DNA of 64,000 nucleotides from Solirubrobacter pauli (GTDB lineage: Bacteria; Actinomycetota; Thermoleophilia; Solirubrobacterales; Solirubrobacteraceae). How positions within the stretch are numbered: the stretch's first letter is position 1; the number at the start of each line of letters is the position of its first letter. Where the stretch lies: positions 124,001 to 188,000 of the forward strand of contig NZ_RBIL01000001.1 in assembly GCF_003633755.1 (NCBI RefSeq). Direction: 5' to 3'. Made by a program: the position numbers and the translations under genes. Below the pieces are notes generated by a model that searched no databases, had not been told where the DNA came from, and worked only from the letters and a program-made list of their open reading frames with translations. Of the stretch, positions 1 to 64,000 are shown in pieces.

Positions 1-549
1 GAGCGCGAACCACCGGTAGGCCCGGCGGCTGAGCCCGACGGCGAGCAGCGCGCCGATCGCGAGCCATAGCGCCGCCGTGTCGTAGTAGCCGAGCTCGTGC
101 GCGTAGGTCCAGAGGCCTTCGGCGAAGAAGACGGCGGGCAGCAGGGTCGCTCCCAGCCCGTCCGGTCGAGCCCGCCAGTGGTGACCGGCGAGCCCGAGAA
201 GCGGTCCGCCGACGGCGGCGCACGCTGTCCAGAAGACGACGAACGACGCGCCGGCGGAGAAGCCGCGCAGCTCCGCGGTCACGTAGTAGCCGACGACCTG
301 CAGCGCACACGCGGCCAGCCCTGCCGCGCCCGCCCCGCGGGCGGTGCGCATCAACGCCCCGAGGAAGAACGGCGCCACCAGCCACGCCCCGACGGAGTTG
401 ACCAAGGCGTTCCACGCCCCGTCGAGGTGCGCCTGCCCGAAGGACGTCAGGCAGCCGATCGCGAGCCCGACTCCCACGACCAGCGCCACCCGCGCGCGCA
501 CGTCCCGCACCGGGGTCGCCGGCGCCGTCCAGATCAACTTCGTCGTCAC
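1..549 (-). CDS. Membrane protein, DUF6518-like (3' part, runs off the window)
   Basis: This is an open frame of 183 codons with no stop before the left edge, so its C-terminus is missing. It starts at a GTG and the first residues read VTTKLIWTAPATPVRD. After that come several hydrophobic segments separated by short charged loops (for example VALVVGVGLAIGCL and FVVFWTACAAVGGPLLGLAG), with a WTYAHELGYYDTAALWL motif near the end. Segment spacing and the closing motif resemble the actinobacterial DUF6518 family of small integral membrane proteins, whose function is unknown. The family assignment is from memory and moderate; membrane location is clear. Confidence 0.55.
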   Translation of the reverse strand, partial: MTTKLIWTAPATPVRDVRARVALVVGVGLAIGCLTSFGQAHLDGAWNALVNSVGAWLVAPFFLGALMRTARGAGAAGLAACALQVVGYYVTAELRGFSAGASFVVFWTACAAVGGPLLGLAGHHWRARPDGLGATLLPAVFFAEGLWTYAHELGYYDTAALWLAIGALLAVGLSRRAYRWFAL

Positions 550-600
550 GCCTCCAGCCTGGCGAGGCGACCGCGACGATGTAAGGGGGAATCGCCCGGA

Positions 601-628
601 GGCGGCTCCGGGATGTCCCGGAGCCGCC
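601..628 (-). terminator. Intrinsic-type hairpin after the lamin-tail protein gene
   Basis: GGCGGCTCCGGGA and its exact reverse complement are separated by two bases. The resulting 13-bp GC-rich hairpin begins 10 bases past the stop of the 638-2719 gene on the minus strand. There is no clean T-run, as is common in very GC-rich actinobacteria. Confidence 0.6.
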
Positions 629-637
629 CCCTCGCGC

Positions 638-2719
638 TCATGGGTTCGTCGTCGACAGCGTGAAGGTCACCGTCTTCGCGTAGGTGCCGGTGCGCAGCGG
701 CTCCTTCTCCCCGATCGCCTGCTTGAGGCCGAGCGTGACCTCGTCGCGGGAGACGGGCGCCGCGTACGTGCGCAGCGTCGTCGGCGTGGACGTGACGGGC
801 GCGTACGTGCCGTCGCCCGCGCGGACCTGCAGCGGCTGGGCGAGCGTGTAGGAGCCGTTGACGAGCCGGCCCGGCGCGGTGGTCGCGGTGTCGGCCACGG
901 ACAGCGCCGCGTCACCCGCGGTGGAGGTGACGGTCGCGGTCGTGGTGGCGAGGTAGTCCTGCGCCACGCCGGCGACGAACGGCGCGAACACGGCCGGCAG
1001 GCCGAGCGTCAGGCCGAGCTGCGGCGGCACGGTGCCGGAGACCACGCCCGGCGTGGTCGCCTCGCGGTACGGCGCGGCGATCCGGCCCGGCGAGCCGGTC
1101 TCGCCCGCCACCGTCCACGCGCCGTTGACACCGGCCACGCTGAGCTTGACGCCGTCGACGTTCTCGAACGTGAACCCGGTCACGGCGGGGCCGAAGCTGA
1201 AGCCGCTCACGCGCGTGCCCGAGGCGTCGAACACGTTGACGGCGTCGCCGTCCGTCGACAGGCCGATGCCCGAGCCGCTGTAGAAGCCGATCTTGATCTC
1301 CGGGCCGAGCTGCCAGGAGGCGCGCAGCGCCGCCGCCGTGGCGGCCGTGCCCTCGACGAACAGGACCGACTCACCCGGCGCGATCGACGTGACGCCGTTC
1401 AGCGCGAGCGCCGAGGCGAACGCGTTGGAGCTGTCGTCGACCTTCCAGCCGCTGACGTCCACGGCCGTCGTACCGCGGTTGGTCACCTCGAACCAGTCGG
1501 CGCGGTACGGGCTGTTGCCCGAGCTCCACGGCGACGCCTCGGTCACCGCGATCGTGGACACGCTCACCGTCAGCGTCGCGCTCGTCGCGTCCGGCGTCGC
1601 GCCCACGGAGACGTCGTCGACGGTCACCGCCACGCTGATGCTCACGCGGTCCAGCGGGGCGCCGGCCTTCAGGTACAGGGCGGTGCCGTCGAGCTCGAAG
1701 AACGCCGCGTCGGCGCCGGCCACCGCCAGCGTGTTGGTGCCCTGGCCGTCGTCGGAGACGGACACGTCGGCGATCTTCACGCGCGTCGCGGTGCTCGACA
1801 CCGACGTCACGGCGTTGGTCAGCGCCACGCCGGTCGGCGCGGCGTTCGGGCCGCTCGCGGGCGCGTACACCCACAGCTGCGGATGGTCGACGTCGCCGCC
1901 GCCGTTCTCGTTGGTGACGTAGATGCGGCCGGCGCGGTCCATGGTCACGCCCTCGTGCCCCTCGTCAGCGCTGCCGACCGTCAACGAGCTCGTGACCGTG
2001 CCCGCGCGCGTGACGTTCAGCAGCTTCCCGCTCTCCTGGCTGAGCAGGAGCAGCGAGCCGTCGGCCTGCGCGAACACGTCCGCGACGTCCGAGACGCCCA
2101 GCGCCGTCGTGTCGAACAGGCTGGGGACGTCGACGGCCTCGGGGGAGCCCACGGTGGCCGTCCCCGCGGCCCAGTCCACCGTCGTCTGGAACACGCCGAT
2201 CGGGTTGAGCTCCTTGACGACGACGTAGCCGCCGGAGAACGGATCGCTCGAGAGGCCCTCGAACCCCTCGTTGCCGATCGTCGTGCCGAGCTTGACGCCC
2301 TGCGTCTGCGCGCGCGTGAGCGTCGTGCCCGCCGCGTACGTGAAGCGCACGAGCCGGCGCTCGCGCTCCTCGGCGAGCACGAACTGGCCACCGCCCACGT
2401 ACGTCAGCCCCTCGACGTCGTCGAAGGCGCCCGGGGCCAGCGTCATCGAGTCGATCAGCTGGCCGGTCTTGCTCACCTGCACGATCGAGGTGCTCTCGTC
2501 GCCGACGACGAACAGCGAGTCCGTGTCCGGGTCGTAGGTGACGGCCGACACCTCCTTGGCGAGCAGGCTGCCGGCCGGAGGGGTGGTGCGCGTGGGCTCG
2601 GGCAGGTCGTAGCGCCCGATGCGCGTGTAGGTGGAGAGGTCAACCGCCGCGATCGCGTTCGCGGGAGCGGCCAGCGCGGCCGCCCCGACGACAGCGGCGA
2701 GCACACGCCGAATGGTCAT
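638..2719 (-). CDS. Secreted SdiA-regulated-like / lamin-tail-domain surface protein
   Basis: 693 aa from an ATG followed by a signal peptide (MTIRRVLAAVVGAAALAAPA). Residues about 28-260 read like the SdiA-regulated (YjiK-type) beta-propeller, with repeated blocks such as VEGLTYVGGGQFVLAEER. A cadherin-like stretch follows. At about 386-500 there is a lamin-tail domain (ADWFEVTNRGTTAVDVSGW), a module used in extracellular bacterial proteins, often beside nucleases. The last ~125 residues form a domain that recurs at the C-terminus of the M14 peptidase at 60965-63829. No catalytic residues are recognised. The protein is probably exported and wall- or surface-associated. Nothing shows what it binds. 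Confidence 0.75.
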   Translation of the reverse strand: MTIRRVLAAVVGAAALAAPANAIAAVDLSTYTRIGRYDLPEPTRTTPPAGSLLAKEVSAVTYDPDTDSLFVVGDESTSIVQVSKTGQLIDSMTLAPGAFDDVEGLTYVGGGQFVLAEERERRLVRFTYAAGTTLTRAQTQGVKLGTTIGNEGFEGLSSDPFSGGYVVVKELNPIGVFQTTVDWAAGTATVGSPEAVDVPSLFDTTALGVSDVADVFAQADGSLLLLSQESGKLLNVTRAGTVTSSLTVGSADEGHEGVTMDRAGRIYVTNENGGGDVDHPQLWVYAPASGPNAAPTGVALTNAVTSVSSTATRVKIADVSVSDDGQGTNTLAVAGADAAFFELDGTALYLKAGAPLDRVSISVAVTVDDVSVGATPDATSATLTVSVSTIAVTEASPWSSGNSPYRADWFEVTNRGTTAVDVSGWKVDDSSNAFASALALNGVTSIAPGESVLFVEGTAATAAALRASWQLGPEIKIGFYSGSGIGLSTDGDAVNVFDASGTRVSGFSFGPAVTGFTFENVDGVKLSVAGVNGAWTVAGETGSPGRIAAPYREATTPGVVSGTVPPQLGLTLGLPAVFAPFVAGVAQDYLATTTATVTSTAGDAALSVADTATTAPGRLVNGSYTLAQPLQVRAGDGTYAPVTSTPTTLRTYAAPVSRDEVTLGLKQAIGEKEPLRTGTYAKTVTFTLSTTNP

Positions 2720-2831
2720 GCTGCCGACCCTATGCGCGGGAATCTGGCCCGTTGTGAAGGAGTTGTTCCCGCAAATCTCAGGGTCGCGACCCGATTGACC
2801 GGGCCGCTCAGGGCCGATTAGGTTCCGCCGC

Positions 2832-3257
2832 GTGACCCGACTCTCCCGCATGCTCGTCATCGCCACCGCCGCGACGCTCATCGCCGCCCCGGCCGCGTCC
2901 GCCCAGAGCGCGCCCACCCTCAGCGCGCCGTCCAACGGCAAGGCGCTCAAGCGCGGCGTCGCCTTCACGTTCAAGGCCAAGCTGGACACGTCGTCGGAGG
3001 CCTCGGGCGTCTTCCTGGTGGTGTCCAAGTCCAAGAAGCTCGACGACACCGGCATCCTCGACGGCAAGGCCTACATGCGCGAGATGAAGGGCAGCGGCGG
3101 CTCGTACTCCAAGAAGACCGACAAGTACCCGGCGCTCTCGGACTACTTCCTCAACCGGCCCGGCAAGTACTACTGGCAGGCGTACGCGATCGACTGCAGC
3201 GGCGGCACCGAGGACTGCAACGTCGAGAGCCCGGTCCGCTCGTTCCGCATCAAGTAG
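2832..3257 (+). CDS. Small secreted protein, unknown function
   Basis: 141 aa from a GTG start. A signal peptide (LVIATAATLIAAPAASAQS) is followed by about 115 polar residues with many lysines and two cysteines near the end (DCSGGTEDCNVES), which could form a disulfide. The fold looks like a single fibronectin/Ig-like beta domain: PTLSAPSNGKALKRGVAFTF is the usual opening of such domains, and KYYWQAYAIDC resembles the F-strand. It is transcribed divergently from the lamin-tail gene across about 110 bp. No family was recognised. Confidence 0.7.
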   Translation: MTRLSRMLVIATAATLIAAPAASAQSAPTLSAPSNGKALKRGVAFTFKAKLDTSSEASGVFLVVSKSKKLDDTGILDGKAYMREMKGSGGSYSKKTDKYPALSDYFLNRPGKYYWQAYAIDCSGGTEDCNVESPVRSFRIK

Positions 3258-3299
3258 CGGGGTGTTGAGAGACCTCAGCGCCTGAGCTGTCGCACTTCC

Positions 3300-3328
3300 G
3301 CCCACCCCCCTTGCAGGGCCGGGTGGGC
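3300..3328 (+). terminator. Hairpin after the small secreted protein gene
   Basis: GCCCACCC at 3300-3307 pairs with GGGTGGGC at 3321-3328, 42 bases past the stop of the 2832-3257 gene, and is followed by TTCAGTTCACT. It probably separates that gene from the downstream peptidase gene. Confidence 0.45.
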
Positions 3329-3349
3329 TTCAGTTCACTCTCACGCGGG

Positions 3350-3369
3350 CCTCCGTTGAGGGACGGAGG
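3350..3369 (+). promoter_or_regulatory. Leader hairpin of the M14 peptidase gene
   Basis: CCTCCGT, a six-base loop and ACGGAGG form a perfect 7-bp stem ending 25 bases before the ATG at 3395. The ribosome-binding site itself (GGAGGG, 3383-3388) lies outside the stem. The stem could stabilise the leader. An alternative pairing of its CCTCC arm with the Shine-Dalgarno GGAGG would occlude the site. Confidence 0.35.
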
Positions 3370-3394
3370 AAAACCGAGCAGTGGAGGGCTGTAC

Positions 3395-6300
3395 ATGCGA
3401 CGACACGGTCGATGGACCGTGCCTGTCCTGGCGGCTGCGCTGGCGCTGGGGGCGCCGGGCATCGCACAGGCAGATGCGCTGAAGATGTACCGCGTCACCG
3501 TGGATGCCGATGGCGCTGGCGCGCTCGGCGACCTCGGTGTCGACATGGGCCACACCGGCTACAAGGCCAACGGCCCCGCCGGGCAGACGATCTTCGTCGA
3601 CCTCGAAGACGGGCAGGCGAAGGTCGCCCGCTCCAAGGGTCTTGCGCTCGAAGAGGTCACGCCCGGCCCGCACGTATCCGAGGCGCAGATCGAGCAGCGG
3701 ATCGCGGCCGCCGCGGCCAAGAGCCGCAGCGCCGCCCCCGCGGCCGACAAGCCCGAGACGGGCGGCGACTCGCCCAACCCGTTCTATGACGTCTACCGCT
3801 CGTACGCCGAGCCGGGCGGCATCAAGGACGAGATGAAGTCGATCGCGTTCGCGAACCCGGACCTCGTCAAGTACGTGGTCATCGGCAAGTCCGGCCAGGG
3901 CCAGGACATCGTCGCCCTCAAGGTGACGAAGAACGCGCGCAACGTCGCCGACGGCGAGCGCCCGGCGATGCTGTTCTCCGCCGTCAACCATGCGCGTGAG
4001 TGGATCGCGGCCGAGGTCGGCCGCCGCATGCCGTCGTGGTGGATCGAGCACGCCGACGACCCGGAGATCTCCGACCTGCTCGGCCGCGCCGAGCTGTGGT
4101 TCCTGCCGATCCAGAACCCGGACGGCTACGAGTACACGTTCACCTGCGGCACCGGCTTCCGCGCCGCCGCCAACGAGATGTGCGGCGCGACGCTGGTGAC
4201 CGACCCGGCCGACCCGCTGCGCGGCACGTACGTCTACAAGAACGCCGCCGGCACGATCCTCGCGCCGAACGCGGCGCAGCCGGACACGACCAAGCGCAAG
4301 CCGACCAACCGCCTGTGGCGCAAGACCCTGCGCGACAACGACGGCAACGGCACGTTCGGCGACGGCCAGGACGGCGTCGACCCGAACCGCAACTACTCGT
4401 CGAACTGGAACCTGGACGAGGAGGGCGCGTCGAACACGTTCTCCAGCGGCACGTACCGCGGTCCGTTCCCGCACTCGGAGCCCGAGGACCTCGCGTACGA
4501 CCGCCTCCTGCGCAAGATCACGCCTGAAGCGGTCATCAACTACCACTCGGCCGCGCAGCTGCTGCTGTACGCGTTCGGCTACATCACGGACGTCTCCTCC
4601 GACGACGACCCGTGGTTCAAGGCGATCACCGGCACCGACGGCGACGCCGCCGTGGACCCGTACATCTCGCAGCGCAGCTCCGACCTGTACATCACCAACG
4701 GCGAGACGACCGACCACGCGTACAACAAGTACGGGTCGATGTCCTGGACGCCCGAGCTCGACGAGTGCGAGACGGCGGCCGGCGGCACGTTCTGCTCCGG
4801 CGGCTCGGGCTTCACGTTCCCGGACGACGAGGGCAAGGTCGAGGCCGTCTTCGAGAAGAACCTCGACTTCGCGCGCAACGTCGCGGCCACCACGCTCGAC
4901 CGTGACCGGCCCGACCGCCCGCGCAACGCCACCGACGACGAGACGCAGTATCAGGTGAAGGGCTCGCCGGACATCGAGCCGAACCGCTTCAACGTCTCCT
5001 ACGGCGCCGAGCAGACGCTCGAGGCGACGTCCCGCAAGATCCTCGGCCCGGTCGACTTCGTCGTCCAGGTGCCCACCGGCCCGGGCGGTGCGTCCCGCAC
5101 GCTCACGCTGCGCGGCCAGTCCTGGAAGGGCGGCGAGCGCTTCGGCGACCTGCGCGGCAAGTACTACCAGCGTGTCCGCGCGACGATCCCGGCGGACTTC
5201 GTCCAGCCCGGCGTCGCCCAGACCCCGCGCCCGCTCGTCGCGGGTGACGTGGTCAACGTCCGCGTGATCGCGGGCTCCCAGCAGCAGCGGTTCTCCTACC
5301 GCGTGCAGTCCACGCGCCCGGCCAACAGCGCGGGCAAGCGCGTGCTGGTCGTCGCGGCCGAGGACTACACGGGCCTCTCGCCCAACAAGGAGGCGTACGC
5401 CACGGCGCCGCGCTACCTCGACGAGCACGTCGCGGCCCTCACGGCCGCCGGCTACAGCGTCGAGACGTTCGACGTCGACGCGCCGCCGGTCGGCGCCGAC
5501 GGCAAGGCCAACAAGCAGCTGTCGGACCTCGGCGTCCTGAACCACTTCGACGCCGTCCTGTACTACACGGGTGACGACCTCCTGCCGCAGCAGGTGGGCG
5601 AGGGCGTCGACACCACGAACTACCGTCGCGGCAACACCATCGGCGCGAACGGCACGTTCAGCCTCACCGGCTCGACGCACCTGCCGACGTACGGCGTGCG
5701 CAACGCGCAGATGCTGCGCAACTACATGAACGACGGCGGCAAGGTCATGTTCACCGGCCGCAACGGCTGGGTCCAGCAGACCAGCACGAGCACGTCGCTC
5801 ACCACCTACTCCGGCTACACCTGGTGGCAGGAGCCCGTGTACGGCTTCGACTACCCGGCCGACCAGGCCGGCGACGACGACCGCCCGCACACGGCGTTCT
5901 TCCGCGAGCTCGACATCTCCAACGACTGGGGCCAGTACTGGCTCGGCGTCGCGGGTCGTGTCGGCGGCGTGGGCACGACGACGTTCAACGGCGTCACGGT
6001 CACGCCCGCCGCGGGCAGCTTCCTCGCGGGCATGAACCCGTTCGCGGTCGACAGCTGGATCGGGTCGGGCGACACGCTCGAGCCGACGCAGAACGCGACG
6101 ACCGGCATGCCGGAGCCGCGCCTGAAGTCCCCGACCCGCCTGCGCAACTTCAGCAGCGTGTCGGCGCAGCGCCCGTTCCGCCAGGAGCGGATCGAGGCCG
6201 ACTACACGGGCCAGACGACCGCCAACGGCGGCGCGATCCTGTCCACGCGTGACTCGGTCTCCATCGGCTTCGGCCTCGAGCAGGTCGACGCCACGACCCG

Positions 6301-7408
6301 CACCGAGATCGTCCGCCGTGCCCTCGGCTACCTGCTGCCGGCGACCGCCGACACCACGGCGCCGACGGTGAGCTGGCTGCGCCCGGCCGAGAACGCCGAG
6401 GTCAGCGTCGCCGACCCGGTCGAGATCGAGGTCGAGGCCGTCGACGAGCGCGGCGACCTCAAGGAGGTCCGCCTGAGCGTCGACGGGACGCCGGTCCGCA
6501 CGAAGGTGTCGTTCCCGTTCCAGCTCCGCTGGCAGCCGTCCGCGTCCGACGTCGGCACGACCAAGACCCTCTCGGTCGCCGTCGAGGACAAGGCCGGCAA
6601 CGTCACGACCTCGTCGCGTGCGATCAAGGTCGTCGCGGGCTCCGGCATCGCCGAGGCCCCGCTGCCCACCGGCGTCACCACCGTCACCGGCTCGCCGGTC
6701 GTCGGCCAGACGCTCACCTGCGTGCCGTCGGGCTTCACCGGCGCCGGCACGCTCACCTACGCGTGGCTGCGTGACGGCAAGGCCATCTCGGGCCAGACCG
6801 CCGCGACCTACACGGCCACGTCGGCCGACGTGGGCGAGGAGATCGCCTGCAAGGTCACGTCGACCAACGCCGCGGGCGACGCCGACTCCACCTCGGACGG
6901 CAAGACCGTGACGATGAACGGCGGCCCCGCCGGCCCGACCGGCCCGACGGGTCCGCAGGGCCCGACCGGCCCGACCGGCCCGCAGGGTCCGAGCGGTCCC
7001 ACGGGTCCGACCGGCCCCGGTGGCCCGACGGGTCCGAGCGGCCCGACGGGCGCCACCGGCCCCACGGGTCCGACCGGCCCGGCCGGCCCCACGGGTCCCG
7101 CGGGCCCGCAGGGTCCCGCCGGTCCCGCGCCGACGGTGAAGATCACGTGCACGACGAACTCGGCGGGCAACTCCGTCACGTGCACGATCTCCACGGACAA
7201 CGCGGTCAACGCCTCCACCAAGGCGTCGGCTCGCGTCGTCGGCTCGAAGGCGAAGTCCAAGACCGTGTCCGGCAAGGGCAAGGTCAAGGTCTCGCTCAAG
7301 GGCAAGGTCAAGAAGAACGCCAAGGTCGAGGTCACGTACGCCGTGGGCAAGGCCAAGGGCAAGACGGTCGTGCCGCTGGGCAAGGCCGTGAAGGTCTCGA
7401 CGAAGTAG
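3395..7408 (+). CDS. Secreted M14 zinc carboxypeptidase with Ig-like domains and collagen-like stalk
   Basis: 1337 aa. The ATG at 3395 was chosen because GGAGGG lies seven bases upstream and a signal peptide ([20 protein letters not shown]) follows directly. The M14 domain shows the zinc-binding pair NHAREW (H199, E202), the NPDG and DPNRN substrate-binding motifs, a third zinc ligand in INYHSA (about H384) and a candidate catalytic glutamate in TPELDE (about 454). A large middle region probably carries an accessory domain. Residues about 985-1175 form two Ig-like domains. Residues 1176-1245 are uninterrupted Gly-Pro-X triplets, and the end is lysine-rich. The predicted role is extracellular release of C-terminal residues from peptides by an enzyme held off the cell on a rigid stalk. 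The peptidase call is strong; surface attachment is inferred. Confidence 0.9.
6922..7131 (+). repeat. Collagen-like Gly-Pro-X coding repeat
   Basis: About 23 consecutive in-frame triplets of the types GPT, GPQ, GPS and GPA, interrupted once by GPGGPT and once by GAT. At the DNA level this is a degenerate 9-bp repeat of the ggcccgacg type. Such tracts form collagen-like triple helices in bacterial surface proteins, so the peptidase carrying it may be trimeric. Confidence 0.85.
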
Positions 7409-7424
7409 CCCCTCGTTGACTCCG

Positions 7425-7458
7425 AGCGGCCGTCCTGGGACTCCCCGGGGCGGCCGCT
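7425..7458 (+). terminator. Terminator-like hairpin after the M14 gene
   Basis: AGCGGCCG at 7425-7432 and CGGCCGCT at 7451-7458 are complementary. The hairpin starts 17 bases after the stop and is followed by TCGGCGTTT. The rest of the gap to 7658 lies between convergent genes and shows no convincing ORF. Confidence 0.5.
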
Positions 7459-7658
7459 TCGGCGTTTAAAGAGGAACGGCCGCCGCGCTGGTCAGGCGCG
7501 ACGGCCGAAGAGAGGGGCCGGCGGGTGTCGGGGAGGGGGAAGGGACTGCCCGGTGGCTTTTGTGCTCTGCGAGGTGGTCAGCCCTCGCTTGTAGGCCACA
7601 TGTTGCCCGCGTCCTCTCCCCCGTCCTATCGCTCCGGAGGGTGAACCGGATCACTCCT

Positions 7659-8471
7659 TCACGGCAGCGCGCAGACCGACGACGAGCCGCCCGACGCGAC
7701 GGTGCGCCCCGGCGACGTGAACCGCTTCTCCCGCCGCTCGACCCGGCCGCCGCGACGCCATTCGAACTCGGCGAGCCCGCGGAACGTGCGGCCTTTCACG
7801 CCCGTGAACTGGAACGTGTAGCCGCCTTCGAACGAGCGGTGCGCGGCACCGAGCGTCATCCACGGCGACGTGCCGTTCGGGACGTCCAGCCAGCGGCCGG
7901 ACGGGTCGGCGTACTGCAGCCGGAACCGAGCGGCCACCGTCTGCCGGCGCGACCCGCCGCCCGGGCTCGCCGCGCGGATGCCGACGCGCGCGGCGGTGCA
8001 GACGTTCATCGTCGCCCACGGACGCTGGGCGCGGGTCGCCGAGCAGCGCACGCCGCGGTTGTCGGCCACGCTCAGGCAGCGCTGCGCACCGCCCTGCAGC
8101 CGGCCGCGCACCACCCGGTGCTCGCTCGTGCGACCGAAGTTGCGGGCGAGCGCGCGCACCTGCAGGCGCGCGCGGGCCTTGAGCCGCAGCTTGGGGCGGA
8201 ACACGTGCCGCGTGGCGGTGGCGACGGCGTCCACCGAGGTCTGCCCGAGGCAGCCCTGGCAGGTGAAGCCGACGCGTTCGCCGGCCGCGACGCCGTCGAG
8301 CGTGATCTGGGTGACGACCACGCCGCCGGCCTCGCCCGCCTGGCTGGCGAAGCTGACGGTGAAGGGCGCCACGGCGTCGGGCAGCGCGTCGGGCGCGACC
8401 GCCGTGCGGGCGTCGCCGACGACGAGCGCGAACGCCGCGACCAGGAGGATCAGGAGCCGAAGGAAGCGCAC
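7659..8471 (-). CDS. Secreted protein of unknown function
   Basis: 270 aa from a GTG at 8471 (VRFLRLLILLVAAFALVVGDA), chosen because a hydrophobic export signal follows it and an AGGTGGG-like ribosome site precedes it. The mature part is rich in Arg and has six cysteines, two of them in a CQGC motif. It contains two beta-type regions, the second beginning near FRLQYADPSGRWLDVPNGTS. The stretch RFRLQYADPSGRW and later GYTFQFTGV resembles Ig/fibronectin-like modules of secreted actinobacterial proteins. It lies 43 bp downstream of the ROK regulator on the same strand, so the two may be cotranscribed. No family was recognised. Confidence 0.65.
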   Translation of the reverse strand: MRFLRLLILLVAAFALVVGDARTAVAPDALPDAVAPFTVSFASQAGEAGGVVVTQITLDGVAAGERVGFTCQGCLGQTSVDAVATATRHVFRPKLRLKARARLQVRALARNFGRTSEHRVVRGRLQGGAQRCLSVADNRGVRCSATRAQRPWATMNVCTAARVGIRAASPGGGSRRQTVAARFRLQYADPSGRWLDVPNGTSPWMTLGAAHRSFEGGYTFQFTGVKGRTFRGLAEFEWRRGGRVERREKRFTSPGRTVASGGSSSVCALP

Positions 8472-8514
8472 TGCCCACCTCAACCCGCGACCGGCCGCGA
8501 CGTTGCGGCGTTGC

Positions 8515-9690
8515 TCACGCGGTCGCCAGCGGCTCCACCTCGGCGAGCGCGTACGGAGCCTGCGCGAGCTGGATCGCCGCGGCACCGAGCACGGCCGCGC
8601 GGTCGCCCAGCTCACCCGGGACGACCTTGACGACGGCGGCCGCCGGCGCGATCGCCTGACGGGCGATCGCCTTGCGGATCGGCTCCAGCAACACGTCGCC
8701 GGCCGCGGCGAGCTCGCCGCCCACGACGACCCGCTCGGGGTTGAGCAGGTTGACGGTCGTGGCGATCGCCTCGCCGACGGCCTCCCCCGCGTCGGCCACC
8801 GCGCGGCAGGCGGCGCGCTGGCCGCTCGCGACCAGCGCGAACAGCTGCTCGAGCGTGACCGGCCCGCCGGCGCTGCGCTCGAGCTGGAGGCGGATCGCGC
8901 GCGAGCTGGCGACGGTCTCCAGGCAGCCGCGGCCACCGCAGCGGCAGATCAGGCCGTCGCGCGCGACGCGCACGTGCCCGAGCTCTCCCGCGACGCCGCA
9001 GGCACCGCGGAACGGCCGCTCGTCGAGGATCAGACCGAGGCCGACGCACGACGAGAGCCGCACGACGGCGAGCTGGCGCGCGCCGCGGCCGGCGCCGAAC
9101 AGCGCCTCGCCGATCGCGCACGCGTTGGCGTCATTGTCGATCCTGACGGGCATGCCGAGGCGGCGCTCGAGCGCCTCGCGCAGGCCGAGCTCGCGCCAGC
9201 GCGGCAGCACGCCGGCGGCGTGGATGGTGCCGCGGTCGGCGTCCACGGGCGCGGCGACGCCGACGCCCGCGCCGAGCACCTTCGCCGGATCCACGGCGGC
9301 TTCGGCGAGCGCGATCCGGGTCACCTCGGCGGCGGACTCGAGCATCGCGTCGACTTCGTCGTCCGGGTCGACCGCGGTCTCGGCGCCGGCCACGATCCGG
9401 CCGCCGAGGTCGCAGACCGCGGCGCGGATGTGGTCGCCCGCGAGGTCGACGCCGACCGCGTAGGCGGCGCTCGGCGCGAGCGAGACGTGCAGCGGCGGGC
9501 GCCCGATCGTGCGGCGTCGCTCGAGCCCTTCGTCCGTCTGGCGCTGGACGATCCCCGCCAGCTCGAGCTCTTGCAGCAGGGTCGTCACGGTGGCACGCGA
9601 CAGCCCGACCCGTTCACTCAGGTCCGCCCGGCTCACCCCCGGTTGATGCAGCAGTGCCTGCAGGATCTTCAGCTTGGTGCCGTCCCGCAC
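8515..9690 (-). CDS. ROK-family transcriptional regulator (NagC/XylR type)
   Basis: 391 aa, GTG start preceded by GAGGAG. The N-terminus is a winged helix (LLHQPGVSRADLSERVGLSR with the recognition helix RATVTTLLQELELAG). The rest is the ROK sugar-kinase-like fold with the zinc-binding CRCGGRGCLE motif and a DNDANA phosphate-binding region. Having both the DNA-binding domain and the ROK motif makes this a repressor that releases DNA when it binds a sugar or amino sugar, not a plain kinase. Its ligand cannot be told from sequence. It sits between the RTX wall hydrolase gene (40 bp upstream) and a secreted protein, so wall-sugar sensing is a reasonable but unproven guess. Confidence 0.9.
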   Translation of the reverse strand: MRDGTKLKILQALLHQPGVSRADLSERVGLSRATVTTLLQELELAGIVQRQTDEGLERRRTIGRPPLHVSLAPSAAYAVGVDLAGDHIRAAVCDLGGRIVAGAETAVDPDDEVDAMLESAAEVTRIALAEAAVDPAKVLGAGVGVAAPVDADRGTIHAAGVLPRWRELGLREALERRLGMPVRIDNDANACAIGEALFGAGRGARQLAVVRLSSCVGLGLILDERPFRGACGVAGELGHVRVARDGLICRCGGRGCLETVASSRAIRLQLERSAGGPVTLEQLFALVASGQRAACRAVADAGEAVGEAIATTVNLLNPERVVVGGELAAAGDVLLEPIRKAIARQAIAPAAAVVKVVPGELGDRAAVLGAAAIQLAQAPYALAEVEPLATA

Positions 9691-9730
9691 GGGTCTCCTC
9701 TCTCGATGTTGCCCTCCCCAACGCGTATGT

Positions 9731-12700
9731 CTACCGATACTTCTTCGCGGCTGCCTGCACCTTCTTCACGTACCAGTCAGCGTGGTTGTACGCGAACAGG
9801 GCCTTGTAGTACGACTTCGGCGCGCCGGAGGCCCGCAGGTAGCGGGCGCTGGAGTAGATCGCGTCGACCGCGTTGTAGGGGTCGGCCTTCCCGTCGCCGC
9901 TCGCGTCCATCCCCCACTGCTTCCAGGTGGCGGGCATGAACTGGGTCCAGCCGATCGCGCCCGCGGAGGACGGACCCATGTTGCACCCGTGCGCCGACTC
10001 GACCTCGGTGATGCCCGCGAGGATCTGCCACTTGATGCCGAACGCTCGGCCCGCGCGCTGCCAGATCGGCTTGAGGATCTGCGCGCCGCTGCACGGCGTG
10101 GGCGACCGGAGGCCGGAGCGGTGCGTCGGCTTGCGGCCCAACCGGGCGTTGCTGCGGCTCGCGAGCGACGCCAGCGAGGCCACGCGGCCGAGCTTCGGCG
10201 TGCTCAGGTTCAGCCGCCAGACGGCGGCCGCGGGCTGCCCGCGCTTGGACGGCGTGTGCCGCCAGCTCAGGTGCAGGTGGTTGCCGCGCCCGTGGTTGGC
10301 GTCGCCGTTGTAGCCGACCCAGCGGAAGGGCGCGCGCGGACGGTTCTGCCGGGGCTCGGCCCACTTGGCGAGACGGTCGATGTCGTTCCAGGAGCCGCCC
10401 GGGCCGGGGACGATGTCGACCGCGAGGCCGATCGGGTGCTCACCCGCGGCCGCGTGGCCCTCCATCGCGTAGCCGTCGGTGATGCGGACCTTGTACTTGG
10501 CCACGAGGTAGCGGATGTCGGCCAGCAGGCGGCTGTCGATCCGCTCGCCCGGCATGCCGGGGATGCCGACGAAGCGTCCCTTGCTCGTGACCTTCGCGAC
10601 GCCCTTGACGGTCGCCGTGGCCGTGACGGTCTCGACCGCCACCGGCGCCGCTTCGCCCTTGGTCTTGACCTTCGTCGTGTGGGTCTTCTCGCAGCCGGCC
10701 GGCTTGTCGGCCTTGTCGGCGTACGCCTCGTCCTTGCCCGTGCCGCAGCGCAGGATCTCGGCGAGCCCGTCACGCGCGTCGAGGCGGTCGTTGCCGTTGC
10801 CGCCGTCGACGGCGTCGACGCCGTTGTTGCCCCACAGCCGGTCCTTGCCCTCGCCGCCGGAGATCGTGTCGTTGCCGTCCCCGCCGCGGATGGTGTCGTC
10901 GCCGCCTTCCCCGTACAGCTGCTCGGGGGCGTTGCCGCCCGTGAGCTTGTCGTTGCCCGCGCCGCCGATCACGGACTCGGTCAGGACCAGGTCGCCCTCG
11001 CCGAGCTCGCCGTCGTCGGGCACGTCGTCAAGCGTGATCGTCAGCGGGTTCGTCCGCGCGGCGTAGTCCGCGGTGTCGCGGCCGTTGTCGCCCTGCAGCT
11101 TGTCGGCGCCGGCGCCGCCGACCAGCACGTCGTCGTCGTTGCCACCGCTGAGCGTGTCGTTGCCGCCGTCCCCGTTGAGGCGGTCGGGACCGTTGTCGCC
11201 GCGGACGTCGTCGTTGCCCTCGCCGCCGCTGACCTGATCGGCGCCGTCGCCGCCATACGCGCGATCGTCGCCGGCGCCGGCGTCGAGGCGGTCGTCACCC
11301 TGGTCGCCCTGGAGCGTGTCGTTGCCCGCGCCGCCCGTGAGCGTGTCGTTGCCGACGCTGCCCTTGAGCGAGTCGTTGCCCGCGCCCGCGGTGAGCGTGT
11401 CGTCCCCGTTGCCACCGTCGAGCTTGTTCGCGCCGTTGCCGCCGTCCAGGATGTCGTTGCCGTCGTTGCCCGTGAGGCTGTCGTCGCCGTCGCCACCCGT
11501 GAGCGCGTCGTGGCCGTTGCCGCCTTCGAGCTTGTCGTCGCCCGTCGCGCCGTCGAGGGCATCGTTCCCGTCGCCGCCGTACAGGGCGTCGGCTCCGTCC
11601 CCGGCCGCGAGCGTGTCGTCCCCGTCGCCGCCGGTGAGCGTGTCGTTGTCGTTGCCGCCGTCGAGGGCGTCGTTGCCCGTGCCGCCGTCGAGCTCGTCGC
11701 GGCCGGCGCCCGTCTCGACGCGGTCGTTGCCGTCCTCGCCGCGGCCCTTGTCGTTGCCGTCGTCGAGCGTGAGCGTGTCGTCGCCGGAGCCGCCCCACGC
11801 CTGGTCGTCGCCCGCGCCGCCGCGCAGCGCGTCCTGGCCGTCGCCGCCCTTGAGCGTGTCGTTGGCCGCGCCGCCGTCGAGCGTGTCGTCGCCGGTGCCG
11901 CCCTCGAGCGTGTCGGCGCCGTCGCCGCCCGCGAGCTGGTCGTCGCCCGCGTCGCCGTAGGCCTTGTCGGTGCCGGACCCCGCGGTGAGGAGGTCGTGGC
12001 CGTCGCCGCCGGTCAGGGTGTCGTTGCCGTCGCCGGCGTCGAGCGTGTCGTCGCCGGCCGCGCCGGTCAGCGTGTCGTCGCCGGTTCCGCCGGTGAGCGC
12101 GTCGTCGCCGATGGTGCCCGTCAGGCGGTCGTTGCCGCCGTTGCCGGCGAGGCTCGTGCCGGTCAGCGTGTCGCCCGCGCTGCCGCCGAGGATGCGCTCG
12201 ACGCTCGGGCGCACGTCGTCGCGCTCGTTGCTCGCGCCGTCGTCATTGACGCCGTCGGCGTCCGCGGTGATCGCGACCGTGCGGGACGCGTAGTCGGCCG
12301 TGTCGAAGCCCGCGCCGCCCTCGAGGACGTCCGCGCCGCCCGCGCCGTCGAGCACGTCGTCGCCGGGACCGCCGTCGAGCGTGTTCGCACCGCTGTTGCC
12401 GGTGAGGTCGTCGTCGTCCGAGCCGCCGATCAGCGCCTCGACCGTGGTGAACGTGTCGCCTTCCACGCTGCCGGCGGCGAGGTCGGCGACGACCGGCGCG
12501 GTGCGTGCGGAGAAGTCGACGCGGTCGCTGCCGTTGCCGCCCGTGTAGGCGTCGTTGCCCGCCCCCGCGAGGAACACGTCGTCCCCGCTGCCGCCGCTGA
12601 CCGTGTCGCGGCCCGGCCCGTCGCTGACCGTGGCGGGCGTGGTGCCGGCGAGCGTGAAGGTGTCGTCGCCGTCGCCGAGGTCGACCTCGGCGCGCGTGAT

Positions 12701-12949
12701 CGTGGCCGCGCACGTGACGCGGCCGGCCTGCGGCAGCGTGCAGCCGCTGCCCGCGGTCATCGCCGCGCTCGTGTCGCGCACCTCGACGGTGCCCGAGCCG
12801 GGCGTGACCGTGATCCGGTTCACCTCACCCGGGGCGGCGGTGACGATCACGACGCCGCCGGAGAGGGTCACGGTGGCGGCGTGGGCGCTCGCGGGAGCGA
12901 GCAGCCCGAGGACGAGCGCAGGCAGGAGGGCACGGCGGAGGAACGGCAC
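9731..12949 (-). CDS. Secreted RTX-repeat protein fused to LAS-type peptidase and lytic transglycosylase domains
   Basis: 1072 aa from a GTG, with a signal peptide (LLPALVLGLLAPASAHA). Residues about 91-735 are tandem nonapeptides of the GGxGxDxLxG type, which bind calcium in a parallel beta-roll and usually fold outside the cell. A Thr/Lys-rich linker follows. At about 790-895 there is a module with HPIGLAVD (H-x6-D) and HLH, the zinc-ligand pattern of LAS/M15 wall peptidases. The last ~120 residues are an SLT/MltB-like transglycosylase with a glutamate in GITEVESAHG (about E981) and GAIGWTQFMPATW. If both active sites work, one chain could cut the peptide stem and the glycan strand of peptidoglycan. 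The peptidase assignment rests on motifs only. Confidence 0.85.
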   Translation of the reverse strand: MPFLRRALLPALVLGLLAPASAHAATVTLSGGVVIVTAAPGEVNRITVTPGSGTVEVRDTSAAMTAGSGCTLPQAGRVTCAATITRAEVDLGDGDDTFTLAGTTPATVSDGPGRDTVSGGSGDDVFLAGAGNDAYTGGNGSDRVDFSARTAPVVADLAAGSVEGDTFTTVEALIGGSDDDDLTGNSGANTLDGGPGDDVLDGAGGADVLEGGAGFDTADYASRTVAITADADGVNDDGASNERDDVRPSVERILGGSAGDTLTGTSLAGNGGNDRLTGTIGDDALTGGTGDDTLTGAAGDDTLDAGDGNDTLTGGDGHDLLTAGSGTDKAYGDAGDDQLAGGDGADTLEGGTGDDTLDGGAANDTLKGGDGQDALRGGAGDDQAWGGSGDDTLTLDDGNDKGRGEDGNDRVETGAGRDELDGGTGNDALDGGNDNDTLTGGDGDDTLAAGDGADALYGGDGNDALDGATGDDKLEGGNGHDALTGGDGDDSLTGNDGNDILDGGNGANKLDGGNGDDTLTAGAGNDSLKGSVGNDTLTGGAGNDTLQGDQGDDRLDAGAGDDRAYGGDGADQVSGGEGNDDVRGDNGPDRLNGDGGNDTLSGGNDDDVLVGGAGADKLQGDNGRDTADYAARTNPLTITLDDVPDDGELGEGDLVLTESVIGGAGNDKLTGGNAPEQLYGEGGDDTIRGGDGNDTISGGEGKDRLWGNNGVDAVDGGNGNDRLDARDGLAEILRCGTGKDEAYADKADKPAGCEKTHTTKVKTKGEAAPVAVETVTATATVKGVAKVTSKGRFVGIPGMPGERIDSRLLADIRYLVAKYKVRITDGYAMEGHAAAGEHPIGLAVDIVPGPGGSWNDIDRLAKWAEPRQNRPRAPFRWVGYNGDANHGRGNHLHLSWRHTPSKRGQPAAAVWRLNLSTPKLGRVASLASLASRSNARLGRKPTHRSGLRSPTPCSGAQILKPIWQRAGRAFGIKWQILAGITEVESAHGCNMGPSSAGAIGWTQFMPATWKQWGMDASGDGKADPYNAVDAIYSSARYLRASGAPKSYYKALFAYNHADWYVKKVQAAAKKYR
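10745..12677 (-). repeat. RTX calcium-binding nonapeptide coding repeats
   Basis: About 640 residues of near-continuous GGxGxDxLx units such as GGDGDDTLAAGDGADALYG. The DNA shows the matching 27-bp periodicity (gtcgccgccggtgagcgtgtcgt-like units on the plus strand). Breaks with ASRTVAITADADG and ARTNPLTITLDDV insert short beta segments, as seen in other RTX proteins. Confidence 0.9.
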
Positions 12950-13002
12950 AACCCATGTGGTCGGCCGCCCGATGCACGCCTTGACGGAGTGTCAGCGATG
13001 TG

Positions 13003-14229
13003 TCAGCGCGTCAGGCGCACGCGACGGACGCTCGTCACGCGCTGGTCGCCGCTGGTCGCCACCACGGTGAGCGTGGCCGTGACGCCGCGCGCCTTGCGGC
13101 TCACGCGGAACTTCAGCGTGCCCGCCTTGTGTGCCGTCGTCCTGGCCAGCGTGCGCGGGAGCTTGTGCCGCCGCGCGGTCTTGGCCGTGAGCGTCAGCCG
13201 CGCCGTGAGCGCGCACGCCGACGAGCACCGGGCGCGGACCGACGGGCCGCGGCGCACGCTTCCGCGCCAGCCGGACAGGTCGACGCGCAGTGTGGCGGGT
13301 GCGGTCTGCACCGGGCCGGACGGCTCCGTCGGCGGCACCGGAGCGGCTGCCGGTCCCCAGTCGGGGTCCGTCGCGCCGGGGAGGACGAGCGGGCGGGCGG
13401 CGCTCGCGCAGGCGCTGATGTCGCCGAGCTGGGCGACGTGGATCCCGTCCGCCTCCTCCCACGCGAGCGCGCTGCCGTCGGGGGCCCACGTGGGGTCGTT
13501 GACGTTCCCGTTGAAGCCGGTCAGCACGCAACGGAGCTGGGCGCCGGCGTCGTAGAACCGCAGGTCGTTCTGGTCGCCGACCGCGACGAGCTTGTCACCG
13601 GCGCGCGTGAGCTCGCCATCCGTGAGCAGCGTCGTGACGGCGGGATCGCCGAACCAGTCCTGGTAGCCGGCGCCGACGGTGTCGATGCCGACGTGCGAGG
13701 TGCGCTGCGCGCCGTAGAAGACGAGCACGCGACCGTCCGCCGTCCACGACGGGGTCAGGTAACCGCCGAGCGCGTCGGCGAAGACGCCGGGCTCGCTGCC
13801 TTGCTCGACGCTCGTGTAGGCGACGGTGGTCCGCTCACGGTCGCTCAGGACACCGGTGTTGAAGAAGTGGTAGGCGATCTTCGTTCCGTCGGGCGACACC
13901 TGCGGCTGCAGCGGGCCGACGAAGTTGCGGTTGTCGACCTTGACCGTCTCCAGCGGCGCGCCGATCCGCGTGCCGTCACGGTGGAAGCGGTGCAGGCGAC
14001 GCGGCGTGCGGCCGTTCTCGGCGGTCTGGCGGACGGCGACGAGCGTGCCGTCGTCGGCCTGGCTCGGCCAGGCGTAGCCGCCGTCGGTGGTGATCCGGGT
14101 GGCGTGGCCGCCGTCGGGCGCGGAGACGTGGACGTCGCCGTCCTTGACGTAGGCCAGAGAGCCGGTCGCGGCGTGCGCGCTGCCCGGCAGGGCCGCGAGG
14201 AGCAGGGCGGGGAGGATCAGTCGCTTCAT
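13003..14229 (-). CDS. Secreted TolB/WD40-like beta-propeller protein with basic tail
   Basis: 408 aa. The ATG at 14229 overlaps the stop of the upstream gene as ATGA and is followed by a signal peptide (LILPALLLAALPGSAHA). The body is a TolB/PD40-type propeller with repeated blades such as QPQVSPDGTKIAYHFF, TPSWTADGRVLVFYG and DPTWAPDGSALAWEE. After a Pro-rich linker the last ~100 residues are Arg/Lys-rich beta strands with a CSSAC pair, a tail also seen in its neighbour. Such propellers are usually protein- or glycan-binding scaffolds outside the membrane; no enzyme motif is present. Translation is probably coupled to the preceding gene. Confidence 0.75.
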   Translation of the reverse strand: MKRLILPALLLAALPGSAHAATGSLAYVKDGDVHVSAPDGGHATRITTDGGYAWPSQADDGTLVAVRQTAENGRTPRRLHRFHRDGTRIGAPLETVKVDNRNFVGPLQPQVSPDGTKIAYHFFNTGVLSDRERTTVAYTSVEQGSEPGVFADALGGYLTPSWTADGRVLVFYGAQRTSHVGIDTVGAGYQDWFGDPAVTTLLTDGELTRAGDKLVAVGDQNDLRFYDAGAQLRCVLTGFNGNVNDPTWAPDGSALAWEEADGIHVAQLGDISACASAARPLVLPGATDPDWGPAAAPVPPTEPSGPVQTAPATLRVDLSGWRGSVRRGPSVRARCSSACALTARLTLTAKTARRHKLPRTLARTTAHKAGTLKFRVSRKARGVTATLTVVATSGDQRVTSVRRVRLTR

Positions 14230-15170
14230 CGGTTCACCTGTCGCAGCGTGCGCACCGAGCGGTTCACCGTGAACGTGCGGCGCGTCGCGCCGACCGTCAC
14301 GGTCACGCGCCGCGCGCTCGCGCGCAGCGTCAGCCGCCGCTTGGCGCCGGGAGCGATCGTGAACCGCTTCGTCTGCGCCCCCGCCTTGACCACCGGCGCG
14401 CACGCCGTCGCGCAGCGCACGTCCACGATCACGTCGCGGCCGCGCACGCGGGGCATCCCGATCTCCGGCGTCAGCCGCTCCAGCGTGACCGTGCCCTTCC
14501 AGTCGAACGGGCACGCGATCGTGTGCCCGGGGTCCTCGCGCGGGCAGCGCTCGAAGGCGCGCTGGGTGGCGGACGCGGCCACCGGGACGGTCACCCGCCA
14601 GTGGCCGAAGCGCCGCGCGGGGAGCGTGAAGGCGGCGTCGATCGGAGCGCTGCCCAGCGCCGGCACGTCGTTGATCGCGGCCACGCGCAGCAGGTCGACG
14701 GCCATGCTCCAGCGCGCGAACGGCTGCGCGCATTCGATGTTGAGCACGGCGTCGCTGGAGGCGCGGAAGACGAGGCGGTCGCCGACCGAGGCGATCGTGC
14801 CGCCTCCGCTCGCGTCCGCTGACTGCGGGAAGCACGTTCCGGCCGTGCCGTAGAAGTCGACCGTGCTGCTCGCGGTCTGTTGGGTGAGCGTCGTCTGCGC
14901 GACGTCGTGGTGCGGCTTGGGCACGCGACCGTCGCGCAGCGCCACGCCGGGCATCACCGCCGTCAGCGCGAACTGCGTCGTCGTGTCGCGCTGGGCGACG
15001 TCCTCGGTGCCGTCGTGGTCGACGTCGTCCGGATCGAGGTCCGCGCGGACCGTCTCGCTCCAGGTGCCGGCCATGTCCAGACCGATCCGGTAGTCGATCG
15101 TCTCCGCGTGCGCGGGCGCAGCGGACAGCGCGGCAGCGGCCAGCGCCACCGTCAGGGTGCGTTGCAGCAT
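14226..15170 (-). CDS. Secreted protein with basic tail, unknown function
   Basis: 314 aa, ATG preceded by GGAAGG, with a signal peptide (LTVALAAAALSAAPAHA). The mature region contains an acidic Asp-rich stretch (DLDPDDVDHDGTEDV) that could bind calcium, four or more cysteines, and a C-terminal Arg-rich beta domain beginning VRCATACAP. The tail matches the style of the tail on the next gene, with which it overlaps by four bases. It follows the sigma/ABC operon after 24 bp and may belong to the same transcript. No enzyme motif was recognised. Confidence 0.7.
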   Translation of the reverse strand: MLQRTLTVALAAAALSAAPAHAETIDYRIGLDMAGTWSETVRADLDPDDVDHDGTEDVAQRDTTTQFALTAVMPGVALRDGRVPKPHHDVAQTTLTQQTASSTVDFYGTAGTCFPQSADASGGGTIASVGDRLVFRASSDAVLNIECAQPFARWSMAVDLLRVAAINDVPALGSAPIDAAFTLPARRFGHWRVTVPVAASATQRAFERCPREDPGHTIACPFDWKGTVTLERLTPEIGMPRVRGRDVIVDVRCATACAPVVKAGAQTKRFTIAPGAKRRLTLRASARRVTVTVGATRRTFTVNRSVRTLRQVNR

Positions 15171-15194
15171 GGTTTCCTTCCGTGGGTTGAGTGA

Positions 15195-15791
15195 CTAGTC
15201 GCGGCTGCGTGCCGCGAGTGCGAGCAGGCCGCCGCACGCGGCCGCGGTCCACCAGGCGTCCGCGAGCTCGGGCGCGCCGACGCGCGCGGCGCAGAACGCC
15301 AGCGCGACGGGTACGACGGACTCCGCGCCCAGCGCGAGCGCGAGCACCGCCGCGAAGTGCAGCGAGAGCCGCGCCCCGTCCTCGCCGGGCACCAGCGCGA
15401 GCAGCCCGAGCCACGCCGCGCCGAGCGCGGGTAGCCCGGCCGCGAGCAGCCGGACCCGCCGCTGCGCCTTGCCGACCGGCACCCCCGGCAACGGCGGCTC
15501 GTCGAGCAGAGCGACCGCGGCCGCGGCGAGCGCGATCGTGGACGCCTGCAGCGCCATCCTCGCCGCCTGCTCGTCGACCTGCGTCAGCGCGACCACGGCG
15601 GCGGCCGCACCGCCGACCGGCGCGAGCACGGCAGCACGTGGCGCGGCCCGCAGCAGCGCGACCGTGACCGTCCCGGGCGTGCGCCCGGCGCGAACCACGC
15701 CGCCCCGCGCGTCGCCGCCGGGTGGCTCCTGGCCGCCGTGCCACGCGCCGTCGCCGCCCGCGGCGACGCGCGTCCCGGCCGGGCGGGTCAC
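15195..15791 (-). CDS. Small multi-pass membrane protein of the ECF-ABC operon
   Basis: 198 aa. The GTG at 15791 overlaps the stop of the permease gene as GTGA, which favours this start. About 50 hydrophilic residues precede four or five hydrophobic segments (APVGGAAAAVVALTQV, RMALQASTIALAAAAVALL, LPALGAAWLGLLALVPG, LHFAAVLALALGAESVVPVAL). No family was recognised. Position as the last overlapping gene after an ATPase and a permease suggests an extra membrane subunit of the transporter. It could equally be an independent membrane protein. Confidence 0.65.
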   Translation of the reverse strand: MTRPAGTRVAAGGDGAWHGGQEPPGGDARGGVVRAGRTPGTVTVALLRAAPRAAVLAPVGGAAAAVVALTQVDEQAARMALQASTIALAAAAVALLDEPPLPGVPVGKAQRRVRLLAAGLPALGAAWLGLLALVPGEDGARLSLHFAAVLALALGAESVVPVALAFCAARVGAPELADAWWTAAACGGLLALAARSRD

Positions 15792-16606
15792 ACCGCCGCC
15801 CACGTGGTCAGGACGACCACCGCGAGCGCGCCGACGGCGTAGCCCGCGCGCACCGTCCAGCGCGTCGCCAGCGCCGCGGCCGCGAAGGCCGCCGCCGTGC
15901 CGGCCAGCGCGAGCAGGTGCCAGGCGAGCGCCGTGGTGTCGAAGTGGTCGACGATGCCGCAGTTCTGCGGGCTCAGCGGCTCGCACGCGACCCAGCTGTC
16001 CGGCACGGCGACGATGTCGTTGGCGAGCGGCACCGCCCAGCGCAGCACGCTGTCGGGCGTCCAGGCGGCAAGCGGCACCTCGGCGACCACGATCACCACG
16101 GGCAGCACGAGCGCGATCGGCGCGATCGGGCCGACCCGGCCAAGGAAGACGCCCAGCGCGCCCAACGCGAGCACGAGCAGCGGACCCTGCGCGAGCTCGA
16201 CGAAGGCCGGGACGCGACGCGTGCCGTCCCAGGCGATGATCAACCCGTCGCCGGCGCCGAACAGCAGGTAGCAGCCGGCCAGCACCGCGACGGCCGGCGG
16301 CAGCGCCGCGAGCACCGCGAGCAGCTGCGCGCCGGTGCGCACGCGCGCGTCCTGCGGGAGCGTGTCCAACAGCTCCTCGGACCCCGCGCGGCGACTGCGC
16401 AGCGCGGCGAGGTGCGACGCCGCGAACGTGCCGAGCGCGAGCGGCAGCACCGCCATGCCCATCAGCAGCATGGTCTTGAGCTGCCCGTGGCTGTCGAGGG
16501 TGGCGACGGCCATCCACACGCTGAGCGCGAGCCCGGCGAGCACGAACGGATGCAGGAGCAGGCGGCGCGCCTCGAGGGCCGCGAGCGCGCTCAGGCTGCT
16601 GCGCAC
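15788..16606 (-). CDS. ABC transporter permease (ABC-2-like)
   Basis: 272 aa starting at GTG 16606, which overlaps the ATPase gene by 16 bases. Six or so membrane segments are visible, including FVLAGLALSVWMAVATL, LLLMGMAVLPLALGTFAASHLAAL, LLAVLAALPPAVAVLAGCYLLFG and APIALVLPVVIVVAEVPLAAW. A cytoplasmic loop (RSRRAGSEELLDTLPQDARV) follows the pattern of ABC-2-type export permeases. The partner ATPase is encoded directly upstream. The exported substrate is unknown. Confidence 0.75.
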   Translation of the reverse strand: MRSSLSALAALEARRLLLHPFVLAGLALSVWMAVATLDSHGQLKTMLLMGMAVLPLALGTFAASHLAALRSRRAGSEELLDTLPQDARVRTGAQLLAVLAALPPAVAVLAGCYLLFGAGDGLIIAWDGTRRVPAFVELAQGPLLVLALGALGVFLGRVGPIAPIALVLPVVIVVAEVPLAAWTPDSVLRWAVPLANDIVAVPDSWVACEPLSPQNCGIVDHFDTTALAWHLLALAGTAAAFAAAALATRWTVRAGYAVGALAVVVLTTWAAV

Positions 16607-17439
16607 GCGTGCTCCTCCAACAGCAGCAGGTAGCCGTCCTCGAGCGTCGGCTCGACAAGCTGCGCGTCCGCGGGCGGGGTACCCACCTGGCGCTGGCGGC
16701 CGTCGGCGCCGCGCCACGCGATCACGGCGCCCGGGTCGCGCTCGGCCGCCGCCCACACGCGACCCTGCGCGTGACTGACGAGCGTCTCCGGCGTGCCGCT
16801 CTCCAGCACGCGGCCCTCGGCGAGCACTACTACGCGCGGGCACAGCGCCGCGACGTCCTCGGTCTGGTGCGTGGAGACCAGGATCGCGCGGTCCTCCGCC
16901 AGCTCTGACACGAGCTCGCGGAACCGCAGCCGCTGCTCCGGGTCCAGGCCGGCGGTCGGCTCGTCGAGGATCAGCAACCGCGGATCGCCGAGCAGCGCCT
17001 GCGCCAGCGCGAGCCGCCGCCGCATGCCGCCGGACAGGGCGCGCGTCTTCTTCGCGCCGACCTCCGCCAGCCCGACGCGGGCCAGCACGCGTCGCACTTC
17101 GTCGTGGCGGGCGCGCCGGTCCGTGTGCTCCTTGAGGATCGCGACGTAGTCGAGGAACTCGAACGCCGTGAAGCGCGCGTGGAAGCCGGGCTCCTGCGGC
17201 ATATAGCCGAGCTGCCGGCGGATCTCGGTCCGCTCGCGCGGGTCCCGGGGGTCGCGTCCGAGCAGGTCGACGGTGCCCTCGTCGGCCGCCAGCACGGTCG
17301 CCAGGATCCGCATCAGCGTCGTCTTGCCGGCGCCGTTGGGCCCGAGCAGCCCGGTCACGCCCGGACGCAGCTCCAGGTCCACCCCGCGCAGGGCCTGCGT
17401 GGAGCCCAGCCGCTTCGTCACCCCGCGCACGTACGTCAT
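16591..17439 (-). CDS. ABC transporter ATP-binding protein
   Basis: 282 aa. Walker A GPNGAGKTTLM, Q-loop GYMPQEPG, signature LSGGMRRRLALAQALLG, Walker B LLILDEP and the H-loop STHQTED are all intact. The order and the C-terminal extension (about residues 215-282) match drug- or lipid-export ATPases of the CcmA/DrrA type. The ATG at 17439 overlaps the anti-sigma stop as ATGA. It energises the permease encoded next. Being translated with a sigma/anti-sigma pair suggests the transporter is made in response to the signal sensed by that pair. Confidence 0.93.
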   Translation of the reverse strand: MTYVRGVTKRLGSTQALRGVDLELRPGVTGLLGPNGAGKTTLMRILATVLAADEGTVDLLGRDPRDPRERTEIRRQLGYMPQEPGFHARFTAFEFLDYVAILKEHTDRRARHDEVRRVLARVGLAEVGAKKTRALSGGMRRRLALAQALLGDPRLLILDEPTAGLDPEQRLRFRELVSELAEDRAILVSTHQTEDVAALCPRVVVLAEGRVLESGTPETLVSHAQGRVWAAAERDPGAVIAWRGADGRQRQVGTPPADAQLVEPTLEDGYLLLLEEHACAAA

Positions 17440-18260
17440 CGTGCGCTCCAGCCGTCGAGCGCCTCGCGGCGGCGGACGAGCACCGCACCGCCGACCGCGA
17501 TCAGCGCGCCGAACACGAGCTGGGCGCCGCCGTCGAACGCGGCCAGCGCGTCACCGGGCCGGACCGCGCTCGCGATCGTCGCCGCCAGCCAGACGCCGGC
17601 CACGACCGCGAACGCCGTCGTGTGCGGCAGGTAGGTGGCGAGTGCCAGGCTCGTCAACGTGAGCCCGAGCGCCGGCAGCAGCCACGCGGCCGCGGTCCAG
17701 CTCAACTCGGGCAGGGCCAGGGCACCCGCGACGGTCAACACCAGCGTCGCTCCCACCACCGCGACCGTCCGCAGCAGCAGGAGGCGCATGCCGGACATCG
17801 GCGCCGCCACCCCCAGCTCGTGCGTGGGGTCGATCCCACGTGTGAACGTCGCCGCGACGCCCGCCACGGGTGCGAGCGCGGCCACGCACAGGAACAGCGC
17901 CAGCCCGCGCTCGCCCTGGTAGGCGCCGAGCACCGCGACCGCCAGAGCGACGGTGATCGCACCGAGCCAGGACGCGGTCAGCGACGTCGTGGCCGCGAGC
18001 AGGCGCGCCACGTGCGGCGCGACGCCGAGCGTGCTCAGCACGCGCTCCACCAGGCCCGGCGTGGGGGCGTCGAGCGTGTCGACGACGTCGAGCCAGGTGG
18101 CCTGCAGGCGATCGGCCGAGAGCACGGTGCCCGCCAACGTCTGGCACGACGCGCAGGCGACCACGTGCGCCTCGACCGAGAAGGCGTCGGCGTCGTCGAC
18201 GGCGCCGCGCGCGTACGCCGCGAGCAGCCCCGGGTCGACATGCCACTCCGAGGTGCTCAT
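17436..18260 (-). CDS. Membrane anti-sigma factor with zinc-finger-like N-terminus
   Basis: 274 aa. The N-terminus carries an HVVACASCQ motif (H-x3-C-x2-C), the zf-HC2/ZAS pattern of anti-sigma factors that hold an ECF sigma. About residues 95-265 contain six hydrophobic segments (for example LGAITVALAVAVLGAY and ALFLCVAALAPVAGVAATF). Polytopic anchoring is larger than the usual single-span anti-sigma factor. The gene overlaps the sigma gene by four bases on one side and the ATPase gene by four on the other. Likely role: sequesters the 18257-18787 sigma at the membrane. Confidence 0.82.
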   Translation of the reverse strand: MSTSEWHVDPGLLAAYARGAVDDADAFSVEAHVVACASCQTLAGTVLSADRLQATWLDVVDTLDAPTPGLVERVLSTLGVAPHVARLLAATTSLTASWLGAITVALAVAVLGAYQGERGLALFLCVAALAPVAGVAATFTRGIDPTHELGVAAPMSGMRLLLLRTVAVVGATLVLTVAGALALPELSWTAAAWLLPALGLTLTSLALATYLPHTTAFAVVAGVWLAATIASAVRPGDALAAFDGGAQLVFGALIAVGGAVLVRRREALDGWSAR

Positions 18261-18787
18261 GCCAGTTCCTCTCGTAGTTGGGTGCGCGCCCGCATCATGC
18301 GCGTCTTGACCGTCCCCGCCGGGATGCCGAGCAGCTGTCCGGCCTCCCGCGTGGTCAGCCCGTCCAGCACGGTCGCCTGGACGACCGCCTGCAGCTCCGG
18401 CGACAGCCGGTTGAGCGCGCCGCCGAGGTGGCCGTGCGCCACGTCGAGCAGCACCTGCTCCTCCGCGGACGGCTCGTCGGCGAACCGCTCATGGGCGGCG
18501 AACTCGCGCGGGGGACGGCGGCGGATGGCGTCGATCAGCCGCCGCACGCCGATCCCCCAGATCCACGCCCCGACGGCGCCGCCGCCCTCGTAGCGCTTTG
18601 CCGACCGCCAGACGGCGACGAACGTGTCCTGCACGGCGTCGTCCACCAGGTCCAGGTCGGGACACCGCCGCTGCAGGCGCAACGTCAGCCACGGCGCATG
18701 CCGCTCATAGAGGGCCCGCAGCGCCGCGCGGTCGCCCTCGGCGACCGCCCGCAGCAGCGTCTCGTCATCCGTGATCGTCGTCCTCAC
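18257..18787 (-). CDS. ECF RNA polymerase sigma factor
   Basis: 176 aa. Region 2 is seen as LRALYERHAPWLTLRLQRR followed by VDDAVQDTFVAVWRSAKRY. Region 4 is GLTTREAGQLLGIPAGTVKTRMMRARTQL. Length and absence of a C-terminal extension are typical of ECF sigma factors. It heads a five-gene overlapping unit with its anti-sigma and an ABC exporter. The GTG start sits two bases after a G-run that is also the 3' arm of a hairpin (18791-18809), so its translation may be weak or structure-dependent. Confidence 0.92.
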   Translation of the reverse strand: MRTTITDDETLLRAVAEGDRAALRALYERHAPWLTLRLQRRCPDLDLVDDAVQDTFVAVWRSAKRYEGGGAVGAWIWGIGVRRLIDAIRRRPPREFAAHERFADEPSAEEQVLLDVAHGHLGGALNRLSPELQAVVQATVLDGLTTREAGQLLGIPAGTVKTRMMRARTQLREELA

Positions 18788-18790
18788 ATC

Positions 18791-18809
18791 CCCCCTGTCG
18801 CGCAGGGGG
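18791..18809 (-). terminator. Hairpin between argG and the ECF sigma gene
   Basis: CCCCCTG and CAGGGGG form a 7-bp stem with a five-base loop, 11 bases past the argG stop on the minus strand. The 3' arm directly adjoins the GTG of the sigma gene and includes its only purine-rich stretch. It may terminate argG transcription, mask the sigma ribosome site, or both. Confidence 0.5.
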
Positions 18810-18820
18810 CGCGCGGCGGT

Positions 18821-20259
<1,439 letters not shown>

Positions 20260-20439
20260 GAGTGTGACGAGTAGGACCTTCGCGCAGTATGTGTCCCACA
20301 GAGGCTGACCACCTCGAACGCAGATAGGCCCCGGGCAGTTCCCTCTCTCCTCCCGACACCCGCCTGGCCTTCTCCTCTCGGCCGTCGCGCCTGACCAGCG
20401 CGGCGGCCACCCCTCTTTAAGGGGCAACTTCCGCTCGGG

Positions 20440-21552
20440 GTGCCCGTTTCGGTCGGCATGAGCCTTGCGGTGGTGATCTCGACGGCCGTGCTCGCCCACG
20501 GCTGCGCGGCCTTGCCCGCGCCGTCGGCGAAATACGTGCCGGTCAGCGTCGTGAAGGTCGACGAGCACGCGAAGCGCACGGCGCTGCGCGTGTGCGTGGG
20601 CGGGCGGCGCGTGGAGCTCGCGCGCGGGTCCTTCGACGAGGAGCGGGGCGGCGTGCGGGTCGGCGCGGCGAGCGCGGCCGGGAACCGGGTCGCGTGGATC
20701 GAGGAGCACGCGCGCGGCCGGACGCGCGCGGCGGTCGTGACGTTGGCCGCCGTCGGGCGCGAGGTGCGCGTGCTGCGACGGTTCACGGCCTACCGCACGC
20801 GGACCCGGGCCGGGTTGCAGACCGATGTCCTGCTGACCCGTGCGGGCGACCTCGCATGGTCGGCGGGCACCTACTCAGGCCCGGGCGGCGTCGTCGCGGT
20901 CAAGCAGCCCGGCCGGCGTACCCGCAGGCTCGCCCGCTCGGAGGGCGGCCGGCTCGCGCTGGAGGACGGGCGCACGCTGCGCTGGGACGACGGCGACTTC
21001 CTCTACGCGTTCTCCGACCTGCGCCCGATCGACTGCCGCCGGCGGTCGCGCTACGCGACGTGGGCTCGCAACGACCGCGCGATCGTCACCCACGCGCACT
21101 ACTTCGAGAGCAGCGTCGTGCGCGGGTGCGACCCGGCGACGGGCCGCGACCGCGTGATCCTGCAGAACTACTCCAGCCTTGGCAGCAGCAGCCTGCTGTT
21201 CCTCGACCTGCTCGGCGAGTGGGCCGTGTTCCACCAGGCGGAGAACTGGAAGGACGGTCCGGGCCCGGCGACGCTGACCGTCGTCAACGCGCGCACCGGC
21301 CGCTCGCTGACCGGCCTGACCTACGACGGCGAGAACCGCCCGCATTACCCGATCCCGCTCAACGGCGCCCCGATCGCGGTCACCCGACGCGGTGTGCTCG
21401 CCTACGCGCGCGACAACGTGCTCTGGGCGCTCGTCGCCCGCGACCGGTTCGTCCGGCTCGACGAGGGCGCCATCGCCGACCTGCACGCGGACGGCGACGC
21501 GTTCACGTGGACGCGCGACGGCGTGCCGCGCCGGTTCATGGTCGGCGGCTGA
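20440..21552 (+). CDS. Secreted protein, first of a tandem paralogous pair
   Basis: 370 aa from GTG 20440; an ATG six codons later (20458) is an equal candidate because the export signal (MSLAVVISTAVLAHGCAAL) begins there. The mature part opens ALPAPSAKYVPVSVVKVDEH and runs through repeated beta-type blocks suggestive of a propeller (LLTRAGDLAWSAGTYSGPGG, VVAVKQPGR, LALEDGRTLRW). Cysteines in the contexts GCAALP, RVCV, PIDCR and VRGCD are all kept in the downstream gene. Function is unknown. It is transcribed divergently from argG. Confidence 0.7.
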   Translation: MPVSVGMSLAVVISTAVLAHGCAALPAPSAKYVPVSVVKVDEHAKRTALRVCVGGRRVELARGSFDEERGGVRVGAASAAGNRVAWIEEHARGRTRAAVVTLAAVGREVRVLRRFTAYRTRTRAGLQTDVLLTRAGDLAWSAGTYSGPGGVVAVKQPGRRTRRLARSEGGRLALEDGRTLRWDDGDFLYAFSDLRPIDCRRRSRYATWARNDRAIVTHAHYFESSVVRGCDPATGRDRVILQNYSSLGSSSLLFLDLLGEWAVFHQAENWKDGPGPATLTVVNARTGRSLTGLTYDGENRPHYPIPLNGAPIAVTRRGVLAYARDNVLWALVARDRFVRLDEGAIADLHADGDAFTWTRDGVPRRFMVGG

Positions 21553-21553
21553 C

Positions 21554-22657
21554 GTGCGCGCGCTGCTGGTCGCCGGTGCGCTGCTGGCGCTGTTCCCGTC
21601 GAGCGCCGCCGCGTGCACGGCACTGCCGGCGCCGTCGGCGACGAAGGTGCCGATCCACCGCTTCAAGGTCGACGAGCGCACGCAGCGCACCGTGCTGCGG
21701 GTGTGCGTGCACGGGCACACGGTCGAGCTCGCCCGCGGGAGGTTCCGGGAAGGCCGGCGACGGTCGTCCGGCGTACGCGTCGGGGCGGCCGGCGCGGCGG
21801 GGCACCGGGTGGCCTGGATCACCGAGCGCCACCGCGGCGGCTTGCGGACCTCCGAGGTGACGCTCGCGAGCGTGGGCCGCGCGGTCCGCGTCCTGCGGCG
21901 CTTCACCGTCCAGCGCCAGCGCGCGCACGTGTCCGCGCAGCTCGACGTGCTGCTCACGCGTGCGGGCGACCTGGCGTGGACGGCCGGCAGCTACGACGAC
22001 CCGAAGGGCGTGGTGGCGGTCAAGCAGCCCGGCAGGCGCTTGCGGCGCCTCGACATCTACACGGGCCGACCGCTCGCGCTCGAGGATGGACGCACGCTGC
22101 GCTGGCTGTCGGGCGACACCAGCTACGACTTCTTCGACCTGCACCCGATCGACTGCCGGAGCCGGTCACGCTTCACGCCGTACGCGCGCAACGACCGTGT
22201 CCTGCTCACGCGGGCCATCTACCGGCCGAACCACAGCGAGGTGTCGGTCGTCCGCGGGTGCGACCTCGCCACGGGGCGTGACCGGGTGCTGATCGAGAAC
22301 GACTCGAACATCGGCGTCGCGAGCGACCTCACGCTGATCGGGCTCGACCGCACCTGGGCCGTGTTCAGGCAGGACGCGGGCGACGGTCGCGGCTGGGACG
22401 TCTCGACGCTCATGCTGGCCGACGTCGTCACCGACCGCTCGCCAGTCATCCAACGCGGCACCTTCCCCATCGCGGGCTCTCCGTTCGCGGTCACCGACGC
22501 CGGGCGGGGCGCGTGGATCGTGGGCGGCACGTTGTACGCGACCGGCCGCGACTACGACGTCGTCGCGCTCGACTCCGGCGGTGCGCTCACCGACCTGCAC
22601 GCGGAGGGCGACGCGCTCGTCTGGACCCGCGACGGCGTGTTGAAGCGCGTGCGATGA
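21554..22657 (+). CDS. Secreted protein, second of a tandem paralogous pair
   Basis: 367 aa from a GTG two bases after the stop of the first copy, with a signal peptide (VRALLVAGALLALFPSSAAA). It aligns with the upstream protein along its whole length: TALPAPSATKVP against AALPAPSAKYVP, LLTRAGDLAWTAGSYDDPKG against LLTRAGDLAWSAGTYSGPGG, and the same four cysteines (ACTALP, RVCV, PIDCR, VRGCD). This is a tandem gene duplication whose copies have diverged, most in the last 130 residues. Expression is probably coupled to the first copy. Confidence 0.72.
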   Translation: MRALLVAGALLALFPSSAAACTALPAPSATKVPIHRFKVDERTQRTVLRVCVHGHTVELARGRFREGRRRSSGVRVGAAGAAGHRVAWITERHRGGLRTSEVTLASVGRAVRVLRRFTVQRQRAHVSAQLDVLLTRAGDLAWTAGSYDDPKGVVAVKQPGRRLRRLDIYTGRPLALEDGRTLRWLSGDTSYDFFDLHPIDCRSRSRFTPYARNDRVLLTRAIYRPNHSEVSVVRGCDLATGRDRVLIENDSNIGVASDLTLIGLDRTWAVFRQDAGDGRGWDVSTLMLADVVTDRSPVIQRGTFPIAGSPFAVTDAGRGAWIVGGTLYATGRDYDVVALDSGGALTDLHAEGDALVWTRDGVLKRVR

Positions 22658-22687
22658 GTTTCGTGGGCGGCCGCGGTCTTAGGCCAC

Positions 22688-23800
22688 ATGATCGCCGCTC
22701 ACACGCCCGCCGATGTCCGCGCCGCCGTCCTCACCGCCCGTGCCCGCGGGCAACGCGTCGCTGTTCGTGCCACCGGGCACGGCACGTTCGCCGAGCCAAC
22801 CGCCGACACGCTGGTGATCGACACGTCGAGCATGCGCTCCGTGCTCGTGGACCCAGCGCGGCGAACCGCGCGCGTCGGGCCCGGGGCGACCGCCGCCGAC
22901 GTGGTCGCCGCGGCCGCGCCGTTCGGGCTCGCGCCGGTCACGGGGACCGACGGCACCGTCGGCCTGACCGGCTTCACGCTCGGCGGTGGGCACGGCTTCC
23001 TCGCGCGCCGCCACGGGCTCGCCGCCGACAACCTGCTGCGCGCGGACGTCGTCGGCGCCGACGGTGAGCTGATCACCGCGCGCGCGGACCGTCGCAGCGG
23101 CCTGTTCTGGGCGCTGCGCGGCGCGGGCGGGAACTTCGGCGTCGCCACGTCGCTGGAGATCCGGTTGCACCCCGTGCGGGAGCTGTTCGGCGGCGTCGCA
23201 CGCTTCGACCGCGGGCTCGCGCCCCACCTGCTGCAGCGCTTGGCCGAGTACGTCCAGCCGGACGCGCTCAACGTCTCGGTCGTGACCGAGCGCGACGCGG
23301 TCGCGGTGCGCGGCGTGTTCGTGGGCGGCGCCGACGATGCCTGGCGAGCGCTCGCCCCGCTGTTCCTCGACGAGCCGCTCACGGACGACTTCCGCACGAT
23401 GCCCTACGCGGACACGTTCACCATCGGCGGCACCGCGCCGCGGCGCTTCGAGCTGCTCCGGGACGTGCCGGTCGACGCGGTGCTCGCCGTCGCCGAGCAC
23501 GCCAACGCGGTCGAGGTCAAGCGCTGGGGCGGCGCGATCGCGCGGGGCAGCTCGCCCGCCGGCCACCGAGGCGTGCCGTTCTCGGTCACCGTCGACGGCG
23601 ACCTCGGCGCGCTCGACGGCCACGTCACCGGCGGCACGTTCCTGAACTTCTGCAAGGACCCCGCGCGCACGCACGACGCGTACACGCCGGCGGACCGCGA
23701 CCGGCTGCTCGAGCTCAAGCACGCGTACGACCCTGAGAACGTCTTCGGCGTCGGCCACGCGCTGCTCGCCGCGGAAGCGGTGCGCGGACTGGCAGCCTGA
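22688..23800 (+). CDS. FAD-binding oxidoreductase (PCMH/BBE-like)
   Basis: 370 aa, ATG start 30 bases after the preceding gene. The PCMH-type FAD domain is clear: RATGHGTFAEPT near residue 35 (the histidine that commonly binds FAD covalently), IDTSSMRSVLVDPARRTARVGPGATAADVV, then TLGGGHGFLARRHGLAADNL and LFWALRGAGGNFGVATSLEI. The second covalent-FAD cysteine of berberine-bridge enzymes is replaced (TDGTVGLTGF). The C-terminus ends in the BBE-like YDPENVFGVGHAL. No signal peptide, so cytoplasmic. It oxidises an unknown alcohol or sugar-like substrate. A second member is encoded at 33655-35019. Confidence 0.88.
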   Translation: MIAAHTPADVRAAVLTARARGQRVAVRATGHGTFAEPTADTLVIDTSSMRSVLVDPARRTARVGPGATAADVVAAAAPFGLAPVTGTDGTVGLTGFTLGGGHGFLARRHGLAADNLLRADVVGADGELITARADRRSGLFWALRGAGGNFGVATSLEIRLHPVRELFGGVARFDRGLAPHLLQRLAEYVQPDALNVSVVTERDAVAVRGVFVGGADDAWRALAPLFLDEPLTDDFRTMPYADTFTIGGTAPRRFELLRDVPVDAVLAVAEHANAVEVKRWGGAIARGSSPAGHRGVPFSVTVDGDLGALDGHVTGGTFLNFCKDPARTHDAYTPADRDRLLELKHAYDPENVFGVGHALLAAEAVRGLAA

Positions 23801-23909
23801 CCCGCGCCGCTTTGGGGGTTCGTCTCGCGCGCGGACGGACTGCCAGCTCGGCACACATTTGTTGCGATCTCGTCTTGTTCCGTTCACCCGGCGGCTCGAT
23901 GCTCGGTGG

Positions 23910-24809
23910 GTGAGTCGTCTCACTCGCGGAAAACAAGAGTCAAACGACTCGCCCGACCAGCGCGTGGCGCTCCGAGCCGCCGACCAATGGGGTGTCCTCG
24001 ACGTTGCCGAGCTGCGCGCGTGCGGGTTGTCAGACGACGCGATCGCGCGCCGCCGGAGACGTGGCTTGCTGCACCGCATTCATCCGGGTGTCTACGCGGT
24101 CGGCTCCCCGACACTCTCGGTGCAAGCGAGGTTCCTCGCGGCCACGAAGGCCACCAACGGCGTCTTGAGCCACTACTCGGCCGCGTCCCTCTGGCGCCTC
24201 GTCGATCTCGACGCGGCGGCGCCGCCGCAGGTCACGGTGACCACGCGCGGGACCCGGAGGGTCGACGGCATCGAGGTCCACCGGACGCGTCGGCCGTTCA
24301 AGACCATGCGGCTGGACGGCATCCCCGTCACGACGCCGGCCCGCGCACTGGCCGACGCCTCACGGGCGCTCGCGCCCATCCCGTTGTGTCGGGCTGCCCG
24401 CGAAGCGCTCACGCTCAGGCGCGCCACCGTCAAGGAGCTGCTCGGCCACACCAAGCCGCTGGACGAAGCGCTCGCCCTCGGCTTCGTCCCCACGCAGACG
24501 GTGCTCGAGGACACCGTCGACGACCTGATCCGGACGACGTTCGAGCCGCCGATCGCGCAGCAGACCCTCGTGCTGGACGGCATCCCGACCACGCCGGACT
24601 TCCGATGGCCGCACCTGCAGCTGTGCGTCGAGGCCGACGGCCGCCAGTTCCACGAGCACGAGCTCGCCCGCCAGGACGACGCCGCGAAGCAGGCCCGCCT
24701 CGAAGCGCACGGCGAACGGGTCGTCCGCGTCACCTGGACGCAGGCGACCACACAACCGCAGCAGACGCTCCAGCGCCTCAGGAACGCCGGCGCCCCCTTG
24801 CGCGGCTAA
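23910..24809 (+). CDS. AbiEi-like N-terminal domain plus DUF559 endonuclease-like protein
   Basis: 299 aa from GTG 23910, though a TTG at 23859 cannot be excluded. The N-terminus (ALRAADQWGVLDVAELRACG followed by RRRRRGLLHRIHPGVYAVG) matches the winged-helix domain called AbiEi antitoxin N-terminal. The C-terminus (DFRWPHLQLCVEADGRQFHE, then DDAAKQARLEAHGERVVRVT) matches DUF559, a PD-(D/E)XK nuclease-like fold with E-x-D-G as the core. This architecture is common in many copies in actinobacteria and usually stands alone. No cognate AbiEii toxin gene adjoins it. The stop codon lies inside the operator of the next operon. Confidence 0.75.
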   Translation: MSRLTRGKQESNDSPDQRVALRAADQWGVLDVAELRACGLSDDAIARRRRRGLLHRIHPGVYAVGSPTLSVQARFLAATKATNGVLSHYSAASLWRLVDLDAAAPPQVTVTTRGTRRVDGIEVHRTRRPFKTMRLDGIPVTTPARALADASRALAPIPLCRAAREALTLRRATVKELLGHTKPLDEALALGFVPTQTVLEDTVDDLIRTTFEPPIAQQTLVLDGIPTTPDFRWPHLQLCVEADGRQFHEHELARQDDAAKQARLEAHGERVVRVTWTQATTQPQQTLQRLRNAGAPLRG

Positions 24810-24844
24810 TGCCATTAGCCTATACTAGGCTAACGCCATTAGCC
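24798..24844 (+). promoter_or_regulatory. Promoter with two operator palindromes, DUF4260-tetR operon
   Basis: A -35-like TTGCGC (24798-24803), a spacer of exactly 17 bases that is itself the perfect palindrome GGCTAATGCCATTAGCC (24804-24820), and a -10 TATACT (24821-24826). A second copy, GGCTAACGCCATTAGCC (24828-24844), follows the -10, with 24 bp between the palindrome centres. Binding at either site would block RNA polymerase. The obvious ligand protein is the TetR regulator encoded second in the operon. Confidence 0.8.
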
Positions 24845-24856
24845 GAAAGGACCGTC

Positions 24857-25216
24857 ATGACTTCCGCACTCGACATCAACCGCCGTCCGCTGCAGATCAC
24901 GCTCGCCGTGCTGCTGCTCGCCGCGACCATCTTCGAAGCCGTCAAGCACGGGGTGTGGGTGCCGGCCGCCGTCGGCATGCTGGGCCCGGACATCGCGCTG
25001 TTGAGCGGGCTCAAGGACGGCCGGCTGAACCCGCGTGGCGTGCCGTTCTACAACGCGCTGCACAGCTACTACGGGCCCGTCGTGCTGATGGTGGTCGCGG
25101 CCACGGGCGTGGTCGCGCTCGGCTTCTTCGTCGCGGGCCTCGCCTGGGCCGCGCACATCGCCATCGACCGCGCGCTCGGCTACGGTCTGCGCACCCGTGA
25201 CGGCTTCCAGCGCTGA
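24857..25216 (+). CDS. DUF4260-family small membrane protein
   Basis: 119 aa, ATG preceded by GAAAGGA. Hydrophobic segments (ITLAVLLLAATIFEAVKHG, VPAAVGMLGPDIALLSGL, VVLMVVAATGVVALGFFVAGL) end in the characteristic WAAHIAIDRALGYGLRTRDG, which marks the DUF4260 family. Function of the family is unknown. It is the first gene of an operon with a TetR repressor whose gene overlaps it by 20 bases, and it is controlled by the double operator just upstream. It is therefore the probable target of that repressor. Confidence 0.85.
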   Translation: MTSALDINRRPLQITLAVLLLAATIFEAVKHGVWVPAAVGMLGPDIALLSGLKDGRLNPRGVPFYNALHSYYGPVVLMVVAATGVVALGFFVAGLAWAAHIAIDRALGYGLRTRDGFQR

Positions 25217-25775
25217 CCTCAGCCCGCGTCAGCGTGACATCCTCGCCGCCGCGCGGACGCTGCTGGACCGCGAGGGCGCCGACGGCCTGACCGTCGCCGC
25301 CCTCGCCGACGCGCTCGGCATCAAGGCGCCGTCGCTGTACAAGCACTTCGCCGGCAAGCGCGAGATCGAGGTGCGGTTGATCGCGGACGGGTTCGCGGAG
25401 TTCGCCCGCGCGCTGGACGCCGCCGGCCCGCAACTCGCGGACCTCGGCCGCGCGTACCGCGCCTTCGCGCTCGCCCACCCGCACCTCTACCGCCTGATGA
25501 CCGACCGCCCACTGCCCCGCGAGGAGCTTCCCCCCGGCACCGAGGAGCGCGGCGCCGCGCCCCTCACCGCCCGGATCGAGGACCGCGACCTCGCGCGCGC
25601 CACGTGGGCGTTCGCGCACGGGATGGTCACGCTCGAGCTCGCCGGCCGGTTCCCGGAGTCGGCGGACCTCGACGCCGCCTGGGCGGCCGGGCTGGCCGCG
25701 CTCGACTACCAGGCCACGGCGCGTTCGGCGCCGAAGAAGCCGCCCGTGGGTCCGTCCGCGTCGAGCAGCGCGTAG
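25197..25775 (+). CDS. TetR-family transcriptional regulator
   Basis: 192 aa from a GTG inside the end of the DUF4260 gene. The helix-turn-helix is RQRDILAAARTLLDREGADG then LTVAALADALGIKAPSLYKHFAGKREIEV. The remaining residues are an all-helical TetR_C domain that binds an unknown ligand. It very likely represses its own operon through the GGCTAA-CCATTAGCC palindromes at 24804 and 24828. The last 23 codons overlap the 3' end of the convergent SDR gene, giving a low-complexity tail (APKKPPVGPSASSS). Confidence 0.92.
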   Translation: MTASSADLSPRQRDILAAARTLLDREGADGLTVAALADALGIKAPSLYKHFAGKREIEVRLIADGFAEFARALDAAGPQLADLGRAYRAFALAHPHLYRLMTDRPLPREELPPGTEERGAAPLTARIEDRDLARATWAFAHGMVTLELAGRFPESADLDAAWAAGLAALDYQATARSAPKKPPVGPSASSSA

Positions 25776-26407
25776 CGCACGACCACACGCGCCGCCTCCG
25801 CCGCGGTCAGCGGTGCCTGCTCGCGGTTGCCCGGCGCCAGGTCCGTCTGCACCCACCCCGGGCAGACGGCGTTGACCTTGATCGGCGCGAGCAGCTTCGC
25901 CAGACCGATCGTCAGCGAGTTGAGCGCCGCCTTCGACGCCTGGTAGCCCGGCACGACGAGCCCGAAGTAGGGCGACGCGGGGTCGGCCTGGTCGCTCAGC
26001 GACCCCATCGTGCTCGACACGTTCACCACCCGCGCCGCATCGGACCGGCGCAGCAGCGGCAGGAACGCCTCCGTCACGCGCACGACGCCGACCACGTTCG
26101 TGTCGAGCGTCGCCGCCACGCCGTCCGCGTCGAGCATGCCGGGCGTCTCGGGCAGGATGCCGGCGTTGTTGACGAGCAGGTCGAGCCGCCCGTGCCGCTC
26201 CTGCACCCGCGCAGCCGCGGCGGCCACGCTCACCGCGTCCTCCACGTCGAGCACGACGCTCTCCCCGCCCACCCGTGCGGCGGCCTCCGCGCCGCGCGTG
26301 GCGTCGCGCGCGCCCACGATGACGGTCACGCCGGCGTCCGCCAGCTGCCGCGCGGTCTCGAATCCCAACCCGCGGTTGGCCCCGGTGATCAGCGCAATGG
26401 TCTGCAT
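25706..26407 (-). CDS. Short-chain dehydrogenase/reductase (SDR)
   Basis: 233 aa, ATG start. Cofactor motif TGANRGLGFETA (TGxxxGxG), the NNAG motif in LLVNNAGILPE, the catalytic serine in VNVSSTMG and YQASK (YxxxK) are all present, so it is a complete classical SDR. It is likely an NAD(P)H-linked carbonyl reductase or alcohol dehydrogenase, probably NADPH-preferring from the basic residues after the first strand (ARDATRG). Substrate unknown. It overlaps the convergent tetR gene by 70 bases and lies 37 bp downstream of the remnant of another SDR gene. Confidence 0.93.
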   Translation of the reverse strand: MQTIALITGANRGLGFETARQLADAGVTVIVGARDATRGAEAAARVGGESVVLDVEDAVSVAAAAARVQERHGRLDLLVNNAGILPETPGMLDADGVAATLDTNVVGVVRVTEAFLPLLRRSDAARVVNVSSTMGSLSDQADPASPYFGLVVPGYQASKAALNSLTIGLAKLLAPIKVNAVCPGWVQTDLAPGNREQAPLTAAEAARVVVRYALLDADGPTGGFFGAERAVAW

Positions 26408-26444
26408 GCCCCCACAACGCCGGCCACCCCGGCAACGTGAGCGC

Positions 26445-26795
26445 TCAAGCGACCATCTGCTCGCTGAGCACCCACAGGCGCTCGGCGAGCTCCGGGTCCA
26501 CCGCCCACCGGCGCACGCCGTGGTCGACGTGCCCGTCGGCCTCGATCAGCGGCGCGACGTCGCAGTCCTCGACGTAGGTGCCGGACGCCGGACGGTCGTC
26601 GAGCGCGGCGAAGACGATCGTCGCCGCTCCCTGCGGCACGGTCTTGAGCCCTGCGGTGACGCGCTCGCCGGCCTCGGTCAACAAGCCCATCGCGCGCAGG
26701 TCGTCGTCGCCCAGATGGCGCGAGAGCGGCGTCCAGATGCTGCCCGGGTGGAGGCTGTGCGCGTGCACGCCGCGAGCGGCCAGCGCGACCGTGCT
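26445..26795 (-). pseudogene. C-terminal fragment of a second SDR gene
   Basis: About 117 codons survive, from roughly STVALAARGVHAHSLHPGSI to the stop. This is the half of a retinol-dehydrogenase-like SDR that follows the catalytic YxxxK. The NAD-binding half, the serine and the Tyr/Lys are missing. A GTG at 26768 would allow a 107-aa product, but that could not bind cofactor. The frame loses similarity at about 26795, exactly where similarity to the opposite-strand AraC regulator begins, so both genes were cut by one deletion. Confidence 0.75.
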
Positions 26796-26800
26796 GGGTC

Positions 26801-27416
26801 CGGGGGCACGAGCTGCGCGCCGGCGACTGCTGCCTGATCAGCTCCGGCACGCCGTACACGCTCGCCTCGCACCCCGGCGTCCCGGCCGAGGACGGCGTCG
26901 CCCGCTTCCGCCGTTCGTGCGCGTGCACGACGACCTCGACTGCGCGGCGACGCTCGCGCTGCTCGCGCGTGAGACGGACACCTCACGCCCCGGCGCCGAC
27001 CTCACCCGGCAGCACCTGGTCCAGGTGCTGTTCGTGCAGATGCTGCGCGCCGCCGCGCCCAGCGGCCCGGGGTGGTTGAGCGCGCTGGCCGACCCCCAGA
27101 TCGGCGCCGCGCTCAAGCTGATCCACGAGGATCCGAGCCGTCCGTGGCGCGTCCCCGAGCTCGTCGAGGCCGTGCACATGTCGCGCTCCGCCTTCGCGAC
27201 CCGCTTCAAGCGCCTGGTGGGCTCGGCACCCGCCGAGTACGAGCAGCGCTGGCGCCTGCGCCGGGCCGCCGCGGCGCTGTGGCGGCCCGGCGCCCGCGTG
27301 ACCGTGGTGGCTCGAGACCACGGCTACGCGTCGCACGCCTCCTTCTCGAAGGCCTACAAGGCCGTGATCGGCGAGCCGCCCTCCGCCACGCGCGGCTGGG
27401 CCGGCTTGGGCGCGCG
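26801..27416 (+). pseudogene. Remnant of an AraC-family regulator (cupin + HTH)
   Basis: Two pieces in different frames are visible. From 26807 a cupin-like piece reads HELRAGDCCLISSGTPYTL. From about 26915, in another frame, come PPFVRVHDDLDCAATLALL and the double helix-turn-helix (PELVEAVHMSRSAFATRFKR and VARDHGYASHASFSKAYK). The start of the cupin domain, the segment between the pieces and a proper stop are missing; the frame runs on past the HTH into the 3' end of the MMPL gene. The HTH half alone has no start near it. Regulators of this type usually face the SDR gene they control, and here both share the same broken junction. Confidence 0.75.
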
Positions 27417-29486
27417 CTCGATCGCGGTGCCCTCGATGTCCAGGTTGGGGATGATCCGGTCCAGCCAGCGCGGCAACCACCAGGCGCGGGCACCGAGCAG
27501 GGTCATCAGCGCGGGGATGAGCGTCATCCGGATCAGGAACGCGTCGATCAGGATGCCGACCGCGAACGCGAAGCCGATCGACTTGATGATCGGGTCGTCC
27601 GGCAGGATGAAGCCCGCGAACACGCTGATCATGATCAGCGCTGCCGCGGTCACGACGCGGGCGGAGCCGCGGAAGCCGTCACGGACGGCGTCGCGCGCGG
27701 TCGCGCCGTGCGCGAACTCCTCGTGCATCTTGGAGACGAGGAACACCTGGTAGTCCATCGCGAGGCCGAAGATCACGCCGATGATCAGGACCGGCAGCAG
27801 GCTCACGAGCGGACCGGTCTGCCCCACGCCGATCAGGTCCGCGCCGACGCCCTCCTGGAACACGAGCACGACCGCGCCGAAGGAGGCGACGATCGTCAGC
27901 AGGAAGCCGCCGATCGCCGTCAGCGGGACGAGGATCGAGCGGAAGGCGATCATCAGCAGCAGCAACGCGAGGCCGACCACGACCGCCAGGTACGGGATCA
28001 GGCTGTCGGCCATCTTCTGCGAGACGTCGATGGCCGCCGCGGTCTCACCCGTCACGAGCACGTCGCCGGCGAAGCGCGCGTCGCGGATGGCGTTGACGAG
28101 GTCCTCGGTCGGCTCCGACGACGGGCCGCTGGACGGCGTGACCGAGATCAGCGCGAGGTCCTGGCCGGGGATCACCTGCGGCGGAGAGACCACGGCGACG
28201 TCCGGCAGCTTCGCGATCGCGGTGGCCGTCGCCCGCGGATCGCCGCCCTGGGCGACGACGGTGAGCTGGCCGTTGACGCCGACGCCGAAGCCCTCGGAGA
28301 CGAGGTCGTAGGCCTTGCGCTCGGTCGTGTCCGGGTTGGCGGAGCCGCCGTTCGGGAGGCCGAGACGGACATCCAGCGCCGGGATGGCCAGCGCGCCGAG
28401 CGCGACGACGACGAGACCGGCGGCCACGACCGGACGCCGCATGACGACGCCGACCCAGCGGGCACCGAGGGTCGGCTTCGCCTCGCGCGTGACGTCGGCG
28501 CTGAACGTCTTGCCACGGACGAGCCGCGCGCCGCCGACCGCGAGCAGCGCGGGCACGAACGTGAGGCTGGCGAGCACGGCGACCGCGATCGCGCCGGCGG
28601 CGGCGATGCCCATCTGCGCGAGGAACGGCGTGCCGGTCATGACGAGCGCGACGAGCGCGATCATCACCGTGCTACCGGCGAACACGACAGCGCTGCCGGC
28701 GGTGCCGACCGCGAGCGCGATCGAGTCGGCGATGCCCATGCCGTCGCGCACCTGGGTGCGGTGACGGCTCAGGATGAAGAGCGCGTAGTCGATGCCGACG
28801 GCGAGGCCGAGCATCGCGGCGAGCGTGAGCGAGGTCGACGTCAGGTCGGTGAAGCCGCTCGCGAGCTGGATGCCGAGCATGCCGAAGCCGACGCCGATCA
28901 GCGCGGTGAGCAGTGGCAGGCCGGCGGCGAGCAGCGAGCCGAACGTGATCGCGAGCACGACCACGGCGACGAGCACGCCGAGCGCCTCCCCGATCGGCGG
29001 CTCGCTCTCGGTCGCCGCGGCCGCCCCCGCGAACTCCACCTGCGGCGCGGCGCCGTGCGCGGCCCGCTCGATCGCGTCGGTCTGCGCCGCGCCGACCTCC
29101 ATCTCGTCGACCGCGAACTGCAGGTCCGTGTAGGCGATGCGACCGTCCTTGGAGACGACCGGCGGTGTCGCCGAGGCGACGTCCGGGACCGTGCCGAGCT
29201 GCTTGACGGCGGCGCCGACCTTGGCCTCGTCGACCCGCTCCCCCTCCTTGGCGGCGAACACGACCCGACCGATGGCGCCGTCGGCGCTGGCCTGCGGGAC
29301 GGCGCGCTCGATCAGCTCCATCGCCCGCTGGGACTCCGTGCCCGGGACCTCGAACGCGTCGCTGAACGTGCCCTTGAACGCGCCCGCGAGGCCGCCCAGC
29401 GCCACCAGGCCGATCAGCCACGTGGCGAGCACGAGCCGCCGCCGTCGCACCGCGAGATATCCGAGTCGTTGGAGCAGTCGAGCCAT
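27354..29486 (-). CDS. MMPL/RND-family membrane transporter
   Basis: 710 aa. The N-terminal membrane segment RLVLATWLIGLVALGGLAG is followed by a long outside loop, then a cluster of segments (ALGVLVAVVVLAITFGSLLAAG, LAAMLGLAVGIDYALFILSRHR). The pattern repeats in the second half (LLPVLIIGVIFGLAMDYQVFLVSKMHEEF). The GIDYALF and AMDYQVF signatures are the proton-relay Asp-Tyr pairs of the MMPL family. It is a proton-driven exporter of lipids or drugs; actinobacterial homologues move cell-envelope lipids. It is divergent from a TetR gene, its probable repressor. The last ~20 residues read through the antisense of the AraC remnant. Confidence 0.93.
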   Translation of the reverse strand: MARLLQRLGYLAVRRRRLVLATWLIGLVALGGLAGAFKGTFSDAFEVPGTESQRAMELIERAVPQASADGAIGRVVFAAKEGERVDEAKVGAAVKQLGTVPDVASATPPVVSKDGRIAYTDLQFAVDEMEVGAAQTDAIERAAHGAAPQVEFAGAAAATESEPPIGEALGVLVAVVVLAITFGSLLAAGLPLLTALIGVGFGMLGIQLASGFTDLTSTSLTLAAMLGLAVGIDYALFILSRHRTQVRDGMGIADSIALAVGTAGSAVVFAGSTVMIALVALVMTGTPFLAQMGIAAAGAIAVAVLASLTFVPALLAVGGARLVRGKTFSADVTREAKPTLGARWVGVVMRRPVVAAGLVVVALGALAIPALDVRLGLPNGGSANPDTTERKAYDLVSEGFGVGVNGQLTVVAQGGDPRATATAIAKLPDVAVVSPPQVIPGQDLALISVTPSSGPSSEPTEDLVNAIRDARFAGDVLVTGETAAAIDVSQKMADSLIPYLAVVVGLALLLLMIAFRSILVPLTAIGGFLLTIVASFGAVVLVFQEGVGADLIGVGQTGPLVSLLPVLIIGVIFGLAMDYQVFLVSKMHEEFAHGATARDAVRDGFRGSARVVTAAALIMISVFAGFILPDDPIIKSIGFAFAVGILIDAFLIRMTLIPALMTLLGARAWWLPRWLDRIIPNLDIEGTAIERAPKPAQPRVAEGGSPITAL

Positions 29487-29536
29487 GGGGAGGTTCCTTC
29501 AGGTGGGGAGTGCGCTGCGAGGCAAGAGTACACCGT

Positions 29537-29566
29537 GATGCATTTTTGCCAAGGTATGCATCCTTG
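29537..29566. promoter_or_regulatory. Probable TetR operator between the MMPL gene and tetR
   Basis: The AT-richest part of a 115-bp divergent gap holds GATGCAT (29537-29543) and its inverse ATGCATC (29556-29562). The latter sits inside the imperfect palindrome CAAGGTATGCATCCTTG (29550-29566). Placement between a TetR gene and its divergent transporter gene fits dual repression. Confidence 0.5.
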
Positions 29567-29601
29567 CTATCGACCGCACGGATCGCTACCTTGAGTGCCG
29601 C

Positions 29602-30207
29602 ATGGCCGTCCCGGACACCGAGCCCAACCGCCGCGAGCGCAAGGCCCAGCGCACCCGTCGCGAGATCGTCCGCGCCGCGGCTGAGCTCGTGCTGGAAGAG
29701 GGCTACGAGCGGGCGACGATCGCGCGCATCGCCGACCGGGCGGACCTCGCGACGCGCACGGTGACGACGCGCTTCCCGACGAAGGAGGAGATCTTCTTCG
29801 AGGGCTCCGCGGACGCGCTGGACCGGATCGAGCGCATCCTCCGCGAGGGCGAAGGTGACCTCGTCGACCGGCTGCGCGCCTGGATCGTCGAGATGGCCGA
29901 GGTGAACGCGGACAAGCAGGACGACGCGGAGCTGCGCCGCCTGCGCAGCCGGGCGATCGCCGGCGACCCCGACCTGCGGGCGCTGTTCGCGCAGCAGTTC
30001 GACCGCGGCTACGTCGCGATCGCGAACGCGGTCGCCGCGGACACGGGCGAGTCGCCGGACGAGACCGGTCCGCAGATGGTGGCCTCGGCGGCGATCGCGA
30101 TGATCCGCGTCGTCGAGCGGCTCGCCGCCGAGGGCGACGACGAGGCCGCGCTGCGCGCGCTCGAGCGCGGCTTCGAAGTGCTGCGCGGCGCGCTCACCGC
30201 GCTCTGA
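29602..30207 (+). CDS. TetR-family regulator of the MMPL transporter
   Basis: 201 aa, ATG start. The basic leader RRERKAQRTRREIVRAAAEL precedes the helix-turn-helix TIARIADRADLATRTVTTRFPTKEEIFF. The C-terminal two-thirds are helical and match the usual ligand-binding core. It is transcribed away from the MMPL gene across the inverted repeat at 29537-29566, the standard arrangement for a repressor of an efflux gene. It ends 13 bp before the large BTAD regulator gene, so the two may be cotranscribed. Confidence 0.92.
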   Translation: MAVPDTEPNRRERKAQRTRREIVRAAAELVLEEGYERATIARIADRADLATRTVTTRFPTKEEIFFEGSADALDRIERILREGEGDLVDRLRAWIVEMAEVNADKQDDAELRRLRSRAIAGDPDLRALFAQQFDRGYVAIANAVAADTGESPDETGPQMVASAAIAMIRVVERLAAEGDDEAALRALERGFEVLRGALTAL

Positions 30208-30220
30208 CATCCTTCGCGCG

Positions 30221-33200
30221 GTGGACGCGTCCTACCGGCTGCTCGGCCCTCTGACCGCGCTGCGCGGGGACGCGGTCATCGACCTCGGCCCGCCCAAGCA
30301 GCGCGCGACCTTGGCGCTGCTGCTCCTCCAGCGCGGGCGCCAGGTGTCCACCGACCGCCTGGTCGATGCCCTCTGGGGCGACGAGCCGCCGCCGAGCGCG
30401 CTCGCGTCGATCCAGGCGTACGTGTCGAACCTGCGGCGCGCGCTGCGCGGGTCGACGGGCGCGAGCTCGCCGATCGTCCGCCGCGCGCAGGGCTACGTGC
30501 TCGAGGTGCCGCCGGACCGCGTGGACCTGGCCGTGTTCGGCGTCGAGCTGGCCGCCGCGCGCGCCGCGGCCGAGGCGCACGAGTGGTCCGCCGCGCTGAC
30601 GCACGCGGACGCGGCGCTGGCGCTGTGGCGCGGCGAGCTGCTCGAAGACCTCAGCGACCAGGGCTGGGTGCGCGAGGAGGCCGACGCCGTCGACGAGCTG
30701 CGCACCGAATGCCGCGAGACGCAAATCACCGCGCTGCTGGCCGCGCAGCGCGTGGCGCCCGCGCTCGCGGCGGCCGTCGAGCTGCGCAAGGCACACCCGC
30801 TGCGCGACCGCGCGTGCTGGCTGGCGATGCTGGCGCTCCACCGCGCCGGCCGTACCTCGGAGGCGCTCGACGCGTTCACCGAGCACGCGCGCCGGCTCGA
30901 CGACGAGCTCGGCCTGGAGCCGGGCGCAGAGCTGCGCGAGCTGCAGGTGGCGATCCTCCGCCATGAGCCGGCCCTGGCCGCGTGGCCCCGCCCGGCGAGC
31001 TGGACGGGCGCGACCGAGGTGCACACGCCGGCCTTCCCTGAGCTTCCTCACTCCGAGGTCGAGGTCCGTGGGTCGACGCTCGTCGGGCGTGCGCGTGAGA
31101 CGCGGCTGCTCGACGAGCTGCTCGCCGACGTCGGGCGGGGCAACGCGCGCTGGCTCGTGCTCACCGGGCCGGCGGGGATCGGCAAGACGCGGCTCGCGGA
31201 GGAGCTCGTGGCGCGGATGCGCGCGCTCGGCGGGCGCGACGCGTGGTCGCGGTGCAGCGAGGAGGACGGCGCGCCCGCGTGGTGGCCGATCCGGCAGCTC
31301 GTGCGCGCGCTCGGCGAGGACCCGGACGCGCTGCTCGTCCCGCCCGTCGACGTCGACGCGGACGCCGCGCGGTTCGCGCTCTACGAGCGGGTCGCCGAGC
31401 GGCTGCAGCGGACGGCGGCGACCGCGCCGGTGGCGGTGGTCGTCGACGACGCGCAGTGGGCCGACCCGACGTCGGTGCGGTGCCTCGCGTACCTGGTCGG
31501 CGCGCTGCGCGAGGTCCCGGTCGCGTTCGCCCTGACCCTGCGCGACGGCGCCGCGGACGCCGCGATCGCTCCGCTGCTGCAGGCGTTGGCGCGCAGTGAC
31601 GGGCACCGCCAGCTCGCGGTCGGGCCGCTCGCGCTGGCGGACGTGCGCGAGCTGGCGAACACGATCGCCGGCGACCCGCTCTCCGAGCGCGAGGCCGACG
31701 AGCTCGCGCAGCGCACGGGCGGCAACCCGCTGTTCGTCTCCGAGTACGCGCGCCTCCCGACCGAGGCGCGCGTGCAGGGCGACACGCCGCTGGCCGTGCG
31801 GTCCGTGCTCGGCCAGCGCATCTCGCGGCTCGAGCCGGAGATCCTCCAGGTGCTGCGCGCCGCTGCCGTGATCGGCGACGTCGTCGACCTGCCCGCGCTC
31901 GCGGCGACCCTGGGCATGGAGGACGACGTGGTCGCCGAGGCGCTCGACGAGGCCGCCGACGAGCACGTCCTCGTCCCCAGCCAGGACACCGCCGGCTACG
32001 CGTTCGCGCACGGCCTGCTGCGTGACGAGCTGCTCGCCGGCCTGCCCGCGATGCGCCGCCGGCGGCTGCACGCCCGCGTCGCCGCGGCCCTCGACGGCCA
32101 CGACGGCGACAGCGTCAGCCGCCGCGCCCAGCACCTCGTCGCCGCGCTCGGTGTGGTCGAGCCCGACGAGGTCGTCGACGCGTGCGTGTCCGCCGCGCGG
32201 GTCGCCGAGGCTCGCTGGAGCTCCGAGGTCGCCGCCGAGTGGTGGGCCGAGGCGCTGCGCGTCCACGACCTCCAGCCGGGCAGCGACGAGGACGGCCACG
32301 ACGCGCACGGTCGCCGCACGGGCGAGCCCGCCACCGGCGGCCCCGCGGGCGAGCTCGCCGCCGGCGTCACCGACGGGCTCCGCGGACGTGACCTGCGCGA
32401 CGCGCTGCTCGTGGCGCAGGTCGCGGCCCTGGCGCGGGCGGGGCGCGGGCAGACCGTCCTGGACGTGCTCGACGCCGCCCTGCTCGACGCGGCGCGGGCC
32501 GGGCGGGCGCGGACGGTCGGGCGGCTCGCGAGCTCGCTCCTGCGCAGCGCGGGCGCGTGGCCGTGGCCGACGTACGGCGACGATCCCGGGCCGCTGCTCG
32601 AGCGGCTGCAGAGCCTGGAGCCGCTCGTCGAGGACGATCCGGTCGCGCACGTGAGCCTGCTCGCGGCGGTGGCGATCGGCCGCTGCTACGACCCCGACCC
32701 GACGGTGCCCGAACGGCTGTCGGCGCGTGCGCTCGCGCTGGCCGACGCGCTCGGCGACGAGGACGCGGTCGCCGACGCGCTGCTCGGCCGGCTGCTCACG
32801 TACTCGGGCGTCGCCGCGTACGCGGAGGAGATCGTCGAGCTCGCCGCGCGGCTGGTCGGCCTGTCGCACCGCGAGGCCCGCGTGGACGCCGCGATCGCTC
32901 GCGCCGTCGGGAGCATGGCGCACCTGTCGCTCGGGGACGTCGCCGCGGCCGCCGAGGACGTGCGGCTCGCGGTCGCCGAGACCGACGTGCTGCAGCTGCC
33001 CGTGATCCGCGTGCAGCTGCGCTGGATGGAGGGCACGCTCGCCACCTGGCGTGGCGACTTCGACGACGCCCAGCGCCACTACGAGATCGGCACCCGCGTG
33101 CACCTGCAGACCGAGCTCTACTACGCGGGCTCCGCCGCCCTCGCCAAGCTCAGCCTGCGGCGCGAGCGCGAAGGCCTGGCCGGCGCCGACCCCACCGGGA

Positions 33201-33610
33201 CGTTCGAGTGGGAGCCCTGGGACGCCGCGATCGCCGCCGCCCGCGGCGACCTCACGACCGCCGAGCACCGCCTGACCGAGTGGCTCGACGCGCAGACCTC
33301 CTGGATCTGGATCACGCTCGGCCACGTCACCCTGCTCGCCGACACCGTGGTCGAGGCGCGCCTGACCGACCTCGCCCCACGCCTGTACGCCCTGCTCGAG
33401 CCCTACGCCGGCCGGATCGCGGTGGTCGGCCACATCGGGGTCATCAACACGATCGACTACGCGCGTGGCCGGCTCCTCGCGTTGATGGGTGAGACGCGTG
33501 CCGCGCGGGTCGTGCTGGAGCGCGCGCTCGAGCAGGCCCGCGCACTGGGTGGTGAGCCCACCGCGGCGCGGTGCGTCCGCGCGCTGGCGGCGCTCGGCGC
33601 AGGCTCCTAG
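30221..33610 (+). CDS. Large SARP/BTAD transcriptional regulator with ATPase domain
   Basis: 1129 aa, GTG start. Residues 1-95 are an OmpR-type winged helix (YRLLGPLTALRGDAVIDLG to RRAQGYVLEVPPD). Residues 96-240 are the bacterial transcriptional activation domain (DLAVFGVELAAARAAAEAHE; LELEPGAELRELQ-like ending). Then an AfsR/LuxR-type AAA module has Walker A TGPAGIGKTRLAEEL (about 314-328) and Walker B VVVDDAQWAD (about 405), and ~600 residues of helical repeats follow. No C-terminal LuxR helix-turn-helix. Such proteins bind 11-bp-spaced direct repeats to activate pathway genes. A repeat of that kind lies right after the gene, before an FAD oxidase. Confidence 0.9.
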   Translation: MDASYRLLGPLTALRGDAVIDLGPPKQRATLALLLLQRGRQVSTDRLVDALWGDEPPPSALASIQAYVSNLRRALRGSTGASSPIVRRAQGYVLEVPPDRVDLAVFGVELAAARAAAEAHEWSAALTHADAALALWRGELLEDLSDQGWVREEADAVDELRTECRETQITALLAAQRVAPALAAAVELRKAHPLRDRACWLAMLALHRAGRTSEALDAFTEHARRLDDELGLEPGAELRELQVAILRHEPALAAWPRPASWTGATEVHTPAFPELPHSEVEVRGSTLVGRARETRLLDELLADVGRGNARWLVLTGPAGIGKTRLAEELVARMRALGGRDAWSRCSEEDGAPAWWPIRQLVRALGEDPDALLVPPVDVDADAARFALYERVAERLQRTAATAPVAVVVDDAQWADPTSVRCLAYLVGALREVPVAFALTLRDGAADAAIAPLLQALARSDGHRQLAVGPLALADVRELANTIAGDPLSEREADELAQRTGGNPLFVSEYARLPTEARVQGDTPLAVRSVLGQRISRLEPEILQVLRAAAVIGDVVDLPALAATLGMEDDVVAEALDEAADEHVLVPSQDTAGYAFAHGLLRDELLAGLPAMRRRRLHARVAAALDGHDGDSVSRRAQHLVAALGVVEPDEVVDACVSAARVAEARWSSEVAAEWWAEALRVHDLQPGSDEDGHDAHGRRTGEPATGGPAGELAAGVTDGLRGRDLRDALLVAQVAALARAGRGQTVLDVLDAALLDAARAGRARTVGRLASSLLRSAGAWPWPTYGDDPGPLLERLQSLEPLVEDDPVAHVSLLAAVAIGRCYDPDPTVPERLSARALALADALGDEDAVADALLGRLLTYSGVAAYAEEIVELAARLVGLSHREARVDAAIARAVGSMAHLSLGDVAAAAEDVRLAVAETDVLQLPVIRVQLRWMEGTLATWRGDFDDAQRHYEIGTRVHLQTELYYAGSAALAKLSLRREREGLAGADPTGTFEWEPWDAAIAAARGDLTTAEHRLTEWLDAQTSWIWITLGHVTLLADTVVEARLTDLAPRLYALLEPYAGRIAVVGHIGVINTIDYARGRLLALMGETRAARVVLERALEQARALGGEPTAARCVRALAALGAGS

Positions 33611-33613
33611 CCC

Positions 33614-33632
33614 GCTCCAAGTGGGCTCCAAG
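33614..33632 (+). promoter_or_regulatory. 11-bp-spaced direct repeat, candidate SARP binding site
   Basis: GCTCCAAG occurs at 33614-33621 and again at 33625-33632, start-to-start distance 11 bp, in the 44-bp gap between the BTAD regulator and the FAD oxidase gene. SARP proteins bind repeats with one-helical-turn spacing just upstream of the -10. A GACACT at 33643-33648 could be a weak -10. The same bases also form a GTGGGC/GCCCAC stem (33621-33639), so a terminator is an alternative. Confidence 0.45.
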
Positions 33633-33654
33633 CGCCCACCCGGACACTGCGGGC

Positions 33655-35019
33655 ATGCAGGTCTCCTCCCCACTCTCCAGCGATCTCCGCCCCCGCCTCG
33701 ACGGCACGCTCGCCCTCCCCGGCGAGCCGGGCTACGAGCGCTCCACGCCGTGGAACGTCGCGGTGCCGATGACGCCCGCGGCGGTCGTCACGGCGGCGCA
33801 CGCCGACGACGTCGCGCACACGATCCGCTTCGCCAACGACCACGGCCTGACGGTCCTCCCGCAGGCCACCGGCCACGGCGCGGTCCACATGGACCTCAGC
33901 CGCACGATCCTCGTCCACACCGCGGCGCTCGACGAGCTGCAGGTCGACGCGGCCAACCGGCGGGCGCGCATCGGTGCCGGCGTGATCTGGCAGCGGGTGC
34001 TCGACGCCACCGCGCCGCACGGGCTCGCGCCGCTCGTCGGGTCGGCGCCGGGCGTCGGCGTCGTCGGGTTCTTGACCGGCGGCGGGATCGGGCCGCTCAC
34101 GCGCACGTACGGGCTCGCGTCCGACACGGTGCTGGCGTTCGAGGTCGTCACGGGCGACGGCCGGCGGTTGCGCGCCACGCCGACCGAGCACTCGGAGCTG
34201 TTCTGGGGCCTGCGCGGCGGCAAGGGCACGCTCGGCATCGTGACCGCGGTCGAGATCGAGCTGCTGCCGCTCACCGAGGTCTACGGCGGCGCCCTGTTCT
34301 TCGACGGCACCGACGCGTCCGGCGTGCTGCACACGTGGCGCGAGTGGACGCAGGACCTGCCCGAGCACGCGAACACGTCGCTCGCGCTGCTGCAGCTGCC
34401 GGACATGCCCGGCGTGCCGGAGCCGCTCGCCGGCCGGTTGACGGTGGCGGTGCGGTTCACGTCGACCGCGACCCAGATCGAGTGCGAGCAGCTGCTCGCG
34501 CCGATGCGCGCGGCGGCCACGCCGATCATCGACACGATCGCCCCGCTGCCCTACGCGGCGATCGGCGCGGTGCACATGGACCCGACCGACCCGATGCCGG
34601 TGCACGAGACGTCCGGCCTCCTCCGCGAGCTGACCGCGGACGCCGTCGACGCGCTGCACGCGGTCGCGACCGCCAACTCGCCGCAGTTCCTGGTCGAGCT
34701 GCGGCTGATGGGCGGCGCGCTCGCCCGCGAGCCCGAGCACGCCAGCGCGTTCTGCCACCGCGACGCGGCCTACAGCCTCCTGATCATCGGCGCGGCTGTG
34801 CCGGAGATCGCCGAGGCGGTCAAGGGCCACAACGCGGCGGTCCAGTCGGCGCTCGCCCCGTGGCTCACCGGGGGCGAGTTCCCGAACTTCGGCGCCGCGG
34901 TCGGCCCCGCCCGGATGGCGCGGGTCTATGACGAGGACACGCGCATGTGGCTCACCGGCCTCGCCGAGCGGCACGACCCCAAGGGCGTGCTCCGCATCGG
35001 CCAGACGGTCCGCGTCTAG
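33655..35019 (+). CDS. FAD-binding oxidoreductase (PCMH/BBE-like)
   Basis: 454 aa from ATG 33655; upstream in-frame starts would overlap the regulator gene and the direct repeat. FAD domain motifs are LPQATGHGAVHMDLS (covalent-FAD histidine context), ANRRARIGAGVIWQRVL, FLTGGGIGPLTRTYGLASD and LFWGLRGGKGTLGIVTAVEI. The end DPKGVLRIGQTVRV is the BBE-type C-terminus. It is a paralogue of 22688-23800 but about 85 residues longer. Substrate unknown. It probably follows the BTAD regulator as its nearest target. Its stop overlaps the stop of the convergent LigD-like gene in CTAG. Confidence 0.88.
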   Translation: MQVSSPLSSDLRPRLDGTLALPGEPGYERSTPWNVAVPMTPAAVVTAAHADDVAHTIRFANDHGLTVLPQATGHGAVHMDLSRTILVHTAALDELQVDAANRRARIGAGVIWQRVLDATAPHGLAPLVGSAPGVGVVGFLTGGGIGPLTRTYGLASDTVLAFEVVTGDGRRLRATPTEHSELFWGLRGGKGTLGIVTAVEIELLPLTEVYGGALFFDGTDASGVLHTWREWTQDLPEHANTSLALLQLPDMPGVPEPLAGRLTVAVRFTSTATQIECEQLLAPMRAAATPIIDTIAPLPYAAIGAVHMDPTDPMPVHETSGLLRELTADAVDALHAVATANSPQFLVELRLMGGALAREPEHASAFCHRDAAYSLLIIGAAVPEIAEAVKGHNAAVQSALAPWLTGGEFPNFGAAVGPARMARVYDEDTRMWLTGLAERHDPKGVLRIGQTVRV

Positions 35020-36035
35020 TCCTCCTCGACGGCTTTCGCCCGCGAGGGCGCGACGCGCGGTGGCTCGTTCGGCATCTTCGGATAGACCGGCGGCCACGGC
35101 GCGTCCATCAAGCCGTCCGCCATGTCGCGGTCATGGAAGGCCAGCAGCGGTGTGAGCGACTGGGGACCCATGTCGATCCACGGGTCCCCCCGCTCGGCGA
35201 ACCGCTCGAGCACCACCGGGATCGTGAGCTCGTCGGGATGGATCGCGTCGAGCTCGTCCCACCCGATCGGCGCCGACACCTGCGCGCCCTTGCGCGCCCG
35301 TACCGACCATGCGCCGAACACGGTCTTGTGCGGCGCGTTCTGGTTGTAGTCGACGAAGACGCGCTCGCCGCGCTCCTCCTTCCACCAGGCCGCGGTCAGC
35401 AGCTCCGGGTGCCGGCGCTCGAGCTCACGCGCCGCGGCCACCGCCGCCGAGCGCACCTGGTACGCGTCCCACTCCGGTTCCAAGCGCACGTACACGTGCA
35501 GCCCGCGGTTGCCGGTCGTCTTCGCGTGCCCCACGAGCCCCAGCTCGTCGAGCAGCGCCTTGAGCGCCCAGCCCGCCTCGCGCACCATCGCGAAGTCGCA
35601 CCCCGGCATCGGGTCCAGGTCCAGCCGCAGCTCGTCCGAGTGCTCCTGGTCGTCGGCCAGCGACGGCCACACGTGGAAGCCGAGGCAGGCGAGGTTGACC
35701 GCCCACGCCACGTGCGCGAGATCGCCGATCACGAGCGCGCGCGACGGCGTGCCGTTGACGGTCTGCACCGTCGTCGTCTCCAGCCACTCGGGCGCGTTGT
35801 CGGGCACGCGCTTCTGGAAGAACGACTTGCCGCTCGCGCCCTGCGGGAACCGCTGCATCAGCACGGGGCGCCCGCCCATCGTGCGCAGCAGCGGCTCGCC
35901 CACCGCCACGTAGTAGCGGACGAGGTCGAGCTTCGTCTCCCCGCGCTCGTCGAACAGCACCTTGCCGGGGCTGGTGATGCGCACCTCGCGCCCGTCCAGC
36001 TCCAGGATCTCCGCTTCCTCGGCCACGGGCGTCAC
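35016..36035 (-). CDS. LigD-type DNA polymerase/primase domain protein
   Basis: 339 aa. The GTG at 36035 was chosen because it overlaps the stop of the VOC gene as GTGA. Conserved features of the LigD polymerase (AEP primase) domain are ITSPGKVLFDERGETKLDLV, QRFPQGASGKSFFQKRVPDN, the catalytic pair in ELRLDLDP (about D139, D141), TGNRGLHVYVRLEP and the third acidic residue in RVFVDYNQN. There is no ligase or nuclease domain, so it is a stand-alone polymerase that could fill gaps in non-homologous end joining. No Ku or ligase gene is in the window. It is the last gene of a long minus-strand run of metabolic and transport genes. Confidence 0.92.
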   Translation of the reverse strand: MTPVAEEAEILELDGREVRITSPGKVLFDERGETKLDLVRYYVAVGEPLLRTMGGRPVLMQRFPQGASGKSFFQKRVPDNAPEWLETTTVQTVNGTPSRALVIGDLAHVAWAVNLACLGFHVWPSLADDQEHSDELRLDLDPMPGCDFAMVREAGWALKALLDELGLVGHAKTTGNRGLHVYVRLEPEWDAYQVRSAAVAAARELERRHPELLTAAWWKEERGERVFVDYNQNAPHKTVFGAWSVRARKGAQVSAPIGWDELDAIHPDELTIPVVLERFAERGDPWIDMGPQSLTPLLAFHDRDMADGLMDAPWPPVYPKMPNEPPRVAPSRAKAVEED

Positions 36036-36430
36036 GGTACCTGGGCGACGATCAGCAGCGAGTTGCCGTCCGGGTCCCACACGCGGAACTGCGGCGGCCG
36101 GCCGGCGAGCGGCGCGCCCGCCCAGACCACCACCACGCCCGGCTCGAGCGGCGCGTCGTCGACGCGCGCACCCGCGGCGCGGAAGCGCTCCAGGTCACCC
36201 GGCAGGTCGTCGCTGCAGACCGCGATCCCCGTCTCGACCCCCGTCACCTCGGAGGCGACCAGGCACAACGAGATGATCTGACCCGGCGGTGCCACCTCGA
36301 GCCAGCGCTCACCCGTGTCGTAGGTGAAGTCGCTGATCTTCTCGAGGCCCAGCGTCCCGGTGTAGAAGGCCAGCGCCGCGGCTTGGTCGCGCACGGGGAC
36401 GACCACGGTCGAGAGCTCCGTCAGAGGCAT
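36032..36430 (-). CDS. VOC (glyoxalase/bleomycin-resistance) family protein
   Basis: 132 aa, ATG start. A single VOC module of two beta-alpha-beta-beta-beta units: LSTVVVPVRDQAAALAFYTG TLGLEK opens it and FRVWDPDGNSLLIVAQ closes it with the usual glutamate position changed (GNSLLI instead of GNxxEL). The change may affect metal binding, so a dioxygenase or lyase activity is uncertain. It is four bases downstream of the CDF transporter gene and overlaps the LigD-like gene, so it lies in the same transcript. Confidence 0.88.
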   Translation of the reverse strand: MPLTELSTVVVPVRDQAAALAFYTGTLGLEKISDFTYDTGERWLEVAPPGQIISLCLVASEVTGVETGIAVCSDDLPGDLERFRAAGARVDDAPLEPGVVVVWAGAPLAGRPPQFRVWDPDGNSLLIVAQVP

Positions 36431-36434
36431 GGAG

Positions 36435-37367
36435 CTAAGGACGACGGGGCGGGCTGGAACTCATCGCCCGGTCGAGGTCGATGTCCGTGAACGACTTTGG
36501 GTCCTCGATCGGCTCGAGGTGCGTGAACAGCGTCGCGTGCGGGAGCCGCGCGCGCAGGTCGTCCTCGACGCGCTCGACCAGGTCGTGCCCGTGCTGGACG
36601 GTCCACGCCCCCGGCACGAGCACGTGCACGGAGACGAACGCGCGTGAGCCGGCCTGGCGGGTGCGCAGCGCGTGGAAGTCGATCCCCTCGCGTTTGCGGA
36701 AGCTCTGCAAGACCGCGTCGATCTCGGCGCGATCGTCGCCGTCGAGGCCACGGTCCATCAGGCCGTCCGCGGAGCGCCAGACGAGCGCTCCGCCGGTGAC
36801 GACGATGTTCACGGCGACCACGAGGGCGATGATCGGATCGAGGATCTCCCAGCCGGTGAGCGCGACGGCGGCGACGCCCGCGATCACGCCCGCGGACGTC
36901 CAGACGTCGGTGATGAGGTGCTTGCCGTCGGCCTCGAGGATGATCGAGCGCTCCGCGCGGCCGGCGCGCAGCAACACGAGCCCGACGCCGAGGTTGATCA
37001 GCGACGCGCCGGTGGAGACGGCGAGGCCGACGCCGGCGCTCTCGATCGGCTGCGGGTCGAGCAGGCGCCCGAACGCGGTGATGCCGATGGTCACGGCCGC
37101 GACCAGCACGAGCGTGCCTTCCACGCCCGCGGAGAAGTACTCGGCCTTCTGGTGCCCGTACGCGTGCTCCTCGTCGGCCGGCTTGAGCGCGAAGCGCAGC
37201 GCGAGCATCGCGACGATCGCCGCGACGAGGTTGACCACGGACTCCGCCGCGTCCGAGAGCAGGCCGACGGAGCCCGTCAGCAGATACGCGACGGTCTTGA
37301 GCGTGATCGTCGCCACCGCGGCGGCGACGGACAGCCACAGCAGCCGGAACAGCCGGTCGGACTTCAC
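36435..37367 (-). CDS. Cation diffusion facilitator (CDF) metal exporter
   Basis: 310 aa. Six membrane segments. The second contains GLLSDAAESVVNLVAA and the fifth ADGKHLITDVWTSAG, which supplies the H-x3-D metal site. The cytoplasmic C-terminus (FHALRTRQAGSRAFVSVHVL and VEDDLRARLPHATLFTHLEP) is the ferredoxin-like dimerisation domain. It exports a divalent cation (zinc, manganese or iron) from the cytoplasm in exchange for protons. The metal cannot be named from sequence. It follows the MFS gene by 24 bp. Confidence 0.94.
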   Translation of the reverse strand: MKSDRLFRLLWLSVAAAVATITLKTVAYLLTGSVGLLSDAAESVVNLVAAIVAMLALRFALKPADEEHAYGHQKAEYFSAGVEGTLVLVAAVTIGITAFGRLLDPQPIESAGVGLAVSTGASLINLGVGLVLLRAGRAERSIILEADGKHLITDVWTSAGVIAGVAAVALTGWEILDPIIALVVAVNIVVTGGALVWRSADGLMDRGLDGDDRAEIDAVLQSFRKREGIDFHALRTRQAGSRAFVSVHVLVPGAWTVQHGHDLVERVEDDLRARLPHATLFTHLEPIEDPKSFTDIDLDRAMSSSPPRRP

Positions 37368-37391
37368 CAGGAGACGGTACCTACCCGGGAC

Positions 37392-38735
37392 TCAGCGGCG
37401 CGGAATCAGCCGCAGCGTGAGCGCGGCGACCGCCGCCAGCAGCCCGGCGGTGACGACCAGCGCGACCGAGAGGCCGTCGGCGTAGGCGGCCGCGCCACCG
37501 TGCGCCGCATGCGAGACGACGATCGAGCCGAGCGCGGCCACGCCGAGCGTCGCGCCCACCTGGCGGCCGGCGTTGTGGATCGCCGACGCCATCCCGGTCC
37601 GCGCCGACGGCACCGCGGACACCGCCGTGGCGGTCGTCGGCGGCAGCGCGACGCCCGCGCCCGCGCCGAGCAGCAGCAGGGCGAGCCAGACGTCACCCGG
37701 CCCGTCGGCGCCACCGACCCGGCTCAGCAGCAGCGCGCCGACGGCCGCGCACAGCAGGCCCGTAGCGATCAGCGTGCGTGGCCGGACGTGCGCGGTGAGG
37801 CGACCGGAGACCGGCGCGAGCACCGCCACCGCTCCGCCCAGTGGCAGCAGCGCCAGCCCGGTCTCCAGCGGCGTGAGCTCCCGGAACGTCTGCAGGAACG
37901 CGGAGATGTAGACGCTCACGGCGAGCGTCGCGAAGAGGATCGTCGCCGCGGCGAGGTTCGCGGCGGCGAAGACCGGCCGGCGGACGAGCTCCAGGTCCAC
38001 CAGCGGCGCCGGGTGGCGCCGCTCGGCCGAGATGAAGACGAGCAGCGTGACCGCCGCGACCGCGAAACTCGCGAGCACCTCGGCCGACGTCCACCCGCGC
38101 GCCGGCCCTTCGATCAGCCCGAACACGAGCGCGCCGAGCGCCGCCGTGACCAGCAGCGCTCCGCGCACGTCGAAGCGGTGCGCGGCGCGCGCGGGCCGGT
38201 CGTCCGGGATGAACAACGGCGTGGCCGCCGCCAGCGCGAGCGCCACCGGCACGTTGACGCCGAACGCCCAGCGCCAGCCGAGTCCGGCCACGACCGCGCC
38301 CCCGATCAACGGCCCGACCGCCACGCCGAAGCCCGACCCGGCGCCCCAGACGCCGATCGCCCGGGCGCGCGCCAGCGGGTCCGAGACGGAGGCGGTGAGG
38401 ATCGCGAGCGAGGCCGGGAGGATGAGCGGCGGCCCGAGCGCCTGCACGACCCGGGCGGCGATCAGCACCTCGGGGCTCGGGGCCAGCGCGCAGGCGAGCG
38501 AGCCGGCGGCGAAGATCGTCAGGCCGGTGAGCATCGCGCGGCGCCGGCCGTAGCGGTCCGACAGCACGCCGCCGGCGACGAGCAGGGCCGCGAGCACGAG
38601 CACGTACGCGTCGACGATCCACTGCTCCTGCGCGCCGGACGCGTCCAGGTCGGCGCTGAGCGGTGGGAGCGCGACCGCGATCAGATTCGCGTTCGCGACG
38701 CTCATGACCTGCGCGATGACGAGGATCGCGAGCAT
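37392..38735 (-). CDS. MFS transporter, DHA2 (EmrB/QacA-like)
   Basis: 447 aa. The ATG directly abuts the TAG of the upstream aldolase gene (TAGATG), so translation is probably by re-initiation. Some 14 hydrophobic segments are present. Motif A GGVLSDRYGRRRAML is in loop 2-3 and the motif C-like GSGFGVAVGPLIGGAVV in segment 5, both hallmarks of DHA2 proton antiporters that expel drugs or metabolites. Cotranscription with a MocR regulator and a DHDPS-like aldolase suggests export of a metabolite handled by those proteins rather than general drug resistance. Confidence 0.9.
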   Translation of the reverse strand: MLAILVIAQVMSVANANLIAVALPPLSADLDASGAQEQWIVDAYVLVLAALLVAGGVLSDRYGRRRAMLTGLTIFAAGSLACALAPSPEVLIAARVVQALGPPLILPASLAILTASVSDPLARARAIGVWGAGSGFGVAVGPLIGGAVVAGLGWRWAFGVNVPVALALAAATPLFIPDDRPARAAHRFDVRGALLVTAALGALVFGLIEGPARGWTSAEVLASFAVAAVTLLVFISAERRHPAPLVDLELVRRPVFAAANLAAATILFATLAVSVYISAFLQTFRELTPLETGLALLPLGGAVAVLAPVSGRLTAHVRPRTLIATGLLCAAVGALLLSRVGGADGPGDVWLALLLLGAGAGVALPPTTATAVSAVPSARTGMASAIHNAGRQVGATLGVAALGSIVVSHAAHGGAAAYADGLSVALVVTAGLLAAVAALTLRLIPRR

Positions 38736-39578
38736 CTACAAGCCGAGCTCGTCCAGCACCGGGCCGACCTCGTCGGCGGGCGCCGGGCGGAGCGGGCGCG
38801 GCAGGTTCGGCTCGCCCGTGAACCCGCGCAGGACGGCCGCGGTCGCGACCACGCGGATGCCGCCGTAGCGGCGGAACAGGTCCCACAGCGGCTCGAGGTC
38901 CACGTCCTCCCCACGTGCGATCGCGAGCGCCGGCTCCGGGAACAGGCCGCCGATGACGCTGAACCAGACGTCGGCGCCGGCGCGCAGCGCCTCCGCGGCG
39001 AACCAGTCGCCGCTCACGCCGAGCGCGACCGACTCCGGGACCCGCGCGCGCAGGCCCGCGATGCGCGCGGCCGCGCCGTCGCCGGGCAGCTTGATCGCAC
39101 GCACGTGGGGCAGCTGCGCGATCGCCACGTGCAGGTCGTCGCTGAACGCGAACTGCGTGGTCCGCGGGTTGTCGTAGACGCACAGCGGCACCGACAGCTC
39201 GGCGGTGACGTCGCTGTAGAGGCTCAGCACCTCGTCGTCGGTGAGCAGCTGGTAGGAGACGGGCGCGAGCAGCACCGCGGACGCGCCGGCGGCCTGCGCG
39301 TCGTGCGCATGGGCGAGCACGTCACGCGTGCGCAGCGCCCCGATCCCGACCATGACGGGCACGCCCTGCGCGGCTTCCACCGCCAGCCGCGTGAGCCGGG
39401 CGCGTTCCGTGCGCTGCAGGTACGCGTAGCTGCCGGTGCTGCCGAGCGGCGCGATCGAGTCGACGCCGGCCTCGGCCAGGCGGGCCACGAGCCGCGCGAA
39501 CGCGCCCTCGTCGATGCCGTCCTCGTCGAGCGGGGTGAGCGGGAAGGCGCTGAGTCCGGTGAACATGGGGAGGCTCAT
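38736..39578 (-). CDS. DHDPS/NAL-family aldolase
   Basis: 280 aa. The ATG at 39578 overlaps the MocR stop as ATGA. The TIM-barrel family markers are FTGLSAFPLTPLDEDGIDEG, PLGSTGSYAYLQRTER (in place of GTTGE), CVYDNPRTT with the active tyrosine (about Y135) and VRAIKLPGD with the Schiff-base lysine (about K163). It condenses or splits a 2-oxoacid such as pyruvate with an aldehyde. The GSTGS variation makes lysine-pathway DapA unlikely and a catabolic aldolase or dehydratase more probable. The MocR and MFS neighbours support a dedicated small pathway. Confidence 0.88.
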   Translation of the reverse strand: MSLPMFTGLSAFPLTPLDEDGIDEGAFARLVARLAEAGVDSIAPLGSTGSYAYLQRTERARLTRLAVEAAQGVPVMVGIGALRTRDVLAHAHDAQAAGASAVLLAPVSYQLLTDDEVLSLYSDVTAELSVPLCVYDNPRTTQFAFSDDLHVAIAQLPHVRAIKLPGDGAAARIAGLRARVPESVALGVSGDWFAAEALRAGADVWFSVIGGLFPEPALAIARGEDVDLEPLWDLFRRYGGIRVVATAAVLRGFTGEPNLPRPLRPAPADEVGPVLDELGL

Positions 39579-40855
39579 TTCTTGGCGGTCTTCAGGGCGG
39601 TGGCGAAGGCTTCGGCCTGCTCCGGGGTGAGCGTGGCCGTGGTGACGCGGAGGGCGTGGCGGGTCGGACCACCGACGGCGAACGCGCTCGCCGGCCGCAC
39701 GTGGAAGCCGAGGTCGGCGAGCGCGGCGGTGACGCGGTCGGCGTCGCCGGGCACGTCGACCCAGACGTTCAGGCCGTCGGGCGGGATCGCCACCGGGACG
39801 TCCAGCGCGTCGACGAGCAGCCGGGCGCGCTCGTGGTAGGCGGCGCGGGCACGGGCGACGAGGCCCGCGGTGGCCTCGTCCTCGAGCAGGTGGGCGGCGA
39901 GCCGCTGCAGCAGGTGGCTGACCCACGCGGGCGCGAGCCGGGCGCGTACGTGCGCCGCGGTCACGTCGTCGGCGGCGAGCACCGCGACGCGCAGGTCGGG
40001 CCCGAGGAACTTGGTCACCGAGCGGACGAGCGCCCAGCGCGCGGTCTCCGGCGGCGTGACGCGCTGGTAGGTGGCCTGCGCGAGCGCGGAGAAGTGGTCG
40101 TCCTCGATCACGAGCACGTGCGGGAAGCGCGCCAGCACCGCCCGCAGCTCAGCGGCGCGGGTGGCGGTGAGGCTCGCGCCGGTCGGGTTCTGGGCGCGCG
40201 GCGTGACCACGACGGCGCGCACCCCGGCGGCGAGCGCGCGTTCGAGGCCGTCCGCCGTCATGCCGGCCGCGTCGACCGGCACCGGCACGGCCTCGAACCC
40301 GCTCAGCCGCAGCGTGCCGATGTGCGCGAGGAAGCACGGGTCCTCGACCGCGACGGCGTCGCCGCGCGTGAGGTGCGCGGCGAGCACGCGCTCGACCGCG
40401 TCGACGGCACCGTGCGCGACGACGACGGTGAAGGCCCGCGCGACGTCGGCTGTGAACGTGCGCTCGGCCCAGTCGACCAGTCGCGGATCCTCGGCGGGGA
40501 GGCCGTACAACACGGGCTCGTCCGCGTCTCCCGTGCCCGGGAGGCGCAACTCCGGCAGCAGGCGGGGGTCCGGGTTGCCCGAGGCGAGGTCCACGAGCGC
40601 GGACGCGGCGGCGCCCTCACGCGTCAGCTCCGGCAGCCCGGCGATCGCGGTGCCGCCGCGGCCGTGCGTCTCGGCCACGCCGGCCGCGACGAGGTGGCGG
40701 TACGCGGCGGCGACGGTGTTGCGGTTCACGCCGAGGTCGGCGGCCAGCGCGCGGATCGGCGGCAGCATCGCGCCGGCGGACAGCTCGCCCACGCTGACGA
40801 GGTCGCGAACGCTGCCCGCGATCTCCTCCGCCGTCCGTCCGCCGATGCTGTTCAT
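39575..40855 (-). CDS. MocR/PdxR-type regulator (GntR HTH fused to aminotransferase fold)
   Basis: 426 aa from ATG 40855. The GntR winged helix (IAGSVRDLVSVGELSAGAML, then LAADLGVNRNTVAAAYRHLV) is followed by a class I aminotransferase-like domain with TPRAQNPTGASLT and the PLP-lysine context RSVTKFLGPDLRVAVLAADD. MocR proteins use PLP or an amino-acid adduct as the signal and usually control neighbouring transport or amine-metabolism genes, along with themselves. Its own promoter carries an 18-bp perfect palindrome. A start upstream of 40855 would fall inside that promoter. Confidence 0.92.
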   Translation of the reverse strand: MNSIGGRTAEEIAGSVRDLVSVGELSAGAMLPPIRALAADLGVNRNTVAAAYRHLVAAGVAETHGRGGTAIAGLPELTREGAAASALVDLASGNPDPRLLPELRLPGTGDADEPVLYGLPAEDPRLVDWAERTFTADVARAFTVVVAHGAVDAVERVLAAHLTRGDAVAVEDPCFLAHIGTLRLSGFEAVPVPVDAAGMTADGLERALAAGVRAVVVTPRAQNPTGASLTATRAAELRAVLARFPHVLVIEDDHFSALAQATYQRVTPPETARWALVRSVTKFLGPDLRVAVLAADDVTAAHVRARLAPAWVSHLLQRLAAHLLEDEATAGLVARARAAYHERARLLVDALDVPVAIPPDGLNVWVDVPGDADRVTAALADLGFHVRPASAFAVGGPTRHALRVTTATLTPEQAEAFATALKTAKK

Positions 40856-40861
40856 GCCACT

Positions 40862-40891
40862 ATCGTATCTTTGTCCTAGGACAAAGCGCAA
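40862..40891 (-). promoter_or_regulatory. Promoter with palindromic operator in the spacer, MocR operon
   Basis: On the minus strand a -35 TTGCGC (40891-40886), an 18-base spacer and a -10 TACGAT (40867-40862) precede the ATG at 40855 by six bases. The perfect palindrome CTTTGTCCTAGGACAAAG (40869-40886) fills the spacer. The start site would fall at or next to the ATG, so the transcript is likely leaderless. The MocR protein is the natural candidate to bind here. Confidence 0.75.
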
Positions 40892-41006
40892 GCCATTCGT
40901 GGACCAACCGTCCAAAGGTTCCGTTAAGCCAGCCCCCTAAGCTCCACGGGACATATGAGTCGCCGCTCCCTTGGTCGATGACCGACGACCCCAGCTGTAG
41001 TCCCAA

Positions 41007-41032
41007 GCGCGCCCCCGTCCGCGGAGGCGCGC
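41007..41032 (+). promoter_or_regulatory. Leader hairpin masking the ribosome site of the CorC-like gene
   Basis: GCGCGCC (41007-41013) and GGCGCGC (41026-41032) form a 7-bp stem whose 3' side ends one base before the ATG. It encloses or overlaps the only ribosome-binding sequence, GGAGG (41023-41027). It may be a thermally or ligand-controlled translation switch, or simple GC-rich structure. The rest of the 178-bp gap from 40892 shows no ORF. Confidence 0.4.
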
Positions 41033-41033
41033 G

Positions 41034-42371
41034 ATGATCGAAATCCTCCTCATCCTCGGCGCCCTGGCGCTGATCGTGGCGTGCGGTGCGTTCGTGGCCG
41101 CCGAGTTCTCCTTCGTGACCGTCGACCGCGGCACGGTCGACCGCGCGGCCGACGCCGGTGACCGTCGCGCGAAGGGCGTCCAGAGCGCGCTGCGCTCGCT
41201 GTCGACGCAGCTGTCGTCCGCGCAGGTCGGCATCACGGTCACCAACCTGCTGATCGGCTTCATGGCCGAGCCGGCGATCGCCGACCTGGTCGACGCGCCG
41301 CTCGAGTCCGCCGGCCTGCCCGAGGGCATGGTCCCGGGGGTCGCGCTCGCGATCGCGCTCATCCTCGCCACCGGCACCACGATGGTGTTCGGCGAGCTCG
41401 TGCCCAAGAACCTCGCGATCGCCAAGCCGCTCGCGACCGCCAAGGCCGTGCAGGGCTTCCACCGCGGCTTCACGCGCGCGGCGCACCTGATCGTGTCCGC
41501 CTTCAACGACACCGCCAACGCGATCCTGCGCCGGATCGGCGTCGAGCCGCAGGAGGAGCTCGCGTCCGCGCGCTCCGCCGAGGAGCTCGCGTCGCTCGTG
41601 CGCCGCTCGGGCGAGCAGGGCACCCTCGAGACCAGCACCGCCGCGCTCCTGCAGCGCTCGCTCGCGTTCGGCGAGCGGCGCGCGCACGAGATCATGACCC
41701 CGCGCGGCCGGGTCGTCACCGTCTCCGAGGACGACCACGTCACCGCGGTCGTCGAAGCCGCGCGTGAGAGCGGCCGCTCGCGCTTCCCCGTGCTCGGCGA
41801 CAACGGCACGTTCTGCGGCATCGTGCACGTCAAGCACGCGGTCGCGGTGCCGTTCGAGCGCCGCAGCGACGTCAGGGTCGGCGAGGTGATGGGCGAGCCC
41901 GTGCTCGTGCCGGCCAGCCTCGAGCTCGACGACCTGCTCGACCAGCTGCGCGCCGGCGGCCTGCAGATGGCGCTCGTCGTGGACGAGTTCGGCAACGTGG
42001 ACGGGCTCGTGACGCTCGAGGACCTCGTCGAGGAGATCGTCGGCGAGGTGCGCGACGAGCACGACGAGGACGAGGAGCGCGCGCGCCGCGAGGGCGAGAA
42101 CGCCTGGGTGCTGTCCGGCCTCATGCGCCCCGACGAGGTGGAGCAGCTCGTCGGCGTGCGCCTCCCCGAGGACGACGACTACGAGACGATCGCGGGCCTG
42201 ATCGGCGACGTGCTCGCCCGCATGCCCGACGTCGGCGACTCCGTGACCGTGCGCGCCCACGACCAGGAGGTCACGCTGACCGTCCTGGCGATGGACGACC
42301 TGCGCGTGGACCGGATCCGGCTCACGCACGAGCCGATCGAGGTCGAGCTCAAAGAGGAGGACGAGGCATGA
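41034..42371 (+). CDS. CorC/CNNM-like hemolysin-family transporter (first)
   Basis: 445 aa. The N-terminal DUF21 membrane domain (ILLILGALALIVACGAFVAA to VALAIALILATGTTMVFGELVPKNLAI) is followed by two CBS domains (RAHEIMTPRGRVVTVSEDDH and VGEVMGEPVLVPASLELDD) and a C-terminal CorC_HlyC domain (DDYETIAGLIGDVLARMPDVG). Despite the hemolysin name, this family is linked to magnesium or cobalt efflux and magnesium homeostasis. It overlaps the next gene by four bases as ATGA. Confidence 0.92.
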   Translation: MIEILLILGALALIVACGAFVAAEFSFVTVDRGTVDRAADAGDRRAKGVQSALRSLSTQLSSAQVGITVTNLLIGFMAEPAIADLVDAPLESAGLPEGMVPGVALAIALILATGTTMVFGELVPKNLAIAKPLATAKAVQGFHRGFTRAAHLIVSAFNDTANAILRRIGVEPQEELASARSAEELASLVRRSGEQGTLETSTAALLQRSLAFGERRAHEIMTPRGRVVTVSEDDHVTAVVEAARESGRSRFPVLGDNGTFCGIVHVKHAVAVPFERRSDVRVGEVMGEPVLVPASLELDDLLDQLRAGGLQMALVVDEFGNVDGLVTLEDLVEEIVGEVRDEHDEDEERARREGENAWVLSGLMRPDEVEQLVGVRLPEDDDYETIAGLIGDVLARMPDVGDSVTVRAHDQEVTLTVLAMDDLRVDRIRLTHEPIEVELKEEDEA

Positions 42372-43414
42372 GCACCGGCCTCGCGATCGGCATCAGCGCC
42401 TTCCTGCTCGCCGCCAACGCGTTCTTCGTCGGCGCGGAGTTCGCGCTGATCTCCGCGCGCCGCAGCTCGATCGAGCCGCGCGCCGCGGAGGGCAGCCGCG
42501 CCGCCCGCACCGCGCTGCGGGCGATGGAGAACGTGTCCCTGATGATGGCGGGCGCGCAGCTCGGCATCACGATCTGCTCGCTCGGCCTCGGCTACCTCGG
42601 CGAGCCCGCGATCGCGCACGCGCTCGAGGGTCCGTTCGAGACGATCGGCATCCCGGAGGGCCTCGTGCACCCGGTCGCGTTCGCGATCGCGCTGAGCCTG
42701 ATCGGCTATCTGCACGTCGTGCTCGGCGAGATGGTGCCGAAGAACCTCGCGCTCGCCGGTCCGGACCGCGCGGTGCTGCTGCTGGCGCCGCCGATGGTGT
42801 GGATCGTCCGCGTGCTGCGCCCGGCCATCGCGCTCCTGAACTGGATCGCGAACCGCACGCTGCATCTGGTCGGCGTCGAGGCGCAGGACGAGGTCACGAG
42901 CGCGTTCACGCGCGACGAGGTCGCCGGCCTGGTCTCCGAGTCCGGCCGTGAGGGCATCTTGGACAAGAACGAGGAGCGGCTGCTGATCGGCGCGCTCGAG
43001 TTCGAGGAGCGCGACGCGCGCAGCGTCCTGCTCCCGCTCGCCGACGTGGAAGCCGTGCCGGTGGACGTCACGCCCGCCGAGGTCGAGGACGTCGCGGGCC
43101 GCACCGGCTACTCGCGCTTCCCCGTCCAGGAGGGCGACACGCTGATCGGCTACCTCCACCTCAAGGACGCGCTGGAGATCAAGGAGCGTCACCGCAACCG
43201 GCCGATCGCGCGCTCCTGGGTGCGCCCGCTCGCGGTCGTGAACGCGGCCGACCCCCTGCGCTCCGTGCTGGCGACGATGCAGCGCTCGAACGCGCACCTC
43301 GCCCGCGTCGACGACGCGGACGGCACCGTGCTCGGCGTCGCCGCGCTCGAGGACGTGCTCGAGGAACTCGTCGGCGAGATCCGCGACGACACCCAGCGCG
43401 TGTTGGCGCGTTGA
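42368..43414 (+). CDS. CorC/CNNM-like hemolysin-family transporter (second)
   Basis: 348 aa, ATG overlapping the upstream stop. The DUF21 membrane domain (AIGISAFLLAANAFFVGAEFALISARRSSIE; HVVLGEMVPKNLALAGPDRA) is followed by two CBS repeats (DARSVLLPLADVEAVPVD; GTVLGVAALEDVLEELVGEI). The C-terminal CorC domain of the first copy is absent. Pairs of long and short copies in one operon are frequent in actinobacteria and may form a heteromer. Confidence 0.92.
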   Translation: MSTGLAIGISAFLLAANAFFVGAEFALISARRSSIEPRAAEGSRAARTALRAMENVSLMMAGAQLGITICSLGLGYLGEPAIAHALEGPFETIGIPEGLVHPVAFAIALSLIGYLHVVLGEMVPKNLALAGPDRAVLLLAPPMVWIVRVLRPAIALLNWIANRTLHLVGVEAQDEVTSAFTRDEVAGLVSESGREGILDKNEERLLIGALEFEERDARSVLLPLADVEAVPVDVTPAEVEDVAGRTGYSRFPVQEGDTLIGYLHLKDALEIKERHRNRPIARSWVRPLAVVNAADPLRSVLATMQRSNAHLARVDDADGTVLGVAALEDVLEELVGEIRDDTQRVLAR

Positions 43415-43480
43415 CGCTGTCGAAGTAGCGCCCTCCGCTCGTCCCCTGCATGATCCGCAGGAGACGACCGGAGGTTCGAC

Positions 43481-43882
43481 ATGAAGGTGCTGCTGACGTT
43501 CTACGGCGAGGAGCTCACGGGGCTGGACTCCTCGCCGGAGCAGATCGCGCAGACGTTCGAGGGCTGGGGCGCGTTCGACGCGGCGACCCGCGCGGCGGGC
43601 GTGCTGATCGCGTGCGAGGGCCTGGAGACCGGTGACATGGCGACCACGATCCGCGTCGGCGCGGGCGACCGCCACGTCACCGACGGGCCGTTCATGGAGA
43701 CCAAGGAGCAGCTCGGCGGCTTCGCCCTGCTCGAGGTGCGCGACCTCGACGAGGCGATGGCGTGGGCCGCGCGCACGCCCTGGAACGGCGACGGCCAGAT
43801 CACCGAGATCCGCCCCGTCATGGACTACGAGCAGTACGCGGCGCGCCTGCAGGGCACCGGCCTGGAGGGCGCCACGCCCTGA
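43481..43882 (+). CDS. YCII/DGPF-domain protein
   Basis: 133 aa, ATG preceded by GGAGG. It opens [12 protein letters not shown] and carries the DGPF signature in [22 protein letters not shown], which names the family, plus [18 protein letters not shown] proteins are found next to ECF42 sigma factors. Their biochemical role is not established, though the fold resembles ferredoxin-like dimers such as YciI. It overlaps the sigma gene by four bases as CTGA, indicating tight coupling. Confidence 0.92.
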
Positions 43883-45093
43883 CCGTCGACGCCGCCTACC
43901 GCGAGCACTTCGGCCGCGCGGTCGCGGCGCTGATCCGCTCCCTCGGCGACTGGGACGTCGCCGAGGACGCGGTTCAGGACGCCTTCGCCACCGCGGTCGA
44001 GCGCTGGCCGCGCGACGGCACGCCGCACGACCCGCTCGCGTGGATCGTCGCCGTCGCGCGCCGCCGGGCGCTGGACCGGCTCCGCCGGGACCGCACGCTC
44101 CGCACCCGGGTCTTGCCGGAGTTGGCGGCCCTGCCCGAGCGTGAAGCGGTGGAAGGGGTGACGACGCGCGTGCCCGACGAGCGGCTGCGGCTCATCTTCA
44201 CGTGCTGCCATCCCGCGCTGGCGCGCGAGGCCCAGGTGGCGCTCACGCTGCGGTTGGTCGGCGGGCTGACGACGGCCGAGGTGGCGCGCGCGTTCCTCGT
44301 GCCCGAGCCGACGATGGCGCAGCGGCTGTCGCGGGCCAAGGCGAAGATCCGCGTCGCGCGGATCCCGTTCCGCGTGCCGCCCGACGCGGCGTTGCCGGAG
44401 CGGCTCGGCGCGGCGCTCGACGTCGTCGCGCTCGTCTTCAACGAGGGCTATGCGGCGAGCGCGGGTGACGCGCACATCCGGCGCTCGTTGTGCGCCGAAG
44501 GGGTGCGGTTGGCCGCCCTGCTCGCACGGCTGATGCCCGACGACCCTGAGGCGCTCGCGCTGCACGCCTTGCTGCTCACGCACGAGGCGCGGCGAGAGAC
44601 GCGCACCGACGCCGACGGCACGCTCGTCCTGCTCGAGGACCAGGACCGCGACCGCTGGGACCGGGCGATGATCGCCGAGGCCACGCGGCTCGCCACCCGT
44701 GCGCTGGCGACGAGCGTGCGTCCCGGCCGCTACGCGCTGCAGGCCGCGATCGCGCTCGAGCACGCCCATGCGCGCCGCCCGCAGGACACCCGCTGGACGC
44801 ACATCGCGGCGTACTACTCGCACCTGGCCGCGCTCGACCGCGACCCGGTCGTGGAGCTCAACCGCGCGGTCGCCATCGCGCTCGCGGGCGACCTGGAGGG
44901 CGGGCTCGCGCACATGGACGCGCTCGCACCCGCGCTCGACCGCTACCACTACTTCCACACCGCGCGAGCCGACCTGCTGCGCCGCCGCGGCGACACCGAC
45001 GCGGCCCGCGAGGCCTACGAGCGCGCGCTCGCGCTGGCCGGCAACGCCGCGGATCGCACGTTCCTCGATGGCCGGCTCGCCACGCTGAGGTGA
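43879..45093 (+). CDS. ECF42-type sigma factor with C-terminal TPR-like extension
   Basis: 404 aa. Region 2 is [20 protein letters not shown] with [17 protein letters not shown]. Region 4 reads [21 protein letters not shown] long helical extension after ~170 contains VFNEGYAAS and ends with TPR-like repeats ([20 protein letters not shown]). This extension and the adjacent DGPF gene define group ECF42, in which the extension rather than a separate anti-sigma factor controls activity. No ATG, GTG or TTG fits: the frame starts at CTG 43879 with GGAGG at 43864-43868, overlapping the previous stop. Confidence 0.9.
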
Positions 45094-45100
45094 GGACGAC

Positions 45101-45116
45101 GGCGCGACAACGCGCC
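45101..45116. terminator. Bidirectional hairpin between convergent genes
   Basis: GGCGCG, loop ACAA, CGCGCC, seven bases after the sigma gene stop and 30 before the stop of the convergent gene. Symmetric and usable from either side, though short and without a T-run. Confidence 0.4.
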
Positions 45117-45146
45117 GCGGCAGTCCGGCGCAGCGCTCGGCGCGGC

Positions 45147-46346
45147 TCAGGCCGCGACGGCGGCGCGGCGCGCGGCCACGGCCGCGTCCAGCGCCGCGGT
45201 CGACCAGTCCGCGCGGTCCGCGTGCACGCCCTCGGCGCTCACGCGCACGACCCAGCGGTCGCGGTTCGGGTCGAGCCAGAGCAGCAGGTGGCCGTCGGGG
45301 CCGTGCAGCGCGGCGACGGCACGGCCGCGCACCGGGCAGTCGAAGCGGCGCTGGGCGACGCGCGGGTCCTCGACGACGAGGCCGCGCGAGGTCGCGTAGC
45401 CCGTGACGAAGGCCTCGAGGCCCCACGGCCGGGCGTGGGCGTCGCGCTGGTCGTCGCTCAGCTCGCGGCCGAGGCCGACCGCCGCACGGGCGATGCGCCA
45501 CAGCGCCCACACCGCGAAGGCCGCCGAGAAGACGCCGCCGGCGGCGAAGCCGGTGGCCACGCCCGCCACGAGCAGGGTCGCGACGACGAGCGTGGCGATC
45601 AGGAAGAACAGCGCGCCCGCGACGAGGCCGAACCTGCGAGCGCCGCCGCGGACGATGCGTGCGTAGGCGGCGACCGCGGTGTCGAAGTCGGCGGGCGGCG
45701 CGTCCCAGCGCACCTGCGCGGCGCCCCACGCGGTCCAGCGGCGCCGCTCGCTGTCGGCGAGCGGCGCGACCGGCGCGTGGACGTCGAGCCCGGGCTCGCG
45801 GGCGACCACCATGGCGATCGCGTCCGCGAACGCCGAGGCCGCCCGGCACAGCATGTCGAGTCGCGCCGGGTCGGTCACACGGCCTTCCATGTACGCGCAC
45901 ACGACGCCGAACTCGACCTCGATGCTCACACCCTTCGGCGGCAGGAAGGTGAACGCGTCCGGTGCCTTCGGCTCGGCCGGGATCGCGTCGGCGCGCCCTC
46001 GCCGGAGATCGAGCGTGGCGCCGACGCTGACCGGCTGCGCGTGACCGAACCAGGCCTGTCCGAGCACGCGGTTGGCGACCGGCAACTCCGCATAGACGAC
46101 CGTGTCCGTCCACTCGGACCAGTCGTAGCCCTCGCCCGGTCCCTGGCCGAGATGCGAGTGATGGGCGAGGACGCCGACGAGCCCGCCCTCGAGCACGCCT
46201 TCGCGCAGGATCGTCGACTCGCGCTCCGGCCGCTTGCGCAGGTTGCCGAACGTCCGGATGCTGCCCGGGCTCGCCTCCAGGGCGCGCTGGGTGCCGATGC
46301 CGAGCCCGCGGCGCAGCAGCGGTGTGTTGGGCGGAAGCGCGTTCAT
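45147..46346 (-). CDS. Membrane protein of unknown function
   Basis: 399 aa, ATG start. The first ~240 residues are soluble and contain no recognised domain (SIRTFGNLRKRPERESTI; HHSHLGQGPGEGYDWSEWTD). Two hydrophobic segments follow (LVAGALFFLIATLVVATLLVAGV and FAAGGVFSAAFAVWALWRI). The last ~110 residues are soluble again (GLEAFVTGYATSRGLVVEDP). No signal peptide, so the soluble domains probably face the cytoplasm. The gene stands between the sigma gene and the two-component system and is separated from both. No family was recognised. Confidence 0.6.
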   Translation of the reverse strand: MNALPPNTPLLRRGLGIGTQRALEASPGSIRTFGNLRKRPERESTILREGVLEGGLVGVLAHHSHLGQGPGEGYDWSEWTDTVVYAELPVANRVLGQAWFGHAQPVSVGATLDLRRGRADAIPAEPKAPDAFTFLPPKGVSIEVEFGVVCAYMEGRVTDPARLDMLCRAASAFADAIAMVVAREPGLDVHAPVAPLADSERRRWTAWGAAQVRWDAPPADFDTAVAAYARIVRGGARRFGLVAGALFFLIATLVVATLLVAGVATGFAAGGVFSAAFAVWALWRIARAAVGLGRELSDDQRDAHARPWGLEAFVTGYATSRGLVVEDPRVAQRRFDCPVRGRAVAALHGPDGHLLLWLDPNRDRWVVRVSAEGVHADRADWSTAALDAAVAARRAAVAA

Positions 46347-46446
46347 GCCCCAACCGTGCCGGACGTGACCACGGGGGCCAATGCGCCTAGCCCGCCGCCC
46401 GCCTGGCGGACAACCGCCGCGGCGGTGCGGCGAACGCCCGTAACGC

Positions 46447-47091
46447 CTACGTCTTCAGGTACGCGAGGACCGCCAGCACGCGCCGGTGGTCCTCGTCGGT
46501 CACCGGCAGCGCGAGCTTGGTGAAGATCGCCGTCACGTGCCGCTCGACGGCCCGCTCGGACATGAAGAGCGCCTTCGAGATCGCCCGGTTGGTCTTGCCC
46601 TCGGCCATCATCGACAGCACCTCGGTCTCGCGGTCGTTGAGCGCGTCGACCGGGCTGCCGTTGCCGCGGTTGCCGAGCATGTGCGCAACGACCTCGGGGT
46701 CGAGCACGGAGCCGCCGCCGGCCACCTGGCGGATCGCGTCGGTGAAGCGCTCGACCTCGGCCACGCGGTCCTTGAGCAGGTAGCCCACGCCCGCGGCCCC
46801 CTGCTCGAGCAGCGCGGAGACGTAGCGCTCCTCGACGTACTGGGACAGCATCAGCACGCCGATCTTGGGCAGCTCGGCACGGATCGTGGCCGCGGCCTGC
46901 AGCCCTTCGTCGAGATGGTTCGGTGGCATCCGGATGTCCACGACCGCGACGTCCGGGTGCTCGCGCCGCACGAGCTCGAGCAGCTCCTCGGCGTCGCCGC
47001 ACTCGCCGACCACGTCGAACCCGGCGTCCTCGAGCAGCCGGATCGCTCCGCGCCGCAGCAGCACGGAGTCCTCCGCGATCACGATCCGCAC
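46447..47091 (-). CDS. NarL/LuxR-family response regulator
   Basis: 214 aa from a GTG inside the end of the kinase gene (13-base overlap). The receiver domain has IAEDS acidic residues, the phosphorylation site D52 in VVDIRMPP, and a lysine in GYLLKDRV. The C-terminal LuxR helix-turn-helix is LNDRETEVLSMMAEGKTNRA with ISKALFMSERAVERHVTAIF. It is the output of the kinase encoded just upstream and activates or represses genes not identifiable here. Confidence 0.95.
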   Translation of the reverse strand: MRIVIAEDSVLLRRGAIRLLEDAGFDVVGECGDAEELLELVRREHPDVAVVDIRMPPNHLDEGLQAAATIRAELPKIGVLMLSQYVEERYVSALLEQGAAGVGYLLKDRVAEVERFTDAIRQVAGGGSVLDPEVVAHMLGNRGNGSPVDALNDRETEVLSMMAEGKTNRAISKALFMSERAVERHVTAIFTKLALPVTDEDHRRVLAVLAYLKT

Positions 47092-48095
47092 GGCAACTCC
47101 GCTCGCAGCAACGTCCCCACACCTTCCGGGCTCTCGACGAACAACGTCCCTCCAATTGCACTCACGCGGTCGAGCAGCCCTCGCAGGCCGCTGCCGCCGT
47201 CCATGGTCGCGCCGCCGCGGCCGTCGTCGCGCACCTCGACGTGCAGGACGCCGCCGACGTGCTCGACACCCACCTCGGCCTGCGTCGCCTCCGCGTAGCG
47301 CGCGACGTTCGTCAGCGCCTCGGCGACGACGAAGTACGCGGTGATCTCGACCGTCGGGTCCAGCCGCTCCTCGGGCGCGGCGACGATCGTCACCGGCACG
47401 GCCGCGCGCTTGGCCAGGCTGACGAGCGCCGGCTGCAGGCCACCTTCGGTCAGCACCGCCGGATGCAACCCGCGGGCGAGCTCGCGCAGCTCATCCGTCG
47501 CGGTCGCCAGGTCGCCGATCGCCTCGTCCAGCAGCTCCGCCACGAACTCGGGGTCGTCGAACAGCTTGCGCCGCGCGAGCCGCAACGTCATCGCGAGCCC
47601 GACGAGGTGCTGCTGCGCGCCGTCGTGCAGGTCGCGCTCGAGCCGGCGGCGCGCGTCGTCGGCCGCGGTCACGATGCGCACCCGGGACGCGTGCAGCTCG
47701 GCCTCGGCCGTGTGGCGCTCGGTGATGTCGCGCAGGTAGCCGACGAACAGCGGGGCGCCCGGCTGAAGCGTCCGCGTGATCGTCAGCTCGCACGGGAACT
47801 CGGTGCCGTCCCGGCGCATCGCGGTGATCTCGACACGCCGGTCGAGCACCACCGGCGCCCCGCCCGCGAGGTAGCGGGCGAGCCCCGCGCGGTGGCGCTC
47901 ACGCAGCGACGGCGGGACGATCAGGTCGGCCATGTCCTGCCCCGCGGCTTCCGCCGCGCTCCAGCCGAACGTGCGCTCGGCGGCGGGGTTCCACTCCACG
48001 ACGCGACCCTCGTGGTCCATCGTGACCACGCAGTCCAGCGCGGAGAGCAGCAGCGCGCGGTAGCGCTCGGGGAGGTCGGCGTCGATCGTCGTCAT
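47079..48095 (-). CDS. PAS-domain sensor histidine kinase (NarX/DesK type)
   Basis: 338 aa, ATG start. A PAS domain fills residues 10-125 (LDCVVTMDHEGRVVEWNPAA; FVGYLRDITER), followed by a HisKA_3 dimerisation helix with the phospho-accepting H157 in LERDLHDGAQQHLVGLAMTL. The HATPase domain has N-box VVAEALTNVARYAEA and G-box DDGRGGA and GSGLRGLLDRV. No membrane segment, so it senses a cytoplasmic cue or redox state. Its partner is the overlapping NarL-type regulator; a single-domain receiver gene precedes it by 35 bp. Confidence 0.94.
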   Translation of the reverse strand: MTTIDADLPERYRALLLSALDCVVTMDHEGRVVEWNPAAERTFGWSAAEAAGQDMADLIVPPSLRERHRAGLARYLAGGAPVVLDRRVEITAMRRDGTEFPCELTITRTLQPGAPLFVGYLRDITERHTAEAELHASRVRIVTAADDARRRLERDLHDGAQQHLVGLAMTLRLARRKLFDDPEFVAELLDEAIGDLATATDELRELARGLHPAVLTEGGLQPALVSLAKRAAVPVTIVAAPEERLDPTVEITAYFVVAEALTNVARYAEATQAEVGVEHVGGVLHVEVRDDGRGGATMDGGSGLRGLLDRVSAIGGTLFVESPEGVGTLLRAELPCGS

Positions 48096-48130
48096 GCGGG
48101 CGGCGCGCGAGACTACCCGGACGAGCGGCG

Positions 48131-48484
48131 TTAGGGAAGGAGCTCCTCGATCGCGGCGCCCGACAGCTCCGACTTGCTCACGAAGCCACAGGCCCCGGAA
48201 CGCCGCGCGCGGGCGTCGTAGCCGTCGTCGTCGCGGGTGGACGTGATGACCACCGCCGGCGACGCGTCGCGGGCCGCGATCGCCTCCGCGACCTCGAAGC
48301 CGGTGGTATCCGGCAGCTGCAAGTCGAGCAAGACGACGTCCGGCGCGAGCCGCTGCGCGGCGTCCACGCCCGAGGCGCCGTCGGCCGCCTCGCCCACGAC
48401 CTCGAAGCCCTCGGCCTCCAGCATCCGCTTCGCCCGCGAGCGAAACGCCGTGTGGTCGTCGACGATGAGGACCCTGGTTGCCAT
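48131..48484 (-). CDS. Single-domain (CheY-like) response regulator
   Basis: 117 aa. Only a receiver domain is present: VLIVDDHTAF with acidic pair, VVLLDLQLPDTTGFEV with the phospho-accepting D54, VVITSTRDDD, and the lysine in GFVSKSELSG. No DNA-binding domain follows. It is the first gene of the unit, so it may act as a phosphate sink or relay for the PAS kinase encoded next. A promoter -10 (CATAAT) lies eight bases before its ATG, suggesting a leaderless message. Confidence 0.93.
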   Translation of the reverse strand: MATRVLIVDDHTAFRSRAKRMLEAEGFEVVGEAADGASGVDAAQRLAPDVVLLDLQLPDTTGFEVAEAIAARDASPAVVITSTRDDDGYDARARRSGACGFVSKSELSGAAIEELLP

Positions 48485-48492
48485 CGCTGCTC

Positions 48493-48498
48493 ATTATG
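48493..48498 (-). promoter_or_regulatory. -10 element of the two-component operon
   Basis: CATAAT on the minus strand, five of six matches to the actinobacterial vegetative consensus, ends nine bases before the ATG at 48484. No clear -35 is seen 17 bases upstream. The predicted start lies one or two bases before the start codon. Confidence 0.5.
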
Positions 48499-48530
48499 GC
48501 TCCGGAGCGCTGTCGGTTTTCCGCCAATTT

Positions 48531-49376
48531 TCAGCGGACCCCGTCGGCGACGTGCGGGGCGCCCGCGGCGTCGAGCCAGTAGGTGTACGGATCCGGCCAC
48601 GTCACGGACGCGGGTTCGAGGCGGCTGGGGTCGGCGGCCGGCTCGGCCGGCGCCACGCGGGTCCGCCCGTTCACGCACAGCCACGTCTTCCCGCCGGCGC
48701 GCGTGTAGATGAAGCGGCCGTCGTGCAGCAGCAGGCGCGCGCCCGGACGCGGCTTGCAGCGGCCGATCGTCCGCGCCCGCGGTGGGGTGCGCGACGCCTC
48801 GGGACGCGGCAGCGGCACGGTCGCGGTCTGCGCCACGCCCTTGACGTCCTGCCAGTACACGCGGTTGCCGGCCGCGGCCAAGCCGAACGCCGTCGGCTTG
48901 CCGCCCAGCAGGTCGACGTCGCCGTCCGGGCGCAGCGCGAGGACGCCATCCTTGCCCGCCACGATGATCGCGCCGGCGAGCCCGACCGCCTCGTACGCGG
49001 GACCGTCCTCGTCCTCGATCGTGACCGTCACGCGCTTGGCCGTGACGATGTCGGTGAACCAGTACTCGCTGTGGTCGGCCGACTCCGCGGCGGAGGTGCT
49101 CTGCACCACCCACACCCAGCGGCCGCCCAGCACGTCGATGACGGTGCCGTCCTCGTACGTGCCCATGCCGTCGGTGTAGTCCCAGCCGACCTGCCGAGGG
49201 CTGAGCGCGCCGCCGCGCCGACAGGCCAGCAGGCGGTCCTTGGACGTGTAGATCTGCACCTCCGGCGTCTCGTAGACGGCCTTGGCCTGAGGCACGCCGC
49301 AGGCCTTCGCGCTCGCGCTGCCGGGCACGGCGATGAGGATCAGCGCGGTGAAGAGCGCGACGAGAAGCAGGCGCAT
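48531..49376 (-). CDS. Secreted protein, possibly propeller-like, unknown function
   Basis: 281 aa with a signal peptide (LLLVALFTALILIAVPGSASA). Four cysteines (KACGVP, LLACRRGG, GRCKPR, WLCVNG) and short repeats such as LALRPDGDVDLLGGKP and ARLLLHDGRFIYTRAGG suggest a small beta-propeller with disulfides. The opening (ACGVPQAKAVYETPEVQIYT then LLACRRGG) faintly resembles the tandem paralogues at 20440-22657, but the likeness is too weak to claim homology. It ends four bases after... the next gene on the same strand stops at 49380, so the two genes are almost contiguous and probably cotranscribed. Confidence 0.65.
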   Translation of the reverse strand: MRLLLVALFTALILIAVPGSASAKACGVPQAKAVYETPEVQIYTSKDRLLACRRGGALSPRQVGWDYTDGMGTYEDGTVIDVLGGRWVWVVQSTSAAESADHSEYWFTDIVTAKRVTVTIEDEDGPAYEAVGLAGAIIVAGKDGVLALRPDGDVDLLGGKPTAFGLAAAGNRVYWQDVKGVAQTATVPLPRPEASRTPPRARTIGRCKPRPGARLLLHDGRFIYTRAGGKTWLCVNGRTRVAPAEPAADPSRLEPASVTWPDPYTYWLDAAGAPHVADGVR

Positions 49377-49379
49377 GGC

Positions 49380-51257
49380 TCAGACCCCCGCCCGCGACGC
49401 CGAGGCGCCGCCGTTGGCGGAGCCGCCGCCGTAGCCGCCGGGGCCGGCGCTGAGCGTGCTGGCGGTGACGTTCACCTTGCCGCCCGTGCCGAAAAGCGCG
49501 TAGCTCGGACCGCCGGCGCCACCGCCGCCGCGGCCGCCCTTGCCGCCCCAGCCGCCCGTGCCACCGGCGCCGCCCGCGCCGACCTCCTCGAGGCAGGCGG
49601 TCGCACCGGGGCCGCCCGCTCCGCCCGCCGCGCCCATGCCGCCGTTGCCGCCGATCCCGCCGTTGCCGCCGGCGGCCGCGGTGATGGTCGACTGGACGAC
49701 CTCGAGGCCGTGCGAGCCGACGGCGAAGATGCCGATCGAGCCGCCGCCGCCCTTGCCGCCGCGGCCGCCTTCGCCACCGTGGCCGCCCTCGCCGCCACCG
49801 CCGCCGCCGTTCCCACCGCCCGAGTAGCCCCAGACCGGCTGGCCGCCGCCTCCGCCGCCGCCCGCGCCGCCGGAGCCGGACGTCCCGTCGCCGGCCTGGG
49901 TGCCGTCGGCGGGGCGCCAGAGGCCGTCGACGATGGCGCCGCCCGCGCCGTCGGTGCCGTTGCCGCCCGTGTCACCGATCAGGCCGCCGATGCCGGGGCT
50001 GCCCGCCTTGCCGGGGTCGGCGGTCGCGCCGCCGTCGCCGCCGACGACGCCGCGGGAGCCCGGCAGCCCGCTCTTGCCGCTCAGGTTCAGGGAGCCGATC
50101 CCGCCGGAGCCACCGGCCCCGCCGAACGCGCCCCAGGCCGGTCCGCCGCCCGCGCCGCCGGCGCCGCCGGCGTTCCCGTCGCAGCTGCCCGCCTTGCCCG
50201 GCTGGCCGGGCTGCCCCGGCGCACCGGCGGCGCCGTTGGCCCCGGACGCACCGGCGCCGCCCTTGCCCGGGAGGATCGTCACGCGCTCGAGCCGCAGCCG
50301 CGAGGCCTCGATCGCCTGCAGCCCGTACGCCGTACCGCCGTTGAACGCGTTGGGCGACTTGATGGTGAGCTGCTGCACGGTCGTCGGCGTGAGGATGTTC
50401 TCCGCCCGCGCGCCGACGGCGTTGCCGCCCGCCTGGTTGATGCCCTCGGACGCGGAGACGAGGTCGGCGCGGCGCTGCCAGGTGACCGGGTCGTAGCCGC
50501 CGTAGAGGTTGATGCCGTCGTAGATGACCATCCCGTACGCGTAGGAGCCGGCGGCGATCAGCACCGCGGTGCGGCCCTTGGCCTTGGCCACGGACTCACC
50601 ACCCGCGATCGTCCGCAGCGGCGCGGCCATCGTGCCCGGGTTGGTGTCGCTGCCGTTGGGCGAGACGAAGATGGAGGTGGCCGCGGTGCCGTCGATGCCG
50701 TCGCAGTCGCTGTCGGCGTAGCCGAGGTCGGGCACGTCGACCGCCGCGCACTTGCCGTTCGCGGGGACCGGGGCCGGCAGCGCGTCGCTCGGCGCGGGCG
50801 CGGGCGCGGGGGCCGGGGCCGGGGTGGGCGCAGACGCAGGCGCCGTGACGGTCAGGCGCACGACACGGCAGTTGTTGGCCTCCTTGGCCTCGCGGACCGC
50901 GCGCAGGTCGTCGGCGCACGCGAGCACCATGCCACCGGACGCGGGGACCTTGACCTTGACGCGGACGGCGACCGACTTCCCCCGTGCCAGCGCCCGCGCG
51001 GTCGCACGAGCGAGCACGGTGTCGCGGCGGTCGCGCCTGGCGTCCTTGGAGAGCACGAGCCGCACGGTCGAGCGCCCGGCCTTCGCCCGCCCGCCGTTGC
51101 GGACCGTCGTCTTCACCGTCACCGTCGTGCCGGGCGCGGCGGTCACCGCGGCCGGCGAGAGCGCGGCGACGCGCAGGTCGGGACGCGTCGCGGCGTCGGC
51201 GGCGGACGGGAGCAGCGCGAGCAGAGCCAGGGCGAATGTCGGGGAGGTCACCTTCAT
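49380..51257 (-). CDS. Secreted Gly-rich protein with CARDB and DUF1565-like domains
   Basis: 625 aa from ATG 51257, with a signal peptide (FALALLALLPSAADA). Residues about 25-140 form a CARDB-type beta domain (RPDLRVAALSPAAVTAAPGT). A Pro-Ala linker follows, then a DUF1565/parallel-beta-helix-like stretch (IFVSPNGSDTNPGTMAAPLR). The remaining ~330 residues are Gly-Ala rich (GGAGGAGG and GGDGG types), similar in look to mycobacterial PE_PGRS proteins but without a PE domain. Likely a surface or matrix protein. Gly-rich repeats give no enzymatic hint. Confidence 0.75.
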   Translation of the reverse strand: MKVTSPTFALALLALLPSAADAATRPDLRVAALSPAAVTAAPGTTVTVKTTVRNGGRAKAGRSTVRLVLSKDARRDRRDTVLARATARALARGKSVAVRVKVKVPASGGMVLACADDLRAVREAKEANNCRVVRLTVTAPASAPTPAPAPAPAPAPSDALPAPVPANGKCAAVDVPDLGYADSDCDGIDGTAATSIFVSPNGSDTNPGTMAAPLRTIAGGESVAKAKGRTAVLIAAGSYAYGMVIYDGINLYGGYDPVTWQRRADLVSASEGINQAGGNAVGARAENILTPTTVQQLTIKSPNAFNGGTAYGLQAIEASRLRLERVTILPGKGGAGASGANGAAGAPGQPGQPGKAGSCDGNAGGAGGAGGGPAWGAFGGAGGSGGIGSLNLSGKSGLPGSRGVVGGDGGATADPGKAGSPGIGGLIGDTGGNGTDGAGGAIVDGLWRPADGTQAGDGTSGSGGAGGGGGGGQPVWGYSGGGNGGGGGGEGGHGGEGGRGGKGGGGSIGIFAVGSHGLEVVQSTITAAAGGNGGIGGNGGMGAAGGAGGPGATACLEEVGAGGAGGTGGWGGKGGRGGGGAGGPSYALFGTGGKVNVTASTLSAGPGGYGGGSANGGASASRAGV

Positions 51258-51380
51258 GGTCCGGCACTCTCCCAACGCGCCCGCGTCGCTCCCATGGGCT
51301 CAAACCGGCGACGGCACGGCGAGCCTCCGCCAGCGCGTGGCGGCTATCCGCCACGCGCACGGGAGTTCTCCCGAGCTCGC

Positions 51381-51923
51381 TCAGCAGCTGACCACGGCGT
51401 CGAAGGCGGCCTCCGACGGCACCTCGCTCCCGTCGGCGCGCTGCTCGTAGGTGAACACCTGGAAGCCGTTCGCGCCGCGGGCGTAGTTGACGTACGCGCG
51501 CATGTTCAGGTGGCTGTTGTGGCCCGGGGACGTGGTGAACCGCAGCCGCGGGGTCACGGTGAACCCGCACGTGTCGAGCCCGTTCGGCCCGAGGTCGGAG
51601 CTCGAGAAGAACAGGTCGTACCGGTTGCTGCCGGGAACGTGCCCGGGCTGGCCGCCCATGTCCCCGGTGTTCAGGCTGCCGTTGGCGTTGACGCTGTAGC
51701 GCAGCGTCGGGTTCGCCTCGTCGCGCTGCGAGACCCCGCGGTCCTGGATCGCGCGCTGGTCGACCGAGGCGTCGGCCAGCTTGGGCTCGGTGATCACCAG
51801 GTTCTTGATCTGGTCGGGGCTCGTGATGATCTCGTCGCCGGCGGCGACGGCGGTGCCGCCGGTCGCGGCGATCAGCGCGACCGTGGCGATCAGGGTGGAC
51901 GGCGAAAGACGGGGCTTGCGCAT
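51381..51923 (-). CDS. Small secreted protein with actinobacterial GGTAVAA-type N-terminus
   Basis: 180 aa, ATG start. The N-terminus LSPSTLIATVALIAATGGTA VAAGDEI, with the following IITSPDQIKNLVITEPKLAD, is a signal/anchor module seen in many secreted actinobacterial proteins where hydrophobic residues end in GGT-x-x-A. The mature domain is beta-type (YSVNANGSLNTGDMGG; RFTTSPGHNSHLNMRAYVNY) and ends in a single cysteine pair. Function unknown. It is divergent from the orphan permease across a palindrome. Confidence 0.65.
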   Translation of the reverse strand: MRKPRLSPSTLIATVALIAATGGTAVAAGDEIITSPDQIKNLVITEPKLADASVDQRAIQDRGVSQRDEANPTLRYSVNANGSLNTGDMGGQPGHVPGSNRYDLFFSSSDLGPNGLDTCGFTVTPRLRFTTSPGHNSHLNMRAYVNYARGANGFQVFTYEQRADGSEVPSEAAFDAVVSC

Positions 51924-51997
51924 GGAGTGCCTCCAGGGCGTTCGGGATGGCGGTTAGCCTTGTCCCCCGCTGAGACGCCGCCGCCCGGGCACGCTTC

Positions 51998-52013
51998 CGA
52001 GGGGTTCCCCTCG
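51998..52013. promoter_or_regulatory. Palindrome between divergent genes
   Basis: CGAGGGG, TT, CCCCTCG in the 155-bp gap between the 51381-51923 secreted gene (minus) and the OppB-like permease gene (plus). Sixteen bases and symmetric, so it could bind a dimeric regulator of both genes; a short hairpin is the alternative. Confidence 0.45.
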
Positions 52014-52078
52014 CCGACCCCTGTCCGGGCATGAGCCGCGCCTGAGACACATCCGGACGCGACCGTACATAAGACCTC

Positions 52079-53041
52079 GTGTACCACCTCCTCGCACGCC
52101 GGCTGCCGGCGCTGGTCCTGACCGCGATCATCTCGATCTCGATCGGCCACGTGCTGTTCACGTCGCACACCGGGGTGGACCAGATGACCTTCGGCGCGGC
52201 GATCGTGGACACGCCCGGGCACCTGCTGGACATCGCCCGCGGCGAGCTGGGGGTCACCAACGGCGAGGGCTGCAACCCGGGACGCAAGCGCAAGGCGGAC
52301 CCGGTGATGCTGTGCACCGGCTGGGGCACGGGGACGGTCGCGGCGATGATGCGCGCCCGCGTCCCGGTCGACCTGCAGCTGATCATCGGCGGCGTGCTGC
52401 TGGGCACGCTGCTCGGCGTGGCCGCCGGGCGCTGGTGCGCGATGTACCCACGGACGCGGATCACGCGCGCGCTGCACGTGACGATCGCGTTCCTGCTCTC
52501 GTGCCCGCCGTACTTCCTCGCGTTCGCGGTCCTCGTCTTCTTCTCGTGGAACAGCGGCACCTACAAGCTCCCGTTCGTCTCCGGGCAGGGCGACTACCGG
52601 CCGTTCGGCGAGGACCCCGCGGCGTTCCTGAAGGCGATGTGGGTGCCGTGGCTGTGCTGCGCGCTGCCGATGGCCGCGTTCGTCTCGCGGATCGCGGAGG
52701 CGAGCCTGAGCGAGGCGCTGCACGAGGACTTCATCCGCACCGCACGCGCCAAGGGCGTCGGCGAGCGCAACGTGCTCAACCGCCACGCGCTGCCGTTCTC
52801 CTCGCCGCCGATCGCGGGCCTGATCGGCGTGAACGTCTCGACCATGCTGATCACCGCCGCCGCGATCGAGTACGGCTTCGGGATCCCCGGCATGTTCGTG
52901 ACGATCCGCGGCGCGATCTACAGCCGCGACGTGCCGGTGCTCGAGGCGCTGATCCTGGAGGGCGTGATCCTCATCGTGATCGCCAACTTCCTCGTCGACG
53001 CGTTCCAGACCCGGTTGGACCCGCGCATCCGGCACGGGTGA
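52079..53041 (+). CDS. OppB/DppB-like ABC permease, apparently orphan
   Basis: 320 aa from GTG 52079. It has the N-terminal segment LPALVLTAIISISIGHVLF, a periplasmic loop with two cysteines (GEGCNPGRKR, VMLCTGWG) and five further membrane segments. The EAA-type coupling motif is EDFIRTARAKGVGERNVLNRHAL and the end is DAFQTRLDPRIR, both typical of peptide/nickel permeases. No OppC, ATPase or binding-protein gene adjoins it: neighbours are a secreted protein and a TetR gene. It probably works with subunits encoded elsewhere or is a relic. Confidence 0.88.
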   Translation: MYHLLARRLPALVLTAIISISIGHVLFTSHTGVDQMTFGAAIVDTPGHLLDIARGELGVTNGEGCNPGRKRKADPVMLCTGWGTGTVAAMMRARVPVDLQLIIGGVLLGTLLGVAAGRWCAMYPRTRITRALHVTIAFLLSCPPYFLAFAVLVFFSWNSGTYKLPFVSGQGDYRPFGEDPAAFLKAMWVPWLCCALPMAAFVSRIAEASLSEALHEDFIRTARAKGVGERNVLNRHALPFSSPPIAGLIGVNVSTMLITAAAIEYGFGIPGMFVTIRGAIYSRDVPVLEALILEGVILIVIANFLVDAFQTRLDPRIRHG

Positions 53042-53045
53042 GCCG

Positions 53046-53576
53046 TCAGCCGGTGAGCAGGGCGTGCAGGAGCTCCAGCCGCGCCTGCGCGTGGCTCGGT
53101 CGCAGGCGCCCGCCGGCCTGCAGCGTGGCCAGGCCGTGCAGCGCCGACCACGCCACCTCCGCCCGCGTGCCGTCCGCGTCCGGGAACACCACCTGCACGC
53201 CGGCGAACGCCCGCCGCAGCGGCTCCGGCGTGTCGTCGGCGGCGAACCGCAGCCCCGAGGGCAGCGAGAACATCGCCTCGTACAGCCGCGGGTGCGCGGC
53301 CGCGAAGTCCAGGTAGGCGCGCATCCGCGCGCGCGGCGCCGGCTCCACCGCCGCGAGTGCTGCGGCCAGGTCGCGGAAGCCGCTGACCGCCACGGCGTCG
53401 ATCAGCGCCTGGCGGCCGGCGAACGCCGTGTAGAGCACGGGCTGCGTGGCGCCGACGAGCGAGGCGAGGCGGCGCATGGTGACCGCGGCCCAGCCCTCGT
53501 CCTCGGCGAGCACGCGGGCGGCACGGATCACCTCGTCGCGTCGGTGGTCGAGGTCCGGAGCGGGTCGGGGCGACAT
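53046..53576 (-). CDS. TetR-family transcriptional regulator
   Basis: 176 aa from ATG 53576; a GTG two codons earlier (53582) is equally possible. The helix-turn-helix is VIRAARVLAEDEGWAAVTMR with RLASLVGATQPVLYTAFAGR. The C-terminal part contains AWSALHGLATLQAGG, the WHG-like motif of this TetR subgroup. It is divergent from the DUF4267 gene, with both -10 elements inside one palindrome, which fits repression of that gene and itself. Confidence 0.92.
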   Translation of the reverse strand: MSPRPAPDLDHRRDEVIRAARVLAEDEGWAAVTMRRLASLVGATQPVLYTAFAGRQALIDAVAVSGFRDLAAALAAVEPAPRARMRAYLDFAAAHPRLYEAMFSLPSGLRFAADDTPEPLRRAFAGVQVVFPDADGTRAEVAWSALHGLATLQAGGRLRPSHAQARLELLHALLTG

Positions 53577-53595
53577 CGCCACGTAGTCTAACGCT

Positions 53596-53605
53596 GTTAT
53601 ATAAC
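53596..53605. promoter_or_regulatory. Shared divergent -10 palindrome, TetR/DUF4267
   Basis: GTTATATAAC is a perfect 10-bp palindrome, so TATAAC reads as a five-of-six -10 on both strands. It is the most AT-rich stretch of a 62-bp divergent gap and is flanked by ACGCT on one side and ACGCT again at 53607-53611. A single repressor dimer here would block both promoters. No clear -35 boxes are visible. Confidence 0.55.
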
Positions 53606-53638
53606 GACGCTAGGACTCGGACGAAAGGACCGCTCGCC

Positions 53639-54001
53639 ATGGAACTCGCCGCTCTGCTGCTCGTGCTCGTCGCCTGTGTGGCGATCATCGCCATCGGCCT
53701 GCGCTTCTTCCTCCAGCCGCGCGCCGCGCTGCTCGCCTTCGGGGTCGACGTCGAGAGCCCGCGCGCGCTGACCGAGATCAAAGGCGCCCGGGACATCACG
53801 TCGGGCGTGGTGCTGCTCGTCGTCTGGGCGGCCGCGGGCCGCTCGGCGCTCGGCTGGGCGGCGGTCGCCGCGGCCATCACGCCGATCGCGGACGCGCTGA
53901 TCGTGGTCGTCAACGGCGGCAAGCGCTCGACCGCGCTGAGCATCCACGGGCTGACCGCCGTGCTGCTCGTCGCCGCGGGCCTCGTGCTGGCGTTCGCCTG
54001 A
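53639..54001 (+). CDS. DUF4267-family small membrane protein
   Basis: 120 aa, ATG preceded by GAAAGGA. Four hydrophobic segments (LLLVLVACVAIIAIGLRFFL, ITSGVVLLVVWAAAG, GWAAVAAAITPIADALIVVV, HGLTAVLLVAAGLVLAFA) and the LEIKGARDITSG-like loop (TEIKGARDITSG) identify DUF4267. The function of the family is not known. It faces the TetR gene across a shared palindrome, as the DUF4260 gene does with its regulator, suggesting small inducible membrane proteins. Confidence 0.85.
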   Translation: MELAALLLVLVACVAIIAIGLRFFLQPRAALLAFGVDVESPRALTEIKGARDITSGVVLLVVWAAAGRSALGWAAVAAAITPIADALIVVVNGGKRSTALSIHGLTAVLLVAAGLVLAFA

Positions 54002-54041
54002 GCGCCGTTGCGTTCGCGCCCCGGGTGGACACTTCAGGGGC

Positions 54042-54542
54042 GTGGACTTCGAGCACCTCTACCGGACGACGTATCCGAAGGTCCGGACCTATGCCCGGTC
54101 ACTCGCGTCGTCGGAGGCCGACGCCGACGACGCGGTCGCCGAGACCTACACCACGGCCTGGAGACGCCAGGCCGACATCCCGCGCGGCGCCGAGCTCGGC
54201 TGGCTGATCGGGGTGACCCGCCGCGTGCTCGCCAACGCCCGCCGCTCCGAGCGGCGGGTGGGCGCGCTCCGGGCCCTGCTCGGCGCCCAGCCGCGCGTGG
54301 ACGCGCCGGACCCGTCGGAGCTGATCGACGACGTCACCCTGCGCTCCGCGCTCCTGCAGCTCGAGCCGATGGACCGTGAGGCGCTCGTCCTGACGGCCTG
54401 GCTCGACCTCTCCGGCGCCGACGCCGCGCACGCCCTGGGCATCACGCCCGCCGCGTACCGGATGCGGATCTCCCGGGCGCGCCGGCGACTGCGCGCGGCC
54501 CTGAGCACCTCCTCGACCGTGGAGCACCCCCAATGGACGTAG
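54042..54542 (+). CDS. ECF RNA polymerase sigma factor
   Basis: 166 aa from a GTG 41 bases past the DUF4267 gene. Region 2 reads FEHLYRTTYPKVRTYARSLA and DADDAVAETYTTAWRRQADI. Region 4 is LDLSGADAAHALGITPAAYR with MRISRARRRLRAAL. It overlaps the next gene by 10 bases. Its partner is therefore probably the membrane protein encoded there, acting as anti-sigma factor or signal receptor. Confidence 0.9.
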   Translation: MDFEHLYRTTYPKVRTYARSLASSEADADDAVAETYTTAWRRQADIPRGAELGWLIGVTRRVLANARRSERRVGALRALLGAQPRVDAPDPSELIDDVTLRSALLQLEPMDREALVLTAWLDLSGADAAHALGITPAAYRMRISRARRRLRAALSTSSTVEHPQWT

Positions 54543-55429
54543 ATGAACGACTGCGCGCCGCGCGCCCGCCGGTGCCGGACGCCGAGCCCGACCGCGAGCT
54601 GCTGACCCGCGTGATGCGCGAGCCGGTGGCGCGCCGGACGCGGCGGCCGCTGGCCCTCCCCGCCGTCGCCGTCGTCGCGCTCGCGGCCGCGGCGATCGTG
54701 CTGGCGGGCGGCGACCGCCCCGACAGCGCCGTGGCGCTCTCGCAGGCGATGCGCTGGTTCGACCCGCCCGCCGGCAAGGTCGTGCACTCGGTGATGGTCG
54801 ACGACGCCGGCCGCACCCGCGAGTTCTGGCAGGACCTGGACCGGTTGGAGGGCGCGCGCATGATCGAGCCCAGCGGGCTCGAAGTGGCCGAGGGCGCGAT
54901 CTTCGACCCTGCGACGAACACGATCTACGAGGACGACGGCGAACGACCCGCGGGCAAGGGGCCGGACGCGAAGGCCGACGCGATCAAGCGGGCCAAGCTC
55001 GCCGCCGACAAGCCGGGCCGTGCCGGTGTGGAGCCCGCCGCCTCCGGCCGCACCCGCCCGCGCGAGATCGTGCCCCGCGGCGACCCGCTGGTCACGAAGG
55101 TGCGCGTGCTGATCGACGACGGGCGCGCCGCCGTGCGCGGCCGCGAGGTCCACGACGGCGTGGAGGCGTGGAAGATCACGCTCACCGACACCGCCGACCG
55201 CGATCCGTGGGTGCTCTGGGTACGCGCGGACGACGGCAAGCCGCTCGCGATCGACGACCCCGGCAACCCCGCGCGCGGCAGCTCCCCCACGCGCTCGCGT
55301 TGGACGACCTACGAGGTGCTCGACCGCGACGCCGCGCCCTTGACGCTGCGCGCCGCGCACCCGGACGCGACCGTCGTCCACGACGGCGCGCGCTTCGACG
55401 CGCTGCTCGCCCGAGTGGCCGCGGGCTGA
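54533..55429 (+). CDS. Membrane-anchored protein paired with the ECF sigma (probable anti-sigma)
   Basis: 298 aa, ATG overlapping the sigma gene by 10 bases. About 45 charged residues (DVDERLRAARPPVPDAEPDR) precede one membrane segment (LALPAVAVVALAAAAIVLAG), and the remaining ~220 residues lie outside. The extracellular part reads AIFDPATNTIYEDDGERPAG and VEAWKITLTDTADRDPWVLW, in the manner of CU044_5270-like proteins that follow sigma genes. No zinc-finger motif is present in the short cytoplasmic part, so the anti-sigma role rests on gene order. Confidence 0.7.
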   Translation: MDVDERLRAARPPVPDAEPDRELLTRVMREPVARRTRRPLALPAVAVVALAAAAIVLAGGDRPDSAVALSQAMRWFDPPAGKVVHSVMVDDAGRTREFWQDLDRLEGARMIEPSGLEVAEGAIFDPATNTIYEDDGERPAGKGPDAKADAIKRAKLAADKPGRAGVEPAASGRTRPREIVPRGDPLVTKVRVLIDDGRAAVRGREVHDGVEAWKITLTDTADRDPWVLWVRADDGKPLAIDDPGNPARGSSPTRSRWTTYEVLDRDAAPLTLRAAHPDATVVHDGARFDALLARVAAG

Positions 55430-55435
55430 AGCCGT

Positions 55436-55468
55436 GAGCCGGGCGTCGGCAGCGCGGGCGCCCGGCTC
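55436..55468 (+). terminator. Hairpin after the ECF sigma/membrane-protein operon
   Basis: GAGCCGGGCG and CGCCCGGCTC form a perfect 10-bp stem with a 13-base loop, seven bases past the stop. It separates the operon from the GH16 gene. Confidence 0.6.
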
Positions 55469-55488
55469 AAGTGCCCACTCCCGGTTTA

Positions 55489-55500
55489 GGACACGTGTCC
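55489..55500. promoter_or_regulatory. 12-bp palindrome upstream of the GH16 gene
   Basis: GGACACGTGTCC is perfectly symmetric and lies 44 bases before the ATG at 55544. A CATACT at 55536-55541 is too close to the ATG to be its -10. It may be an operator for a dimeric regulator of the glucanase gene. Confidence 0.4.
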
Positions 55501-55543
55501 AATCACGACCCATGGTCGCGCACGGCGAGCCGACCCATACTGC

Positions 55544-56206
55544 ATGTCGCGCCTGCTGCTCCTCGCCGTCCTCGCTGTGCTGATCGTGCCCTCGACCGCC
55601 AACGCCGCCACCGCCACCGCGTTCAGCGACGGCTTCTCGACTTTGGAGGCCACACGCTGGACCGCGGGTGAGCACCAGTTGGGGCGCAGTGCGCTGACGG
55701 CCGGCAACGTGGTCGTCGGCAACGGCGCGCTCGCGCTCGTCCTGCCCGACGGCACCACCGACGGCGGGGAGATCCGCAGCACGCAGACCTACGCGAGCGG
55801 CGTCGCCACGGCCCGCATGCAGGTCGCGGACGCGCCGTCCTCGATCACCGGCTTCTTCCTCTACGCGGCGCCCGACTACGCGAGCGAGATCGACATCGAG
55901 GTCTTCAACGACCCGTCGGGCCGGGTGATGTTCACGACCTACGCCGGTGGCCGGCAGACGCACACCGAGACGCGCACGCTCGGGTTCGACCCGACGGCGG
56001 CGATGCACGACTACGAGATCGCGTGGAGCAACGGGCGCGTGACGTTCAGCGTCGACGGCACCGCGCTGCGCACCTGGAACAACGGCGTGACGAAGCTGCC
56101 GATGAACCTGTTCGCGAACGCCTGGTTCCCGTCCTGGCTGGACGGGCTCGCGCCCGCGGGCCGGCGGGCGACGGTCATCGATCAGATCGAGTACCGCCGC
56201 CGCTGA
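55544..56206 (+). CDS. Secreted GH16-family glycoside hydrolase
   Basis: 220 aa with a signal peptide (LLLLAVLAVLIVPSTANA). The catalytic signature is SEIDIEVF, E-x-D-x-E, in which the first glutamate is the nucleophile and the last the acid/base. The lectin-like jelly roll is indicated by GGEIRSTQTYASGVATARMQ before it and YEIAWSNGRVTFSVDGTALR after it. Likely cuts beta-1,3/1,4-glucans outside the cell. It is compact, with no binding module. Nearby GH144-like and wall-active genes suggest a glucan-degrading neighbourhood. Confidence 0.9.
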   Translation: MSRLLLLAVLAVLIVPSTANAATATAFSDGFSTLEATRWTAGEHQLGRSALTAGNVVVGNGALALVLPDGTTDGGEIRSTQTYASGVATARMQVADAPSSITGFFLYAAPDYASEIDIEVFNDPSGRVMFTTYAGGRQTHTETRTLGFDPTAAMHDYEIAWSNGRVTFSVDGTALRTWNNGVTKLPMNLFANAWFPSWLDGLAPAGRRATVIDQIEYRRR

Positions 56207-56223
56207 CCCGCGAGGAAGCGTGG

Positions 56224-57240
56224 CTAGGCGATCACGCGCCGGATCGTCATGGTGCCGTACTGCGTGCCCTTCGCGACGACCGAGTTGCCGGCGAAGGAGA
56301 AGCGCACGCGGTAGGTGCCGCGCGCGAGGCGGAAGCGGACCTTGACGACGCCCTTGCTGTTGACCTTGCCCTTGCCGAGGGTGCGGAACTTCTTGCCCTT
56401 CTTGCCCTTGGCGACGGCGACCGTCACGCGGCTGCCGGCGATGGCCTTCTCGCGGACGTACGCGGCGATCTGGTAGCTCGGCCCGCGGCGGTCCGGGAAG
56501 TACACGCTCGAGATGTCGAACGGCGAGACCACGTTGATCGTGATCGGGGCGCTCCAGGCGGTCGCGTTGTTGCCGTACACGCCGCGCGAGACCATCACGT
56601 ACTGGCCCGGGCCGTCGTAGGGCGAGAACTTGACCTGGCCGGTGGCGTCGTCGAACGGCGCCGAGTTGCTCGGGCCCGCGATCCCGCCGTCCGGGCCGAT
56701 GACGCCGCCCTTGGCCCAGCGCGTCTCGTAGAAGTTCGCGCCCGGGTTGCCGGCGATCGGGATCAGGTGCGTGTTCGTCGTCAGGCTGTTCGCCGGACGG
56801 GTGAGCAGCGGGGTGGCCGGCTGGGTGAGCGCGACCGACGCCGCGACGTTCCAGCCGAACGTCGTGGTCTTCGGGGTGCCGCTGCAGCTGCTGCCGCTGT
56901 ACGTGGTGAGCGTCAGCGCGTAGGCGCCGTTGCCCTGGAAGTTGATGCGGATGTTGTCGTCGCGCTTGGAGCCCCAGCAGTAGTCCGCCGTCGGGATGAT
57001 CGACGCGGTCTGGCCCGTCGGGCCGGTGATGGCCCAGCGCCACGAGACGCCGTCGGCCTGCGGGACGTTGATCGCCGCCGTCACGTTGATGTTGCGGATC
57101 GACGCGGGCGCACCCGCGGTCAGCGCGAGCGGGTTGCCGTCGTCACCCGTGACGGTGGCCGTCGCCGCGTTCGCCGTCGCCGGCGCGGCGAGTCCCGCCA
57201 CGACGACCGCCGCCGCGAGAATCCTTCCCCCTACCTTCAA
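56224..57240 (-). CDS. Secreted protein with Lys-rich tail, unknown function
   Basis: 338 aa from a TTG at 57240, chosen because AGGAGG lies five bases upstream and a signal peptide follows (ILAAAVVVAGLAAPATANA). The mature region reads like three Ig-like beta modules (SIRNINVTAAINVPQADGV; FGWNVAASVALTQPATPLL; YVMVSRGVYGNNATAW). The last ~80 residues are rich in Lys and Arg (GKKGKKFRTLGKGKVNSKG). Three cysteines are present, two close together (SGSSCSG). No enzyme motif. Adjacent to a GH16 and a GH144-like gene, it may bind polysaccharide or wall. Confidence 0.65.
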   Translation of the reverse strand: MKVGGRILAAAVVVAGLAAPATANAATATVTGDDGNPLALTAGAPASIRNINVTAAINVPQADGVSWRWAITGPTGQTASIIPTADYCWGSKRDDNIRINFQGNGAYALTLTTYSGSSCSGTPKTTTFGWNVAASVALTQPATPLLTRPANSLTTNTHLIPIAGNPGANFYETRWAKGGVIGPDGGIAGPSNSAPFDDATGQVKFSPYDGPGQYVMVSRGVYGNNATAWSAPITINVVSPFDISSVYFPDRRGPSYQIAAYVREKAIAGSRVTVAVAKGKKGKKFRTLGKGKVNSKGVVKVRFRLARGTYRVRFSFAGNSVVAKGTQYGTMTIRRVIA

Positions 57241-57283
57241 TGCTGCCTCCTACCGGAAATACGTCAATGGGGCGGGCGTAATC

Positions 57284-57694
57284 CTAGGAGGGTCCCTCCT
57301 CGAACAGCGCCAGTACGCCACCCCCCAACAACGCGACGCGCCGAACGATGCGGTTGAGCCCGCGATCGTCGAAGTCGCCGGAGAGGATCGAGACGTCGCC
57401 GGTGCGGACCGTGATCGTCTCGGGGAAGGCGACCGGCACGACGTCCGCGGCGAGCCCGCGGACGTGCAGCTCGCAGCGGCGGGCGGGGCGGACGGGGCCG
57501 GCCTCCGGTGGGCCGAGGAGCGCGTCGGCGGCGGCGTCGAGCGCGTGCGCCGGCTGGGCGTCCTCGTCCACCGGGCGCCAGCCGTGGCCGCGTCGCCAGA
57601 GCTGCCAGCCGGCGCCGCTGCGCCACTGCAGATAGGAGACGACGGCGCCGTCCGCGTACAGGCGGTAGGCGCTGGAGGCGGGGTGCGAGTTCAC
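57284..57694 (-). CDS. Small cytoplasmic protein of unknown function
   Basis: 136 aa from GTG 57694. No signal peptide or membrane segment. Two Trp-rich stretches (LQWRSGAGWQLWRRGHGW) lead into an acidic/hydrophobic C-terminal domain (ETITVRTGDVSILSGDFDDR, RRVALLGGGVLALFEEG). It lies between two secreted-protein genes on the same strand. No family was recognised. Codon use matches the surroundings, so it is probably real, but it is short and its expression is unproven. Confidence 0.5.
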   Translation of the reverse strand: MNSHPASSAYRLYADGAVVSYLQWRSGAGWQLWRRGHGWRPVDEDAQPAHALDAAADALLGPPEAGPVRPARRCELHVRGLAADVVPVAFPETITVRTGDVSILSGDFDDRGLNRIVRRVALLGGGVLALFEEGPS

Positions 57695-57787
57695 GCGACT
57701 TCACGGTCTGGGTTCCTCGTCCACTGGGGAGGCAAACGGGCGCAGCTGACGCCGCGCCCGCAAACCTCACACCCCGCCCGTCGTTCG

Positions 57788-59272
57788 TCAGCCGCCGGAC
57801 GAACGCGCGCCGAACTGCTCGATCCCGATCACCGGACGCAGGCGCCGTTCGAGCACCCGGTCGCCGAACGCGCGGCGCAGCACGTCACGGTCGAGCGCGT
57901 TGCCGAGCGACGCCATGATCATCCCCTGGTCGAGCGACAGGTACGAGCCCGACACGGCCTTGGTCTGCACGTTGACGCTGTCGCGGAAGCCCCACTTCGT
58001 GTACAGGCCCGGGAAGTCGCGCTGCAGCCGGGTCAGGTTCTGCAGCGTCTCGCGCGGCGCGTAGCGCAGGCCGAGGAAGGCGGCGTGCGGCGTCACGACG
58101 CCGTTGGTGTACGCCGACGGCGGCGGGTTCGGCACGGCCGGGCGGCCGTCGCAGCCGCTGAAGCCGTTGTCGATCAGCGTGTTGTCCTTGTTCGAGGGCG
58201 CGCCGGCCGGGTCGAGGCCGATGCCGTCCACGCCGTAGACCGCGTAGCCGCCCTCGGGCACGTTGGACGGGGAGAAGCCCCACACGCCGTAGCCGGCCTC
58301 CTTGAGGCCGTGGTGGATCTGCGCGCGGACCGTGTTGGGGTGGTTGACGCCCCACGAGCGCGGCGCCCACTGGTCCTCGGGCACGAACAGGTCGGGCATC
58401 AGCGCCTCGAACATCGACCCGCTCCACGACGGCGTCACGAGCATCCCGGCGTACGGGTACGCGCCCTCGAACACGTTCACGCCGAAGTACGTGCGGGTCT
58501 GGCCGACCGGCCGCGTCTCCTGCCAGCTGTAGTCGCACGTGTCCGGGAACGTGCGCCAGCGGCCGTAGTAGGCCTTCTCGGGGATCTGGCCGCGGGCGAT
58601 GCCGATGTAGTCGGCGATCCGGCTCTCGCTGACGACGGTGTCGTAGCAACAGGGGGCTTCGCCGGTGTCCGGCACGTAGTGGAACAGGATCCGGTTGGCC
58701 TCCGGCCGGTAATAGAAGCCGAAGTCCATCGACGCGTAGAGCGCGCCGGCGCGGCGCGAGAGCTTCGGGACGCTGTTCTCGACGATCCGCAGGCCGACCG
58801 CGAGCCAGCCGTTGTCCACCGACGACAGGATCGGCGTCAGCGGCGCGCCGCTCGGCGGCCACACCGTGAGCTTCTGGCCCGTGCGGTGGTCGTACCAGTT
58901 GTAGAACTGGCCGCCCGTGTTCTGCGGGCGTTCGAGGCGTTCGAGCGTGGTGAGCGTGCGCTCGAGCCGGCGTTCGAGCTCACGCTTGTGGATGAAGCCC
59001 AACCGCTCCGCGACGACCGCGCTCCACATGTACGCGCCGACGTTGGTCGTCGACGTCTGGACGCTGCGTGTGCCGTCGGCCTCGAGGATGTCGGCCGGCA
59101 GCCCGGAGCGCTCGTCGGTCATCGCCACGAACGAGGACCAGGTGCGCTGCGCGTACTCGCGCAGCTGCCGGTCACCGCCATGGCCGCCACCTCCCGTGGC
59201 GGTCGCCGCCGCCGGAGCGGCGAGTGTGAAGACGACGGCCGCGCCCAGCGCGGCCAGGACCTTGCTTCGCAT
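57788..59272 (-). CDS. Secreted GH144/glucoamylase-like protein
   Basis: 494 aa. ATG 59272 is followed by a signal peptide (LAALGAAVVFTLAAPAAATA). An (alpha/alpha)6-type protein: it contains TSTTNVGAYMWSAVVAERLG, GQFYNWYDHRTGQKL, SSVDNGWLAVGLRIVE, and the glycoamylase-family mark SWSGSMFEALMPDLF, then SYLSLDQGMIMASLGN. These motifs match Pfam glycoamylase (GH144), whose characterised members are endo-beta-1,2-glucanases. Exact activity here is inferred. Cyclic or linear beta-1,2-glucan in soil is a plausible substrate. Confidence 0.85.
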   Translation of the reverse strand: MRSKVLAALGAAVVFTLAAPAAATATGGGGHGGDRQLREYAQRTWSSFVAMTDERSGLPADILEADGTRSVQTSTTNVGAYMWSAVVAERLGFIHKRELERRLERTLTTLERLERPQNTGGQFYNWYDHRTGQKLTVWPPSGAPLTPILSSVDNGWLAVGLRIVENSVPKLSRRAGALYASMDFGFYYRPEANRILFHYVPDTGEAPCCYDTVVSESRIADYIGIARGQIPEKAYYGRWRTFPDTCDYSWQETRPVGQTRTYFGVNVFEGAYPYAGMLVTPSWSGSMFEALMPDLFVPEDQWAPRSWGVNHPNTVRAQIHHGLKEAGYGVWGFSPSNVPEGGYAVYGVDGIGLDPAGAPSNKDNTLIDNGFSGCDGRPAVPNPPPSAYTNGVVTPHAAFLGLRYAPRETLQNLTRLQRDFPGLYTKWGFRDSVNVQTKAVSGSYLSLDQGMIMASLGNALDRDVLRRAFGDRVLERRLRPVIGIEQFGARSSGG

Positions 59273-59349
59273 GAACTCCCCCTGAGAGTCGGACGAAGCT
59301 CCAGTACCCGTTTTCCGCACGTGACCAGCAAACCCATTACGCTGGTCAG

Positions 59350-59892
59350 ATGCGTCAGGAGGACAAGCGCCGCATCGGCGAGGAGCTCGAGCCCGGCGAC
59401 CGGCCGAAGGCGCCCGGGCGATTGGCGCTGCTGCAGCGGTTCGTCAACACGCACAACCACGACTTCCCGCCCGAGTGGGATCGACTCGGGGACGCGCGGA
59501 CGGCCAACGCGTGGCTCGCGAAGGCCGGGTTCGGCGGCATCGACACCGACGAGGACGCGCGGCGGCTGCGTGCGTTCCGGGAGGACCTGCGCGCGCTGAT
59601 CGTCGGCCGGGCCGCCACGTTCCCGCCGGCCGGCATGATCGTCGTCGTCGCCGCGGACGGCCACACGCGCCTCGAACCGGCGGAAGACGGCGTCGACGGC
59701 GTCATCGCCACCGTCCTCGGCGTCCTCCACGAGGCGCAGCTCAGCGGCGACTGGGCCCGGATGAAGGCCTGCCGGAAGTGCGAGTACGCGTTCTACGACC
59801 GGTCGAAGAACCGCTCGGCCACCTGGTGCTCGATGTCGATCTGCGGGAACCGGACGAAGAACCGCGCCTACTACCGGCGACAGCGCCCGTGA
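59350..59892 (+). CDS. CGNR zinc-finger (ABATE) family protein
   Basis: 180 aa, ATG start. The C-terminus has four cysteines (ACRKCEY and WCSMSICGNRTKNRAYYRRQ); the CGNR motif is exact and the pattern defines the family. The N-terminal ABATE region reads LALLQRFVNTHNHDFPPEWD with WLAKAGFGGIDTDEDARRLR. Members are believed to act as DNA-binding stress regulators. It overlaps the LivM-like gene by four bases (GTGA), an unusual partner for a transporter subunit. Confidence 0.9.
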   Translation: MRQEDKRRIGEELEPGDRPKAPGRLALLQRFVNTHNHDFPPEWDRLGDARTANAWLAKAGFGGIDTDEDARRLRAFREDLRALIVGRAATFPPAGMIVVVAADGHTRLEPAEDGVDGVIATVLGVLHEAQLSGDWARMKACRKCEYAFYDRSKNRSATWCSMSICGNRTKNRAYYRRQRP

Positions 59893-60869
59893 GACGGGCG
59901 GCGGCAGCGCTCGTCGTCGCGGCCCTGCTTCCGCTGGCCCTCGCGCAGGGCGGCGAGGCCCTGCACTTCATGATCCTCGCCGCGGCGTACTCGGTGATGG
60001 CGCTCGGGCTCAACGTGGTCGTCGGGTTCGCGGGGCTGCTGGACCTGGGGTACGTGGCGTTCTTCGCGATCGGCGCGCACATGGCCGCCCACCTGTCCTC
60101 GACGTTCTGGGCGCCGGGCATCCACTTGGACTTCCTGCTGGTTCTCGTGGCGGCGGTCGCGGCGACGGCGATCGCGGGCGCGGCGATCGGCGTGCCGACG
60201 CTGCGCCTGCGCGGCGACTACGTCGGCATGGTCACGCTCGCGTTCGGCGAGATCATCGGGCAGGTGGTGTCCAACGGGCGCGAGATCCGCTTCCTCGGCG
60301 GGTCGCTCACGGGCGGGCCGAACGGGATCTCCGGGATCGACCGGATCGACCTGCCGTTCCTGGCGCCGTTCGGCCGGCTGGACCTGCGGCCGTGGTACTG
60401 GTTCGCGCTGGCGCTGCTCGCGCTCACGATCGTCGCGAACGTGCGCCTGCGCGACTCGCGGACCGGCCGCGCCTGGCGCGCGCTCCGCGACGACGAGCAG
60501 GCGGCCGCCGCGGCGGGCGTCCCGATCGCGCGCACGAAGCTGCTCGCCTATGGGGTCGGCGCGGCGCTCGGCGGCATCGCCGGCGCGTTCCTCGCGTCCT
60601 ACCTGAGCTTCGTGAACCCCGGCCAGTTCACGTTCTCGTTCTCGATCTTCATCATCGCGATGGTCGTGCTCGGCGGGCCGGGATCGATCCCGGGCGTGGT
60701 GGCCGCCGCGGTCGCGCTGACACTGCTCAACCACTATGTCCTGCCCCGCTTCCCCGTCGACCTGAGCGGGGTCGCGCCCGGGATCTACGGACTGCTGCTC
60801 GTCCTTGTCATGCTGCTGCGGCCGGAGGGCCGCCACCCGATAGGCCTGAAAGGCGGTCGGCTTACTTGA
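59889..60869 (+). CDS. LivM-like branched-chain amino acid ABC permease, apparently orphan
   Basis: 326 aa from a GTG overlapping the CGNR stop. Eight to ten membrane segments are present, with MALGLNVVVGFAGLLDLGYV (the LivM/LivH amphipathic region), RLRGDYVGMVTLAFGEIIGQ and the coupling motif RAWRALRDDEQAAAAAGV. VVLGGPGSIPGVVAAAVALTL and LLVLVMLLRPEG close the protein. No LivH, LivG, LivF or LivK gene adjoins it. It may be a subunit of a system encoded elsewhere, or a relic. The coupled CGNR protein suggests control by stress or metal. Confidence 0.88.
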   Translation: MRRAAAALVVAALLPLALAQGGEALHFMILAAAYSVMALGLNVVVGFAGLLDLGYVAFFAIGAHMAAHLSSTFWAPGIHLDFLLVLVAAVAATAIAGAAIGVPTLRLRGDYVGMVTLAFGEIIGQVVSNGREIRFLGGSLTGGPNGISGIDRIDLPFLAPFGRLDLRPWYWFALALLALTIVANVRLRDSRTGRAWRALRDDEQAAAAAGVPIARTKLLAYGVGAALGGIAGAFLASYLSFVNPGQFTFSFSIFIIAMVVLGGPGSIPGVVAAAVALTLLNHYVLPRFPVDLSGVAPGIYGLLLVLVMLLRPEGRHPIGLKGGRLT

Positions 60870-60894
60870 CTTTAGGCTGAGCCACGGCTAAGGA
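60866..60894 (+). promoter_or_regulatory. Promoter of the second M14 peptidase gene
   Basis: TTGACT (60866-60871, five of six) and TAAGGA (60889-60894) are separated by 17 bases, inside and just after the end of the LivM gene. The start would be near 60901, leaving about 60 bases of leader with a hairpin. Confidence 0.5.
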
Positions 60895-60909
60895 TGAGAG
60901 GTGCGTTAG

Positions 60910-60930
60910 AGGGCGAGGAGCACTCGCCCT
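60910..60930 (+). promoter_or_regulatory. Leader hairpin of the second M14 gene (or LivM terminator)
   Basis: AGGGCGAG, loop GAGCA, CTCGCCCT: a perfect 8-bp stem followed by TTCTCC. It may terminate LivM transcription; read from the promoter at 60866 it is part of the peptidase leader and could act as an attenuator. Confidence 0.55.
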
Positions 60931-60964
60931 TTCTCCGGTCCATCCAGTGGAGGTCCCTCTCTCA

Positions 60965-63829
60965 GTGCCCCAAGTCATGTCCTCGCGGCTGAAGGCCGCG
61001 GCCTCGGTCGCCGCCCTGGCGCTGCTCGCGACGCCGGTCGCCGCATCGGCCGGCTCGACCGCCGGCCCGTCGGTCGCGTCCACCGCGGCGACGGCCGCGC
61101 AGGCCGCCGCGGACGTCAAGGGCTGGCCGCAGCAGAACGTGCTGCCGGTCTGGCCGGACAACCCGAACGACGCGTCGATCCCGATCGGCGTCACCCCCTA
61201 CGACGAGATCGCGCCCAAGCTCAACGCTCTTCAGGCGCAGAGCAACCGGGTCTCGGTCCGAGTAGCGGGCAAGTCCTCCGGTGGTCGTGACCTGTACGTC
61301 GCGACGGTCACGTGGCCGGAGACCGACGCCGAGGCCGCGCAGCAGGAGGCCTGGAAGGACAAGATCGAGGACGATCCGGTCGCCGCCCGCACCGACGCGG
61401 CGCTGCTCGCGGGCTACAAGACCCCGCTGTTCGTCAACGGCAACATCCACGGCAACGAGTGGGAGGGCACCGACGCCATCCTCCGCGTGATCGACAAGTG
61501 GGCCAAGAGCACCGATTCCGCCGTCGAGACGCTGCTCAAGCGCAACCGCATCACCTTCAACGTCACGTCCAACCCGGACGGCCGCGTGCTCGGCACGCGC
61601 CCGAACGAGGCCGGCTACGACCTCAACCGCGACCTGACGATCGTCTCGCAGCCCGAGTCGCGCCTGATCCGCGACCTGACGGTGCAGACGCAGTCGCTGT
61701 TCCTGCTCGACCTGCACGGCTACGTCACGCCGACGCTGCTGTGGCCGAGCACGCCGCCGCACAACCCGAACAACGACTACGACCTCTACATCAAGCACGG
61801 CCTGCCGGCCGCGATCCAGATGGAGCAGGGCCTCAAGGACCTCGGCTACCCCGAGACGCAGAGCGCGCGGATCCCGTTCCGTGACGACGAGGTGGGCGTG
61901 TGGGACGACTACCCGCCGATCTACGTCCCGTCGTTCGCGCTCTACCAGGGCACGATCCCGTACACGATCGAGGCGCCGCTGAACCCGCGCGGCACGAACC
62001 TCAGCCTCGAGGAGCGCAAGCGCCGCTCGGGGATCAACACCGACGTGCACGAGGTCGCCATCAACAAGGCGCTCGCGTACATGCAGACCAACCGCGACCA
62101 GCTGATCTTCGACCAGGCCGAGCTGTTCCGTCGCGGCTGGGCGGGCGAGCCGACGCGTGACATCCCGGACAGCTTCGTCCCGGGCTGGGGTCCGGAGGAC
62201 AACTACAAGACGCAGTTCCCGCGTGCGTACGTGATCCCGGCGGGCGCCGGCCAGCGCTCCGCCGCGGCCGCCAAGCGCCTCGTGGACCTGATCGTCGAGA
62301 GCAACGGCCGCGTCACCCAGGCCAAGGCGGCGTTCACCGCGGGCGGCAAGAGCTACGCCGCCGGTTCGTACGTGATCGACATGCACCAGCCGCTGCGCGG
62401 CCTCGTCAACACGCTGCTCGAGCCGGGCCTGGACATCACGGACCGCGTCGACGACCTCTACGCCGGCCCGGCCGGCTGGAGCCACGGCCTGACGTGGGGC
62501 GCGACCGTCGACACGCTCCAGAGCGAGTTCCCGGGCGTCGCCACCGAGCGCGTCTTCGCGGGCGCCGTCACGTCGGTCGTCCCGACCGGCAACACCGACC
62601 TCGTCCTCGATCCGCGTGACGCGGAGGACGTGCTCGCGATCAACGCGCTGCTCGGCCAGGGCATCAAGCTCACGCGCCTCGCCGATGGCTCCGTGCTGAT
62701 CCCGGCGAGCGCTCGCGCCGCCGCGCTCACCGAGGCGCAGACGCGCGGCCTCACGCTCACCACCGCCCCGGCGTCGTGGAGCGGCTCGACGATCGCCGAC
62801 AAGGTGGTCGTGGCCTACGTCGGCGGCTCCGAGGTGCGCGACGTCCTCAAGGCCATCGGCTTCGAGGCCAAGGCCGTCACGGCCACGACGCTCACCACCG
62901 CGCTCACCGCGGACGTCGACGTGCTCGTCGTCGGCGGCACGCTGAACCCGGCCACGCTCAACGCCGCGAACAAGGCCGTCTATGACGCGTTCCTCGCGCG
63001 TGGCGGCGGCATCGTCGGCCTCGGCACCGCCGGCTCGGCGCACACCACCAACGCCGGCCTGCTGACGGCCACCGGCACCGCCGGCAACAGCCTCACCTCC
63101 GGTGTGGCGAACGTCGTCAACCACGGCGGTCCGATCGTCAACAACGCCCAGCCGCACGCGTGGATCTTCCAGCCCGCGTGGTACACGAACCTCGGCCCGA
63201 ACGCCGTCGTCGAGCAGTCGTTCGCGACTGAGCCGCTGCTCGCCGGCTGGTGGCCGAAGACCGGCACCCAGGGCCGTCCGGCGGCCGCCGGCAAGGCCAC
63301 GGTCGTCCGTGCCGAGAGCGCCGCCGGCAACGGCGTCGTCCTGATCGGCACGAGCGTCGTCACCCGCCTGCACGCCAAGGGCCTGAACGCGACGTTCGGC
63401 CGCGCGATCCTGTTCGCGGCCGCGGCCAAGAACACGGCCGCGTCGACGTCCACCGGCGGCACCGTCGGCGGCTCGGTCCCGGCGACGCTGTCCCTCACGC
63501 TGGGCTCGCCGGCCTCGTTCGGCACGTTCAAGCCGGGCGTGCCCGCCGAGTACACGGCGACCACCGACGCGACGGTCATCTCCACCGCGGGCGACGCGAC
63601 GCTGTCGGTGACCGACCCGTCCACGACGAACACCGGCTTCCTCGTCAACGGCGCGTTCAAGCTCGCGCAGCCGCTGCAGGGCCTGGGTGTCGTCAAGACG
63701 TGGACCGGCCCGACGTCCAACGAGAAGGTGCCCGTCACCTTCAAGCAGGTCATCGGCGAGAAGGACCCGCTCCGCACGGGCTCCTACAGCAAGACGCTGA
63801 CGTTCACGCTCAGCACCACCACCCCGTAG
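60965..63829 (+). CDS. Secreted M14 zinc carboxypeptidase with shared C-terminal domain
   Basis: 954 aa from GTG 60965, which has GGAGGT 10 bases upstream; an ATG four codons on (60977) is the alternative. A signal peptide follows (AAASVAALALLATPVAASA). M14 motifs: GNIHGNEWEG (H152, E155), SNPDGRVLG, YDLNRDL (Arg for substrate carboxylate) and the third zinc ligand in LLDLHGYVTP (about H241). The middle of the protein carries a second region, and the last ~115 residues form the domain also found at the C-terminus of the 638-2719 protein (IGEKDPLRTG, TFTLSTTTP). Likely an exported metallopeptidase displayed on the surface. Confidence 0.9.
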   Translation: MPQVMSSRLKAAASVAALALLATPVAASAGSTAGPSVASTAATAAQAAADVKGWPQQNVLPVWPDNPNDASIPIGVTPYDEIAPKLNALQAQSNRVSVRVAGKSSGGRDLYVATVTWPETDAEAAQQEAWKDKIEDDPVAARTDAALLAGYKTPLFVNGNIHGNEWEGTDAILRVIDKWAKSTDSAVETLLKRNRITFNVTSNPDGRVLGTRPNEAGYDLNRDLTIVSQPESRLIRDLTVQTQSLFLLDLHGYVTPTLLWPSTPPHNPNNDYDLYIKHGLPAAIQMEQGLKDLGYPETQSARIPFRDDEVGVWDDYPPIYVPSFALYQGTIPYTIEAPLNPRGTNLSLEERKRRSGINTDVHEVAINKALAYMQTNRDQLIFDQAELFRRGWAGEPTRDIPDSFVPGWGPEDNYKTQFPRAYVIPAGAGQRSAAAAKRLVDLIVESNGRVTQAKAAFTAGGKSYAAGSYVIDMHQPLRGLVNTLLEPGLDITDRVDDLYAGPAGWSHGLTWGATVDTLQSEFPGVATERVFAGAVTSVVPTGNTDLVLDPRDAEDVLAINALLGQGIKLTRLADGSVLIPASARAAALTEAQTRGLTLTTAPASWSGSTIADKVVVAYVGGSEVRDVLKAIGFEAKAVTATTLTTALTADVDVLVVGGTLNPATLNAANKAVYDAFLARGGGIVGLGTAGSAHTTNAGLLTATGTAGNSLTSGVANVVNHGGPIVNNAQPHAWIFQPAWYTNLGPNAVVEQSFATEPLLAGWWPKTGTQGRPAAAGKATVVRAESAAGNGVVLIGTSVVTRLHAKGLNATFGRAILFAAAAKNTAASTSTGGTVGGSVPATLSLTLGSPASFGTFKPGVPAEYTATTDATVISTAGDATLSVTDPSTTNTGFLVNGAFKLAQPLQGLGVVKTWTGPTSNEKVPVTFKQVIGEKDPLRTGSYSKTLTFTLSTTTP

Positions 63830-63842
63830 CCCCGTAGCTCAA

Positions 63843-63871
63843 GCGGGCGGCGCCCCTGCGGCGCCGCCCGC
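63843..63871 (+). terminator. Terminator hairpin after the second M14 gene
   Basis: GCGGGCGGCGCC and GGCGCCGCCCGC form a 12-bp perfect stem with a five-base loop, 13 bases past the stop. It also lies 15 bases before the stop of the convergent gene at the window edge, so it can serve both strands. Confidence 0.65.
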
Positions 63872-63886
63872 GTCGGGCCGGGCCGG

Positions 63887-64000
63887 TCAGGCGACCGGCA
63901 CGGCCGGGCCTTGGAGGCGCGAGCGATCGCCGTCGATGCCGTGGCGAAGGGCGGCGATGACGTCGTCGTGCGGCACACCGAGCCGGACTGCGCTGACGTC
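63887..64000 (-). CDS. C-terminal end of an unidentified protein (cut by window edge)
   Basis: An open minus-strand frame of 38 codons enters at the right edge and stops at 63887. It ends RLGVPHDDVIAALRHGIDGD and RSRLQGPAVPVA. Too short to assign; codon use resembles the neighbouring genes. The stop faces the terminator after the peptidase gene. Confidence 0.5.
   Translation of the reverse strand, partial: DVSAVRLGVPHDDVIAALRHGIDGDRSRLQGPAVPVA

What the first reader, a model, noticed from the sequence alone, without database searches (positions are those of the whole stretch)
638..2719. A C-terminal domain shared by two unrelated surface proteins 58 kb apart
The lamin-tail protein (638-2719) and the M14 peptidase (60965-63829) end in the same ~115-130-residue module. 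Direct comparison of the last 25 residues gives 20 identical positions (IGEKEPLRTG against IGEKDPLRTG; TFTLSTTNP against TFTLSTTTP), with more shared upstream (STAGDA, LVNG, LAQPLQ). The rest of the two proteins is unrelated. In both cases the module is terminal and follows a secreted enzyme or binding protein, so it may be a wall-anchoring or sorting domain without an LPXTG motif, used across this lineage.
Basis: partly seen in the sequence, partly recalled or inferred. Interest (0 to 1): 0.65.

Follow-up and report, generated by a model that had tools for sequence, protein, structure and literature searches.

The report
Genus-wide C-terminal surface tag, WxL-like
The soil bacterium Solirubrobacter ends more than a hundred different secreted enzymes with the same small folded tag, which looks like a divergent relative of the WxL wall-binding domain of lactic acid bacteria and is encoded beside the matching partner protein, so it is probably a noncovalent way of keeping exported enzymes on the cell surface.

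Summary
The two tails are 59-60% identical (BLASTP E 2e-28), and the rest of the two proteins does not match. They are two of about 108 copies in this genome (genus Solirubrobacter). All 108 copies end exactly at the stop codon, on secreted proteins as diverse as M14, S15 and M1 peptidases, ThuA, GSDH, amidases and glycosidases. Elsewhere in the family copies number 0-3, and in the wider phylum almost none. Pfam and NCBIfam have no model for the module.

In every relative with few copies, a copy lies next to a gene for a secreted two-sandwich protein. That protein is a remote homologue of WxLIP, the partner of WxL domains: HHalign E 4e-7 over both domains, and its best PDB match is Enterococcus WxLIP (9i25, Z 15.6). 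Copies in relatives still carry Trp-x-Leu motifs where Solirubrobacter has Ala-x-Leu and Phe-Thr-Leu.

Best reading: a derived, Trp-less WxL-type domain, amplified into a general C-terminal surface-retention tag. Direct homology to Firmicutes WxL is suggestive, not proven. Wall or partner binding is inferred, not tested. I found no earlier description in the papers searched.

The parts
638..2719 (-). Gene 1: secreted 693-aa protein, signal peptide + SdiA-regulated beta-propeller + lamin-tail domain + C-terminal module
   Evidence: Pfam PF06977 8e-41, PF00932 2.8e-14; translation and signal peptide
641..1027 (-). C-terminal module, copy 1 (129 aa, ends ...YAKTVTFTLSTTNP-stop)
   Evidence: BLASTP 2e-28 to copy 2; genome-wide profile matches; AlphaFold2 pLDDT 97
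1907..2563 (-). SdiA-regulated beta-propeller domain of gene 1
1196..1558 (-). Lamin-tail domain of gene 1
60965..63829 (+). Gene 2: secreted 954-aa M14 zinc carboxypeptidase with C-terminal module
   Evidence: PF00246 8.5e-18; signal peptide
61223..61633 (+). M14 carboxypeptidase domain match of gene 2
63479..63826 (+). C-terminal module, copy 2 (116 aa, ends ...YSKTLTFTLSTTTP-stop)

Best explanation
The module is a self-folding Ig-like (pilin-type) beta-sandwich of about 110-140 residues at the extreme C-terminus of proteins exported by a signal peptide. It is a derived, tryptophan-poor relative of a WxL-type surface-retention domain. After export it would fold outside the membrane and be held noncovalently at the cell wall, by the wall itself and/or by a WxLIP-like partner encoded beside the ancestral short copies. 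Solirubrobacter has turned this one-operon system into a general tag, carried by over 100 different secreted enzymes and binding proteins, so that they stay cell-associated. Shown: C-terminal position, export signals, copy number, fold prediction, genetic linkage and co-occurrence with the partner, remote homology of the partner to WxLIP, and Trp-x-Leu motifs in the relatives' copies. Inferred: wall binding, partner binding, strand donation, and the benefit to the cell.
For: (1) 108 of 108 copies end exactly at the stop codon; the last residue is Pro in 113 of 115 aligned modules, among them copies from relatives. (2) Signal peptides: 105/108 by a crude rule; with a stricter rule and starts chosen blind, 81/108 against 43/316 neighbouring genes, Fisher 7e-32. 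(3) Copy number 108 here, at least 69-70 in each of six congeners (capped), and at least 150 in one of them (capped). (4) Very diverse partner domains: 63 and 65 Pfam families in two sets of 53 and 46 proteins. (5) Every genome with the module at E<=1e-3 among 61 relatives also has the partner family, Fisher 2e-10; class level 8 of 11 module genomes against 13 of 299 overall, Fisher 1e-10. (6) Outside Solirubrobacter, 11 of 12 copies examined lie 21-3784 bp from a partner gene, the closest at 21-111 bp. (7) Partner profile against Firmicutes WxLIP: HHalign Prob 92.7, E 4e-7, 223 columns through both domains; the best of 60 column shuffles reaches 18.5 against 55.6. (8) Partner AlphaFold2 model: best PDB matches are E. 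faecium WxLIP 9i25_C (Z 15.6) and 9i1y (15.2), before PapD-type chaperones (14.3 or less). (9) The short copies in G012, G043 and G025 keep W-T-L at motif 1, and G009 has W-T-L and T-W-D-L, each next to a WxLIP-like gene with a transmembrane helix. G009 is found by the module profile at E 2e-6, above all ~400 control proteins. (10) 78 of 108 modules end Y...[LIV]TF.L....P, the published distal WxL motif YXXX(L/I/V)TWXLXXXP (PMC5817068) with W replaced by F and one residue more; 0 of 397 control C-termini do.
Against: No Pfam WxL hit in this genome even at E 10, although the search finds WxL in Lactococcus. Direct profile comparison with Firmicutes WxL is weak: local Prob about 3%; the global alignment is collinear and beats 100 of 100 shuffles, but Prob is only 5.9%. 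In HMM searches Firmicutes WxL scores lie among the controls. The module is shorter (111-140 aa) than WxL (160-190 aa) and lacks both tryptophans. The WxL chain 9i25_A does not appear among the 50 listed fold matches of the module, which are chaperone-usher pilins (Z 9.2 or less). In Solirubrobacter there are only 3-4 partner genes for over 100 modules, and they lack the transmembrane helix. No binding data exist.
Confidence: 0.68

Rival explanations
1. The module is a pilin-like subunit: it polymerises by donor-strand exchange, with the partner acting as a PapD-like chaperone, and displays the enzymes on fibres or matrix filaments.
For: The nearest solved folds of the module are chaperone-usher pilins (7zl4_B Z 9.2; Foldseek best E 1.2e-3); the partner also resembles PapD/FimC chaperones (Z 14.3 and lower).
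Against: No usher gene in the genome. The partner matches WxLIP better than any chaperone, by fold and in length of alignment. Most copies are fused to large enzymes, an odd choice for a fibre subunit.
Confidence: 0.12
2. The module is a substrate- or matrix-binding domain (CBM-like) that brings enzymes to polymers in soil rather than to the cell's own surface.
For: Many carriers are degradative enzymes with CBM6, PKD and concanavalin-like domains.
Against: The position is always the extreme C-terminus, whereas CBMs sit at either end or inside. The carriers share no substrate (peptidases, phosphatases, amidases, GSDH). The module tracks a WxLIP-like partner across genomes. Copies made only of signal peptide + module exist.
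Confidence: 0.1
3. The module is a sorting signal that is recognised and removed, with covalent attachment by a dedicated transpeptidase (as in sortase, exosortase or T9SS systems).
For: Copy number, C-terminal position and taxonomic restriction are those of such signals; one sortase gene is present.
Against: No transmembrane helix or basic tail follows the module; it is a compact, confidently folded domain (pLDDT 97) without LPXTG. No protease or transpeptidase gene was seen in the linked loci read here.
Confidence: 0.07

Closest known systems
WxL domain (PF13731) of Lactobacillales/Bacillales
   Same: C-terminal wall-targeting domain of exported proteins; exists as short (signal peptide + domain) and long (fused) forms; encoded with WxLIP; distal motif Y...(L/V)T-aromatic-x-L...P
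   Different: No Pfam match; 111-140 instead of 160-190 aa; Ala and Phe in place of the two tryptophans (Trp kept only in relatives' copies); over 100 copies per genome fused to enzymes; Actinomycetota, not Firmicutes
WxLIP (DUF916-DUF3324; PF06030-PF11797; PDB 9i25, 9i1y)
   Same: Partner protein: secreted, two Ig-like domains in the same order, best fold match and HHalign E 4e-7 along both domains; next to the short module genes
   Different: Below Pfam cut-offs; Solirubrobacter forms lack the C-terminal transmembrane helix, though more distant relatives have it; the Firmicutes motif NQIDKxxxYFDLK is not seen
Archaic chaperone-usher pilins (CsuA/B) and PapD-like chaperones
   Same: Same general Ig-like folds of module and partner
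   Different: No usher in the genome; not a fibre operon; fused to enzymes

Membership tests
WxL domain (PF13731) | Match to the curated family model | tested here: not met
   0 matches in the genome at E<=10; the same search finds Lactococcus; Enterococcus WxL control 7.6e-39
WxL domain (PF13731) | Two Trp-x-Leu motifs | tested here: not met
   Motif-1 position is A in 99 of 115 and W in 1; motif-2 position is F in 93 of 115 and never W. Trp kept at motif 1 in G012, G043, G025 and at both in G009
WxL domain (PF13731) | Always C-terminal, exported protein | tested here: met
   108 of 108 end at the stop; 105 with signal peptide
WxL domain (PF13731) | Gene cluster with WxLIP and small/large WxL | tested here: met
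   Short copies beside WxLIP-like genes in Solirubrobacter (C2:413-415 kb) and in relatives
WxL domain (PF13731) | Length 160-190 aa | tested here: not met
   111-140 aa by the profile limits, apart from one shortened copy of 59
WxL domain (PF13731) | Sequence-profile homology | tested here: inconclusive
   Global HHalign score 18.0 against a maximum of 9.8 in 100 shuffles, but Prob 5.9%; HMM scores among controls
WxL domain (PF13731) | WxL fold | tested here: inconclusive
   Ig-like pilin-type fold; 9i25_A not among the listed rows
WxL domain (PF13731) | Binds peptidoglycan | not testable with these tools
   Needs biochemistry
WxLIP (partner protein) | PGBD + HBD fold | tested here: met
   Best PDB matches 9i25_C and 9i1y_A, Z 15.6 and 15.2, 214 and 218 residues; HHalign E 4e-7
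WxLIP (partner protein) | Pfam PF06030/PF11797 over cut-off | tested here: not met
   Only PF11797 at E 0.06-0.37, below cut-off
WxLIP (partner protein) | C-terminal transmembrane helix | tested here: not met
   Absent in the ~255-aa Solirubrobacter forms; present by inspection in G025, G043, G009 and G012
Chaperone-usher pilus | Outer-membrane usher | tested here: not met
   PF00577 absent from the genome, found in the E. coli control
Sortase/LPXTG surface protein | LPXTG, hydrophobic segment and basic tail | tested here: not met
   All copies end in the folded module, final Pro

The most novel reading that the evidence does not exclude
Solirubrobacter has a genus-wide, noncovalent surface-display code: a tryptophan-less WxL-type domain used as a universal C-terminal tag on over 100 secreted enzymes, held at the wall by a few WxLIP-like scaffold proteins. 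This would be an actinobacterial counterpart of a cellulosome-like surface enzyme platform.
Probability: 0.45. Interest if true: 0.75.

Novelty: new variant of a known kind. Interest (0 to 1): 0.62.

Why it matters
Solirubrobacter is a common but poorly studied soil genus, and I found no published clue to where its many exoenzymes go. A tag on over 100 proteins names its candidate surface proteome, gives annotation a missing family, and extends WxL/WxLIP-type surface systems from gut Firmicutes to deep-branching Actinomycetota. It also gives a natural series (two Trp, one Trp, none) with which to ask what the WxL tryptophans do.

Tried and rejected
Sequence searches of the PDB with the module and partner profiles found nothing; only the fold comparison reached WxLIP. 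My first genome search used the wrong strand of gene 1, and its matches are antisense translations, to be ignored. The permissive signal-peptide rule gave 62% positives in neighbouring genes and was replaced by a stricter, blind rule. A large DNA-repeat or mobile-element origin was considered but not tested: copies sit in unrelated genes and differ by tens of percent. A sortase explanation was set aside for lack of LPXTG and tail. Literature searches for a Solirubrobacter or Thermoleophilia sorting domain found none; the library is open-access only. The WxL chain 9i25_A was not listed for the module, which is not evidence against it.

Full report
What was checked. The two proteins share one match, 128 residues at 52% identity (E 2e-28), at their C-termini; the modules align over 129 and 116 residues at about 60%. 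Gene 1 runs on the minus strand. Apart from the tail, gene 1 is an SdiA-regulated propeller with a lamin-tail domain and gene 2 an M14 carboxypeptidase. No Pfam or NCBIfam model covers the tail.

How common it is. A profile from only these two tails finds 109 matches (108 copies; one shortened copy matches in two pieces) in the window's own 7.1-Mb genome. Named matches in other genomes are all Solirubrobacter. Six congeners have at least 69-70 each (capped), and one has at least 150 (capped). In the rest of the family copies number 0-3; at class level 11 of 299 genomes have a match with the fuller profile; in a phylum sample of 396 only this genome and three genomes of the same family do.

Anatomy. 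All 108 copies end exactly at the stop codon, with an invariant final proline; 105 genes have a signal peptide by a crude rule, and a stricter rule with blind start choice gives 81/108 against 43/316 in neighbouring genes. Of the three without one, two are cut by contig ends and one holds a module with an internal deletion. Carriers match many different Pfam families: ThuA 15, M14 12, GSDH 11, CBM6 14, S15 7, amidase 5, M1 4, GDPD, phosphatases, glycosidases. AlphaFold2 gives a seven-strand sandwich, pLDDT 97, whose nearest solved folds are chaperone-usher pilins (CsuA/B Z 9.2).

The partner. In relatives with few copies the module gene lies beside a secreted protein of about 255 aa. This family has 3-4 members in each Solirubrobacter genome and occurs in all 11 of 61 relatives that have the module, plus two more, G009 and G043; both of those proved to have a divergent short module gene next to the partner gene. 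Outside Solirubrobacter, 11 of 12 copies examined lie 21-3784 bp from a partner gene; the exception is the third copy of G285. The partner family aligns along both domains with Firmicutes WxLIP (HHalign Prob 92.7, E 4e-7; shuffles far lower), and its model's best PDB match is Enterococcus faecium WxLIP bound to WxL (9i25_C, Z 15.6; 9i1y 15.2), ahead of PapD-type chaperones (14.3 or less).

The link to WxL. WxL domains are always C-terminal, have two Trp-x-Leu motifs, bind peptidoglycan noncovalently, and are encoded with WxLIP, which is predicted to insert a strand into WxL (PMC9772566, PMC10599100, PMC5817068). The short copies in G012, G043 and G025 carry S/L-W-T-L at the place where Solirubrobacter has A-T-L, and G009 carries both W-T-L and T-W-D-L. 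G012, G043 and G025 match the module profile (E 2e-12, 5e-11, 3e-20; G025 was itself in that profile), and G009 matches the wider profile at 2e-6, above about 400 controls. The Solirubrobacter C-terminus is the published distal WxL motif with Phe for Trp and one residue more in 78 of 108 copies, and in 0 of 397 controls. But direct profile comparison with Firmicutes WxL is weak: local Prob about 3%, global Prob 5.9%, though above 100 of 100 shuffles. I therefore say 'works like WxL, probably a derived relative', and do not file it as PF13731.

Mechanism proposed. Sec export (supported by the signal peptides), folding of the C-terminal sandwich outside the cell (model), capture by wall and/or WxLIP-like partner, perhaps by strand donation (inferred from WxL/WxLIP). 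The contrast between one or a few linked copies in relatives and over 100 dispersed fusions in Solirubrobacter is shown by the counts; that the linked arrangement is ancestral, and that the purpose is cell-surface retention of exoenzymes, is inferred.

Alternatives. No usher gene argues against a classical pilus. One sortase gene exists, but the module has no LPXTG or tail. A substrate-binding role fits the degradative carriers but not the fixed C-terminal place, the copies made only of signal peptide and module, and the co-inheritance with a WxLIP-like gene.

Limits. Signal peptides were called by a simple rule. Genome counts of congeners are capped. Structures are predictions of single chains. 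The literature library holds open-access papers only.

Noticed in passing
window 3311-7408 (+): A second M14 carboxypeptidase-like gene next to gene 1, without the module; it ends instead in Ig-like and collagen-like G-P-T/Q repeats (seen in the translation; no family search run on it).
   Followed up: no
L239:5193-6677 and L244:8991-10652: WxLIP-like proteins of G009 and G012 carry, after their transmembrane helix, a helix-hairpin-helix domain (HHH_3, 1.5e-17 and 9e-20), as in ComEA: an unexpected fusion.
   Followed up: partly
L137:1933-3501, L166:6399-7808, L167:6233-7597 and 10328-11689, L162 ~8466-10952: A conserved third secreted protein (~450-520 aa, starts near 'W.CHGPxGQ', no Pfam family) lies between or beside the module and WxLIP-like genes in several genera; a candidate third component.
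   Followed up: partly
L245:6871-8987, L246:3985-5725, L247:5886-8445, L248:4715-6346: More distant genomes of the class have small Ig-like proteins, often Trp-containing, next to DUF916-like proteins with a transmembrane helix; WxL/WxLIP-like pairs may be widespread in the class without a Pfam model.
   Followed up: partly
G000:C1:3593913-3605201: Four module-bearing genes of similar length (973-1093 aa) lie within about 12 kb; similar arrays are seen in G003, G004 and G005.
   Followed up: no
G000:C1:43953-44129 (L078): A shortened module: only profile positions 1-40 and 109-129 are present in one open frame; probably an internal deletion or decay.
   Followed up: no
G000:C2:413-415 kb (L137:3536-5733): One of the shortest, most divergent Solirubrobacter module genes sits between two different WxLIP-like genes.
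   Followed up: yes
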